A stretch of 64,000 bases of DNA from Chloranthus sessilifolius (Eukaryota; Streptophyta; Magnoliopsida; Chloranthales; Chloranthaceae). The stretch spans positions 81,193,765 through 81,257,764 of the forward strand of contig CM037588.1 in the NCBI GenBank assembly GCA_021018995.1. Reading direction: 5' to 3'. This document shows, in pieces, positions 1 through 64,000 of the stretch. Position 1 is the stretch's first letter, and each line of letters opens with the position of its first letter. The notes under the pieces are model-generated. The model was given only the letters and a program-made list of their open reading frames with translations. It had not been told where the DNA came from and searched no databases. The translations under genes were made by a program, and so were the position numbers.

Positions 1-797
1 GTGGCTGGCACATTACAAAGTCCAAAAGGCATCCTTCTATAAGAAAAGGTGCCAAAAGGACAGGTAAAGGTGGTTTTCTCCTAGTCTTGAGGATGCACAG
101 GGATTTGGTTGTACCCTGAGTACCCATCAAGAAAATAGTAAAAAGCTTTTCCAGCCAATTTGTCCAAAATTTGATCAATGAAGGGGAGAGGGAAATGGTC
201 CTTTCTGGTTTTAGAGTTGAGCTTCCTATAATCAATGCACACTCTCTAGCCAGTGGTCTCCCTGGCTGGCCTCAACTCTCCAGTTTCAGTCTTAATCATT
301 GTTATGCCAGATTTCTTGGGCACCACTTGGATAGGTGCCACCCAATGAGAATCAGAGATGGGGTAAATCACCCCTGCATCTAGCAATTTAATGATCTCCT
401 TGAGGACCACTTCCTGCATGTGAGGATTTAACTTCCTCTGCATTTCCTTGGAGGGTAGTGCTCCCTCCTCAAGATGAATCATGTGCATGCAGATTGATGC
501 ATCGATTCCTCCCAGATCGGCAATGGTCCAACCAATTGCCTTCTTGTGCTTCCTCAAAACTGTTAGTAATTCCTCTTCCTGCTCATTGGTAAGGGAGGAA
601 GAGATAATCACAGGAAGCTTATCACCATGCTCAAGGAAGGCATATTTTAATGTTTCTGGAAGCTTTTTGAGTTCCAGATCAGGGGCTTGTTGGGTGGATG
701 GCAGAATAGGTGTAGTGGAGGTTAGGAGAAGAGGCAGCAATGTAGGTTTCCAACTGGAGTGCTGCACTGAGCCCATAGAAGACTTTAATGTGGTCAT
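1..797 (-). pseudogene. Start of the reverse transcriptase region of element A
   Basis: Encodes the connection to RT and the first RT blocks: a linker with GWTIADLGGIDASICMH, then LLDAGVIYPISDSHWVAPIQ, and CIDYRKLNS and FLDGYSGYNQIP-type blocks up to the window edge. These are diagnostic of Athila-clade Ty3/gypsy RT. Continues outside the window. Fossil. Confidence 0.85.
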
Positions 798-803
798 GTT
801 TTT

Positions 804-2137
804 TTATACCACCTTTGGGCTCTCTTCCTCCACCATGTCCCAAATTTTAACTAAATTCTTGACGATGTTACCCCACTCCAGCAGAGTGGGCAATTCCTCT
901 TCTATAATTTCCTCAAGTACATCCACTGCAAAGCTCTCCTCATAGTCCATTTGAGGGTACTTTGCACTGTTGTACACATTCAGCTCAACTTTCATATGTC
1001 CAAAAGTTACCTCCATTACTCCAGACCTGCATTGAATGCATGCATTGGCAGTGGCCAAGAAAGGCCTGCCCAATATAACAGGTATGGGATTTGGGCTATT
1101 GCTGCACCCCATGTCCAAAACTAAGAAGTTAGCAGGGTAGAAAAACTCATCCACTCCCACTAAGACATCCTCAACCATTCCCAGAGGTCTCCTCTCAGAC
1201 CTATCAGCCATCATTAGCACAATGGGGGTAGCCTTACTCCCCAAACCCGATTCTTGAATATATACCTTTGTATGCCAACAGGTTAACATTGGCTCCAAGG
1301 TCTAAAAGGGCTTTTCCAATTGTATGGTCTCCAATTACGCAGGGAATAGTGGGTATCCCTGGATCTTGCAACTTCTCAGGCATTGATATGTTAAATACAG
1401 AATTCACTGTATCAGTTGCAAAGGCCTTTTTGGACACATGGCCTCTAGCCTCTCTTTTAGGTGCAGAGGTCTTTCAGGAACTTTGCATAGGCTGGGACTT
1501 GTTTAATTGCCTCAAGCAGGGGCAAATTGATTTTCACCTGCCTAAAAGTCTCCATCATTTCCTCCATCTGGGCATTCCCTTTATCAAAAGGGACAGGGCT
1601 ATTCAAAGCTTGAGGAAATGGCAACTGAGGTTCTGCTGGTTCCTCAGCTGCTAGCCCATGACTAAACTTCTGTTTCTTTCTTTTTCCATGTTTTTCTTCC
1701 TTCTGAGGCTCAATGACAGCCTCTTTATTTTTCTCCTGCTGCAGGGTGGCAGGCAATTCTTGGCTTTGTGGTCCAACAACATCTCTATCATGATCATTTG
1801 CATCATCTGTGGAAATGGGCTCTGCTGGTCTGTTACCCACCTGGGTGTCTACTAGCCTGCCAGACCTTAGGGTAGTGATAGCATTGGTGTCCTCAAACTT
1901 TGAGGAAGCTTCCTTAATTAAAAACTGACCCTTGGGGTTAGCAATTGGCTGGCAGGGCAACCTCCCTTCATCTCTCCTAGCCAAGGCATTTGACATTTGG
2001 CTTATCTGTTCTTCCATTTTCTGGAGGCTCTGACCATGAGAGTCCACAGTCTGAGCCAAGGATCCCAAGTTTTGCAATGAAGTCAAGACATGGTCCTCAA
2101 AAGAAACATTTCTTGGCTGAGAGTGGGCTAAGACCAA
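804..2137 (-). pseudogene. gag end and protease region of element A
   Basis: The upstream half encodes the charged, coiled-coil-prone end of gag (QSLQKMEEQISQM). The downstream half encodes the aspartic protease domain, with a fold-typical stretch around GKALLDLGANVNLL and a later VILGRPFLATANACI segment. The equivalent parts of element B are at 23.5-24.9 kb. Fossil, broken. Confidence 0.78.
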
Positions 2138-2159
2138 CTGATTTTGTTGTTGATGGGGA

Positions 2160-3451
2160 TGTTGAAGGTGCTGGAAGTTAGACCTAGGGGCATTCCCTTA
2201 ATTGAACTGCTACTGTCGTCTTTGTGGTAAGGCCAACATCTGCTGGGGCTGCATGTAGTTGTCTTGCCTTCACCTCAAATTTGGGTGGTCTCTCCATTGG
2301 TAACCAACATTTTGGTGCTGGTATCCATTTTCCTGTCTGTTGTAACCCCCAGATTGTTGTTGGCCATAAGATAGAGCAGCAGCAGCATGTTCCAAAACAA
2401 ATTCAGGAAATTGCCCTGCAGATGGACATTCCTCCACTGTGTGTTGTGGGGACTGGCATAGCAGACATGCCTCTGCCACATGAGCAACCCTTCTGGGTTG
2501 CATCACAGTCAGTAATTTATCAAACTTCATAGAGAGGTTTGCCATCTGCAGCTGCAGGTCATTGTTCTCAGACACCTCATAAACTTTTCCTCTTGATCCT
2601 GCAGCAAGCCCCACCTTTGACTCAGATTCCTGACTAGTTCTTGCCAGGGATGGCTTTTGAAAAGAATTCTCACTAATCACCTCAAACAATTCCCATGCCT
2701 ACTCAGCAGTCTTGTGCATGTAGGATCCACCACCAGAGGCATCGACCATATCTCTATTTTTCTCATCAATCCCATTGTAGAAGCTTTGTACAAGCTGCCA
2801 CTCTGGGATCTTGTGGTGGGGCCATTGTTTGAGCATTTCTTTAAAGCTATCCCAGGACTAGTTAAAATCCTCAGTTGGGGATTGAGAAAAAGCAAGAATC
2901 TCTTTCCTCAATTGGCTAGTTTTGGTCTCAGGGAAGAACTTGGTCAGGAACTTAGTCTGCAGGTCTTTCCATAAAGCAATGCTATTGTTGGGAAGAGTGG
3001 TCAACCGAGTACTGGCCCTATCCTTCAGAGAGAAGGGAAAGAGTCTGAGCCTAGTAGCCTCAGGTCCCAAACCAGTGATATTAAAAGTGGTGCACAAGGC
3101 CAAGAACTGGTCAATATGCTTGTAAGGGTCCTCCTTGCTAAGCCCATGGAAAGAGGGCAGCATCTGGATGATTGAAGTTTTTATTTCATAGTTCCCCTGA
3201 ACATCAGGGAATTGAATGCTAAAAGGGGAGTTATAGTCATCCGAAGCATTCAACTCCTTGAGGGTCTTGGGTTGTTCTTCACCCATAATTGCTGTCACAG
3301 ATTCACTTGGGGGCTCTCCTGTGGTGTGCCTGCCTCTTCTAAGTCTCCTTCTCCTTTCTAACTCAGGGTTAAGAGGCTCTAAAGTGGGGCTGAGAGATCT
3401 CCTCCCTAGCATACAAGCACACCAACAGCAAGGAATGCTTCTTACAGGCAC
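2160..3451 (-). pseudogene. gag region of element A
   Basis: Encodes a retrotransposon gag (nucleocapsid-type) protein close to that of element B. Shared stretches include NASDDYNSPFSIQFPDV and a capsid-like core around DPYKHIDQFLALC. A CxxC-type zinc-knuckle-like piece (CLLCQSPQHTVEECP) lies near the C-terminal end. It follows the primer site by about 300 bases, as expected for Athila-type elements. Fossil, broken. Confidence 0.82.
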
Positions 3452-3753
3452 ATTGCAAAAGAATATTTGTACAATTAATAAATTTATCTAACTAGTTTAC
3501 AGCTATTCAAAGAATACATTTAAAACTATCCTAGATACTGCTAGAAAATTTTTAAGAAAGATAGACAGAGTTTTAAAAGTCAGAGAGTTTGCAAACAGAG
3601 GTAACTAAGCTCCAATTGCAGTCCAACTGTCCTTCACTGCTGCTGTCTAGATTTGCAAGAAAGGTTCAAAATTATGTCAGCAGTATCAATTATTCACATT
3701 TGCAAAGAATACTAAGAATACAAAAACTAAGGGTCTACTAATAGATCATCAGT

Positions 3754-3770
3754 CCCCGGCAACGGCGCCA
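3754..3770 (-). other. Primer binding site of element A (tRNA-Asp type)
   Basis: On the minus strand it reads TGGCGCCGTTGCCGGGG, the complement of the 3' end of plant tRNA-Asp. It sits just inside the LTR end. This primer type is usual for Athila-clade elements. Confidence 0.85.
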
Positions 3771-3776
3771 AAAACT

Positions 3777-6271
3777 TGTTGGTGACTTCTGAGTTTGCTG
3801 CTTGCTTTATTGGTTGGTGGTAAAAGTTAATTCAAAATTAAAGAAAGAGTAAAACAGGGGATGGAATTAGCACAACTAAGAAATCCTAGACCTGTAAGAT
3901 ACAGGGTCCATTGTAGCAAGTTTTGATAAGTAAGAGTTTGTCCCACAGGGAAAGGTGATCTACAGCTCCAAAGGAGCCATCTCTAGTAGTCCCTCCAGAT
4001 CTGACTACAGATCTGACGGTCCTAAAAGGAGGGGAGTTTAAGGTCACTTATTCTAAGTATTCTAAGGTACTCTAATGTCTAAACTACAGAAAGGGTTGAG
4101 AGGATGGATGGAGTGTGGAAAATAAATATAAAAGGGTGAGAAGTATGTTATTGAGCCCAGATCAGAGGAGTTTTATAACTCAGATTCAGATATGATGTTA
4201 TAGAAATCCTGTCCAATGGCTACATTATCACCAATGAGGAGAAAGGGTCAAACCCATCACTCTGCCATGATTCAACCCTTAAGGTTATAACCTGTCCACT
4301 CAAATGGTCACAGACTATCCCATAGGGGAACCACAATCCAGGGATGGGTCAAAACATAACATGTTAATCATTGCAGGCACTATTTCATCCAGGTTACCAG
4401 CTAAAGAATCCATAGGGAACCTCAACCTCTAAAGCTCTATGTGTGGGGCTAAGGCTGTATAGGACCATGATAGCCCAGACACATAGAACCAGCAAGAGAT
4501 TGAGTACAACCTTTGATCTATCTGTCCATTGCTTGAGTGAGGCTACAATGGTCCAGTCACAAGCCTACAATCTCTATAACCAGATCAGATCCAACATCTG
4601 ATGGCGGATCTATACAAATATAGGGGAGTCTGCCTCTGTATAATCCCCCACCAGGCTTCTACAAGCTCAGGTGGAAAGAAGAAGGATCCATCTTGGATTG
4701 GTGGATTAGAATCACCGTAAGACTATAACTTGTCTACTTGAATGGTCACAGACTATCCCAGAGGTTATCCTCCTCACGGAGCCCAAGACAAAACAAGAAT
4801 ATCGCTGCCACCACCATGGTCACAAGGCTACCAGCTCAAGCTCCCATGGGGATTTCAGATCTAGTGGGTCCTGTGGTGGGGCTAAGGCTGTATGGGACCA
4901 TGATAGCCCAGACACACAGGTCACTTAGATCTGAGTGGCCCTTAGAACCAGTCCTCCATTGCTTTGAAACACAGCCAAAGCAATGTCGGATCACAAGGCA
5001 ACAGCCTTGCATAGAGCATCTCACATTCAAACACAAATCCCACAAAGTACAGATCCTATTAAGAACTTCCATTAATTGCATAAAGACAGACATAGAAAGT
5101 GCTGGACTATGGAGAGAAGGAAAAAGAAAAAGAAAACTACTTACAACTATAAAATGAAAAACAAAACAATCTCAGATCAAGTCTCTAAGAAATGAGAGGT
5201 ATTCCCAGCTATTCCAGGATGTAGAAAGAAGGGATGGTCTAAGCTCCCTAAACCTAAGCTAAGTATGGGTATTTATAGCAGTGGTGTGGCGGTGCATTAG
5301 GGTAAGAAAACCCTAATTTTAACGATGCCACGTGGCCTAATGGTGATCCTTGGATGCCTCGAGGCACATGCAAAGAGATTTGAGCATGGGAGTGCGTGCC
5401 CTAATCGCTAGAAATTCCCAGAAAGTCCTCTGCTGAAGAGATGGACGTTTGAGGTTCAGAGCTTCGCTAGGTAGCCATTATTTCCCAGACTTGTCGCGTG
5501 ATAGCTTTTGCTCTTCGCTAGGATGATTTGAAATTGAAACTTCAGCCATCGCGAGGTTGGCTTGGTTTGCTCTTCAGGCAGTCGCGAGGTTGGAGTTCAA
5601 GCAGTCGCTGGGTTGATCTTCGCGAGGACAGATTTGAATAGCGCGAGAACTTTGCGAGCACTTCTCTTCACTGGACTTCGCGAGTTACCTTGCGAGGCTT
5701 TAATGAGTTCTAAACTGCATGAGGTTCCATGTCTTAACTGATCTTCGCGAGGGTGGCTTTGCCTTCGCAGGGATGCTCTCTTCTTGAATGGCGCGAGAAC
5801 TGTGCGAGGAGTTCTCTTCTGATAATTGTATCCCGCGGCGACTGCGCGATAGCTGCGCGAGGAGTCTTCTGAAGCTCTCTCTTCTCAGCCATTCTGAGCG
5901 AACTGCACAAGGTTGAGAGAGGTTTGCTTTGAACTGTGCGAGACTACGCAATGTGTTCTACTCTTGAGCTTCGCGAGAGCTGCACGAGTTTATGCTTCTG
6001 AAGCTCTTTAGTCAATCATCTGTGCGAGAAGTTGTTGTAGAGTCTTAGGAAGCTCAACTGGACTGCGCGAGGCTATTTCAGGTCTGGATTCAGAGTCCAT
6101 CCTTCTGAGGGACTTCTGGTGCCAAAATAGGCTCCTTAGCAGGATTCCTGGCCTTATCTCACTGCTGGTTATTACCTACATAAAACACTTATCAAGAACT
6201 TATTAGATGGCTGAGGGTCTAATCAAAGGTTAAGTTAAGGGGTGAAAAGTGGTACTTTTCAGGTCTTAACA
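3777..6271 (-). repeat. 5' LTR of element A
   Basis: On the minus strand this runs from TGTTAAGACCTGAAAAG (at 6271) to a CA end at 3777, seven bases before the primer site. The first ~40 bases match the LTR of element B at 19437. The part near its start (about 5390-6110) is packed with CTCGCGAG-like motifs. The middle holds two copies of the box TGACCATTCAAGTGGACAG (near 4300 and 4740) within an imperfect internal duplication. The length of 2495 bases is long for plant Ty3/gypsy but usual for the Athila clade. Confidence 0.88.
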
Positions 6272-7207
6272 CCCTTGCAACCTGTGCTTGTTGTTAAATT
6301 ATTTGACATATGGGGAATTGATTTTATGAGACCTTTTTCCCCCTCCTATGGATATAATTTCATCCTTGTAGCTATGGACTATGTGTCCAAATGGGTAGAG
6401 GCCATAGCTACAAGAACAAATGATCATAAGGTTGTCATTAAGTTTTTAAAGGACACCATCTTCTCTAGGTTTGGCACCCCCAAAGCTATTATTAGTGATG
6501 GAGGAAGCGACTTTTGCAACAAACCTTTTGAAAAATTATTGAAAAAATACTTTGTGACCCACATAATTGCTACTCCCTACCACCCACAAACCAGTGGGCA
6601 AGTAGAGATTTCCAACAGGGAAATCAAACACGTCCTAGAGATGATTGTGCGAGCTGATAGGAGAGATTGGTCCATAAAACTGCCAGATGCCTTGTGGGCT
6701 TATAGGATTGCCTATAAGACCCCCATAGGGATGTCCCCATTCAGGCTATTGTATGGCAAGGCATGTCACTTGCCTATTGAGCTAGAACATAGAGCATATT
6801 TGGCCATCAAAACATTAAATTCTTACTTAACTTTTGCTGGTGTGAACAGGAAATTACAATTATCTGAGCTTGATGAGTTGAGGATGGAAGCATATTCAAA
6901 TGCCCGAATCTACAAGGACAAAACCAAAGCCTTTCATGACAGGCACTTGCTACGGAAAGAATTCAAAATAGGTGACAAGGTATGGTTGTTTAATTCAAGA
7001 TTAAAATTCTTTCCAGTAAAATTACAATCCAGATGCGATGGGCCCTACACAGTTTTACAGGTTTTTCCATCTAGAGCTGTAGAAATCATGGACCCTAAAG
7101 ATGGTAGGGTCATGAAAGTCTATGGACAGAGGTTAAAAATTTATGTTGAAAAAATTTGTGAGCCTGACGAGACCATTGATCTTCAGGACCCTCCAATTTA
7201 TACATGA
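6272..7207 (+). pseudogene. Integrase region of element C
   Basis: About 310 codons read openly from the end of A's LTR. The core domain begins at [12 protein letters not shown] (first catalytic Asp) and continues with [11 protein letters not shown] (second Asp) and [16 protein letters not shown] (catalytic Glu). [20 protein letters not shown] and [17 protein letters not shown] follow, which are signatures of plant Athila/Ty3 integrases. The C-terminal part has the usual [14 protein letters not shown] and DGPYTVLQV blocks. The upstream zinc-binding part is on the other side of element A. The first 30 bases of the open frame (6242-6271) belong to A's LTR, not to the integrase. Confidence 0.9.
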
Positions 7208-7444
7208 TTTCAGTTTATATCATATGTACTATATTTTGGTTCTGTTTTAAGTGCTTACTTTCTGTTTTGATGTTTTGTTCATTTATAATAAAATTGCCAT
7301 GCTAGCATTAGGTCATCATTTCAATCTTGTCAGCAGTCCAGGGACCATGGGAGTATGTCAACAATGGAAGAAAATTTGAATGGAAGCACAACAAAAGAGT
7401 TTGCTGAGTGTTGAGGCAGAGCACTGCACGAAAATGCAGTTTCT

Positions 7445-7910
7445 ATGAGCATATGAGACCTTTTGATAGGTCATTTGAGTATGTCTTGTCGATAGGTGAA
7501 AACAACTCTTGGATAGGTTCAAAAAGACAAAAAGAAGTTTTCAATAGGTTCTAGATACTTATCAAGAACCTATCGAAAGGATGAATCACATACCAGATGA
7601 ACCTATCGATAGGAAGGATTTGACCTATCAAAGCATCTCATCTACACACTGTATTCTTTATAATGTTCGATAAGATACCTTGATCTATCAAAATCATTCA
7701 TCTCATCCTATCGAAATCGATTTTCACCTTTTATTTACCTGTCGTTAGGTCACTTCTGCTACATTCAACAGTCTCTATAGAACCCTAGCTCACTCTTCCC
7801 CATTTATCGCTGCTAAGGAACCAAACCTCGTCGACAGGATAGAGTGAACCTCTCGAGAGTTTCAATAGTTTTTAACCTCTCGACAGGTTGCACCAACCTG
7901 TTGGAGCTCA
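7445..7910. repeat. Array of CCTATCGATAGG-like motifs downstream of C integrase
   Basis: About a dozen degenerate copies of a self-complementary motif (AACCTATCGAAAGG, CCTATCGATAGG, CCTGTCGTTAGG, CCTCTCGAGAGT) at irregular spacing of 20-60 bases. The same motif fills part of C's LTR at 10570-10960. No protein-coding signal was seen from 7208 to 8221. The spacing is irregular and the intervening sequences are unrelated, so this is not a simple tandem repeat. Confidence 0.65.
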
Positions 7911-8221
7911 TTTTCATCCTTATCCACAAGTCGGTGTCTAAGCATTCATTGCGCATACTTCCTTGACTTAACTATCATTGCTAAAAATAGCCCAACATGC
8001 GGTCCGCTCTCCATTCCCCATATTAATCTACACAACACCCCATACAGCAACCACCTTACCATTTATTCCCACCTTCATTTTCAGCAATTAAGCTTGAAAG
8101 AATGCAAACAATTTATTATACTGATTCATATTCCATCGCCCATGCATTTTAAATATCAGCCTCGTCCAGTCCTTTCACATTCATTCTCCCCTGACCTCTT
8201 TAGTCCTTCCATATCCTAATC

Positions 8222-8455
8222 ATGGCAGACGACAAATCCAAAGATTTTCCAACCAAATTCTACCCCGTCTGGCCACCACCGCCACCACCAGTCGAGCCTA
8301 ATCCCTTACAATTTTTATGGGACGAGTATGAAGAAGTGCAATGGATTTTGGCAAAGGAAGAGAAGAAAAAGAATAAGAGAAAGAAGAAAAAACAAAAGCT
8401 AGAACCACGGGCATCCTCTCCCCCTTCACCCCCTACTCAGCCTCCTCTCCCTTAA
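8222..8455 (+). other. Small Pro- and Lys-rich reading frame in element C
   Basis: Open frame of 77 codons starting at an ATG in fair context. It has a WPPPPPPVEPNP run near residues 18-29, a short acidic WDEYEEVQW stretch, a Lys-rich block (EEKKKNKRKKKKQK) and a Pro/Ser-rich end. It lies where Athila-clade elements have their third, env-like region, but I see no envelope-type domain. It may be what is left of that region or a chance frame. No function assigned. Confidence 0.35.
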
Positions 8456-10356
8456 AACTTCTTCCCCCTCTAGCTTGCAGTTCCTCTTCAAGGATTTTGA
8501 TACCTTGTGCCTAGATTTCTTTTTTTTTTTTAGGTCATTATGTCATTGTACACATGTTTACTTCTTTGGCATATATGTACTGCTTTATATAATAAATCTT
8601 CTGTTTCCTTTACTTGCGTAATTTTCGAATAATGTATTGCTTTTCTTTACTTGCCTACTTAATGTACCCTTTTCTGCAATTTACTCCTATTTTTACCATG
8701 CTGCACTACACCTTTCTCTGTAAACAGTGAGGACACTGTTTAATTTAAGTTTGGGGGTATCGTAGGTAAGCCAATGAAATGAGTTAATGTTAGTGCAACT
8801 ATATTGAAAAAGTTTATGAAAATAAAGTGATTTCCCACCTGATTTTTGGAAAAAGAGGAAATTAAAAACTTTTTAAAACTGAAATGAGTTGTAGTTTTAA
8901 CATTTTTCATGAAGCAAATGTCAAGAATTTTCAAAAATTAATGTTTAGTGAACCTGAAATGAGAGAAAACTGTAAGGATACACCCCAAAAAATTTAATGG
9001 AAGGCCATACCCAGTGAGATTTGGGCCTGAAAAAAATTTCTTTGAAGAGTGTCTTGGCAATTTTTTCTGCTCTATGGACTGATTGGATCTAATTTTGCCC
9101 ACTAGAAGTTAGGCAAATCCAAGTTGAAACGGCTTGACAGCATTCATGACAGTGAGGACATGAAGTAAGGCCATCCCTTGGACTGTTTGAGCCTAAAATT
9201 TTCCCATCTTTGAACTGACCTTGATACACGCCCTTTGAGCCTTAAAATTCCCAATTTTCTATGATAAAAATCAGAAAATTTGAACCCAAAACCCCTTGAC
9301 CAATTTCAGTTCATTCTCGATTTGAGAAATCAGGAAAAAGGAGGAGAAGTGAGGTTAGAGGAGCAAGGTTTAAAATTTGGTTGAGTAAGTGGAAAGCACA
9401 TTTGGTGGTGTTGTGGCATTCCAACCCATAAAAAGAAAAATATAAAAAGAAAAACATACAAAAAAAAAAAAAATCAAAGAAAAGGAATGACAAAGAGAAG
9501 TCATTTCATTGAAAGACTGAAAAGAGGATTAGAAACTGGCCACTTCAAATCTAAAAATTCAAGAAGTAGATGGAATTGTGCTGAAATGAAGAAGGTGTTG
9601 TCTAGACCACCTCCTTACCTTTAATGATCTCTCATATTGAATCCTTTTTACCCCTTTATTCTTTTAGAAATTTCACCTATAAGCCACATTACAACCCAAA
9701 TAAAAATTCCTTACTGATCTGAAATTTGATTGAGATGTCATGTGGAGATAAGGATTTGTGTAATCTATGGTGAAAAAAGTTAGAAAATTTCATAAGTTAG
9801 AGCAATGCCTATGCTCATGCTTGCAGTCCTATTTGAGGGTTGTAACTGCTCTTGAGCTATGAGAAATGATGCACCCTTCTACTTTTGCTGTGAGTGAACA
9901 GCCCTGGTAAGACTTGGGTCTGAAATCTGATTTGTTTGGGGCATTACCAAAGCAGAACTCTTAAATTAAAGGTGAGCTCTGCATTAATTTTCAGGCACAA
10001 TGCCTTGACAGGAGCTGGTTGATGATGAAGGAATATAGCAGAATTTCAGGTTTTAAACTGATGATTTTTCTGCTGAAAATCCTCTATAACTGAATGGACA
10101 TGGTGTGGAATTTATTTAATTTTACTTGAACTCTGTTTTAGCATGTTGTATGAGTATTAACTAATTTTATTGGAGAAGTTTGTGGGTACCTTCACTGAAA
10201 ACCCTCAAGAGACTCCACTCTCCACTAGGGATCACCTAGGGGTTCAAAAGGCTTGATGCATATGCTAAATGCATCTATGCTCCCTACAAAAGTGGCATTT
10301 TAGTTTTCTTTATTCTATCTTTGCTTAGGGACTAGCAAAGCTTAGGTTTGGGAGTG
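8456..10356 (+). other. 3' untranslated part of element C ending in a polypurine tract
   Basis: No coding signal. The region is homologous along most of its length to 15670-17326 in element D, for example GTGAGGACA followed by TTTGGGGGTAT in C, and GAAAATAAAGT in both. It ends with the purine-rich stretch GCTTAGGTTTGGGAGTG directly before the LTR, which fits a plus-strand primer. Confidence 0.7.
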
Positions 10357-12193
10357 TGTTAATATCTGAAAAGTTCCACTTTTCACCCCTTAACATGAGC
10401 TTTGATAGACCTATGAGTGGACTAATAAATGCTTGTTGAGTATGTCTTGTAGATAGCAGTAAAAAGCAGTCATAGTGCAAAAATCTATCTCTAATACAGT
10501 TCAAACCCAACAGTGGCCCACTTAGAGCATGTAGCAACAGCAAAGCAGTGTTGAAGGAGTGAAAACAGGCTGAAAACAATCTATCAAGAGGTTACTGGAA
10601 CCTGTCGATAGGATCTAAAGGCTGAGAGAAGGAAGAAGTCATGGGGGAGAAATCGATAGGATCCTGGAACCTATCATGGAGTTAGAAACAAGAAGGGAGC
10701 ATCCTATCGACAGGTTGCCTAAGCTTGAAGAGAACCTGTCGATAGGACTCTAAAACCTGTCCTGCTAAGGACACCTATTGAAAAGTTAAGAACCTATCGA
10801 CAGGAGTTAGAAGCAAACCTATCAAAATATAGTGTGCAGAGATCAACCTATCGAAAGGAGCCCCCAACCTATCGGAACCTATCGAAAGGATCCTAAATCC
10901 TACCAAAAGGAACCGAAGGCATATTTGGAACCTATAGAAAGCCTTAGGAACCTATTGAAATTGATTGAAGGACTTCTCAGAAAAGCTGTTGTGCACACAC
11001 TGCAAGTTGGTTACCTGCTACACCTAATCTGAGGCACTCTGCTGATCGACACAGTCTCTAGAAGTGCCCTGGGAAACTTTAACCGACCCACGTGCTCTCT
11101 CCCAACTCTAACTAACTGAAAGAGCCTTTTAGAAGGGGAATAAAGGAAGGAATAACAGAGTTATTCTAGAAGCTATAATTGGCAGGAAAAGTGGATCTGA
11201 GGCAGAGGTGGAAAGCTATAAAAGGAAGGAAAGCTGCCAGAAAAAGGGGGGATCAATTCTCGAGATCAAAGCTTTCATCGAAATTCTCTATTTTTTCTTT
11301 TAGCCCAATTATGGTTGGCTAATTTCTTTGGAGCAACAAGGAGTGAGGTTGGATCTGTAATTGGGGAGAGTTGAGAATGTTATTGAGGGTCAGATGATGC
11401 ACAGACTACAAATCTGAGAGCATTTCATTATATAGAGATTTTATTTTAATACAATGTTTATTTAGTTGTTGTAATTAGATCCATATTTCATTTGGTTTCA
11501 TTTGGTGCTTGATCGGATTTGTGTAGATGGGAATAGCTCACCCACTTAACTGGTAGACCTCTTGGATACCATTTGATCTCTCTAGATCTGATGTTCCTGT
11601 AATTGCCTGTGTCTGTGGCCTGGCAGTTGCAGCATTTGTAGTGATTATACTATTCTGATGGATGCTTGAGAATGGAGTGAATCTATTGGATGATCTATGA
11701 CCATTGAAGTGGTCAGATCATAGCCTTAAGATCAATCCAAATCTCTAGCTTAGATCGGATCCTTTTACCTTGTAGCTGTGCTTATAGCCAGATGAGGAAT
11801 TGATGCATTCTGAATTCTTTGTGACATTGTCAGCTCAATCCAATTGCAGCAAGACCAAACTCCAAGTTGTTTCTCTCCATTTTCTGTTTTTAATTTCACC
11901 AAAAATTCCCCTCACTTGTAAGATCTGAACTCTGGATTTATTCTCAATTCATTTCTGCATTTAATTGTCTTTCTATAGTTTTGATTAAAGTGACAACCCC
12001 TTAAAACCTCTCTTCTCTCTTTTGCTATTTTAGTATTAGGCAGGGTGCCAGATCTGCCTTAGATATGGAGATTTACTTAATTTTCAGCTCACATTTCCCT
12101 GTGGACATACCAATACCTACCCTTTAAAACTTGCTACAACAGGCCCTGAATATTTGTAGGTCTGTATGTCTGCTTGCATTGGTGTGTGCAACC
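10357..12193 (+). repeat. 3' LTR of element C
   Basis: Starts TGTTAATATCTGAAAAGTTCC directly after the purine tract and is taken to end at GTGCAACCA near 12193; the end is placed by analogy with the LTRs of A and B. 10570-10960 holds about ten CCTATCGATAGG-like motifs. The box with GACCATTGAAGTGGTCAG lies at about 11690-11730 and GCTACAACAGGCCCTG near the end; both have counterparts in the other three LTR types. Confidence 0.75.
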
Positions 12194-12229
12194 AATAGAT
12201 CCTTTAATTGTGTGATTTTAAACCCCTTT

Positions 12230-12445
12230 TTGAACACAAGGTAAGTCTTATAACAACAACTCGTTTCTACCATTCAACAGCTTCTGTGTGCAAACTTTGT
12301 CTCTTGTTTACCGATTTCTCATTTCCTTCTTCTTCCTCTACCTCACTAGTTCCTACTCCAATCACTTGGCCATTTTTCCTAGTATTTTAATTTTACAAGT
12401 GCTACATTTCGCACCTGATTTGAGCTAATTTGCTGCAGTGCACAT
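12230..12445 (+). other. Possible splice leader upstream of the env-like region of D
   Basis: AACACAAGGTAAGTC at 12233-12247 is a near-consensus splice donor, and TTTGCTGCAG at 12430-12439 is a good acceptor. Athila-clade elements are known to express their third region from a spliced RNA, so these could be the sites. Inferred from sequence match and position only. Confidence 0.4.
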
Positions 12446-12594
12446 CAAGTTCTGAGAAACCCCCCTAGGATTTATGTGGGTAAGTTCTTTTCTAGCTCCA
12501 CTATGTGAATTTTAAGCTTTGTACTTTCATTTTCAATTGGTGTGGTAATTTGATTGGGCAAAAGAAGGCCACTAGGAATTGGTGAGAGTTAATT

Positions 12595-15450
12595 TTGGGG
12601 ATTGCTTATTCAATGGCTGACCAAAAGGATACCCTTGCTAACCTTTTTAGAGCCCCTTCCAAATCTACCCAAAAGTCCACTAGGAAATTCAGTAGGCTAG
12701 CCACACAACCCAAGGAGAACCCACCTGCTAAGAGAAAGTTTATCATAGATAAAGCTGAGAAACCCAAGAAAGCTAAGAAAGCTAAGAAAGCAAAAATCAG
12801 TGAAGGAGTTGTTGAGGATAACCCTGAACCTAACCCTATGCCTAAGCCTAACCTTGTGCCCGAACTTATCCCTGAGATAGAATCTAACCCAGAGGCTGAA
12901 CCTGAAGTCCCTGTGAACCTATTTACTCCCAATGAGTTTGTGGATGCTTTAGGCCTGATTCCAGAGACAACTTTTGATCTTCCCTATTTCTCTAAGGGGT
13001 GTGTAAGGACACATTGGATTATCTGGTGAAGGCTGACCTGACACCAATGTTGACCCCATTGCAAGAAAAGTCCTACCCTAGGCTGGTCAAGTTGTGGCAT
13101 CAAAATATTAGGAAGAAGATGAACCCAAGGTCAACTGAGCCTACACTTGTAGTGTTAATTGACAATTGGGAGTTGGTGGTAGATTACAGTGACATTGGGT
13201 TAGAATTGGGGGTCCCATTAGTTTTTGATACAACCTATGGTCTAGCAGCACCTGAGAATGTGTCTTTTAAGGCAATGGCCAGACATCTAACTCAAGGCAT
13301 TGTGGGCTCTTGGGAGTCAATGATGAAGAGAGATTTACACCCTACCATGCTTTTCATTGATTCAATTCTAAGGAAAAACATTTATGTCAGTGGACATTAG
13401 CAAGAGAGGAGGACACCCATAGTGGATGCCCTATATTTTTTCTCTAAGGGCCAGCTTATGAATGCCTCTTAGCTGGTATTTGAGGCAATGGCAGATGTAC
13501 ATGATAAAATCAGAAGAGTACAAGCCTTACCAGGGTTATCCTATAGCAGACTCATCACTACTCTATTGAGAAGACGGAAGTTTGTGTTTCAAAAAGATGA
13601 GCCTATGGAAGAGGTGACTCCAAAGGTGTTTGGGAAGAGGGCATGGTCTGCTAGTAGGACCCTAATTGGAAAAAGTAAGAAGAAATCACTGGAGAGCCCT
13701 GAAAGAGAAGCTACTCAGGTAGCCACATCAGATGTTGCACCTGCTATAGCTACAGCCCCATCGGCTAGCTCAGCAGCTACAGCTGAGACCTCTACTTCAG
13801 TCAGATCTGAGCATCTACCCACCTCTGTTGGTCCTAGCTCGGTACCTCCACCTGTGACCTGTGCACCCACAATCACCTCTGCCATTGATGTGCCCTTGCT
13901 TATTGGTAGCTCTACTTTAGCCAGCATCCCCATTCCATCACCCTCCATACCCTCCATTGCAGTCTCCATACCTCCTAGCACCTCAGCCAACCTTTCCACC
14001 ATCACCACATCCACACCTTTGTCAGCTCCTACCATAGACCCCATCCTTACCTTCATTACCCATCACATCCACCCACCTGAAAAGGTCAGCTATAACCCCT
14101 CCAGCCAGCCCATCCATCCCAGCTGTTGAACCCTTGAGCCCTACACCATCTACATTAGTTGATCCATTTACCACTTCTCCACCATCCATGCCCTTTGACA
14201 TTAACCCCACCTTCTGCTTATCACCTACCCATATCCAAGAGTCGGACCACTTGACCACTGAGGGATATTCATCCCTAATTGACTCCATTGTGGAGGACAT
14301 TGGGTATGAATATACACCCCTACCTGACTCCCCACAACCTACTCATTTCCAGCCTGCTCCCACCTCAACTTTCTAGCATGCTTCCACATCTCCCTTCCAA
14401 CCCATTATACTCATTCCACATGTTACCCAAGTGCAAGTCCTACCTGAGGCCTTTACCCATATCCTTTCCCTTCTTACCACCATCCTAGCCCAGCTCCAAA
14501 CCAACACAGCTAACCAAGCTGCCATGGCCACCTATCTCTATGTCATTCAAGACACCTTAGTTCCAGCCACCCCTACCTCCCCAACCCTTCCAATCCCTAC
14601 TCCTACACCTACTCCTACACCTACTCCTTTACCCACTCTACCTCCATCTCCTTTAGCAGTGGTTTCCACTGTTGAGGCGGAGGAACCACTCCCTGCCACC
14701 ATTATATCCCCTTCCACCAGAGACTCCTCCACTCAAACTGACTTTGAGGATGTAGCTCTGCCTTCTATACCTTTTACCTATCCTTCCACCTCACTTGAAA
14801 TATGATGTGGAGATAGAGGAGCTAACATCATCCATCCCACTTTCCCCTTCTCTCCCATCCTCTTCATCCACTCCCCGCCATTTATTTGCTGACCCCAATG
14901 AGAGGGCCATTGTTCCTAAATACCTCCTCCCTACACCCCCATTTTCCACTCTTTACAGAGCCATGGGTGAAAATCCCTACATTTGGAGGGATGTCCTACA
15001 AGGGATGGCTATGATGAAGACCTGGGTAAAGCAGCGCTAGTAGATGAGATTGGCAAGCTGAAAATGGAGCACCGATGGGAGAAGCTTCATTGGGAGGGAC
15101 CGTGCAAGCAAGCCCTCACCCTATATAATGCAGAAAGGTAAAAATCTGAGATGCTAGCCAATCTAGCTAACACACTGCAGGCCACCCTTCTAGGAGGGAT
15201 GCGACCCTCTGTAGCTGGGGTGTCCATTAATGAGTCCACCAGGCCCCAGGCTAAATCCAAGCCTAGAAAGCCAGCTGCCAAAAGAACTAAGGAGGGTGCT
15301 GACAGTGCTGACAGGCTGAAAAGAAAAATGCAAGTCAAGAAAGATTATGACAAGTTGGCTGCACAACAAGGATGGGAGCCAATGTCTTTATCAAGCACTT
15401 CCTCAGATTCTGATAAGGATAGACTGTGTTTAAGATTTGCTTGTAGTTAG
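12595..15450 (+). pseudogene. env-like third coding region of element D
   Basis: First part has a basic N-terminal stretch and KKAKKAKKAKI, then Pro/Glu-rich repeats. It continues into a conserved block (VLIDNWELVVDYSDIGLEL) resembling the plant-transposon-protein domain found in the third region of Athila/Calypso elements. The rest is long, Ser/Thr/Pro-rich and low in complexity (13.7-14.8 kb), with a basic end (KRKMQVKKDYDKLAAQQ). Domain naming is from memory of the family. Fossil, with several breaks. Confidence 0.6.
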
Positions 15451-17326
15451 GAATTATTTGTAATTAGACTATTTTGTTTATGACGTATATATTTTTGTTT
15501 GCTTATACTGCTTCTTTTGATACTTTGTAATTACTTGTGTGCAATAATATCTTAGTTTCGTCAATGCCATTGTGTCTCTTGCTTCCTTTGTATTTAGTTT
15601 TGTTTTTATGTTCCTTTGCTATTGCCCTTATATGTCCCTGTTGTGTCATGTTGATATACTTCCAAATCAGTGAGGACATTGTTCCTCATAGATTTGTGGG
15701 TATGGCAGGGTATGCCAATGGATTGTTAATGTTAATGCACCTATGTTAAATAAAATTTATGAAAATAAAGTAAAGTCCTACATGATTTTTGAAAAAGAGA
15801 AAATTTAAAATCTTTTAAAACTGAATATTGCTGTAGCTCTAACATTGTCATGAAACAAATGTCAGGAATTTTCAAAAATTGATGCTTAGTGAACTTGAAA
15901 AGAGAAAATTGTGAGGATATCCCCTAGAAATTTGATGAAAGATCATACCCAGTGAGATTTGAGCCTGAATAAAATTTCTTTGAGGAGTGTTTTGGCAATT
16001 TTTCTGCTTTAAGGACTAACTGAATTTACCTTTGCTTACTAAAAGTTAGGCAAATCCAAGTTGAAACAGCTTGACAGCATTCAGGACATTGAACACATGA
16101 TGTAGGGCCATCCTTTGGACAGTTTAAGCCTAAATTTTCTCACCTTTGTACTACCCTTGATACACGCCAATGGAGCCTAAAAAATCTAAGTTTTTCTTTG
16201 ATAAAAACAAGAAAGATTAAACCAAAACCTCAGTGACCTGATGCAGTCTAACCCCATCCTGAGATTTCAGAAGGTGAAGGTGAAAGAGTTAAAGAAGGTA
16301 GAGTTGGTTTGATATTTGGTTGAAAGAAAAGAAAATAAATTTGATGGCGGTTGTGGCATTCCAGCCCGCAAAAAAAAAATTTGAGAAAAATACAAAAGAA
16401 AAGCATACAAAAAGAAAGAGAAAAATAGAAAAATCAAAACAAAAGAATGAGAAAGAGAAGTCATTTCATTGAAAAATTGAAAAGAAGATTAGGAACTGAT
16501 CACTCCAAATCTGAAAATTCAACAAGTAGATGAAATTGTGCTAAAATGAAGGTTGTGAAGTTGCAAATCACCTCTTTACCTTACTGATTTTTCAAGTTTG
16601 AATCCCTTCCATTCCCCTTTCATTCTTTATAAACCTCACCCATAAGTCACATTACAACCCAATAAAAAGACCCTACTGATCTGAAATGGATTGCGCTGTC
16701 ATGTGGAGATGAGGATTTGTTTAATCTATGATGAAAAGAGTTAGAGAATTTTAAAAATTAGAGCAATGCCTATGTCATGCTTGCAGCCCTATTTGAGGGT
16801 TTTAACTGCTCTTGAGCTGTGTGAAATGATACACCCTATTATTCTATCTTGACTGACAGCCCTAGTGAACTTTGGGTATGAAATTAGTCTTGTTGGGGGA
16901 ATTATCAAAACAGAAATCCCAAATTGATGGTAAACTCTACATTAATTTTCATTCAAAATACAATGACATGAGCTGATTGATGGTGAAGGAATTACAATAG
17001 AATTTTAGTTTTTAACTGCTGATTTTTTGCTAAGAATCCTCTAAATTGAATGAACAAGGTGTGGAATGAAATTTATTTTGCTTGAATTTTATTTTTAACA
17101 TGTTGCATTGATATTAACTGAGCCATTGGAGAAATTTGTGGGTACCTTCACTGAAAACCATCAGGAGACTTCACTCCTCTACGAGGGATCACCTAGGGGT
17201 TTAAAAGGTTTTATGCATATGCCAAATGCATCAGTGCTCCCTATAGAAGTGGAATTTTTTCATTTTCAATACTTGTTTTTAATTTCTCCTTTGCTTAGGG
17301 ATTAGGAAAGCTTAGGTTTGGGGGTG
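15451..17326 (+). other. 3' untranslated part of element D ending in a polypurine tract
   Basis: No coding signal. From about 15670 it aligns by eye with the matching part of C (8730-10356). Shared blocks include GAAAATAAAGTAAAGTCC, GATACACGCC and the stretch before the purine tract GCTTAGGTTTGGGGGTG at 17310-17326. Confidence 0.7.
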
Positions 17327-19436
17327 TGTAAAGCAATGCAAAATATCATTTTTTACCTCCTAACCTGACCTTTGATGGACCTTTGAGTTGACTAATAATG
17401 TTTTTTGAGTGCATTTTGTAGATAAGCAATAAATTATATTCTTAGTGCAGACATCCATCTAAAAAGGCCAAAGAAGCAATCTGCTACTCAACATGTGCTC
17501 ATACAGCCCAAAGGCCAGCCAATCAAGCAGTCCACAAAGCCCCAGTGCTTCATGGCAATGACGTGTCCACATGGGCACAAATGTGAGCAAGACCAGCTGC
17601 ATATGCTGATGATTGAACCCACTGAGAGGCTATTGTGTGCCGGTAGATGAAGGACAACACCCCAAAGGATGTGTGCCAGCTGTGAAAACAAAGGATATAA
17701 CCTGTCGAGAGGTTAATTTGACCGGTCAACAGGTTTGGATGCTTAGAATAAAGCTGTCAAGAGGTTGGGTGTTTACATATGAAGCTGTCGAGAGCTTCCC
17801 AATACCTGTCAAGAAGATCTGGAAGTGCATGCTTATCTGTCGAGAGGTTCTGAAGATTGGTTTATAAACTATCGAGTTGTATAGTGCATCCTGTCGAGAG
17901 GATACCTGTAGATGTAAGGAAAATCGAGAGGTTCCAGCCACATCTAGAGAGGTTCCCTAGAACCTAACGAGCAGTCAACACCATCCTATAGACACCTTAC
18001 CTGAAGCTGCAATCATTGGCGCGAGGTTGAGAGCAACCTGTCGAGCACAATCTCCATCCTATCGAAAGCTCAACTAGAGCTTTGTAAGAAGTCGACAGAA
18101 TCCTGTATAACCTTTCAAGAGGATGAATGGAGACTGGACAAAAGTTAAAAATTTCTGTCAACCTGTCGAGCATTGTTACCATTGTTGTCGAGAAGTCACT
18201 GATCCTATCGAAAGCTACAAGCAACCTGTCGATTAAAGGGATAAGCATACCTAGAACCTATCGAGAGGTTCCCTGAACCTCTCGACACTCGAATTTGGAA
18301 CTTCTCAGTTCCTTTCACAACTGCTGCCAACCCCAGAGTTCTATGCATAAGTTCCAAGGCATGTTAATGACCCTTGGGGGTATTTTTGAAATACAATTGG
18401 GCACGAATGGGAACTCTAACTTCATCAAATATACTTACCCGTTTTGGACCAATGGGGGAAGAGCTTCTAGAAAAGAAATCAACCACATCAGCAGCTAAGA
18501 ATAACTAAATTATTCTCTTGAGCTCTGATTTGCTGAAACAAATCTGAGGGAAGAGTATTAATGGAAGGGAAATTGCACTAAAAATTCATCAAGAAATTGA
18601 GAGAATCAGAGCCAAATTCGAATTCCATTTCCCTCCAAAATTCCTTCTCTCGTTCTACTTCCTCCATTCTCTCCTTAGCTAATCATGGTTGGCTAAACCT
18701 CTTCAATAGCGAGGGTGAGGTTGAGAGCTATAAATTGAGAGTTTCAAAGGCTTGTATGGGATTGTAAGTTGCACAGATTACAGATCTGAGTACAATCAGA
18801 CTGTAAGTTGTATTATTAAAGTAATTGTAATTTTTAAATTTAATTCTGATCTAAATTTCACTTTTTCGTATTTGATATCCCTAGATTAGATATCCCTGTG
18901 GATGTTTGATCTTGTAGCCTAGCACCCACAGCATCTGCAGTAGCTTACCTATTCCAATCAAGATCCTTGAATTAGAATAATCTTTGGGATGATCTGTGAC
19001 CATTCAAGTGGACAGATCATAACCTCAAGATTGCTCCAATTCTTTAGTTGAGATTAGATTCTTATAGCTTGCATCTAAGCTTGTAGCCAAATGAAGGATT
19101 GTTGTAAATCTATCCTATGCATTACCTTTGATCTAATTGATTTTTAGTAAAGACCAAAATCCCTAGTTACTGTTCTCCACCTTTTAATTTTAATCTTTTT
19201 CTTCATTCCCTTAAATCTGAGTTTCAATCAGTTTTGGATCATTTTGCTTTTGATTTTTATAGTTTTTAGTAAAGTGACAAACCTTAGAAACCTCCCCTCT
19301 TTCCTATTTTGATTTAGTTTAAATTGGGAAAGGGTGTCAAATCTGTCATTGATCTGGAGATTTACCTCATTTCAAAACACATTTTCCTATGGACTTACCC
19401 TGACTTACCTATTAAAACTTGCTATAACAGCCCTGG
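17327..19436 (+). repeat. 3' LTR of element D (interrupted by element B)
   Basis: Starts TGTAAAGCAATGCAAAATAT right after the purine tract. 17698-18290 holds roughly twenty degenerate copies of CCTGTCGAGAGGTT. The shared box TGACCATTCAAGTGGACAG lies at 18997-19015. The sequence stops at CCCTGG where element B begins. The part past this point is seen in the related LTR piece at 55605-56453, which has CCCTGG followed by about 100 more bases to an AACA end. Confidence 0.78.
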
Positions 19437-21987
19437 TGTTAAGACCTGAAAAGTACCACTTTTCACCCCTTAACTTAATCTCTGTTAGACCCTTAATCAT
19501 TTAATAAATGTGTTTTAAGTCTATTCTGTAGGTAATAAGCAGCAGCTACTAATAAACTCCTAACCATGCCAAGAAGCTCAATGTTGCCCCAGAACTACCT
19601 CAGCAGAATGAAGAATTAAACTAGACAGAAAGTTGGTCGAAGCATAGGCACATCAAAGTAGAAATAAACCAATAAGGATGCCTCGCGCAAATGTCACAGG
19701 GTTTAATTGAACTAGAGATAATGCCTTCGTGCAATTGTCGCGAGCCCCTGGAGGAAGCACAATATAGGTCGCCGTTCTCATCTTTGCTCCTGCGATTTGA
19801 TATGCAATCTCTTCGCGACTCTTCGAAGCTCACCATCGATGGAGTGAAGCATTCAGGCGATGCCGCACCGTTCTCACGCGGTTTGGTGCCAGAAAGAATT
19901 GAAAAGAAGACTTTGCGAGGTCCTCGCAAGGCTCAGTCTAAAGCATTCGCACAGCTCAAAAGGGGAACCGTTAAGCTTCACGCGACTCACTCAGAAGAGA
20001 GGGCTTCAGGCATTCCTGCGCGCAGTGGCCGCGAGATACAGACCTTCAGTGAATCTCGTGCGACCCAGAAACTCTTGAACACTGCTTCTTCGTGAAGATC
20101 TGTCGTGAGAGTCACTAAGGGACGAACCGCGCGAGCAATCGTCGCGCCATTCAAAGCTAAAAATTCAATCTCGCGAGAACCATTAGTACCCCGCGATGAC
20201 CAAGATGTAAACCCCGCGACTGCATGAACTTCAGGTCAATTCAACCCCACGATGCCAATTCTACCATGCGACAAGATCTAGAAATCCTTTCTATCCAGCG
20301 AGAGTCGGGTTCTAAACTTCTCCCCACTTCTGCAAGGGTAATCTGGGAATCTTCAGCAATTAGGGCACGCACTCCAATGCTCCAATCTCCGTGCACACGC
20401 CCTGAGGCATCCAAGGGATAGGAATGGGCTGCAATTATATTGAGAAATTAGGGTTTTTCCTAACCGTAATTGTGAGAGAACCGACTGCTATATAAGCCTA
20501 AGCCTAGCTTAAGTTTAAGGCGGATATCTCTTTGGGACTTAACTTCTATGTTTCTTCTCCAAAAAACCAACTATACAATTACAGTAGGCTAAGGTTAGGG
20601 TTTAGGAGTTTTCTTCTTTTTCCTTTTTCTTTCTCTCCATAGTCCAGCATTTGCTGGCTATGCCTTTTGTATAATTATCTGGCATATATTTTAATAGAGT
20701 TTTTGTAATAGGATTTGTTGCACGTATGGGATGTTGTTTTTGTTGTGAGTTGTGCTGTACAAGGCTGCTGCCTTGAGATCCTCCATTGCTAAGTTGTTTT
20801 GTAAGCAATGGAGGATTACTTCTAAGGTACTATTTAGATCTAAGTGACCCGTGTGTCCAGGTTAGGCACTTTGCAGGCCTTCCCCCACCACAGGACCCAC
20901 TAAATCTGAATCCCCATGGGAACTTGTGCTTGTAGCCTTGTGAACATGGTGGCAGCAACAATGTTCTTGTTCTGTCTTAGACCTTTGTGAGGAGGATAGC
21001 CTCTGTGGATAGTCTGTGACCATTCAAGTGGACATATTATAGCCTTAGGGTGAGGCCAATTCATGGAACTAAGATCGATTCTTCTTCTCTGTACTTGTGC
21101 TTGTTGCCTTATGGGAGATTGTGCAGTGACAGACTCCCCTGTAGTTGAATAGATCCACCATCAGATTACAGATCTGAGTTGGCTGTAGAGATTGTAGGCT
21201 TGTGACTGAATCACTACAGTCTTTCTAAAAGCAGTGAACAACCATGCTTAAAAGCTAGTACTCAAACTCTTGTTGGTCCTGTGTGTCCAGGCTTGGGCAC
21301 TTTGTAGGCTTAGCCCCACACACAGAACTTTAGAGGATGATGTTCCTATGGATTCTTGAGCTTGTAGCCTGGATGAAGTAGTGCCTACAATGGTAAACTT
21401 GTTCTGAATCATCTCTGGATTGTGGTTCCCCTATTGGATAGTTTCTGACCATTTGAGTGGACAGGTTATAGCCTTAAGGGATTGGATCATGGCACAGGAG
21501 TGAGTTAGATTCTTTCTCCTCTTTGGTGATAACGTATCCATTGGACAGGATTTCTATAGCAACAGATCTGAGTCTGAGTTACAAGACCCCATCAGATCTA
21601 TATCTAATAACATACTTCTTATCCTTTTTCATTTATTTTCTCACTCCAGCACTCTTCTTAACCCTTTCTGTAATCTAAACAATAAGTTGCCTTCGGATTA
21701 AGATTATTGTGACTTTAAATCCCTTCCACTTAGGATTGCCAGATCTGTAGCCAGATCCGGAGAGCCTACTAAGGATAGCTCCCTTGGAGCTTTAGATCAA
21801 CTTCCCTGTGGGACAAACTCTTACTTATCAAAAGTTGCTACAACAGGCCCTGTATCTTACAGGACTGTGCATATTTTAGGCTTGCTGCTCCGTAACCATC
21901 ACTCTACCTTTCACTCATTTTTCATTTACCCCATTCTTATCACCGTCTTCAATAAAGTCAGTAGCAAGCTCTTAATATAGACCAACA
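19437..21987 (+). repeat. 5' LTR of element B
   Basis: 2551 bases from TGTTAAGACCTGAAAAG to ACCAACA. The first 40 bases nearly match A's LTR. 19680-20420 carries about fifteen CTCGCGAG-like motifs. Around 20850-21060 and 21280-21490 are two imperfect copies of a block with GTGTGTCCAGG and the box TGACCATTCAAGTGGAC. GTTGCTACAACAGGCCCTG lies near the end, as in C and D. Confidence 0.88.
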
Positions 21988-21993
21988 GGCTTT

Positions 21994-22010
21994 TGGCGCC
22001 GCTGCCGGGG
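21994..22010 (+). other. Primer binding site of element B (tRNA-Asp type)
   Basis: TGGCGCCGCTGCCGGGG, seven bases inside the LTR. It differs at one base from the tRNA-Asp complement seen in element A. Confidence 0.83.
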
Positions 22011-22432
22011 AAATTGATCTTTTAGTAGACTCTAGATTTTTTATTCTTTATTCTTTGATAGTTGTACTTATGAATAATTGATACTGCTAAATTACATTTG
22101 GAATTTTTCTTGCAGATCTGGACTGTAGCAGAGAAGGAGAGTAGAATTGCACTGGGAGTCTAGCTACCTCTGTTTACACTTCTCTAACCCTCAAAACTCA
22201 GTCTATTTGTCCTTTGAAGATTCCATAGCAGTTGATTAGGATAGTAGCAATTTTTATTAGGTGCAATGTGCTTGCGAATAGTCTTCCCTGCTGTTGGTGT
22301 GTGTGCATGTTAGGAAGGAGATCCCTCAGTCCTACATTAGAGCCTGCTAACCCTGAGATAGAAAGGGGTAGAAGACCGAGAAGGCATAGACGCACCACAG
22401 TTGAGCCCCCTATTGAAATTGAGATAGCAGTT

Positions 22433-24105
22433 ATGGGTGAAGAACAACCTAGAACATTGAAGGAATTTAATGCTCCAGATGATTACAATTCTCCATTCAG
22501 CATTCAATTCCCAGATGTTTAAGGAAACTACGAAATCAAAACTTCCATCATTCAAATGCTTCCCTCTTTCCATGGGCTTAGCAAGGAAGACCCTTACAAG
22601 CACATTGACCAGTTCTTCGCCCTGTGCACGACATTCTCCATTGCTGGTTTGGGACCAGAAGCAACTAGGTTAAGGCTCTTTCCTTTTTCCCTAAAGGACA
22701 GGGCCATGACCTGGTTATCCACTCTCCCAAACAACAGCATCACTTCCTGGAAAGACATCCAGACAAGATTTCTATCTAAATTTTTCCTAGAGACCAAGAC
22801 CAGCCAATTGAGGAAGGGCATACTTTCTTTTGCCCAGTCCCCAACTGAAGATTTTAACCAATGCTGGGATAGATTTAAAGAGATGCTCAAACAATGTCCC
22901 CACCATAAGAACCCTGACTGGCAGCTTGTCCAGAGCTTCTACAATGGGATTGATGAGAAGAGCAGAGACATGGTAGATGCCTCTTGTGGTGGAACGTACA
23001 TGCATAAAATAGCTGATGAGGCATGGGACTTGTTCAAGGTCATAAGTGAAAATGCTTTCCAGAAGATGTCCTCATCTAGAACCATTCAGGAGCCTCCTCC
23101 TAAGCTGGGGCTTGCTGAGACTTTTAAAGGAAAAATGTATGAAGTTAGGGGAAATGATGACTTGAGAATGCAGATCGCCAATCTTACTAAAAGATTTGAT
23201 AAATTTCTGACTGTGGTGCAGCCCAAAATTGTTGTACAAGTGATGGAGGCATGTCTGATATGCCAATCTCCACAACACACAGTAGAAGAGTGCCCATCTG
23301 TGAGGCAATACCCTGAGTTTATAATGGAACAGGCTGCTACTGCCCAATCTTTTGGACAACAATAATCTGGTGGCTACAATAAACAATCATATGGATACCA
23401 GCACCAAAATGCTGGATACCAATGGAGAGACCACCCAAATCTGAGGTGGAGGTAAGACAATTATATGCAGCCACAACAGATGTTGGCCTTACCTCAAAGG
23501 CCATAGTAGCAGTTTAACCAGGGTTATGCCCCAAGGTCGAATTTCATACAGCAGCAGCCCCAGCAACAAAATCAATTGGTAGTTCCACCACCCCAGCCCC
23601 GAAGTGCTTCTTTTGAAGACCAGGTTTTGGCCTAATTGCAAAGCCTTAGACCCTTGAATCAGATTGTGACTTCTCACAGCCAAAGCATTAAGAAAATAGA
23701 AGAGCAGCTTGGCCAAATAGCCAATGCTCTAGCTAAAAGAGAGGAGGGCAGGTTGTCAAGCTAGCCAGTAGCCAACCCTAAGGGCCAGTATTCCATTGGA
23801 GAAAGCTCCTCAAATTTTGAGGGGGCCAATGCCATCACTGCCCTAAGGCCTGGTAGGCTGGTAGACAACCAGGTGGGAAAGGAACAAGGAGAGGTCTTTC
23901 CCAAGGAAAGGTTAAGTGAAGGTGATAAAGACTTTGTTAGAGCACAGAGTCAAGAATTGCCTGCTACCCTTCAACAAGGGAAAAATAAAGAGGTTGTAGT
24001 TGAGCCTCAGCAGGAAATAAAAATAGATAAAAGAAAAAAACAAAAGTTCTGCCATAGGCTTGCACAAGAACCAAAGAATACTCACCGCCATTTCCTCAAG
24101 CTTTG
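22433..24105 (+). pseudogene. gag region of element B
   Basis: Encodes the same gag as element A: a start with NAPDDYNSPFSIQFPD, then a capsid-like core (PSFHGLSKEDPYKHIDQF, LRLFPFSLKDRAMTWL, WDRFKEMLKQCPHH). CLICQSPQHTVEECPS and a Gln-rich, then charged, end follow. The core around FNQCWDRFKEML is the usual plant Ty3/gypsy gag signature. Fossil, broken. Confidence 0.85.
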
Positions 24106-24242
24106 AGTGGCCCTGCCCCTTTTGATAAAGGTCAGGCACAGATCGAGGAAATGATGGAGATCTTTAAGCAGGTCAAAATAAATTTACCCCTGCTTCATGC
24201 AATTCGATAGGTCCCAGCCTATGCAAAGTTTCTGAAAGACCT

Positions 24243-24890
24243 TTGTACTCAGAAAAGGAAGGCCAGAGGCCATTTGTCCAAAAAGGTCTTTACATCGACA
24301 TGCTTAATTCTCAGATCAACCATGACAATGCTCGAGAAGTTGCAAGACCTGTGGATTCCTACTATTCCTCAGATTATTGGAGATCACACGATCGGGAGGG
24401 CCCTTTTGGACCTTGGAGTCAGTGTTAACCTGCTGCCATACAGTGTGTATCAGCAGCTAGGTTTGGGAGAGCTCAAGCCCGCCCCCATTGTTCTTTTGAT
24501 GGCTGATAGATCTGAGGGAAACCCATGGGAGTGGTTGAGAATGTCCTAGTGGGGGTAGACAAGTTCTTCTATCCTGCAGACTTCTTTGTTTTGGACATGG
24601 GGTGCAGCAAGAGTACATCCCCAATACCTATTATTCTGGGCAGACCATTCTTGGCCATTGTCAATGCATGCATTCAATGCAGGTCTAGAGTCATGGAGGT
24701 CACTTTCGGATATATGAAAGTTGAGCTTAATGTGTACAACAGTGCAAAGTACCCTCAGCTAGACAATGAGGAATGCTTTGTAGTGGATGCAGTAGAAGAA
24801 ATTGTTGAAGAAGAACTGCCCACTCTGCTGGAGTGGAGCAACATTGTCACTGATTTAACTGAAGTTTGGAACATGGTGAAGGAAGGAAGC
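24243..24890 (+). pseudogene. Protease region of element B
   Basis: Contains GRALLDLGVSVNLLPYSVYQ (a retropepsin-type active-site block), then PIPIILGRPFLAIVNACIQC and VTFGYMKVELNVYNSAKYP. These match the protease part of A. Fossil, broken. Confidence 0.8.
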
Positions 24891-25029
24891 ATAGCTTTAA
24901 TGCCAGAAGACATACCCCTAGTAAGGTCTTCTGTGGGCTTAGTGCAGCATTCCAATTGGAAACCTATATTGCTGCCCCTTCTCTCTACCAACAATACACC
25001 AATCCTACCATCCATCCAACAAGCCCCTG

Positions 25030-26738
25030 ATCTGGAACTCAAGAAACTTCCAGAGACATTGAAGTATGCTTTCCTCGAGAATGACAAGAAACTCCCTGTG
25101 ATTATCTCCTCTTCTCTTACCAGTGAGCAAGAGGAGGAATTGCTAATAGTTTTGAGGAAGCACAAGAAAGCTTTTGGCTGGACCATTGCTGATCTAGGAG
25201 GGATTGATGCATCAATCTGTATGCATAGGATTTATCTAGAGGAGGGCTCAACACCCTCCAGGGAAATGCAGAGGAAATTGAATCCTCACATGCAAGAAGT
25301 GGTTATGAAAGAAATCATTAAGTTGCTGGATGCTGGGGTAATTTACCCCATCTCTGATTCTGAATGGGTGGCACCAATCCAGGTGGTACCCAAGAAATCT
25401 GGCATAACAGTGATCACAACCAACTCTGGAGAGTTGAGATCAGCCAGGGAGACCACTGGCTGGAGAGTTTGCATCGATTATCGAAAACTCAACTCCAAGA
25501 CCAGAGAAGACCACTTCCCTCTCCCCTTCATTGATTAAATTTTGGATAAGTTGGCTAGGAAAGCTTTTTACTGTTTTCTTGATGGGTACTCAGGGTACAA
25601 CCAGATCCCTGTGCACCCTCTGGATCAAGAGAAAACTACTTTTACTTATCCTTTTGGTATCTTTGCTTACAGAAGGATGCCTTTTGGATTGTATAATGCC
25701 CCAGCCACCTTTCAGAGGTATATGTATGCCATTTTTTATGATATGATTGACAAATTCTTAGAAATTTTCATAGATGATTTTTCAGTTTATGGGAATAGCT
25801 TTGACCAATGTCTACAACACCTCCATTAGGTCTTACAAAGATGAGAAGAGACCAATTTGGTCTTAAGTTGGGAGAAGATCCACTTCATGGTAACACAAGG
25901 ACTTGTGTTGGGCCATGTAGTCTCTAAAGATGGAATTGAGGTAGACAAGGCCAAAGTTGATCTCATTAAAAATTTGCCCCCTCCGAGTATAGTCAAACAA
26001 ATCAGATCCTTCCTTGGACATGCTGGATTCTATAGGAGGTTTATCAAAGAATTTAGCAAGATTGCTAAGCCATTGAGCCACCTGCTCTGCTAGGTTGTGC
26101 CCTTTGATTTTTCTAATGAATGTCTTGAAGCTTTTAAAAAGTTAAAAATCTACCTCACCTCTGCCCCCGTACTCTAGACACCTGCCTATATCCTGCCCTT
26201 TGAGTTGATGTGTGATGCATCTGACTTGGCAATAGGTGTTGTCCTGGGCCAGAGAAAGGATAAGCTGCCTGTGGTCATTGCATATCTCAGCAAATCACTT
26301 GTTGAAGCTCAACTGAACTACACAACCACTGAGAAATAGCTCCTGGCAGTGGTTTTTGCTGTGGACAAGTTTAGACCTTACCTACTTGGGTCTAAAACTG
26401 TCATCTTCACTGACCACTCAGCATTAAAGTACCTACTATCCAAGATGGATGTAAAGCCCAGATTGATTAGATGGATACTCCTATTGCAGGAGTTTGACAT
26501 CGAAATCAAGGACAAGAAAGGTGTAGAAAATGTGGTGGCTGACCACTTGTCCAGAATTATATTGGAAAAAGGTGTTGATGACCTTGCTACAAATGATGTA
26601 TTCCCGGATGAGAAATTGTTTGCCATCCAATCTTTAGTCCCTTGGTTTACACATATTGTCAATTACCTAGTTATAGGCAAGATTCCTGCCCATTGGACAA
26701 AAATGGACAAAGACCTGCTTTTCTCACAGCTAAGATAG
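25030..26738 (+). pseudogene. Reverse transcriptase and RNase H region of element B
   Basis: Connection (LKYAFLENDKKLPVIIS), then RT blocks: LLDAGVIYPISDSEWVAPIQ, CIDYRKLNSKTREDHFPLPF, CFLDGYSGYNQIPVHP, RRMPFGLYNAPATFQRYM and FIDDFSVYG, the catalytic Asp pair. The thumb-like LGHAGFYRRFIKEFSKIAKP and RNase H blocks ([38 protein letters not shown]) follow. Clearly Athila clade. Fossil, broken. Confidence 0.9.
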
Positions 26739-27029
26739 CGGAACACTAATTTAAAATAGCGATTTGCTATCTTATGCTCGTGGAATGCTATCTTAAGATA
26801 GCGGATAGCTTTTTTAAAATAGAGGATAGCTACCTTAAATAACTAAAAATTATATAAAAAAATTATATATTTTATTTTTTAAGAAAGCTATGTTAAATAA
26901 AAATAACAATATAAAATAATAGCTATTTTTAAATTAGAGTTTATAAAATGATAGCTTTACTGTTATTAGTGTTAATAATCTAAAAAAATGATGTAAAAAA
27001 AAAATAAAAAAAAATTATATACCTTTGAT

Positions 27030-27440
27030 AAATGAGTTTTTCATAGCATTATTTTCGCCATTCAAGTAAGCCACTTGATCTTCTAAAGCCTCTACTTTCG
27101 CTTCTAATATTTTCTTTTCTCTTCCCAGATGCTCAATAGTTATCGCCTGTCCTTTTAATAGAGAAAAAGCGATATTGAAATCGCCTTTCATTTCTCTAAC
27201 TTACACTCGGAGAGACAAACACTCTTTACGAAGTTCCGTTATTTCGTTTATAAGTTGGGGATGCCTAGCAAGCTATTCTCTTGTTGGCTGCTTCATACTT
27301 TCTTATTCTTTTCCCTTTGATTTCGCTTGGTGACGTAGAACGACTTCGTAATCGTCATTATCGTCAGTGCTATCATTGTTATCGCTATCGTCATCGTCAT
27401 CATCCTCATCCTTATCGTAAACATTGTAAATTTCTTTCGC
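27030..27440 (-). pseudogene. Acidic and coiled-coil part of the DUF1985 transposon protein
   Basis: The minus strand encodes an Asp/Asn/Ser run (VYDKDEDDDDDDSDNNDS) from GAY-codon repeats at about 27360-27420. After frame interruptions comes a heptad-rich stretch with EHLGREKKILEAKVEALEDQ, which should form a coiled coil. An acidic linker followed by a coiled coil is common downstream of DUF1985 in plant elements. Broken. Confidence 0.4.
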
Positions 27441-27755
27441 TCTTTTTTGGGGCGAGTGTTCTTGTTCTTTTTTTCATTCTCTTTTTATGTCTCTTTGCTA
27501 GAAAAATAGTCGAATTGATCGATATTGTAATGCGTGTTTTTCAACATTGAGGTTGACGATGATCGGAGATTTAAAATTTTTTTCTCGGTAATAATTTGGA
27601 TTATGGCTGAATTTCATTGTTTCCCATTTCTACAGCCTCGGAAAGGGACTTTTCAGCTCAGTAAGAGCGGGGTGGACTTCTGGAAAGTGCTCCAACGCCT
27701 AAATCTGTAAGGCGATAATGCACCCATAGATGTTATATTGCCTTTTTGGATTCAC

Positions 27756-28200
27756 TTATGCCGCTTCTCTTCTGTCTATTGCTTTACATATGCAATCAAC
27801 CAGATTTTTGTATACTACCAAACCCCACAGATATTCGTTGAATTCTTTGAGGTTATCGACTAAATCCAAGTATTTACTATCCACTACTTGGTATATATCC
27901 GGAAGTAAGAACGAGCATACAAAAAATAACAATGATAATTCTAAAAATTCATTGTTGGAAAGATCGATATAATTAACAATTTCTTCAATAATAGACCTTT
28001 TAGCTGGCTTTCCCCGAAAGAATTTGTATCGAATGGTTTCTTCCTCTCTTATAGCCACATGCTCAGTCTCAGAACCTTTTAATATATTAAGGCCTCAAAT
28101 CAATGATATATTGGCCTCTTCCAGAACAACTTTCGTATTTTTAGCCTTAAATATGTTATCTTTAACCCAGAAGCTCAACATCGTGTCAACGAAGTCTTCA
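27756..28200 (-). pseudogene. DUF1985-like transposon protein fragment
   Basis: The 100-codon open stretch at 27756-28058 encodes FLLPDIYQVVDSKYLDLVDN, FNEYLWGLVVYKNLVDCICK and nearby hydrophobic segments, resembling the DUF1985 domain. Just upstream on the minus strand (28060-28200) a different frame gives SFWVKDNIFKAKNTKVVLEE-like text, also typical of the start of that domain. The frame is therefore interrupted between the two. The role in transposition is unknown even in intact relatives. Domain naming is from memory of the family. Confidence 0.55.
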
Positions 28201-28366
28201 ATAAAAACTAAATTCGCTGTAATATTAAATAGATAACCGAAAATTGATTCATCTAATATCATCTTCCTCTCTTCTACATCTAAGAATCAGAGAGTGTTAA
28301 CTGCATAGATCATAAACATACCTAAGTAATTAATTTTTTTTTTTTTTTAAATCTATTGCTTCTTAC

Positions 28367-28535
28367 CGCTATCTTAGAGTAGCGTTCCGCTATCTTGGCG
28401 TAGCGGACAGCTATCTTAGAGTAGCGTACCGCTATCTCAGTGTAGCGGACCGCCTTCTTAGAGTAGCGGACCGCTATCTTAGCGTAGCAGACCGCTTTCT
28501 TATTGTAGCGGACCGCTTTCTTAGAGTAGTAACCC
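28367..28535. repeat. 21-bp tandem repeat, about eight copies
   Basis: Unit close to CGCTATCTTAGAGTAGCGGA plus C, repeated head to tail with point differences; copies vary as CGCTATCTTGGCG, CGCCTTCTTAGAG and CGCTTTCTTATTG. Inside each unit CGCTA and TAGCG are inverted, so every copy can form a small hairpin. It continues into less regular, partly inverted copies up to about 28590. It looks like a subterminal repeat array of the adjacent DNA transposon. Confidence 0.8.
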
Positions 28536-28590
28536 TAAGATGGCGGTCCGCTATGCTAAGAGAGCGGTAGCGTAGCGGACTAAGATAGAA

Positions 28591-29360
28591 TGAAAGTGGG
28601 GAATAAAATTATCTTAAAAAATAAAAAAAAATTAATTGAAAAAAAATTACCACTTTGTCGCCGCTTCGTTGTCGTTGCCGCTCTCTCAATAATTACAGCA
28701 GTAATTGCAAAAAGTGAAAAGTCAATGGTCGGTGATAACAATTTTATAATAAAAAGGTTTTTACAACACAAGAGTACTTGAAACATTTTCAATGTCAGTA
28801 CTGATGTGGAAAGGACTTGGCTTGAAACTGACCTTTTGTGCAAGATTTGAAACTGCGGGGCCGTTTTTACAAATAAACAAAATTATAGAATCAAAAGTGT
28901 AAATTTCCCATCATTTATTCACTAGGTATTCCCTAACCTGCATAGGCTGCACGGAATTTAAAAGGCCACTTGATCCAACTTCTCTGTGTCAACAACCTTC
29001 GTATAGTTGTACTTATGACGGCGAGGGCAACCACAGGAAGGGAATCTTATTGATTGGCTAAATGAGAGGCGTTGATGGCGCCTCCCAGTTAATCTTCTGC
29101 TCTTAGCTACACAACATTACAAAGCAGCCGCAACTGAAAAAAAAAAAAAAAACATAAAAAATTTGGACGCCTAACCCCATTCCTTAATCTATGCTCATAT
29201 ATATAATATAGTATACAGCTTATATTACGGGCATACGCCTTTCTGTGGGGGAGTCGCACTAGTCACGGGCCAAAGAAAGGCCCTACTATGTTGAAATTGG
29301 AGGCTAAAGTAGCAAAAATTTCAAGACACCCTGCTTGGGCTTCAAACCATACGACCTGAA
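28591..29360. other. No recognised gene
   Basis: A/T-rich sequence with poly-A runs (28610-28650, 29138-29152). Short open frames on both strands show no family resemblance and no codon pattern I trust. Nothing supportable was found. Confidence 0.5.
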
Positions 29361-29363
29361 TCA

Positions 29364-29383
29364 ATAAATAAATAAATAAATAA

Positions 29384-29439
<56 letters not shown>
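29364..29439. repeat. Microsatellite (AATA)n followed by (TA)n
   Basis: About seven AATA units run directly into about 24 TA units. Confidence 0.95.
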
Positions 29440-29443
<4 letters not shown>

Positions 29444-29560
29444 GAAAGGGAAAAAATTGTATAAATAACATATTTTTTAGATCACATGCCACACGACTTA
29501 TGATCTCGGTACTAATACTGTAGCATTCAATTGCTCCATCTCAAAGACAACTACCCCTAT

Positions 29561-29656
29561 CAACGGATTGCTTACGTGGTGCGATGCAAATGCAATGAAT
29601 CTCAGCAATACATTTAGGGTGAACCACTTGCATCGTGCCACATAAGCAGTCCGTTG
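29561..29656. repeat. 96-bp inverted repeat (foldback)
   Basis: Arms of 29 bases (CAACGGATTGCTTACGTGGT... and its imperfect complement ending GCAGTCCGTTG) separated by 38 bases, with about four mismatches. It resembles a small foldback or MITE-type element. No target duplication could be assigned. Confidence 0.65.
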
Positions 29657-29696
29657 TTAGTCTGCTGTTTAAGGTGCATTCATTATATTTTTACAT

Positions 29697-29697
<1 letters not shown>

Positions 29698-29735
<38 letters not shown>
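29698..29735. repeat. Microsatellite (CA)n
   Basis: About 19 uninterrupted CA units followed by a short TACATATATA tail. Confidence 0.95.
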
Positions 29736-29739
<4 letters not shown>

Positions 29740-30153
29740 TATATATAGGCGTTGGTAAAAATACGCCTGATCGCAAAGGAAGACCTGTGTGCCCAATGGC
29801 CAGATCACATGCTACGTGGCATGATCAACTCAAAATAAATCTCGTTTTGCGTTGATCAGTCATGAGGCATTTGATTTTAAAAAAATATTTTTCTTTTGTT
29901 TAATTTTGCCCTCCGTTTGATGGGTCAAAGATAACGTAACGTCTTAACTTTTGTGCAATGATTTTCGCCAACGTTGACCACATATTTAACGGTGGAAAAG
30001 TCATAAAATAATTTTTCTTTTGTGATCTAATTGACCTTGCATAAACTGTCATTGCACTCGATCCTCGCAATGGATGCCACATAATGGCACCTAATGGTGG
30101 GGGTAGAAAAATCTCTACGCCCAAGCAAATAGTCCTTGAATAAACTTCGCTTA

Positions 30154-30155
<2 letters not shown>
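29740..30155. other. Distal upstream region of PR-1, with two W-box cores
   Basis: No gene seen. TTGACC occurs at 29974-29979 and 30031-30036, about 710-770 bases before the PR-1 start codon. TTGACC is the WRKY-factor site (W-box) found in many PR-1 promoters. Two copies in 400 bases may be chance. The edges (GGCGTTGGTAAAAATACGCC and AAAAATCTCTACGCCC) are loosely inverted, so the block may be a small repeat element. Confidence 0.3.

Positions 30156-30184
<29 letters not shown>
30156..30184. repeat. Microsatellite (TA)n
   Basis: About 14 TA units, directly before the GGTATCAAAT-ended element. Confidence 0.9.
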
Positions 30185-30186
<2 letters not shown>

Positions 30187-30190
30187 AGAT

Positions 30191-30442
30191 GGTATCAAAT
30201 ATCCGTCGATACTGACACGTATTGGCGATACGTATCGGTTTTTGGTCAAACCGATATGTATCGGTATTGCCGATATGTATCAGCCGATACGTCTTGGTAT
30301 TGGCCGATACATTTCGGTTTCAATCGAGTTTTTGTTTTATTTATTTATATATTTTAAATTAGCCGATACGTATCGGTATCGGCCGATTCAAATCCATCCC
30401 TCTATGAATGGATACCCGATATGCATATCCAAATTTGATACC
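30191..30442. mobile_element. MITE-like element with GGTATCAAAT ends and CGATACGTATCGG motifs
   Basis: Starts GGTATCAAATATCCG and ends with the inverted form, CAAATTTGATACC. The inside is a series of palindromic CGATACGTATCGG-like motifs (six or more), as in non-autonomous DNA elements common in plants. It ends about 300 bases before the PR-1 start codon, so it lies in the promoter region. Confidence 0.65.
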
Positions 30443-30666
30443 TTGCTAAAGAGTCGTTAACGTCGCTCCCCTATAGATGATATAAAAAGAGAGCTTCAAT
30501 GTAATCTCTTCTCCGCTCCATTAAAAAAATCATAATCTCCAAAACTGGACCCTACAAGAAACTGGAGTGGTCATCATTATCGAACATGGTTGCCACCGCA
30601 AAGTCTGAAACGTAATAAAACCTAAGAATACTATACAACGACTCCCAACCACTCTATGCGCACCAC

Positions 30667-30673
30667 TATATAT
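30667..30673 (+). promoter_or_regulatory. TATA box of PR-1
   Basis: TATATAT in the context CACCACTATATATGCCC, 75 bases before the ATG. With a start site about 30 bases downstream it would leave a leader of roughly 40-45 bases, normal for a plant gene. Confidence 0.6.
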
Positions 30674-30741
30674 GCCCGCCTCCCATAGAGCACAAGAAGC
30701 CCCTCAATTACTGCACGGCCACACCAAGCCCAAGTGCTGCC

Positions 30742-31254
30742 ATGATCAGATCAGACGGCTTTTGTGCCGTGATCATCGCCATTCTCCTCCTGATTCTCAT
30801 ACCCAACCAAGCCGATGCACAAGATAGAGGCTCTCTCAGCATGGCTAGGCAGTTCTTGGCTCCACAAAACGCGGCACGGGTGGCACTAAGGTTGCCGCCG
30901 CTAGTGTGGGACACACGGGTGGCGCGGTATGCAGAATGGTATGCAAACCAAAGGCGAAAAGACTGCGCCCTAAAGCACTCAAATGGGCCTTATGGTGAGA
31001 ACATATTTTGGGGGAGCGGGTACGGTTGGACCCCAGGTCAGGCAGTCACGGACTGGGTCTCGGAGCGCCAGTGGTACAGGTATTGGACCAACACGTGTGC
31101 CGCCAGGGAGGAGTGCGGGCACTACACCCAGATCGTATGGAGTAAAACAAAGATGGTAGGGTGCGCCAAGGTGACTTGTTATGGGGGCAGAGGGGAGTTC
31201 ATCACTTGCAACTATGACCCCCCAGGCAATTACATTGGAGAAAAGCCCTATTGA
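30742..31254 (+). CDS. PR1: Pathogenesis-related protein 1 (CAP superfamily), secreted
   Basis: Intact single-exon gene of 170 codons, the usual PR-1 size and structure. Residues 1-26 are a signal peptide with hydrophobic core VIIAILLLILI and a likely cut after ADA, so the protein should enter the apoplast. The mature part has the CAP fold signatures: PLVWDTRVARYAEWYA, HSNGPYGENI, GHYTQIVW (126-133) and CNYDPPGNY. His79, Glu86, Glu109 and His127 form the metal-site tetrad. Six cysteines remain after cleavage (75, 119, 125, 141, 146, 156), matching three disulfides. The last 11 residues, PPGNYIGEKPY, fit the CAPE defence-peptide pattern after CNYD. The mature protein has about 18 basic and 12 acidic residues, so it is a basic form. 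Family members bind sterols and act in defence; induction by pathogen is likely but inferred. Which PR-1 paralogue it is cannot be told. Confidence 0.96.
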   Translation: MIRSDGFCAVIIAILLLILIPNQADAQDRGSLSMARQFLAPQNAARVALRLPPLVWDTRVARYAEWYANQRRKDCALKHSNGPYGENIFWGSGYGWTPGQAVTDWVSERQWYRYWTNTCAAREECGHYTQIVWSKTKMVGCAKVTCYGGRGEFITCNYDPPGNYIGEKPY

Positions 31255-31650
31255 TGACCATCGTATGACTGTCATGAACGGGTGCGGCCCGCCACCTCAC
31301 ATTGCAACAACTATATGTATTACAAAAATTTAAGAGAGAAAGAGAGGCACTATCCTGTAATTTTCCTTTGTTTTTATATATTTTTATGCTTGAATTAGGA
31401 TATATTTTCATTGCTGCTAGTAGTGTTTCTTTACAGCGAGCGCTATCCACATAGAAAGGCGATCGCTTATTGATCGCTTATTGTGAGCCTTGGGAGAAAG
31501 GCGCCCTATGGCGTCAGAGTTGGTATTAGGCACTCGACCTGAGCATTTCTCTGCTAGTGGTGCTCGGGGGTAAATCTTCCTCTGCCAAAATAGTCAGCTT
31601 GAGAGGTGCACCATTATTTAAGAGCACGCAAATAGGTGGGCACCACTATT

Positions 31651-31985
31651 CTCACCCGTTTAATAGTAAATGCCACACAATATTTTTTTACGGACCAAAA
31701 CTATTGATTGATCTTACGATCATGGGCACCAATCAGACGGTCGGATGTTGATGCCGCATGGCACACATCCCTAAATGTGACGTAGATCATGGGCAAAAGA
31801 CCTTATCTGTAGGGGACGTGTGCCATGTGAAATCAACATATGACCATCTGATAGGTGTGCCATTATCTTAAGATCTATTATGTGGGAGATTGGAACAAAA
31901 ACTAATCTCCCTAATCTAATTTAAATCAGACAATATTTTCGTCCGTGAAAACACTATTTGGTACTTACTATTAAACGGGAAAGAT
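31651..31985. mobile_element. Inverted-repeat element (MITE-like) downstream of PR-1
   Basis: Left arm CACCCGTTTAATAGTAAATG and right arm ACTTACTATTAAACGGG pair. Further in, CAGACGGTCGGATGTTGATG and CATGGCACAC pair with their complements in 31813-31860. The element is thus largely palindromic over 335 bases. No coding content and no clear target duplication. Confidence 0.6.
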
Positions 31986-32316
31986 TAGCCGTACCCATAG
32001 AAGATATGCTTTTTATCTTTGGCGTTAAAAAATATTCGTGCATTTCTATGGTTGCTGAAGGGAGTTGACCCGAGCAATACCCACACTGCTCAGGTCAGGC
32101 TACCTTATACCATCTCATGGCATAATTTTAGTGTTCGAAAAATAGCCTTGGTGTGGCCATAGTAGAGAGAGGAGAGAAGAAATCTTTTTTTTCCCTATTG
32201 GACACAAATTTCAATGTTGTTAGACATGTCTAATTCAAATATAAATAATTTTTTTTGTTTTTGAAATATGGTCATTCGAGCGAGACAGCTTTGAAAATCG
32301 AGGAGCAGGCACATAT
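31986..32316. other. Flank of the large CACTA element, no gene
   Basis: No coding signal. The last three bases, TAT (32314-32316), are the left target duplication of the CACTA element. Confidence 0.5.
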
Positions 32317-32329
32317 CACTACAAATTGT

Positions 32330-32745
32330 GTCTGATTTACCGGCGGTCAAAAACCGCCCTTGAAAAATGCCAAACTGCCGCCAAAAATTTTGTCGGCAGC
32401 ATTGCATCCGCCGAGAAAACAACCGTCGGCGAAACTTTCACTGGCGGTTTTACCGGCAGTTTTTAAGCGTCGGCAAGAAGATACTTTTCCCGGCGGTTTC
32501 TAGCCGCTTGGAAATGGCGGAAACAGTACTCAACAGCTGGGTTACAAAATGTGCATAGCGGCAGTTTAAAACCGCTATGAATGTTTTTAAATTTTTTATT
32601 CCCGCTATTACAAAATGTGCATAGCGGCAGTTTAAAACCGCCGGGAATGTTTTTAAATTTTTTATTCCCCGGCAGTTTAAAACTGCCGAGCAAATATTAT
32701 CCTTATGATAATTTCCGGCAGTTTTAAACCGCCGGTAAAAAAGAA
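32330..32745. repeat. Subterminal repeats of the large CACTA element
   Basis: More than ten copies of CCGGCGG, GGCAGTTTTAAACCGCC and similar inverted motifs in 415 bases. It includes a two-copy tandem duplication of about 63 bases (32543-32605 and 32606-32669) that begins TACAAAATGTGCATAGCGGC. In En/Spm such motifs bind the TNPA protein. The opposite end (55340-55390) has only a few copies, so the two ends are unequal. Confidence 0.75.
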
Positions 32746-32749
32746 GTCA

Positions 32750-34150
32750 TTTAAAAAAAAAATGAAAAAATTACCTCAAATTTCCCCATAAATGGGCTGT
32801 ACCTTTTTTAGCCATTTATTAAACCATTCTAAACCTGTAGCATTTGAAATTGATTTTAGCCTTTTACAATTTTACCCTTTTTATAAAATTACCTTACTAT
32901 TTTATATTATTACGAATCGACCATCTAACCAGCTCCTTCAACCTCTGGCAACTCATCTCCTGCAACCTCCTGCAATTCATTCGCAACGCCAAACCTTCAC
33001 CCGCCCTTCAGCAACTGGACTTTGATTGATGGGATTCAAAAAACTCACATTAATCTTATTCTTCATTTTTGTTTCTTTGATTGGAGTACTGAAAACCCCC
33101 AACTTTCACCTGCTTTTTATCGGCCGGCACACTCGCCACCACCGCCGATTAACTCTATTGAAACCACCAATTTCCAACCCTATAGTTTCCCACCGTGTCA
33201 GGCCTCTTCTCCTTTGATTGGGGCCATCGAGCTGCTCGATGATGAGGTCGAAAGGGTTGCCAGAAGATTGATCACTGGAATCCTTTGATTGTGTTGACGA
33301 TGCAGGTTGCCGAAAAATCGATCATTGATTGTGTTGATGGCGAAGGAAGGGGGTTGCTGGAGATTGGATGGTAATTTTCTTGTTGAAATCATTCGCACCT
33401 TTGTTCACCAAATCGAGTTAAGTGCACCCAGTATTGAAGTCGATGGGAGATTGCCAAAAGATCGATGGCCGAAATCCTTGTTTGTATTGATTTTGTTGAT
33501 GATGCAGGAAGCTTTATCTTAAAAGTGCAAAATAGTAATCTCCATTATAAAAGGTACCAGCTGAGTTTGCACCGTGCATCTAGGCGGCCCATTTTCAAAT
33601 TACTAGTCTAGGTGCAATCACTAGTCTAAATGATCACATCATACACCACATAGATTACAAGGGCTTGCTGTAATAGCTTTATATACCAAAAGCTAACACT
33701 TCTTCGTCCCCACTTCCTTTAACTTGCTTATTAGCATGCTTATTCATTTTAATCTCCTCTCTTTCCGAACAAATTCCTTCTTGTCTTGGAAACAAAAACG
33801 ACATCATCATCTAAGACATCAAAATTAAAAAATTCATGTTAGCAATTCACAAATTCAAATTCCATGAGTCTTAAAAAAAATGAGTAAACGCCACTACAAG
33901 AGATATACCTAATAAATTTGGTACCAATGAAAACTACAACACCACTGGGAAAAAGCAAAAGCTTAAAATATCAATGATCGAAAACAGCTGCTTATGCCTT
34001 TAGGACAGCAAGTGAATACCGGTGTTGAAGCCAATTGAATCCCAAGAGGTTGATGAAGCATTTAAAGTGGTGTTACAGGCGTTGGTATTAGTAGCTCAGA
34101 TCAAATATTATTTACATAAAACTTTTGTTAATGATCCGAAAAACCTTGGT
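32750..34150. other. CACTA interior, nothing recognised
   Basis: Short open frames on both strands (for example 33026-33217 with a hydrophobic start) match no family I know and have no splice-supported structure. Part may be decayed captured DNA. A stretch at about 32820-32870 (AACCATTCTAAACCTGTAGC) is related to the repeats at 36322-36640. Confidence 0.4.
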
Positions 34151-34151
34151 G

Positions 34152-34205
34152 GGAGTTTATGCTCACTCCCCCAAATTGCTGAAGCACCATCAATTCGACT
34201 CCAAC
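34152..34205 (-). pseudogene. Possible captured fragment of an ERD6-like sugar transporter
   Basis: The minus strand reads VGVELMVLQQFGGVSINS. In ERD6-like plant monosaccharide transporters a membrane segment begins GVGLMVFQQFGGINGI, which is a good match over about 14 residues. An AG acceptor-like site lies just upstream. The piece is short, so a chance match is possible. It is in the same sense as the other captured exons nearby. Confidence 0.4.
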
Positions 34206-34283
34206 CTTACTGTTTTTGACAAGTAAAATAGAAAACTTTATTAGAAGAAAAAAACATTGTATTTTAGGAATTATTCGAACAAG

Positions 34284-34460
34284 AGTTAGTCTACAACCAG
34301 TGTCCACCCATCATGGGTGGACACGACAGTCCACGCATCTGTATGAATACATGACGTGCACGGAGTTCCAATGCATGGAAGTTCAGATCGCCATCCAGCC
34401 ACACATTCATGTGGACTGCTTTACTGCACATCATGGGTGGACACCCATTGTAGACTAACT
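34284..34460. mobile_element. MITE with 30-bp terminal inverted repeats inside the CACTA element
   Basis: Left end AGTTAGTCTACAACCAGTG, then TCCACCCATCATGG; right end CCATTGTAGACTAACT preceded by CATCATGGGTGGACA. The ends pair over about 30 bases with one or two mismatches. Length 177 bases, no coding content. A target duplication is not clear. Confidence 0.7.
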
Positions 34461-34789
34461 GATGTGGAATTTAGATCCAGGAGCATTGGCATTGAACATC
34501 AAGCTAATACTAGATACTTAGTAAATAGAGGTTAAAATAAATAGCAAAGAAGATTTAAGTATTAATATTGTCTTGTATATTTCTAATCTAAACAGTTCTT
34601 ATTCAACCAAGCATTCGTCATTGTAAAACATGTACAAATGAATGACTATTAATTCTAAGATCTCATTTTAACTTCTTTACATGCAATAAACGTTAGCCTT
34701 AATTCTAAAAGGAAAATATTTAGAAGCATGCATCTACAATGTCAGACTCAAAGCAAAGAGAGAAACAGAAGAATGAGTTAACAAGATAC

Positions 34790-34874
34790 CTTAATAAGCC
34801 GATTCTTCTGATAACCATTAAATCCTTGAATGTCGATATGATCTTTTGCATCCTTTACAAACCCAAGGAACCAT
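34790..34874 (-). pseudogene. Exon-like open stretch, unidentified
   Basis: 85 bases bounded on the minus strand by TATATATCAG before and GTATCT after, both good splice sites. It is open in one frame giving WFLGFVKDAKDHIDIQGFN and then GYQKNRLIK. The protein is not recognised. It lies between the sugar-transporter-like piece and the ICDH exons and in the same sense, so it may be a fourth captured host exon. Confidence 0.35.
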
Positions 34875-34993
34875 CTGATATATATAATAGCAAACAAACA
34901 GGGTATCAGTCTTTCTTCTAAAATTTAAAAGGCACCCAGTATGTCAAATAAGATGGTCACTCTGAGGTCAAATGTCATACATGTTGGTCCTAC

Positions 34994-35202
34994 ATCAATT
35001 GCTTTGTATTGATCACCAAAAGCATGCCTTGCAATGCATATGGGCTTTGTCCATCCTGACAAACCACACAAATTAGACAAATAGAAAATTATGGTTTTGT
35101 CATTAGCTAGTAATAAAAAAATGATAGGAAATGATAAGATCAGAATATCGAGAACAACCCGAGGAACATTTTTGAAGATAATTGGTTGTCTGAACACCAT
35201 AC
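34994..35202 (-). pseudogene. ICDH: Captured two-exon fragment of NADP-dependent isocitrate dehydrogenase
   Basis: Exon 1 (35149-35202) reads MVFRQPIIFKNVPRVVL and exon 2 (34994-35055) reads GWTKPICIARHAFGDQYKAI. Plant cytosolic/peroxisomal NADP-ICDH has [20 protein letters not shown] and PICIGRHAFGDQYRATD at the matching place, so the match is clear. The intron is retained: its acceptor (TTGTCAG) is intact, but the donor after exon 1 reads AT where GT is expected, so it would not splice normally. Exon 2 ends at a GT donor as in a real gene. The fragment covers about 38 residues of a ~410-residue enzyme and cannot be active. Confidence 0.85.
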
Positions 35203-35660
35203 CTGCAGCAAGAATAGATGGTTCATGAAAATATTGATGACGAATTATAATCTTGATTTTCAGCTACTCGAAAATTAGAGACAACAATCATAGAGGAATG
35301 AAAATAATCAAAATGCATCACACCTCATGAAACAGTGAATCAAAATATCTTAAGCACAAGGTTTTTTAATAGAACCTCAACTCTTGCTTTCAACTTCAAC
35401 CGAACCTGAAAATTGATTTTAAAAAATTAGTATAATGCCCATTTAAAAATATCAGTGATGATCAAAGGGATCTATCTAAACCTTATTCTGGCATCCTTAA
35501 TTAGTATGCAACTATTACTATTAGTTACATACTTATTTAGTCATCCTATAAAAAAGGGCTATGAATAATGCACAAGTATACAGTGGGCATTAGCTCTTTT
35601 CCAATCTGCTTTGTAATATATAAAAGTAACTTTCAACAAATAAAATCCAAGAAAACTGGC

Positions 35661-35888
35661 CTGATTAAACTTCTGGATAGCTTCATGCTAATTGATGGCT
35701 ACACATTCTTGGATAAGATCAATTTTATTTTGTACGATAATGATGTGCAGGAGACGCATAATCTTGACAGTAGCGAGATGTTCAGAAGTTTGAGGTTGGG
35801 GGCAACTTTCATTTCCAGTTATCAAAAGCAATGCTCCATCCATGATGGCTGCTCCATTGAGCATGGTAGCCATGAGAATATCATGACC
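35661..35888 (-). pseudogene. EIF2S3: Captured exon of translation initiation factor eIF2-gamma
   Basis: After a good acceptor (ATTCTTTCAG) the minus strand reads [20 protein letters not shown], then [39 protein letters not shown] and AIN. This is the GTP-binding region of the eIF2 gamma subunit, with the DxPGHD switch end and the NKxD guanine-specificity motif. A TAG (35688-35690) replaces the Gln codon of AINQHEAIQKF; reading on, HEAIQKFNQ still matches, after which similarity stops. About 76 codons of a ~460-codon gene, so a decayed fragment. Confidence 0.9.
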
Positions 35889-35974
35889 CTGAAAGAATGA
35901 TATAACAAAAATAAATATCAGACAATGAGGAAAACCACGAATATCAGACAGAGATTAGAAGCTGATCACTTCAA

Positions 35975-36085
35975 CAAACCTCTCGAGCTGGGCTGTCATC
36001 TTCTCGAATTGTAACAGGTCCACTCCAGCAAACCTCTCGAAATGTTGCTGCACCAATCCACCAACCTCTCGAAATGCCCATTGTA
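35975..36085. repeat. Cluster of ACCTCTCGA motifs inside the CACTA element
   Basis: ACCTCTCGAG, TTCTCGAA, ACCTCTCGAAAT (twice) and ACCTCTCGAAGT occur within 110 bases. This is the same kind of motif as fills the LTR of element D (17.7-18.3 kb). No other LTR sequence is visible around it. Confidence 0.55.
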
Positions 36086-36321
36086 CCTCTCGAAGTAATA
36101 AGTTGATCTACTGTAATAAACTTCAAATCAGTCCCCAGCCGCCATCAACTCGGAAATGCCTCAGAACCTCTCAGAAATAGCTGCAAATTTTATTCTTCAT
36201 TAGCATACATTTCTGCAACTCATCAACAAATATAGAGGTATTGCAACAACTGTTATATGAGGGGCTATGATTGGAATTTAATAAGGCCAAAGGGGGCTGT
36301 TTTGGTAATAGTTGCAGCTTT

Positions 36322-36640
36322 ACCATTGGGCACTTCATTCCAAAGGGAGCTAAAGGGAGCTCAAATTTGAAACCTGTAGCATTTTTTTAGCCTGCAACTT
36401 TTTTTTAAACCTGTAGCACCATTGGGCACTTCATTCCAAAAAAGTTCATCATAAAACCATTCCAAGCTTGAATTATTTTAGCTCTTTAATTTTAAACTTG
36501 TAGCACTATGGGCACTTCATTCCAAAAAAGCTCATTATAAAACCATTTCAAACCTAAATTTTTTTAGCCTGTGTAGCTTTATAATTTTAAACCTATAACA
36601 CCATGTACAAAACGTGGTTCATTGGGCACTTCATTCCAAA
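36322..36640. repeat. Four spaced copies of a TTGGGCACTTCATTCCAAA repeat
   Basis: Copies begin near 36322, 36416, 36503 and 36618, about 90-115 bases apart. Each is followed by variants of AAGCTCATTATAAAACCATT and CCAAACCTGAATTTTTTTAG. It is a decayed tandem repeat with about 100-base units. No gene was seen between 36180 and 37260. Confidence 0.65.
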
Positions 36641-37271
36641 AATGCCCATTATAAAATCATTCGAAAAAACCATATCAAATCATCATTCTAAAAAATTATA
36701 TAGAAAAAAATTGAAATAAAAGAAGGCTCATAATCAGATTTCTATACGGACCTGATATTCAGCAACACCCCTACTAGACAGGACCCGATCCTATTAAACT
36801 ATCCATTAGTGTTGCAAAATAGATTTACAATCAAGTGAAAATAGATTGACCAATTCACCAATTGTCCATGGGAAGTCAAAGTTTGAAGCCAAACATCCTC
36901 TTCTCCATCCTTTTCCAAATTGAGGAGCCAAACAAACTATCAAAAGCTAACATATACTATATTTCTTACCACCAATTATTTGCTCTACTAGATTTTCCAG
37001 CGCTTCAATTATTACCGAGGGCTTGCAAAATAAAAAAACAAACAATTAAATCTTTTATTAAGGTCACAAAAACTATGAATTTCTTTCAGAATGAATATTT
37101 TAATTCTTAATTTGTAATAAATTTGTTACAACTATAGTAACAAAAAATAATTATACATGCCTGCAAAACTAGCATATGAACAATGCTCTTTAGCTCTACC
37201 ACCTCGGCATTTACCCAAGCCACTTCGGCATCTCTCCGTGCCATTTCAGCCTCTTTAAGCTTCATCTGCTC

Positions 37272-39676
37272 CTACATTTCTTTCACTTTTGCTTGCATTC
37301 CATCGAACACATCAGTTGATACCCCGCCATGGCCAGAAGACGAGCCCCATAGCCTAGTGGGGGTCATGCCTAAGCCATAGCCTCGGACACGGCCAGGCTT
37401 TTCTTTTCCAAATACTATAGAGATCGGGTAATTTTTAGAGCTTGCATCCTGCATACCTTCTTGTGTGCTGATGATGTGCTGCAATTGGCTCTGCATTTTA
37501 CCATTTAATTAGGAAGGGACAAACGGAAGTTAATCGTATGATGTTAAGACACCTCTAAAGTCTTCCCAATTGTACAAATTGCAAATTCTCCAAATGTACT
37601 TACGATCTAATTTAAAATCAAGACTTCAAAGATTTCAGTTCATTTTAGTGTGTTGTGACATTTGGTGAATCTCATTTATTCATTGAAGTAACCTTGTAAG
37701 ATTTTAGTTCATTTTAGTTTCCGTAATCTTATGGAGAGGGTAAGCTACCTTGTACAATGCTAGTTCGCTGCCATGTGGTACAACTGAATGAGCTGCGATG
37801 ATCAAAACCATTGAAAACAAATTCTAAAGAATAATATATATCTGCATAGGCAATGGTGTCAACTAAGCAGAAAATGAATGGGAAAACAAATATATTTTCA
37901 CCGTTCATTTTCCATCCAGTTGATAGATTTTTCTTTCAATGGCTATGATCATCGGGTTGGTCATCCACATGCAATCCCATCATGTGATTAGGCACCACAT
38001 GGCATGGACTCGTAGGACCAGGGTTCCATTGTCCACTCTATAAACAAATATACTAGGTGATGCCCAAAATGAAAAACACATAAAACATAGTTGTGCTTAA
38101 TAATGGTCACTGAACTTATGAAACATTTTGTGGTTATTTTCTGAAAATTTCTGAAAATTCCAATACGGAGACAGTGCCATAACTATATATATAACTACTA
38201 TAGTGCTATGTATTCCATAATGTTTTAGCAAGATCTTGTTCGCCATTTGATTTACTATTTAAATGGGCTATTAATTTTAGATGCTTTACATTTTATCATG
38301 TAGAATGCAACTCCTTTTGGTCATACATGCTTCTAAAGTTTAAGCTAGTGCTTGACTGGAAAGTGGAAACCAAATGGAGCCTTTCTCCATTCATAGTTTC
38401 TATGATATTGTATTCATTTTGAAAAGTGATGGCGTTACTACCGACGATTGTAAGCATATTTTAGACTGGTAATTATAGATCATATACACTTATAAGCATA
38501 TTAAATAAAAAATGTTATTATAAATTTAAGTAATCTTACAATCTTATTTGCAATCACTTCATTCACTACTGAGCCATCTTTTCAGGTGTGTGTCTTAAAA
38601 AACATTTGAAGTCGGGTAGGAGAGGTTTGTGTATCGCTCTTTACTCGCTGTACCATTGAAGAGTTGAAAGATGTGGTAAATCATACTTATAAAGATAAAC
38701 AAGATAGATACGTCATATACACATAAAAAAAAAAACATATATGCACTACAAAAAATAAGACTATTAGCGGCAGTTTTTTTTAATAAAAAACTACAGCTAT
38801 TAGTCCTGTCGCTACAAATAGCGGCAGTTTTTTGTAGTGTAGCGGCAGTTTTTTATAGCGACAATACTAATAGCGGCAGTTTTTTATTAAAAAAAACTGC
38901 CGCTAATAGTCTTATTTTTTGTAGTGATGCATACCTCCTCCTCTTGTATCCTTGCAAAACTTTTTGACCCAGCCATATGGGGCAAGGTCTGGCAGGAGCG
39001 ATTCTTTTTATTCTTTTCACCTGTATTCTGTATTAGAGCAATTTAGCCAAAATTAGAAGTTTTTAAGTGATATATGTTTCATAAAAGGTAATTCAAAAAC
39101 CATTTATACCCTCCCCACTTCTGAATTCCAATATTGCCCGAGAGCATGCCATTGAGCGGACACTACTCCATCGGGAGGAATAGCGTAATGCTTCATATCA
39201 ATTATGGAAGGGTCATAATTTTTTAACTTCAGCTCACACTTAAAACCCCTCCACTTCTTCCCGACAGATTGCATCATGAAGTACCGCAACCCCTCACTGA
39301 CATCGAACTTCTCCTGCACCACAAAAAAATAAAAAACATTTGTATGAATTTTAGTCAACCATGTGAAGAAAAAGTAAGAGCCAATAGCAATAAATAATGA
39401 ATTTACCTTAACGCACTCCCATACATGTGCCTTTGCAGCTTTATCAACGCCACGCCATGTTGGGCAATCAATGCCCAACTTCATTCCATCTCTTGCTAGA
39501 ATTCCACACCAGTTTGCTAATTTACTGGTATGTTTTTCAGCTGGTTGGCCATTTCTGACTAATACACTAAACTTTTCTCCCTTTTGAACCCGATTCAAGG
39601 CATGGCCCTTTGTAACACCTCGGCCAGTCTTCTTTTTCTTGGATGGTGGGGAGCTTGCTTTACTTGATGGCGCCAT
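37272..39676 (-). CDS. CACTA-encoded Transposase_24 (Ptta/En/Spm) protein gene
   Basis: Starts at 39676 with a basic N-terminus (SPPSKKKKTGRGVTKGHALN), then GQPAEKHTSKLANWCGILAR, TWRGVDKAAKAHVWECVK, EKFDVSEGLRYFMMQSVGKK and WRGFKCELKLKNYDPSIIDM. This matches the Transposase_24 family of plant En/Spm elements, the DNA-binding partner class of the transposase. A 93-base intron at 39314-39406 keeps the frame (GT...GTGCAG). A further exon near 38935-39020 gives HMAGSKSFARIQEEE. The C-terminal part (37272-37496) gives GRVRGYGLGMTPTRLWGSS and AKVKEM, followed by a charged coil. Exon links between 38.9 and 37.5 kb are not resolved, and a CACTA mini-element sits in that gap. Whether the gene is fully intact is unknown. 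Confidence 0.7.
38744..38926. mobile_element. 183-bp CACTA mini-element
   Basis: Starts CACTACAAAAAATAAGACTA and ends with the inverted form TAGTCTTATTTTTTGTAGTG. It is flanked by ATG at 38741-38743 and 38927-38929, a perfect 3-bp target duplication. It is nearly a full palindrome built from AGCGGCAGTTTTTT motifs and has no coding content. It lies between coding exons of the Transposase_24 gene. Confidence 0.88.
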
Positions 39677-39679
39677 CTA

Positions 39680-40591
39680 TTTGAAAAATCTGGTATCAAT
39701 GAAAACTAAAATTAAAATATATAGAGCACATTAGAAAATAATACAATACAAAAAATGATAATTGCCTGCCTATAAATGAAATAACACAGCAGTATAATAG
39801 GTTTAGGAACACCAAATAGGTTTAGGAACAACAGTATATATATTCACTATAGATTTTATGCTCACAGATCTTATAACAAATTCGAGTTCTAACAGATATT
39901 AGGGCTGCAACTGATAGACTAGTACCTGTCTCTTGAGGATGGAAACATGAGTAGATCCAACAAAACTTGTTTTTGCAGAAATAATGGCCATAACAGCTGC
40001 AATATTGCAGCTCAATCACAGGGAACAATCCCTTGTCCAGATCTCCTAATAGAGAAAAAATAGAGAAAAAAATAGAGTCCGATGCTAAACAAATATGTAT
40101 TGAATTCAGCTGAGTCCTTGTATATCAAGTGACTCCACTACTTGAGTTGGCTTAGTCTAGTTGCAATGACTCATTTGAGTGTTTAAACCTTGTTTTAGCC
40201 ATTTTTTCCCTTTATCAGTTTCTTGTTTTCTTTGTCAGCAAAAACTTCTTGCACATGATATCCTCTTTAATATAAAAAGGTGACACCTTTTTAAAAGAAC
40301 CAATATTTGTCATCCATTGGAAGACCCAAAGGAGAGCAAAATTGTACAACTCCCAATTCCATAACTCATTTGAGACTATTCTCTGTAAAACAGATCTCTA
40401 AAGTTAGATGGAGCTAGAATCGATATGATAGAAAATGCCTTATCAACAAAAGTATAAGACCTGGTCAGATTGTAACACTTTGTAAAGATATTGAATGACA
40501 ATTTTACAAGTAGAGAAATTGCTCTTTTTGAATCATTGATGGCGTGACCAATAAATCCGTTGGCAAAGAGAGTTAATATAAAAATTGAGGG
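39680..40591. other. CACTA interior upstream of the Transposase_24 gene, no gene
   Basis: This is the promoter side of that gene. Short open frames only, no family match. TTTATAA- and AATAAA-like strings are present but not informative. The last bases before 40595, ACA, are the target duplication of the nested element. Confidence 0.4.
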
Positions 40592-40734
40592 ACACACTAC
40601 AAAAATTACCGGATACGCCGACGGCTGGAATTAATATGCCGTCGGCGTAGGGGAGGATTTGGGCCAACCCCCGACCACTCCACTTAAGCCCACGACCCTT
40701 CAATCGGGCCACTACATAACTGCGTTTTTCCATC

Positions 40735-41085
40735 TCCCTTCTCCCGAACTCAAACCGTCTCCCTTCTCCCTTCTCCCGAACTCAAACCGTCTCCCTTCTC
40801 CCGAACTCAAACCGTCTCCCTTCTCCCTTCTCCCTTCTCCCTTCTCCCTTCTCGATCCCCTCATTCCCTCTCACTCAAAACCTAAATCTCTCTCACTCAA
40901 ACCCCTCTTGCTCAAATCTCTCTCTCTCAAACCCTAAATCCCTCTCGCTCAAACCCTAAATCCCTCTTTCTCAAATCTCTCTCGCTCAAACCCTAAATCC
41001 CTCTTGCTCAAATCTCTCTCGCTCAAACCCTAAATCCCTCTTGCTCAAATCATCCTCGCTCAAACCCTAAATCCCTTTCTCCTTC
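40735..41085 (+). repeat. Leader of the nested CACTA: CTCCCTTCTCCC repeats, then telobox repeats
   Basis: 40735-40855 is built from CTCCCTTCTCCCGAACTCAA units. 40885-41070 is built from units like CTCGCTCAAACCCTAAATCC with about five perfect AAACCCTAAA copies. AAACCCTA is the plant telobox, common in promoters and leaders of growth- and translation-related genes. Pyrimidine-rich leaders of this kind are typical just downstream of plant start sites. The large CACTA element has a similar block at 54950-55260. Confidence 0.7.
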
Positions 41086-41167
41086 CACAAATCATTACAA
41101 CAGCCCGCCAGAGAATTCATCTAGCGAAGGGTTTATGTGGTACAAGGATCGCCGAGCGGTTGATCTC

Positions 41168-41370
41168 AGTTTGGAGACTGGGCATTGTAAGGTGTTTATG
41201 GAGTCTAAAGATGTGGGTTGAACCCTTGATCTCTCGGTCCTTGGTTCGTATGAAGAGCTTTACAGAAGGTTGGCCAACATGTTTGGGATTGAAAGATCCG
41301 AGATGCTGACCCATGTGCTTTACCGTGATGCAATGGGCACACTTAAAAATGCTGGAGATGAACCATTCGG
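41168..41370 (+). pseudogene. ARF16: Captured C-terminal (PB1) exon of an ARF10/16/17-type auxin response factor
   Basis: Reads SLETGHCKVFMESKDVG, a stop, then TLDLSVLGSYEELYRRLANM, FGIERSEMLTHVLYRDAMGT and LKNAGDEPFG, ending at a GT donor (41371). This is the C-terminal dimerisation (PB1, domain III/IV) part of the ARF10/16/17 group, where Arg follows DVG; here the codon is TGA (41219-41221). The PB1 domain mediates ARF-ARF and ARF-Aux/IAA contacts in the nucleus. The last exon of the domain is not visible downstream. The fragment could add a partial PB1 stretch to a chimeric RNA but is not a working ARF. Confidence 0.85.
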
Positions 41371-42651
41371 GTAAGATTTTATTTATGTTTCCATTTCAAT
41401 TGCTGACATATCGTACATGTTCTAATCTCGTAGAAATAATCTTGAAAAAAAATAATTAATTTTCATATGAAACCAATTCTTCATTTTTTGAGCTACTAAT
41501 CAATCACCATCCACTTGGATTGAATAGTTATGGGAAGTAAGAGATCATGTTCTGATTTTTCTGCAGGCAATAGCCATACCTCCTATCACCATAGATAATT
41601 AATCGAACTGATAGCAATGAATGCTCACATGGTGTTAGAATCACCTTTCAACAATCACTATACTGATATCTGCATGAATGATTTAAATGAACAATTGATT
41701 GCCTGTTGTCTGCTTGAAATATCTGACTGATAAATATGATAAATATGATAAACAATTGATTGCAGGTATAGATATACTGCCGTATGGATTTGTTTATTTC
41801 AGAGGACTATGCTGACAACTTCAATGCCGAGTTTACATGGTAGGTTTAAGTTAAATTAAATATTGTTAAATCTTATTTATTTCTGAAAGATTTTTCTTCG
41901 ATACTTCATGGAATCAAACAAAATACCATCCATGGTTGCAGTAATTTCATGTATCAATATATGCGCGACATTCTTATTTAAAAATAAGATGGTGTTTAAG
42001 ATGTGACATGTCTGGTGCATGAAATAAAACGTCAACAATCGACTAGGTTTTGTGAGGAGATCATCTCTATATCGGTAGATGGTGATGATGTGACATAAGT
42101 GAAACTATATATTTATAACTATACGCATATGTCTGTATAAATGTCATAATTACATTATTCATGGATTCCTTGATGTGTATGCATGATTGCTTGATTTCAA
42201 TTATTATGTCGTTGAGTATGGATTATCATGAAATGAATGACGATGAACTAGATGTATGCCATGTTAGAAAGTTATAAATTTATGACGATGAGCTAGATGA
42301 ATGACGATGAACTAGATGATTATTTGAAATTTATGTTGTTAAATATAAATTGCTTGCATGGCAATGAGAGGCTTATGCACATGTCTATAGAATGATAGAA
42401 GATTACAGGCTATCAATGTGATTTGTACTATCTAACATTTAAATAGTAAAGCAGTTGGCTTGGGCATGAATCTCCTGTTTTTAGGCACATATAGTCACCC
42501 TTGACTCTTTTTTTTTTATAGGTTCCGCCTTGACACTGTTTTGTTGTGTTCTTTATTTTCCTCTGCATGTGATATTTCTATTCTTTACTGTGATTGAAAA
42601 ATCTAATCCTAAAACGGTTCTTATAATATTAAGTATCACATAATTATGCAG
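41371..42651 (+). other. Intron-like spacer inside the nested CACTA
   Basis: Follows the ARF-type donor and ends with the SEC3 acceptor (TTATGCAG). T-rich, with short frames only. A stretch near 41809-41860 (TTATTTCAG followed by an open EDYADNFNAEFTW) is exon-like but not recognised. Confidence 0.4.
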
Positions 42652-43123
42652 GTATGTCATGGGTATTGGTGAAGCAGAGGCATTTTTTGAAAGATTGAAA
42701 AGAGAACTTCTTGCTTTGGAAGCAGCCAATGTGCATGCAATTTTGGAAAGTGAACCATTTATAGCAGAGGTACATAGCCGTTATACACTAAAAGTTATTT
42801 TTTTATTTTTTTAGTATCAGTAAATTGCAAAAACTTTAAGATTTGCATCTGATTCCTTCCTGTTACTATTAAATATTGTAATTATAGGTGAAATATCACT
42901 TTACTGACTGTAAATCTAGTTCTCTAAATATACAGCTCTTGCAAGACTGCTCTATTGATTTTATTTTTATTTCAAATTCCATGTGGTCTGTCATGTGCCT
43001 CTTCTGTGAATGATGCAGGTTTTACAGGGACTAGAATCAGCAACTGTTTGTGTTGATGACATGGATGAGTGGCTTGGTATTTTCAATGTAAAGCTGAGAC
43101 ACATGAGAGAGGATATTGAATCA
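42652..43123 (+). pseudogene. SEC3: Captured two-exon fragment of exocyst subunit SEC3
   Basis: Exon 1 (42652-42769) reads [19 protein letters not shown], then [20 protein letters not shown]. Exon 2 (43019-43123) reads [20 protein letters not shown] and [15 protein letters not shown]. Together these are consecutive residues of plant SEC3A/SEC3B, in the coiled-coil region before IETRNNKLEMQ, with perhaps four or five differences from the forms I recall. Both exons are open, in phase, and keep all four splice signals (TGCAG, GAGGTAC, TGCAG, TCAGTAT). SEC3 tethers secretory vesicles to the plasma membrane. The next SEC3 exon is absent; an unrelated gene piece follows. About 74 of ~890 residues. 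Confidence 0.92.
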
Positions 43124-44234
43124 GTATGGCCATTTTCATGCTTTTATTTTGAGTATCAAATGTCATCCAAATTTCTATTTTGGTCCCAGGCATCAAGGTG
43201 TTTACAGTAGTTTGGAGATTATTCATTGCTTTAGATCATCATAGCAATTATAATTTTCTTCATGCTAACAGTGTTCCTGCCTGGTCCCAGCATCGCGATA
43301 ATGAATTCTCTTCTTGGGTTCAAGTGGGATCTCTGCAAAGCTCACAGTATTTTTTAGGGGCACACAGTGGAATTGACTGGCCCTTAACGCCATTGGGGTG
43401 AGAGGGGCATCCTTCTCGCATGACACTAGAGCCGTGACCAAAATTGATTGTGTGATCGGGGCAAGATCAGTTGCCATCAAATGTATTCATGCAAGCAATA
43501 CTGTAAGTGGGTTTTGTGAAGTGTTTTGGCCCCAATGATCCAAATATTTGGTACAAGGCTTTTGGGATGAGTGACTAGGATTATGGCGCAGATGGAAAAT
43601 TGTGGACCTCCTATATGTCCGTCTGAAATTCAGTTGGTCAATGGTCGGACATTCCTATTCATAACAGAATATATCATTTTATCTGCTCACCATAATGGGA
43701 CAAACAGCCCCCAACCTTCAGTCCACGGGGCTGGTTAGCACTAATTCGATAAGTACTGTGATCGATCGCAGGTGAAGATGGTTCGGGGCAAGTCCTTCAA
43801 TTTTGAAGAATTTTGGCTACTAGAGGAGTCCTTTAACTCGGCAAAAGATAGTTCGAACTACGGCAAAAGATAGTTACGATAAAAGATAGTCCTTTTAATG
43901 TGCCTTTGATGGACATGCACAAGCCTTCTCAAATGACATTCTGACTTGTATAGCACTGTTTGTAGTTATATTTATTCAAATCTGTTAAAACCCTAATGGC
44001 TAAGCTAAATCTTTTACTAATGATATATGCAAGCTGTGAAAGAGTGTTTTTACTTTTGATTAATCCTCTAGTTACTTATCCTTCCAGAGGATGCTTAGTA
44101 CGATTTCAATGCTGCTCCATATGTTAGTAGACAGTCTATGTTGGAATACTGCATGATTTTAGTTCAGCCTGATAAAAAGTTTTGCTGTTGTCTCGGGGAA
44201 ATTGTTCTCTGTTCCTATTGGTTTTGGTATTCAG

Positions 44235-45540
44235 GGTGCAATAAACTTGCTGCTTGCTGTATATAAGAAGGAATTTGGGGTAATGGGTGGGTATTTGACC
44301 AATTCAAGCAAGGTATTCAACTTTCGTGAACATTTCCCCATTATCTACATTGTCAATTACTACATCTCTGTTTCTATTCATGATGATCAAACTGGGATTG
44401 CTTTTGATTCTGATATCAGACATGTTTTTGTTTTGTGACCAATACATGCTTTCTGTTCCTTTTAGCCGGATTTGAGCAAGGTCGAGCATTTCATTCAGGC
44501 AGTAGGATCATATGAAGACAAAATCTTCCAGAAAAGAGCTCGATTGCATCAGGTTAGGTTGATCATTGACATTTTCAGCATGTATGAATAAACGTGCGGC
44601 AGAATTTGTAGGCCAGTACTCTATTAAATAGGATGCAAGCTTCTCTGAGGCATTATTTCAACCTTGTAGTATGCATGTTGTATTTATAGCCATTGAGCTC
44701 TGAACTTTGTCCTTTATCGTGCATTCTGGGAAAACTTACATATTCATCTTGGATCGAGCCTGAAAAACAAAACAGTCCAAGATTTTTTTTTTGAGGCGTT
44801 GGATCTTTGTATTTTCCGATGTGGAATTCAAATTGTGAAATAACATTATCTTTTGGTTAGAGATTGGTTGATTAGAAAATGTGGGATCCAAAATTGTTCG
44901 TGTTTATGCATTTGGAATGATGTTACATAGGAGATGCAATGAGCATACTAAAATCTGGTATTCAGCTTCCACTCAAATTTTTTTTCTTGTTTGTCGATTA
45001 TATCTGTAGTCGGCACTCATTCTGTGTGGACGTGTGGTTCAGTTTTCCTTGTTTTTATATGGAGAAAAGTTTCCTTCAGGAGTTGTGCCTGGTATTTTCT
45101 GTGGTTTCCAAATTGTGGGATAACATTAGCTTTTGCATGGAGATTAGTTAATCCGTGAGCCTTGAAAATCTGGGAGGAATATTGTTCAGTCAAGTGCGAC
45201 ATTCGAATTGGTATATTTTTATCAATGGACAACATGCTGTTGCTCATTTAGCTACCCTATTAAGAGGGTTATTTAGGAATATGATTGTTGCAATGCTCGA
45301 CTCTAGTATTTTATTATACATATATTTAATATTTAAACAATTACTGAACTGATAGGTACTTTTCTTTCCTTTTCCTTATTCAGCGCCAGGCAGACCGAGT
45401 TAAGCGGGAAAAAGCACAAGCAAGAAGAGGCGATGATGCAGAACCTCAATTTAGACCTGAACTTCTAGTGCCAGTTGGTCGTTACCATGGTTCGCGTCTT
45501 GCTTCTGCTCCTTCTCCATCACCTTATCAACAAATGGGAT
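44235..45540 (+). pseudogene. Captured three-exon fragment of an unidentified plant gene
   Basis: Exon 1 (44235-44312) reads GAINLLLAVYKKEFGVMGGY plus LTNSSK. Exon 2 (44466-44552) reads PDLSKVEHFIQAVGSYEDKI plus FQKRARLHQ. Exon 3 (45384 to about 45540) reads RQADRVKREKAQARRGDDAE, then PQFRPELLVPVGRYHGSRLA and a Ser/Pro-rich tail. All introns have GT...AG ends and all exons are in phase 0 and open. The text looks like a helical region with a charged coil followed by a disordered Pro/Ser region. I do not recognise the family. Exon 3 runs into CACTA subterminal sequence near 45550, where capture must have ended. Confidence 0.6.
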
Positions 45541-45589
45541 CCAATCACCCCCCCCCCCAAAAATTTATAAAAAAAAAAAAAAAAGGGGC

Positions 45590-45905
45590 CTACGCCGACG
45601 GCTGCCGCCGTCGGCATAGATCATTTAAAATATTTTTTAAATATTTTTTAAAACACCTATGCCGACGGCATGAGCCGTCGGCGTAGGAGTATTTATATAA
45701 AATTTATATAAATTTAAAAAAAAAATTTAATTATCCTACGCCAACGGCATCCGCCGTCGGCGTAGATTCATGACTTATGCCGACGGCTGAAAACCGTCGG
45801 TGGTTAGATTCCCCGACGAGAATAGTACCGACGGTGTGTCGGCGCCGGCGTAGATATTACAGCCGTCGGCGATTTGTTTTGCCGACGGCTGGGAGCCGTC
45901 GGCGT
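45590..45905. repeat. Subterminal hairpin array of the nested CACTA
   Basis: At least six inverted units of the form TACGCCGACGGC...GCCGTCGGCGTA, each about 28-30 bases, with 20-60 bases between. The opposite end of the element (40611-40650) has only one such unit, so the array is one-sided. Such repeats are where En/Spm TNPA-type proteins bind. Confidence 0.8.
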
Positions 45906-45928
45906 AGGTTACTATTTTTGTAGTGACA

Positions 45929-48900
45929 CCACAATATTATTGATTACTTAAGGCATAAGATGCTTTATTTTATTTTTGGTTCCCCATGTGCGGCGTGTAT
46001 AATTTTGGTGACCCATGTGCCACAGGTTGTGGATGGGTTCCACCCGCTACCGCCAACTCAACGGTCTTGTTCATTAATTTAGCATAAAGCAGTGTCTCAT
46101 TCTTCTTCCAAGAGTAGTCCGATGATACAGACTTCTAAATAACGAAAGAGATCTATTAGGGATAAGAGTAACCAATTGTTTAAATATCACACCTTTGACG
46201 GGCAAGAGACAGGTGGAACAAATAAATCCTATTTCATGTGCTGATCCCATGATGTAGAATTAATTTCTTAAGCACATTGGAAACAAGGTATTACCTTGCC
46301 TCTTTATACAGAAAGCATAACAGGATCAGATACCTACAAAAAGAAGATTAAAATACCATTTTAACCCCTAGTGTCAATAGACAAATGTATTACCTCATTG
46401 GTATTTATTAGACTTAGAAAGGCATTTTGGTTTCAAGAATAAAAGTTGTGGAACTGCCATCATTGCAAGACGAACGCCACAATCAAGGTACTGCTTGAAG
46501 AACCAATCTCGATGAAAGGATGTGTGACACATGCTATTATTGATCGCTTGTGAGTGGTCTCAAAGCAATGAAATTAATGTTCCTTTTTCTCTGTGTATGA
46601 TTTTTAGTTTAGTAGTATACCACTTGGCAGGTACAGTCTCACCTTCTTTAAATTCAATCACATTACACTTGGATGTTAATGTGATTTAATGTTACAAGAT
46701 TTTGGTTTCTGGAGAAAAAGCAGCCACGCAAAAACTTAACCCCCCCAATTGCTTTTAGAATAGTATATTATATAAGAGTAACAAAATGATTTTCCAAGAA
46801 TACGATTTGAACTTTTGAGGGCTGTAATCTTGCCCTCAAAACTGCTGCTATTAATAAAAATTGTCGCTACTAGTCCTGTCGCTATCAAAAACTGCCCTTC
46901 CCGTGAGTATTTAACAACTAAAGTAACACATTTTCCCTCCAAAATCGATTTTGTATTTACGTAGTACAATCTTTGTCACATTTTCCCTCCAAAATCGTTT
47001 AGATATTCCCTTCAGGTAACTTCTAAATATCCTAGGAAAACACTAAGGAAATGAGGAGGGCACACCATGTATCTTACCAAACCCAAGTTGCATCACCCAA
47101 CTGATGTTAAAGCCATTCCCTTAGAAAAATCAGTCCATTCATTCACTTCAAACATTTATTTTGTAACAAAAAAGACATGCCTCCACCAAGTATCAGTCCC
47201 TATTGAAAAAATAAAAATAACAATAACTGGCATATCCGACATTCAACATCTTCAATTGGTTATAACCATTCAGCTAAAGAAGCTATTGAATCAACCTTTT
47301 CTAACCCAACTCAATCTCCGACAACACTACTCAGTCTCTAGTCTCTTTTAGATCAAGTTTGAGCTCTCCTTCAATGTGAGAGAAGGTGTGAGAAGAATGA
47401 TAGCAGCTTAGACCCCATCCAACTTATGCACTGGAACTGATCAACTACCTGAAGAAAGTGGGTTATCTTCCAAGTCTTCTCTTGGGATTTTGAATCTGGA
47501 CAGAATGTATTACTGTTCCTCACCACTCCATGGGAAATCCTATTTGAATACTATTTATCCTTGCAGAGTTATATACCTGTATACTTGTCAATACTTAACA
47601 AAGAAATGTGTATTCACAGTCTGAACAGTGCGTGTAATATTTTTATTGGTGCTTAGAATGGTCTCATGAAACCAATCTCGTTGAATAATGAAACCCTATC
47701 TACATATTATATGTTTTTTCCAAACATGCAGATTTTACTAATAATAATAAAAAAAAAAGTTGGAGTGCATCAAAACAAGACCAGAAAAGGAAAAGAAAGG
47801 AAATCATTACGGCCTTACCAGTACCAAAAATGGTAAAGCAATAAACTAACTAAAACTAATCATCAGGAAAAGGAAAAAGGAAAAAAACTATAACCATTTG
47901 GTTTCCAAAGTATATAGCTTGACGACCATCAATTTCCATCTTGACATTAGTTCTGTCCTCCCCGTGGATATGGGTGGTCCTCTAATCCTGATTTAACAGG
48001 ACTAAGACACTGGGCCACCTTTGCTTCCCCAACAACAAGAACCTTTAGGTCTAAAAATCCACTAGAATGGGAAAGATCTGTTTGTAACTTTGTCACATTT
48101 GTCCAAGAAGGCAAGAAATTATTCTCTAACCATCTACTTGAGCTGTGACAATCCCCCTCATTGAAAGCTTTCTGGGAGATATACAATGAAAGTGAGATAA
48201 TCCTGTTAGAAAAGCTTTGATCTCTGAATCCAAAGCTCTACTTGTAGAGCCTAATAATGATAGGACCTCTTCTAGTATTATCCACTCTCTTAAAAATAGG
48301 TAAATAAAATAAAAATATACCCCCCAGACGCCCACCCCATGTGATCCAGTCTACACATTCAAAAACCGAGAAATGGATCCTCGACAGTTCAAGTTGATCA
48401 TGGACTCACAAAGTAATCAATGAAGTACTGTTCATCATTTTTCTACACTGATAAAAATGATTGTTGACCTAACAACATGGGCTATCTAGAGGGAGAATTG
48501 TGAAGGACCAGCTAAATGAAACCAAATGCAAAGTTTGAAGGGGAGGATCGAGGGCCCCCTCAAACAGGCTGCCGCAGATTCCTATTGGTTCCCCTTACAG
48601 TAATGGGAGTGAGGGGAGGGTAACTAATTGAAAATATTAAGGGAGGCCATAATGAAGACTGACATATTTGTGGACAAGGCACTAATTACCTCCTCAAAGA
48701 GTCAAAGACGTCATTTTCCCTTAAATAAAACAGGGAGACAAGTTAGGATTGAGGAGTATCATACTTCTAAACCCCTTAAATCACTTACCCCCACTTCAAG
48801 GGACACTGTCCCTCATTCCGAGGGAATAACCAAGCCCTAAGTGAAAAACCAATGACTTAAATATCTATTTAGTGTCACTGAATTATGAACATTGCAACAA

Positions 48901-49710
48901 GCAAAGTTAAAAGTCCAATTGCTTATCTAAGAACAACTTTCTACTTGAGTCTACTTGTCTAAAAGCAATTTGCGACCTTTGCATAGTTATTTATAACTTC
49001 CTTTCTCTATTATTTTGTTACCGTTCAACACACACACACACAAACACAAAGATATTAGTTGAGAAGACCAGACCTCCTAACATATGGGAAGCACTTCTTG
49101 CAACAGAATCCAAGTATAATCGGACCTCAAGTTGACGCAAATGCATGGTTTATCTATGCGATCAAATCAGCTGGGCACCACATGGCACCAAACCTGAGGA
49201 TCGGGTGGCACGGCAACTTTCTCAAGGTTCATCCAAAAAAAATTAGAAAAAGGTATTTATCCACCATTCAAATGTTGGTCAAAAGCAAAATTTTAATGCA
49301 CTGGGTTTGGGGGCGGCGGTGTAAAACTTTGACCTGGGTTTTGAAGGGAAAAATAGTCCAAAAATGTGACAAAGATTGGAGGGAATATCTAAACGATTTT
49401 GTATGTAAATATATGTACTATTTATGTCAAAACAGCCCTTCCCATGAGTATTTCACAGCTAAAGTAACACATCAGCACACCTTACATCAAAGATTGGAGA
49501 AGGCAGCAGTAATGGTGTAACACGCATGCACCAGATCATCAAATGTCAATGAGTTAGATAAGTCAATTTAGATCACTAGAGCAACAACACAAAGAAGTAG
49601 CAAAACAATCACAAAGTTGAGAACTTTATAGACAAAAAAGGGGAGAAAAATACTTAGATGCAATCACCATCTCACGAGTCGAATTAGATTCAATATTATT
49701 TCTTTCAAAA
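45929..49710. other. CACTA interior between the nested element and the transposase gene
   Basis: No gene recognised. Short frames occur on both strands. A decayed AGCGGCAGTTTTT-type CACTA motif block lies at about 46840-46900 (ACTGCTGCTATTAATAAAAA). A block at 46900-47000 matches 49360-49480 in part directly (CCCTTCCC.TGAGTATTT) and in part inverted (TCTTTGTCACATTTT), so copies of one unknown repeat lie here twice. Confidence 0.4.
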
Positions 49711-49719
49711 GAAGAATTA

Positions 49720-52543
49720 CACACTGCCATCTTTGGTAAATAAAGCATCATTAATCTGATGCATCTCCATCGTCAATGGCATTGACTGAAGGAGCTTGTC
49801 GTGCACAACTTGAGTATGCGGAGGTGCATCAACAATTACTCCAGGCACATTTTCCCCCACCCAATTGACAACATCATTATCATCATTCTCAATGTCATTT
49901 GGTAGTTGATGTCCATAAGGGTCTCTATCCAATAATAAATCATCTTATGCACTCATCTCATATAAGTCCCTAGGTCTATTGTTGACAACGACATGCCAAT
50001 CTGGTTCAGTTGGATCTTGTACATAGAAAACTTGTTTAGTTTGAGATGCCAACACATATGGTTCATTGATTGCTTGATTTCAAGGGAACAATAATCTTGA
50101 AAAATTTACTATTGTGAATCCTAATTCGTCGGTCTTAATACCTCTTCCTTGTGTTGTTACATCAACCCAATCACACTTGAACAATACGTACTTGAGTTGC
50201 TCGGAATATGTCAACTCAATTATGCCTGTTAAGCGACCATAATAGGTCATCTCTCCTGCCACGGGGCTTTTATCTCTTGCATTGGAATAGCTCTTAGTAG
50301 TTGCAGTGACCGCAACACCACTATTTTGAGTTTTAGCACCATTTTCCTTATCAATAGTTCGAAATTTATAGCCATTAATGGTGTAGATGGTCAATCTGTT
50401 AGCAAGGGAACGTGGTCCTTCCGCAAGGAAAGCAACTCCTTCCGCCAATGTACTATATGAATCGCTCAACATTTGAACCTATTGGACATTTGCAAGTAGG
50501 TTAAATTACTAACCAAGATTCATCAACTAAAAAGGTACCTAAAATGCAAACTCTCATAACTTACATAATCCTTAAACCAGTCAATGAATTGTTTGTGGTG
50601 CATTTTCTGTCTTTCATGGGGACCTGCTTTGCGGTGCTTCAACCAAAGTATCTGATTGTGTTGCCTACATGAATTTCATGTCATATGAAACTCCAACACT
50701 GAATAAAATTGTTAATCACATTTAAAATTTTAGTAATTTAAAGGCTTACTCTAGATAATCTTTAACCTTCACATCGTTGAACACATAACGATGTGCCTGG
50801 GTTCATTCTATTTCACTAAGTTTAAATGGCACAGCACCCCTGATCTCATTTACGTCACGATTTCTTGCGGATCAATTTAACCTTGTTTCAATGTCGTTTA
50901 AGTATCTCGAGCAGAATGTTAGACATTCTTCTGCGACATATCCTTCAGCAATAGACCCCTCAGGTTGAGCCTTATTACACACATATGACTTCAGCGTAAA
51001 CAAGTATCTACATTGAAAAATGTTTCATTTATATGAATGAAATTATACTTAATTTCAAATCCATAAATAACTTCAGGTAAAATGGGTCATGCCTTTCGAT
51101 AGGATACATCCATCAATAATGGACAGGTCCACCCAACTGTGCCTCTGATGCCAAATGTATGGGCAAGTGCACCATAACATCAAAAAAAGCAAGTGGAAAA
51201 ATTCTCTCTAATTGACAAAGCACCACTGTAATGCGATTCTCAAGATGTCTCAAATCCTCAATCCGGCAAACTTTCGAACATAACTCACGAAAGAAGTTGC
51301 TCAACTCTATTAATAAATAAGCTATGCTCTTGGGTAATATTTTTTGAATAGCTAATGGCATGAATTGTTGGATTATGACATGTGAATCCTGGCTTTTAAG
51401 GTCATATATTTTGCGCTCTTTAATATTAATGCACCTTGCAATATTTGACGAGTAACCTTCCGGAATCTTCAAACTCTTCAACACTTTGCAGAACATCTCT
51501 TTCTCTCCTTTGTTCATGGAGTAGCATGCGGATGGTAGATAAGCTTTACTTCCACCGTTCTACCATTGTGGGTGTAGCTCATGTCTCACCTCCAAGTGGA
51601 CCAAGTCAAGGCGCGCCTTCAAATTATCCATTGTTTTACCTTCAATATTCAACAAAGTTCCTAACACACTATCACACACATTTTTCTCAATGTGCATTAC
51701 ATCTAAATTGTGTCTGAGTAAATTGTATTTTCAATATGGCAATTCAAAGAATATGCTCTTCTTCTTCCAGTTATATGGCATGCTAACCTCATCCATAATT
51801 TTTGATTTTTTCTTAGCAGATTGTTTTCCAAATACATGTGCACTGTTTTGTAATTGATTCATCACATCTGATCCAGATAGAGGAGTTGGAGCTATTCTGA
51901 ACTCACACGTACCATCAAAAGAATGTTTATCTCTTCGGAACCTATGATTCGATGGTAAGAATCGACGATGACCCATATAACATTGCTTCCTCCCATGGAT
52001 CAAATATCTGCTACATGTGTCCTTATTGCATGAAGGACATGCCAACTTTCCTTTCGTGCTCCAACCAGATAATATAGCATACCCTAGAAAGTCACTAATT
52101 GTCCAAAGCAAGGCGGCACGTAATTGAAATGCCTCATTCTTTGACGCATCATATGTTTCTACCCCAAATTCCCAGAATTCTTTGAGTTCTTCAATCAGAG
52201 GCCTCAAGTAAACATCAAAGTTATTTCTAGGGCCAGATGGACCCGGTATAAGCAATGACAGTATTATGTTTGGCTTCTTCATACATAACCATGGTGGCTT
52301 CTTCATACATTTGGTGTAATTTTGAACAAACCCATTTTATACCATATGACCGTATGTCGTTTCTGTATCTTGATATAATCTGTTGTTGCATCTGACCCAT
52401 GGACACTTCAATTTCCCATTTACAGTTGCTCCTCGAGCTATTGCAAGCTCGATGAATCCTTTCACGCCATGAAGATACTCTGGAGAAATGCTACTCCATC
52501 CAGATACAAAAATAACTTTCTTATTTAAACAACATACCAACAT
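49720..52543 (-). pseudogene. TNP2-type CACTA transposase gene, decayed
   Basis: Reads right to left. 52543-52337 is the transposase-associated domain (SPEYLHGVKGFIELA, KCPWVRCNN). 52306-51731 is the TNP2 core end (PPWLCMKKPNIILSLLIPGP, LLWTISDFLGYAILSGWSTK, CPSCNKDTCSRY, FLPSNHRFRRDKHSFDGT). Then comes LLRHNLDVMHIEKNVCDSVL (51.6-51.7 kb), the DUF4218 region at 51517-51113 (FCKVLKSLKIPEGYSSNIAR, FFRELCSKVCRIEDL) and NKAQPEGSIAEGYVAEECL (50.9-51.0 kb). The DUF4216 region follows at 50472-50000 (FKCDWVDV, ASQTKQVFYVQDP). The stretch between the first domain and PPWLCMK, roughly 300 residues in relatives, is missing. In-frame stops lie at the Trp of ELPYWKY and elsewhere. An intron before YLFTLKSYV has a GC-type donor. 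Not functional as it stands. Confidence 0.88.
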
Positions 52544-52559
52544 TCGAGCTACTCAAAAC

Positions 52560-54940
52560 ACGTGAACATAAAGGAATATAAAATACCTAGGCTTCTAAAT
52601 CCAACTTTTATCCATCATGTGGGAGACTAGATATACAATCTCCAACTTCTTTGTTGTTAATCTCTAGAAATCATGTAAAAAGGTTACAAGTAAGATATAA
52701 CAAATAAGTTTTTTTTTTTTTTTTTTAAATTGGTAGATAACAAATAAGAAATTTTATAACACAAAATGACTAAAGACTTGGAGGGAAATAGTAAGAAGTA
52801 ACTTAAAGAATTGATGGGTAACAGAGTGAGCACTAAGTAAAATAATAGAGAGTTTAGCTATGAGTAGCTGTTATAAATTAAGAATTAAGAACAAGGGCAA
52901 GGGTTAGATGGTTTAAATCTCTAAAACCTTTTTACATGATTAAGAACAAGGGCGGGTGTTAGATGGTTTAAATAGTAAGAAGGTAAAAACTTTCAAGGAA
53001 CTATGAATTATTTTATTTATTTATTAATATAGAAATTATCATCTAAAAGTGGTCGCATGTAGTTCCTACCAATTTCATTTTGGCAATCTAATTGTTATTA
53101 TAGTAGCTTAAGAAAGTAAATTAGAACTTCCTTCCTATAATGGAAATTATGATTAACTGATGAGTAGAGAGGTTGAAATGATGTCTGCAGTCTTTATGCA
53201 TCATTCGTACATTTCTATTACCATCATGGTAATCCAAGTGCAAGGAGAAAAGTAATGGACCAACACTTGAAGAAGTCATTTAAGCTCGATATAAAAAAGA
53301 ACAGCAAAGTACTTTTACGGGAAGATGTCGGAGAGTTTGTTCATGTTTGCACTGTACAAATTGTCTTCAATTGCTTATGAGAGAGATCATCACAGACATG
53401 ATCTAGTGTGCGTTCGGCTTGGCAGATTCCAAGATGAGTGAGATGTGATAATGATTTTTATAGTAATTGATTGTTATAGGACAGGTGCTGAACACCATCA
53501 AGCATGATCAGGCATGTTCGACTGGTTATCAGCAATATTAGATTAAAGGCTTTTGTGTTTTGCAAGCAATCACATGGTCTTCCTTAAAGGAATGTGCAAT
53601 GACAGGAGGGTCACGGGAGGATATTAGACAAAATTTAGAATGAGTGTGGATTAGATTAGTTGGATTATATTTAGAAAGTCTACATTGATTAGGATTCTAT
53701 TGTGATTAGAATAGGGAGTTCTTATCTTAGAATAAAAGTTTGAGTTGGATTAGAAGTCTCTTCATTTTGTCTATTTGTAACCGCATGAGAGACTAATGAA
53801 GTGACATTGAAGATCACCACAACATAGATCATGCATTCTCTCTCCACACGTCCACTTCCTTCTCTATCCTAAATTTCTAGATAGACCACACATAGACAAT
53901 TGTAGAAGCTTATTAAGTCATAATGATAAAATTGTGCTATTTCTTTCTATTTTTGTTTTTTACTTGATGCACTCGAGCTTCTAAATGATAAAGAATCGTA
54001 TTGTCACTGAATTGGAACTTGCGACACAAAATCGATTAGTCAATCATAAAAAGTGCAAATCCACTAGGTGACTTGTGGGAGTGTCAGTTTATTTCAAGTT
54101 ACAAGTTTATTATATGACATGGACTTAAGGGGCTGTTATGTCTCTATTTGCATCCCCGATAGTATATGCATTTTACAAGTGTTATATCATATACCAATTT
54201 TAAATTTGCTAACTGCACGCTAAATAATGAATTATGCACTAGTCCATTTTTTCTTGAGGCAAAGTACTTATAAATTAAAAAATTAAAAAATTATGTAAAA
54301 ATTTATTAAAGGTGTACCACAGGTAACGTCGGCAAAAGCGTCAGCAGGTACATGTGCAAAAACAATGTCGTTGGCGGTAGGAACGCGAGGGAACTTTGGA
54401 GTCGTAATCGAAATCAATAGCTTTGAACTAAGGAGCTGTAGTCAAAGCTGCTCTGATTTTCAAGCGTAATCCGATGATGAATTTCAAATATTTTTGAAAT
54501 CAATAGCTTTTGATCTGAAAAGGAGTGTAATCAAAAATTGAAGTTAGAAAATAGAAATTGATCCAGGGGCAACTCATATTTTCTGTTTCAGATGGATTCA
54601 AAGCAATAATTTTTGAAGCAAGATGCAATTAAAAAGTGACATGAAGTTTGATTAGAAAAGAGTAACAACAAACCCGAAGAAGCTTCTTCTCGTAGTGGGA
54701 AACAGCACTGGAGACTAGAACCATCATGTCGTTGGTTGATCCTCTATCGCTAATCGATTTACCAATAACACGAATGCTTAAATCAATGCTTGAGTACCAA
54801 AATCTAGGTTAGAATCAACTCATATTTACACTTGTAGAAGGGATCTAAGGATAATATGAAGCAAGATGCAATTATAAAAAACAAAATAGAGTTTCTTAAA
54901 TGGATTTCAGAGAAAAAAATGAAGATATCTCACCTGAGAT
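52560..54940. other. CACTA interior upstream of the transposase, no gene
   Basis: A/T-rich, about 2.4 kb, without recognised coding sequence or splice-bounded exons. It may hold the first introns of the transposase gene or decayed captured DNA. Confidence 0.4.
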
Positions 54941-54949
54941 TACAGAAAT

Positions 54950-55260
54950 GAGCTATGAGCCATCGAAACCCTAAAAAATCAAAGCGATTTGAACTAGATT
55001 CAATCTCAGCGAGGTCCGAAATGGAATCAAAACCCTAACACACCATTCAAACTCGAGCACACCATTGAAATCAAATAAAAAATCAGCCAGATCCGAAGCT
55101 TTGAGCGAGAGGGAATTAGACCCCCAACCTGATCGAGAGCGAAAGAGATTTAGGGTTTGAGCAAGAGCTTTGGTTCTGCGAGATACATTTAGGGTTTGAA
55201 TGAGAGACTTGAGCGAGAGCCATTTTTGTGTTTTTGAGCGAGAGTGAGAGAAGATGGGCC
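54950..55260 (-). promoter_or_regulatory. Telobox-rich leader at the 5' end of the large CACTA element
   Basis: On the minus strand it reads CACTCTCGCTCAAAAACAC, CTCATTCAAACCCTAAATG, TTGCTCAAACCCTAAATCTC and more AAACCCTAA copies further in, starting about 140 bases inside the terminus. It matches in style and wording the leader of the nested element (40885-41070). It is a likely start region for the transposase and chimeric transcripts; that role is inferred. Confidence 0.55.
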
Positions 55261-55400
55261 ATCAGAAAATGAAATATATATAGAAAGGGTAGAGTGGATC
55301 GTGGGCTAAGCGGATCTGGGCCAATTAGCTTAAGTTGCTGCTGGCGGTTTTTTTTAACCGCCCCGAAATTCTGCCGGCTAAAACCCACTTTTTTGTAGTG

Positions 55401-55604
55401 TATACACATGTGACAATTGTGAAACAGCGTGAGGGGAGCACCAATTATAGTGGTGAGGGTTAAGTAATAAAACCCAACCCACACCTTATAAAGATAGGGT
55501 GAAAAAGAGGGTGGAGGGCGAGAACTGAATCCACGACCTTGTAAATAATGTTGGGCTAATGGGTTTTGTCCAACATTTAAGGATGTCTAAATTATCCTTA
55601 CACC
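55401..55604. other. Right flank of the large CACTA element
   Basis: Begins with TAT (55401-55403), the right target duplication. No coding signal. If the CACTA element is removed, this joins directly to the PR-1 island at 32316. Confidence 0.5.
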
Positions 55605-56453
55605 ATGGTTGGCTAAACCCCATTAGTAGCTAGAGTGAGGTTGAGAGCTGTAAATTGAGAGGTTCAAAGCCTTGTAGAGGATTAGATGTTGCACAGATTG
55701 CAGATCTGAGAACAATTGGATTGTAAGTTGTATTGATTCAGTAATTATTGAATGTAAAGTTGATTTTGATCTATGAATCTTTTGTTTGCATCCGATTTCC
55801 CTAGATTAAATTCCCTTGTGGATGCTTGAGCTTGTAGTCTTGCATCCACAACATCTGTAATAGTTTACTTATTCTAATTAAGATCCTTGAATTAGAGGAA
55901 TCTCTAGGATGATCTGTGATCATTCAAGTGGACAGATCATAACCTTAGGATTACTTTAAATTCTCTGGTCTAGATTAGATTCTTGTACTTTGCATCTGAG
56001 CTTGTAGCCAGCTGAAGGATTGTTGCAAATCAGTTCTATGCATTGCCTTTGAACAAATTGATTTTCATTAAAGACCAAAATCCCTAGCTGCTACTCTCCA
56101 CCTTTTGGTTTTAATCCTTTTCTTCATTTCCTTAAATCTGAATTTCATCAGTTCTAGATCATTTGCATTTGATTTTTGTAATTTTTCGTAAAGTGACAAA
56201 CCCTGAGACCTCTCCTCTTTCCTTTCCTTGCATTAGTTTAGGGTAGAATGCCAGATCTGGTTTAGATCTGGAGATTTACCCTATTTTAAAGCATATTTCC
56301 CTATGGACATAACCTGACTTACCTTTTAAAGCTTGCTGCAATAGCCCTGGTTCTTGCAGGACTGGTTGCTTATCTTGATCTCATATTGTTGTACTTTGCC
56401 CTTTTAGTTTGTTCTTTTAATCCTTTGATAATTGTAAGATAAGCAAGCCAACA
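55605..56453 (+). repeat. Partial LTR of the D type (Athila-like)
   Basis: Starts with CATGGTTGGCTAAACCCC, which matches 18686 in the D LTR, and follows that LTR to its end with TGACCATTCAAGTGGACAG-like sequence at 55918-55936. It continues past CCCTGG to an AAGCCAACA end at 56453, showing the part of a D-type LTR that in D lies beyond the B insertion. It abuts RT sequence of element E. Confidence 0.75.
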
Positions 56454-56454
56454 A

Positions 56455-57868
56455 GCATCCCATGCCTTGCAGTATTATCGATCAAGATATCGATGTGTGG
56501 TGTAGGGAAGTCGTCTTTCAGGTTCGCTTTGTTGAGATTTCTGAAATCTATGCCCATTTGAACCTTTTCTTCCTTCTTCAGTACCTAGATGATGTTGGCT
56601 AGCTGTTGAGGGTATTTGGAGACCATGAGAAACCCCGTGTCGTTTGCTTTATGAATTCATCCTTCACTTTTAGCATCCATTCCAGCCTGAGTCGCCTTAA
56701 CTTTTACTTCACCAACTTCACATCGGGATATAATGGCAACTCATGCTCGACCAAATCGATGCCCAACCCAGACATGTCCTCGTATGACCATGCGAAGACG
56801 TCTTGGTATGACGGAAGGAAATCATTCATGCCTTTTCATTCCTCGGGAGATAATGGTTCGATCCATCTCTTTGGCCTCTTGGATTTCTTCTTCGGTAGGC
56901 TTCTAGCCTAAGTTGAATCTAACATGTTGACTGCCTTTTGCTTATACTAGGCCCCTCTGGCCTTGCAAGGGAAAGCCAAACCCTTTACCTCTCTGGTAAC
57001 CCCACTTTTGGAGCATTCCTATAGCTCCAATAATTTCGCTGGATATTTCAATGACTTTTTCGGGAGGTTCTGGTGATACTGCTGATATATCATATTGAAA
57101 ACTATGAAGGTCCGCATTCTCAGCTGTATGGCATACATCCAACACCTTGAGATTTTCAATACTGTGGGCCATTTTCTCTCTTTCCTCTCGTCCCTCACCT
57201 CTGATGGTAATAACTTTATCTTCAAAGATGAATTTGAGCTGTTGGTGTAGAGTGGACGGCATCGCCCCAGTTTTGTGCAACCATAGGCACCCTAGCAGTA
57301 GGTTGAAAGAGGACTTGATGTCCAAGGCTTGGAACAGGATTGAGAAGTTCATTGGCCCAATGGTGAGATCAAAATCGACTTCTCCTATTACTTCCCTCCT
57401 CGTATTATCGAACCCTCGGGCACTTGTCCTAGCTGGTCAAAACATGGACGGGTCGACCCCAATCTTGGTTGTTGTTCGCAAACGACACACATTTAATGTT
57501 GATCCGTTATCTTTTAACACTAAAAAAATCACAATGTTCCCGATTTCGACCGTGATATTGAAGGGTTTGGAGTGGTTCCCTCCAACTGGAAGATCAGCCT
57601 CTGAGAACAAGATAGCATTGGGGGCCAACACTTGCCCGATCATCTATCGCACTTCATCTAGGGATACTTTATTTGATACCTGAGCTTCTTTTAGTGCTCC
57701 CATCATAGCTTGGAAGTGAGGTCGAGACGTCATGAGTAAGTCCCACATGGTGATGTGAGTCGGTGTTCTTTTGAGTTTTATTTCTAATGTGTGGTCACTA
57801 CTCATTTTTTCCCACAGGTGCACTGCTACAGGTTTCCTTCTTTCTTTAGGTTGGGTTCTTAGTAGCAC
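56455..57868 (-). pseudogene. Protease and start of RT of element E
   Basis: The protease block has LVLKDNGSTLNVCRL, where relatives have a DNGSSLNVCPL active-site text. Next comes SSFNLLLGCLWLHKTGAMPS and LHQQLKFIFEDKVITI, and GYQRGKGFGFPLQG. RT begins with a KVQMGIDFRNLNKANLKDDF-like block at about 56480-56560. All are typical of the Tat clade. Fossil, with several breaks. Confidence 0.8.
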
Positions 57869-58199
57869 CTTAGGCTATTTGAAGATTTTGCCTGACCGGG
57901 TTATGAACTCAACTGCCCTTTTCCTGTTGCCGCTTGCATTGGCATTTGTCTAGTTGTAGTTGAGTGGGACCTGAGGGGGATCATATGCTGGTCCGAGAAT
58001 TTGAAACAAGACAGATGGAGATGTCGGGTATGATTGAACTAGTAGGGTTGGTGTGGCTATGTTGGGCCAAATGGGGTTGACTGGTATAGGAGGTGGTTGG
58101 ACTGATGAGGATGTGGAAAAATTAGGCCAAAGGTGATTGAAGGGAGCTGACCCAGATGACGTGGTACAATTGGGCACCATATAATTGACGTGGGTCGAT

Positions 58200-59583
58200 G
58201 TCAGATATGATTAGTATTAGGGAGGTGGGGTTCAGCTGGGCTGAATGTGGCTCACAGGCGCGGGTGCCGAGAAATATTGCCTTTGATCTAGAGGTGTTGC
58301 CTGGGGTGTGGGATTGGGAAAAAAGTCAGCCAAATTCAGAGGTTCGACTACCCCTACAGTTCCATCCTCTGGGCTCCATTGCCTTAACGGTGCATAGTAG
58401 TCTTCTACGCTAATATATTCTGAGGGGTCGATTTCTTTCATCTCTTCCTCTAGCATGTTAATGGTGGACCTTCGGCACATTCCCCCTTGTGGATGTGGTG
58501 GCAGTGGTGCTTGCAGTATATTGGTATGGTGGTGTGCCTGGGGAAGTGTCGGAGGAATGAGCTTCCCTACCTCAATCAGGCATTGATCGATTGGGTGACC
58601 TAGTCCCTAGTGAAAACTGCAATGTGTATTGGGGTCATAATTTTTTTGGATTGGATTTAGCGAAGGTCACAGTTGGAGTATGGTGACCAAACCCCTTTCA
58701 ACCAGTAAGGGTAAAAGGACATTCAGGGACTACCCCAGGGGAGTGAACACTTGATTATATCAGGCCCTTCTCTGCTAGGGAGTCTGCTACTCCCAAGGGA
58801 CATTGTTCTGCCTTAAACCCTGATTTGTTGGTGCTCGCGCTAGCTCTACTACCGCGAACCGAAATAGTACCATGCTAGTGTTGGGCTGTGTATTTATTAT
58901 TATCTGAACATCAACCTCGATTCTTCTCTCATTTCTTTTCTTGATGAATTTATGAACCCCATTGGCCCCAATGACCACATGTTTGTTCAAACGCCCCTCT
59001 CTTATTGCGTCTTTGCAGCTATTGGCGTTTCCTACCAGATTGACAAACTTTTTTGTTGTTGATACACAAGAAAATTAGAGATAACGGGTAGGGCAGTTTT
59101 CGAGATCATCTCGATTTGCTCCTCATCGGGGATCCAGTTTCTTACTTGGGCTACTAAGGCCTTCCACCTGTAGAGGTACTCATTAGTAGTTTTATCGGGT
59201 TTTTGTTTCAATCGTGCCAGATCTGATTTACGAGGTTCAATGTCTATGTTATAAACATATTGTTCATAAAACAGGTGGGTGAGGTCTTTCCACGTTCTTA
59301 ACATAGATAGTTCGAGAGACGTAAACCACCTCAATGCTAGACCCGTGAGGCTTTTCTGAAAAACCATAATGAGGAGGCGCTCATCTCCTTCATACTGGCA
59401 CATGTCCTCACAATAGGACTTTAGCTGGGCGATTGGGTTGCCCGTGTCATTGTATTTATCGAATGTGGGTACTTTGAATTTATGAGGTACTGACACCTCA
59501 GCAAACAAATAGAGATCTAAAAAATCAATGGCATGGATCTCAGTCCCACCTAGCTTCATTAATTGTTTTTGAATTTTTTCCAT
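58200..59583 (-). pseudogene. gag region of element E
   Basis: Core wording is VPTFDKYNDTGNPIAQLKSY, LTGLALRWFTSLE and LRTWKDLTHLFYEQYVYNID, then LARLKQKPDKTTNEYLYRWK. This is the retrotransposon gag domain of Tat/Ogre-type Ty3 elements. A GHPIDQCLIEVGKLI-like knuckle region follows at about 58.5-58.6 kb. Fossil, with several breaks. Confidence 0.83.
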
Positions 59584-59649
59584 TTGCTCTCTTAGCAGCT
59601 CAGACTCTCTAGATGGTAATGTTGGCGCTGCTCCCCCACTAGGCTGCCC

Positions 59650-61040
59650 AAACTCGTTCTAAACTATCTGCTGGTTGGTGAATGTGGGTAGTGGTATGTT
59701 AAAGTTGGTGAATGCCCCCACGTAGGCCCGACTGTTGCGGGCCTCGTCTTCATATTGATGACACGGAACAATAAATGGTGGTGGAGGGGTGAGGTTATTT
59801 GGCATATTCTGAGTGAATGCCTGATGAGGCCACTGTGCTTGATGAGGATTTTGATGAATGAATAATTTGTGGTGTTAGAGGATGTGTGAATTGGGGGATT
59901 TTGGTTGGTTTGAGTGGGTGTCGGATGGGGCCATTACATTTGGAGGAAGTTTAGGGGATTAGGTTGAAGGGTAAGAGGATGTGTAAAATTAGAGATTTTG
60001 GATGGTTTGAGACAAGTTCCCATTTGGGTTGGGTATGAAGGATACAGATGGGTTGGATTCATGTCGGATTGGTGGGATGGGTAGGTCGGGTTCACTATTT
60101 GGGAGGGAATGGGGTGTGCTTGTGGGACGTGATGGTAGTTGAGAAATTGGGGGGAATTGTGGGGGGATTGAAAATGTGACCCTTGAGCTTAGGGCGGTAT
60201 GGGCTTGTCGTTGGGTATTGGACCTTTGAGGCCCACTTGAATTGCTCCCTGATTGGTGTTGGGTGGTGTGGATTATGAGTGGTTAATTGGGGCTAGTGTT
60301 TTGGGTGAATGAGGTATGGAGATTTTGGAGAGTATGTTGGGGGTTTGATATTTGGGGTGGGTTGGGAAGGCTTTAAGAGGCCTTCCAAGTAGTATATGCC
60401 CTCACCATGTTGGCTATCATGGCCATGGGAATGGTTATGGGGGTGGATGTGGATGGCCGTCCAATGAGGGGGGGTGTATGGGGTGAACTTTGTGCTTGGG
60501 TGAATGTAAGGGGAAAATTGGGAAATGCTTGGGTTGATGTGGGGAAAATGGGGGTTGGGTGGAGATAAAAGATGGTGTATTTTGGGTGGATGTGGAGGAA
60601 AAGATGGGAAAATTTTGTATTGGATGTGGATGGAAAAATGGGCAAATTTTGAGTGGATGTGGATGGAAAACTGGATGGAAAATTGGGTATATGTTGGGTG
60701 GATGTAAAGGGAAAGTTGGGTGGGTAATTGGGTGCATGTTGGGTGGTGGAAAAAAGGTGTGTCCAAAGGCTTTCTTTTTTCTTCCCCTACGGGATGATGG
60801 CGGGTTTGGCGATGTCGTTGTTACTGCACCACATGCTCTCTTTTTGGATTTTTCTTGGCTCTTGGACTTTTTGGATATTTTTCGTTTGGTGGTGATTTTT
60901 GAATAATGATGATGAGTACCCCCTTTTTGGATGGCGTGAACACCCCTAATGCCTCCCACGGCGAGATCCCGATGCACTTTTGAAAAATTAAAGGGAATTA
61001 TTTGATCTATGTAAAGGCACAAAAATCCACGCGACAACCC
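59650..61040 (-). pseudogene. Pro/His/Ser-rich low-complexity coding region of element E
   Basis: The plus strand is G/T-rich with degenerate repeats such as GGGTGGATGTGGATGGAAAA. The minus strand reads as Pro/His/Phe repeats (FHPHPLKICPFFHPHPIQ) after a basic start with KRKISKKSKSQEKSKKRA. It lies upstream of the gag core, where Tat-type elements often have an extra region. The repeats may have grown by replication slippage. Fossil. Confidence 0.5.
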
Positions 61041-61937
61041 GATCCCTCGGAAGAGTCAATAAGAGGGCGACTTCTCTTGACCGGCGAGGGCGTTTTAGGT
61101 ATCAAGGGTGTGGGAATTATTGGAAATGTCGAAATCAACTACAGAGGGTCGGGGTAATGCCCCTTGAGACTTTTTCTTCATTTTTCCCTCCTTTTCCTGC
61201 CTAGAGGATACAAGGCTTTTTCGATTCTACTAGCGCTCTCCCCAGGGTTTTAAGGCTAGTAATAAGTTCGGTCACCCACCCAATATATGTCTGGCGCAAG
61301 CGCCTTCTCAAGTACTGAATGGGGTGTTCATCTTCGAGATCATCACCACTAGGGTTGCTGCTCTACTGGGAACTAGGTTGGTTGTATTGTTGATCAATTT
61401 TCCCCCTTTTGAAAAATCTACCCACAGAAACACAATTATTATGTCCCTTGGTTCCATTTTAACATTCAATTTTAGGGAGTTTGCTTAAGTTCAAAAATGG
61501 GTAGAGAGAGTCACGTGCCACCTCTATGGCCGGGGTCCACTGTTGGAATATGTCAAGGAATAAGAAAATTATAGGGCCAGTCAAGAGACTAGGCGCAATA
61601 AAAAAATTGTATTAAGTAGGCCCACCTAACGGCTAAGGCGTGTAAATGATAGAATCATAGGGGTAAGTTAAAGTGCTCAAGCAAGCTCGCAAAATGGCTA
61701 AGGCGGTAAATGACGAAATCATAGGGGAAGTAAAAAGTGCTCAAGCAAGCCCGCCAAACGACTAAGGCGATAAATGACTGAATTGTAGGGGTAAGTATAA
61801 AAAATGCAGAATCGTAGGGGTAAGTAAAGCTGACGGAATCTTAGTGGTAAGTAAGCAAAAAGAACAAAAAGTTAGCAAAAAGAGGAAGAACACATGCAAA
61901 AGGGGCTAAAACTTCAGGTAGAAGCTCTATACAAATA

Positions 61938-61955
61938 TCCCCAGTGGAGTCGCCA
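61938..61955 (-). other. Primer binding site of element E
   Basis: On the minus strand TGGCGACTCCACTGGGGA, close to the TGGCGACTC-type site used by Tat/Ogre elements. It lies two bases inside the LTR end. Confidence 0.65.
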
Positions 61956-61957
61956 TC

Positions 61958-63372
61958 TGTGCAACCATGGACTTTGCAGGTCCGTCGCGATGATGCGCTC
62001 ACTAAAAAAAATGGAGTCGCCACCCAGAGCTTTTAGTGTCCCGGGATACCCAAAATCAATATTATAAGCACCGAAGTGTAAAATATGAATCCGATTCACT
62101 GGTCAACACCAAAGCCTCTTGGGTAAGGACTTTGGTTATCAATTGGGAAGGTGTTAGGCACCTGATTGACCTGCTCATAAGTGGTCTCTACTATGGCTAA
62201 GTTTATATTTAGATCTGTATATAATATTTATATATATAATTATATATATACATATATATATATATATAAAAAGAAAAAAAATGAGCGGCACTTCCCTTAC
62301 CCGAAGGCACTTCGATCCTAGTGAGCCCTCACACTCACCGAAATTTTGGTGGCATAACAACTCAATTCTAGGATAGAGGAAATGCAAAGAAGGTAGTGGA
62401 ATAGAGGGGAGAGCCGGAGCTCTCGGGCCTTGTAGCACCATCGTTGGATCCTTGTGCGAAAAAGAGACATCGATGAGCTTCCAATTGCACTAAGGGTTAG
62501 AGTAGGGTTCTAACTTCAAAGGTTGGGAGGTTTGGAAGGCTTAAAATGAGGGCATGGTGATGATCTAGGCTAGGGTTATAAAGCTTGGCGATGAGGAGCT
62601 ATTTTGCTAGAGTTTTGACTTTAGGATTTTGAAAAAGTGTCTAAACAAGGAGGGTGGGGGGTCTATATTTATAGAGGTTGAGGTGATTAGTGAAGGGTTA
62701 AGTCACTAATGGGTTTAGAAATTAGGTAATGAGAAATCTGAGGTTTTTGGAATTTTCTAGAGCTTCGAGAAGAGGGATTTGGGTTTAATCGTAGATGATA
62801 GGGTGGTAAGTTGAATGACATAAGGGTTCTAACTTAAGCTAAAAGGGGCACTAGGGTCCTAAAGAAACACATCCCAGACTTTGGGATGGTCCACAAGTCA
62901 AACCCCTATATGAATTTCAGCCATTTCTTGAAGAAAAACTAGGCCCAAACTATTGGAAGTTGAAGACCTACAGTGGCTCAGGCCGGTTTTACAATTTCCC
63001 GCACTTCTCTGTGGTTTTCATTTGGCCATAACTTTTGATATACAACTCCAAATTAGGCGAATCTTAGCTCGTTGGAAATATGGAAACTTCTACTTTCCAA
63101 TGGTATAGGCCTCAGATTAGGCAACTCTCTATGTAAATTTTGGCACTCCTCTTTTCATCTGCTATTTTGGTTGGTTCAAAACGGGTTCTGTGGGTATGTT
63201 TTAGGCTTTCTAAGGGTTTGGAAAGGTTAGGGTTGATTCCTAAGGGTTTTAGAATGGTTTTAAAGGTTTGGATTAATTTCTAAGAGTTTTGGAGGTGCTT
63301 TCAAAAGCTCTGGATCATGCCTTTCTCAAATTACGGGTCGTTCGATCCTTAGGCAAAATTTACGTGTCTACA
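61958..63372 (-). repeat. 5' LTR of element E
   Basis: On the minus strand it runs from TGTAGACACGTAAATTTTGC (63372) to a TGCACA end near 61958. It contains GGAAGGTGTTAGGCACCT-like wording (62120-62165), also familiar from Tat-type elements, and a (TA)n microsatellite at 62217-62268. The exact inner edge is uncertain by a few bases. Confidence 0.72.
62217..62268. repeat. Interrupted (TA)n microsatellite in the LTR of E
   Basis: About 50 bases of nearly pure TA repeats followed by AAAAAGAAAAAAAA. Confidence 0.85.
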
Positions 63373-63377
63373 ATAAT

Positions 63378-64000
63378 CAGTAAACCCCTCTAAGAGTTCA
63401 GGTCTACCACTATATTGAAAACTATAATCCACAGTTCATTTCAAGAATCTCAATACCCTACGAATAACTTCCCAATGTTCTGACTATGGGATGCTAGTCT
63501 ACTCAATACCTCCACTATAAATGCTAAATTGGGTCTAGTACACTTCATTAAATACATAAAAATCCTATCTTAGTAGCGATAAACTACAATTCTTGAATTT
63601 GTTCAAAAATCGATTTATCCTCAACTATCTTGAAATCAAAATATTTAGACTAGAAATACTGTTGTACATGCGTCTTCAATTAGATACTTTTTTGCTAATG
63701 AATCTCCAAAATCTTTATTGGTAGTGCACTTATAGAATGTGTTGAATAACCTATTATTCAGTGCATTGAGGATGTGGTCCGGAGAATTCAATCCTCCACT
63801 AGTCGTACTTTCCGTTGTTTCCACTACAGAAATTGGTGGACATGGTGTAGTGAGGACATAAGAAATACTAAATTATCATAAGATAAATTACACCTTTTAC
63901 TATCATCTTTTGAAGTTTGACTCGTCAAATCGGCCAAGTTTGATGAGATCTTGATTCATGAACTTTATGCTCTGAGCCATTAGAATGATATATTGTTTTC
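63378..64000 (-). mobile_element. Ty1/copia remnant flanking element E
   Basis: On the minus strand, sequence near 63500-63570 reads MYLMKCTRPNLAFIVEVLSR, and 63380-63480 reads HWEVIRRVLRFLK and SGRPELLEGFTDY. These are the end of RT and start of RNase H in plant Ty1/copia elements. Near the window end, KFMNQDLIKLGRFDESNFKR fits a copia gag start, so much of the element between is absent. Continues outside the window. Fossil, heavily broken. Confidence 0.75.

Follow-up and report, generated by a model that had tools for sequence, protein, structure and literature searches.

Transposable elements that carry pieces of host genes are already known. In soybean, the 5.7-kb non-autonomous CACTA element Tgm-Express1 contains fragments of five unrelated host genes with introns and splice sites retained; it lies within an expressed gene and was shown to give rise to chimeric RNAs, according to the passages on this element in PMC1947982. 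In Arabidopsis and maize, Pack-CACTA or Pack-TYPE elements are described as having CACTA ends, short duplications and host-gene cargo without a transposase; several loci in one element are reported for maize, and a hybrid-element model of capture was proposed (passages in PMC8903248 and PMC13317346). Maize Helitrons gain fragments successively, and putative autonomous Helitrons also carry fragments (passages in PMC3288121). The element described here, from Chloranthus sessilifolius, resembles Tgm-Express1, as portrayed there, in being a non-autonomous CACTA with unrelated host-gene fragments whose introns and splice sites are retained. By contrast, the donors can be seen here together with a carrier that has a transposase, an intermediate and sister combinations, whereas chimeric RNA was shown for Tgm-Express1 and the present analysis covers DNA. 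The element shares ends, short duplications, host cargo, lack of transposase and multi-locus cargo with the Pack-CACTAs of those accounts, and differs from them in that a TNP2-bearing relative itself holds a captured piece and junctions recur at one C/A tract. Stepwise gain and a transposase-bearing relative with a fragment recall the Helitrons, although these, as described, form a different superfamily without CACTA ends or a 3-bp duplication. In this case, several assembly steps can still be seen within one genome.

The analysed stretch of DNA, hereafter the window, comprises 64,000 nt (GCA_021018995.1, CM037588.1, positions 81,193,765-81,257,764, forward strand) and contains a complete, non-autonomous Pack-CACTA that is recently active and of the cut-and-paste type (Table 1). 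An earlier note on this DNA claimed matching CACTA termini and a perfect ACA/ACA duplication; direct reading confirmed both. The termini are CACTACAAAAAT (40595-40606) and ATTTTTGTAGTG (45914-45925), and the inverted ends have 12 terminal bases in common. A left-end search of the genome yielded 331 candidates, and all 40 that were scored matched; the right-end search yielded 305 candidates in a first look. Consistent with the earlier note, the element shows no transposase of its own in the ORF list, taken as a whole, and in alignment with F23, a TNP2-bearing CACTA relative: the two have in common only the leader, a 36-bp remnant and the SEC3 piece, and TNP2 is absent from the match. The claim that the element is nested was not established: minus-strand transposase remains lie at 51116-52336, but the borders of an outer element were not found. 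Pack-MULEs have long inverted ends and a duplication of about 9 bp; the CACTA ends and 3-bp duplication rule out that assignment. A retrocopy or processed pseudogene is likewise rejected, introns being present and aligning to the donors. The leader is CACTA-family inheritance and not a capture from a donor gene, as relatives with TNP2 have similar leaders at their left ends.

Table 1. Features of the Pack-CACTA element, in window coordinates
Feature	Position	Strand	Basis or remark
Pack-CACTA, complete, non-autonomous, 5331 bp	40595..45925	+	Ends, duplication, five full copies in genome
Target-site duplication ACA, left copy	40592..40594		Read directly; same as 45926-45928
Left end with subterminal region, containing one GCCGACGGC/GCCGTCGGC pair	40595..40660	+	Left-end search
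Pyrimidine-rich tandem-repeat leader, five AAACCCTAA motifs	40730..41083	+	Resembles repeats beside F23 and L024 left ends
Piece of C15 ARF10/16-type gene: 3' part of PB1 exon (to 41370), splice donor, part of intron	41084..41744	+	94.8% to C15:74578349-74579019
In-frame TGA in ARF exon; CGA in donor	41219..41221	+	Present in 8/8 element copies examined
36-bp remnant of TNP2-bearing relative, from beside its SEC3 border	41760..41795	+	92% to F23 6527-6562; 97% in L013
SEC3 piece, two exons (42652-42769, 43019-43123) and introns	42315..43176	+	Pfam; matches C9 SEC3 gene and TNP2-bearing F23
Fourth block	43181..44199		Contains 21-bp stretch 43462-43482 where L016-type and L014-type elements part
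XRN piece, exons 44235-44312, 44466-44552 and 45384-45545, and introns	44200..45545	+	99.6% to C12:76680068-76681418, within XRN gene
C/A tract (C11, A5 TTTAT A16 G4), cargo abuts right-end cassette	45548..45588	+	Right-end search
Constant right-end cassette with subterminal repeats	45589..45925	+	Right-end search
Target-site duplication ACA, right copy	45926..45928		Read directly

The donor-gene search that the earlier note had proposed located donors on C15 (ARF), C9 (SEC3) and C12 (XRN), introns included, bearing out its claim of capture from three separate loci. In the genome search (40 of 906 candidates scored), the three pieces were not seen already adjacent outside any CACTA element, the arrangement that the note had set against its own reading. 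Two consecutive SEC3 exons had been proposed, in agreement with a Pfam match to Sec3_CC (E=2.8e-11) and with the C9 gene, which was recognised with an approximate query sequence; a Pfam Sec3_CC search of the genome gave 0 matches. The three phased exons that had been left without a gene name belong to XRN, a 5'-3' exoribonuclease gene, as indicated by XRN_M (E=1.6e-16) and the C12 donor. The proposed ARF10/16-type PB1 exon held in part: its ARF origin stands, given the DNA identity to a C15 gene that carries ARF exons, but the donor exon is longer and the element has only its 3' portion, with an in-frame TGA, and the AUX_IAA match of this piece is weak (E=0.017, below the Pfam cut-off). Among named species, Aristolochia californica gave the best match to the ARF donor (76%). 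Retention of introns and splice sites was verified by direct reading and by alignment of the introns to the donors: GT follows 41370, AG and GT flank 42652-42769, 43019-43123, 44235-44312 and 44466-44552, and AG precedes 45384. The joins are compatible, with phase 2 to 2 for ARF/SEC3 and 0 to 0 for SEC3/XRN.

Divergence from the donors provided relative ages. The window copy differs from its donor at 2/1062 positions in XRN (0.2%) and 14/507 in ARF (2.8%; Fisher p=7e-6), and on this basis XRN appears to have joined last. SEC3, with 11/676 differences, could not be ordered relative to ARF by divergence (p=0.22). The breakpoints of the XRN piece agree within 2 bases in 8/8 elements, and those of the ARF piece are common to 7/8. 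Repeated capture, as suggested in the earlier note, is supported by the much younger XRN piece and by relatives with other cargo.

F23 has a 623-aa TNP2 reading frame and already carries a SEC3 piece; in a comparison covering the left end, it departs from the window element after CACTACAAAAA. A second relative, L019, has the right end of the window element and TNP2-like ORFs, one of them below the Pfam cut-off. L013 is an intermediate, and L014, L015 and L016 are sister combinations. L017 carries MTHFR cargo in the same sense. L018 has an ABC-transporter exon in antisense orientation, some 0.4 kb away from its XRN piece; the left end of this element was not found within 5 kb, and the exon is thus only candidate cargo. 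Cargo is repeatedly joined at a single C/A tract next to the constant right end.

We consider it very probable that the window element is a young Pack-CACTA, built stepwise and spread as a family, with cargo that is most likely a passenger. In the first step, a 1.06-kb SEC3 piece from C9 was taken up by a CACTA with TNP2, on the downstream side of the transposase and in the same sense, as F23 shows. In a derivative, 0.66 kb from the ARF gene on C15 then took the place of the stretch between the leader and the SEC3 border, including TNP2, as the junctions show. The 3' body was presumably swapped for other DNA joined at the C/A tract to the constant right end; the junctions are seen, and the direction of the change is inferred from them. 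The ARF-SEC3-XRN form would be related to the sisters either through fusion with an XRN-carrying sister at the 21-bp stretch or through loss from a common ancestor. These two routes are not separated because the source of the block at 43181-44199 was looked for and not found. Capture itself may have occurred by faulty gap repair or by fusion of neighbouring elements. Finally, the ARF-SEC3-XRN form transposed to at least five sites, as copies with separate duplications show; a TNP2 transposase from its own family presumably mobilised it in trans.

Alternatively, the ARF-SEC3-XRN form came first, and elements of the L014, L015 and L016 types are deletion or replacement derivatives that arose without fusion. 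The window form is indeed contiguous through the 21 bp at which the sisters diverge, and this order of events is a possibility that we hold tentatively. However, L013, L015 and L016 retain SEC3 intron beyond the window SEC3 end, as well as further DNA absent from the window form, and derivation would need two independent breaks inside 21 bp.

The retained splice sites and compatible phases also raise the question of an expressed chimeric gene, in which a transcript driven by the leader is spliced across the exons of ARF, SEC3 and XRN, with selection keeping the sense orientation. Teloboxes are abundant in the leader, and in soybean the exons of Tgm-Express1 end up in spliced chimeric RNAs, according to the relevant passages of PMC1947982. 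The three cargo genes share one sense, as does MTHFR in L017; however, the chance of this is 0.25 for 3/3 and 0.06 for 4/4, and the exon near the L018 XRN piece is antisense. Selection for sense orientation, as the earlier note had it, is therefore not borne out, nor is there a third-position excess: segregating sites at codon positions 1, 2 and 3 number 4/57, 4/56 and 2/54 in SEC3, 13/86, 12/82 and 9/80 in XRN, and 5/78, 1/79 and 3/81 in ARF. The open frame through the ARF piece is interrupted by the TGA in all eight copies examined, and translation begun at the first ATG of this frame (41135) is predicted to end after 28 codons. SEC3 has no fixed differences to the donor in exons (0/167, vs 14/516 in introns; p=0.03), a gap for which constraint on the donor gene would account, but which may also reflect earlier constraint within the element. 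XRN points the opposite way, its segregating sites being denser in exons (34/248 vs 72/848, p=0.02), and ARF exon and intron are equal. The exon/intron tests thus conflict, and the copies show no clear coding constraint. A search of the protein database for natural chimeras gave 116 matches among 466 candidates (0.55-1.75 times the query length), of which the widest covers 62% of the spliced chimera and XRN alone. The difference pattern described below, suggestive of CHG methylation of the copies, further argues against a chimeric gene, which we regard as improbable. In view of the shared TGA and the lack of clear coding constraint, the idea of a chimeric protein is weakened; a spliced chimeric RNA from the element is possible. 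Most likely, the cargo rides as a passenger and is not a new gene.

In the genome search (40 of 906 candidates scored), full copies bearing this cargo number at least five: two on C5 and one each on C7, C6 and C3; the window element is one of them. Each is bounded exactly by CACTA/TAGTG and its own duplication (ACA, TTG, ACA, CGA and ACA in window orientation), and the five are 0.26-0.55% apart outside CAG/CTG/CG contexts. Perfect 3-bp duplications flank 8/8 elements with both ends in the DNA examined; eight further loci show one end only. The element thus appears to have multiplied by transposition. The high identity of the copies might suggest that a single chimeric locus was multiplied by segmental duplication, but these exact ends and separate duplications already contradict this reading, which is extremely improbable.

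When compared with the XRN donor, L002-L005, L014, L028 and L029 have raw identities of 94.2-95.6%, whereas the window copy has 99.6%. Strong decay of these sisters was rejected, since differences are in excess at CAG/CTG. In L002-L005, L014 and L028, 17-26 of the 31-44 difference events involve CAG/CTG (3.9-5.5 expected), with 7-14 CWG to CG changes per copy and 0-1 reversals; in L029, the figures are 12/20 events and three such changes. Elsewhere such events number 0/5 in the window copy, 0/2 in each of L017 and L018, and 1/4 in L019. Many apparent frameshifts at CAG/CTG in the sisters look like assembly errors at methylated sites; we infer that the cause would be nanopore miscalling at CHG-methylated cytosines. 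The pattern calls for caution when the decay or the reading frames of transposon copies are judged from long-read assemblies of plant genomes.

To our knowledge, the uptake of host genes by CACTA elements has mostly been argued from end products. With donors, carrier, intermediate, sisters and finished element in one genome, it becomes possible to read off junctions and relative ages and to test models of capture, including gap repair versus fusion of neighbours, at the level of single bases. It is also conceivable, though unlikely, that the C/A tract beside the constant right end is a fixed loading site that takes cargo repeatedly and preferentially in the transposase sense, transposase-bearing members serving as a reservoir of captured exons. 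If true, the family would not collect DNA at random but would assemble exons directionally, at an acceptor site that can be defined.

The CACTA ends and perfect duplication described in the earlier note were confirmed (table below). The element has GCCGACGGC/GCCGTCGGC subterminal repeats, a leader of pyrimidine-rich tandem repeats with five AAACCCTAA motifs, and pieces of three host genes, all in the same sense. Pfam recognised the SEC3 exons (E=2.8e-11), as proposed. The ARF piece scored weakly (E=0.017), yet its DNA is 94.8% identical to a locus bearing ARF exons. The exons that the earlier note could not name are identifiable as XRN: they matched XRN_M (E=1.6e-16), and the solved structures that they matched were 5'-3' exoribonucleases, the exceptions being three chains of polycystin-2 (E about 0.5).

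Features of the element and of the neighbouring sequence in the window
Feature	Position	Strand	Description
Pack-CACTA element	40595-45925	+	CACTA termini with 12 bases in common; perfect ACA/ACA duplication
Leader	40730-41083		
ARF10/16-type piece	41084-41744		
SEC3 piece	42315-43176		
Block without named source	43181-44199		
Part of that block	43902-44193		Recurs at 97-99% on C13, C11, C7, C2 and partly C3; three recurrences within about 0.25 Mb of contig end
XRN piece	44200-45545		
C/A tract	45548-45588		
Constant right-end cassette	45589-45925		
Short palindromic CACTA-like element	38744-38926		Just left of Pack-CACTA; ATG duplications; similar end sequence in L003 (1319-1465)
Remains of other TNP2 transposase	51116-52336	-	Transposase_21 E=1.9e-65; DUF4218 E=8.3e-22
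CAP (PR-1-like) protein open frame	30619-31251	+	Pfam E=1.1e-18

The donor search suggested in the earlier note located ARF on C15 (74578349-74579019), SEC3 on C9 (about 90,906,600-90,908,750, minus strand, in locus L025) and XRN on C12 (76680068-76681418), the last within a gene that matches XRN_M on both flanks, with a single exon on one flank and four exons in order on the opposite flank. Among ten SEC3-bearing sequences tested with a hand-typed SEC3 query, four consecutive exons occurred in L025 only. The others (L023, alone and as part of F23, a TNP2-bearing CACTA relative; L024, L026, L027 and L035-L038) were limited to the same pair of exons, present singly or together, and resemble element copies, judged for L026 and L036-L038 from exon content. 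The borders of the long XRN piece agree within 2 bases in all eight elements carrying it; those of ARF agree within 1 base in seven of eight, the remaining one beginning 27 bases late. By these common breakpoints, each piece was captured once in this lineage. The XRN pieces in L017, L018 and L019 are shorter, with different borders.

Age was measured as isolated substitutions relative to the donor, with CAG/CTG contexts left out. XRN differed at 2/1062 in the window copy and by 0-0.76% in ten others, ARF by 13-14 substitutions per 504-511 sites in all eight copies, and SEC3 by 1.3-2.2% in fourteen copies. By this measure, the XRN piece is clearly younger than the ARF piece (p=7e-6); divergence of ARF and SEC3 did not differ significantly (p=0.22). 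In a separate comparison, 18 ARF differences were fixed in 8/8 copies. When L002-L005, L014, L028 and L029 were compared with L020 over the XRN region, the positions at which they depart from the donor gene clustered at CAG/CTG, creating CG. This pattern best fits miscalled methylated CHG sites in the assembly, and frameshifts in these sister copies should therefore not be taken as decay. It also hints that the copies are silenced.

On C14, F23 (L034+L023) combines a similar leader with a related CACTA left end. Its 623-aa ORF matches Transposase_21 over positions 1-211 of 213, and its SEC3 piece (6560-7597) lies downstream of this ORF in the same sense. L013 comprises leader, ARF, a 36-bp F23 remnant, SEC3, ~0.5 kb of other DNA and the F23 3' body. 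L015 and L016 comprise leader, ARF, SEC3, 1.2 kb of L013-type other DNA and the block without named source as far as window position 43482, followed by the C/A tract with the right end. Related copies with other cargo, which the earlier note had thought worth seeking, were found: L014, L028 and L029 carry a different 3.6-kb cargo in place of ARF-SEC3, enter the window sequence at 43462, 43474 and 44043, respectively, and continue into XRN. The window form includes the sequence on either side of the 21-bp overlap 43462-43482. L017 (C2:118051000-118060500) contains sense MTHFR exons (Pfam E=5.3e-24 and 6.5e-19) flanked by two XRN pieces. L019 shares the window element's right end and has TNP2-associated ORFs upstream; its XRN piece extends 22 bp beyond the common breakpoint. 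Cargo adjoins the C/A tract in the window copy, L003, L004, L014-L016, L018, L019, L028, L029 and L040; L039 has merely CC ahead of the A run. Of 40 scored right-end matches, 7 continue into the adjacent XRN exon and 33 do not, at least two of the latter (L005, L017) carrying XRN by other comparisons.

The search of the 2.17-Gb assembly to which the window belongs (40 of 906 candidates scored) yielded the element and at least four near-full copies, on C7, C6, C3 and C5. Duplications, in window orientation, are ACA (window), TTG, ACA, CGA and ACA in these five, and TGT, TTG and ATT in L014, L016 and L017; they are perfect in all eight elements with both ends within the retrieved DNA, a count excluding L013, L015, L018, L019, L028, L029, L039 and L040, each showing a single end in that DNA. 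The five copies diverge by 0.26-0.55% (isolated substitutions outside CAG/CTG/CG contexts), a recent burst.

Splice sites and phases, as read from the sequence, are compatible with ARF-SEC3-XRN splicing. The ARF frame from 41135 ends after 28 codons at a TGA (41219-41221) common to 8/8 copies and absent from the donor. Segregating sites of the copies had no third-position excess, exon/intron comparisons of the pieces were mixed, and none of 116 database protein matches to the hypothetical chimera covered more than 62% of it, the widest being to XRN alone. We consider the cargo to be probable passengers. Its shared sense, read in the earlier note as possible selection, is weak evidence: the chance of one sense is 0.25 for three pieces and 0.06 for four, and L018, whose left end was not found, has an antisense ABC-transporter exon (4608-4787, minus strand; Pfam E=3.3e-11) ~0.4 kb from its XRN piece.

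Multi-gene CACTA elements include Tgm-Express1 (PMC1947982) and maize Pack-CACTA with several loci in one element (PMC8903248); capture by hybrid elements (PMC13317346, citing Catoni 2019) and stepwise capture by maize Helitrons (PMC3288121) are also described. RNA is made from Tgm-Express1 (PMC1947982) and may likewise be produced from the window element. Beside this literature, the element is an unusually well documented case of a known class.
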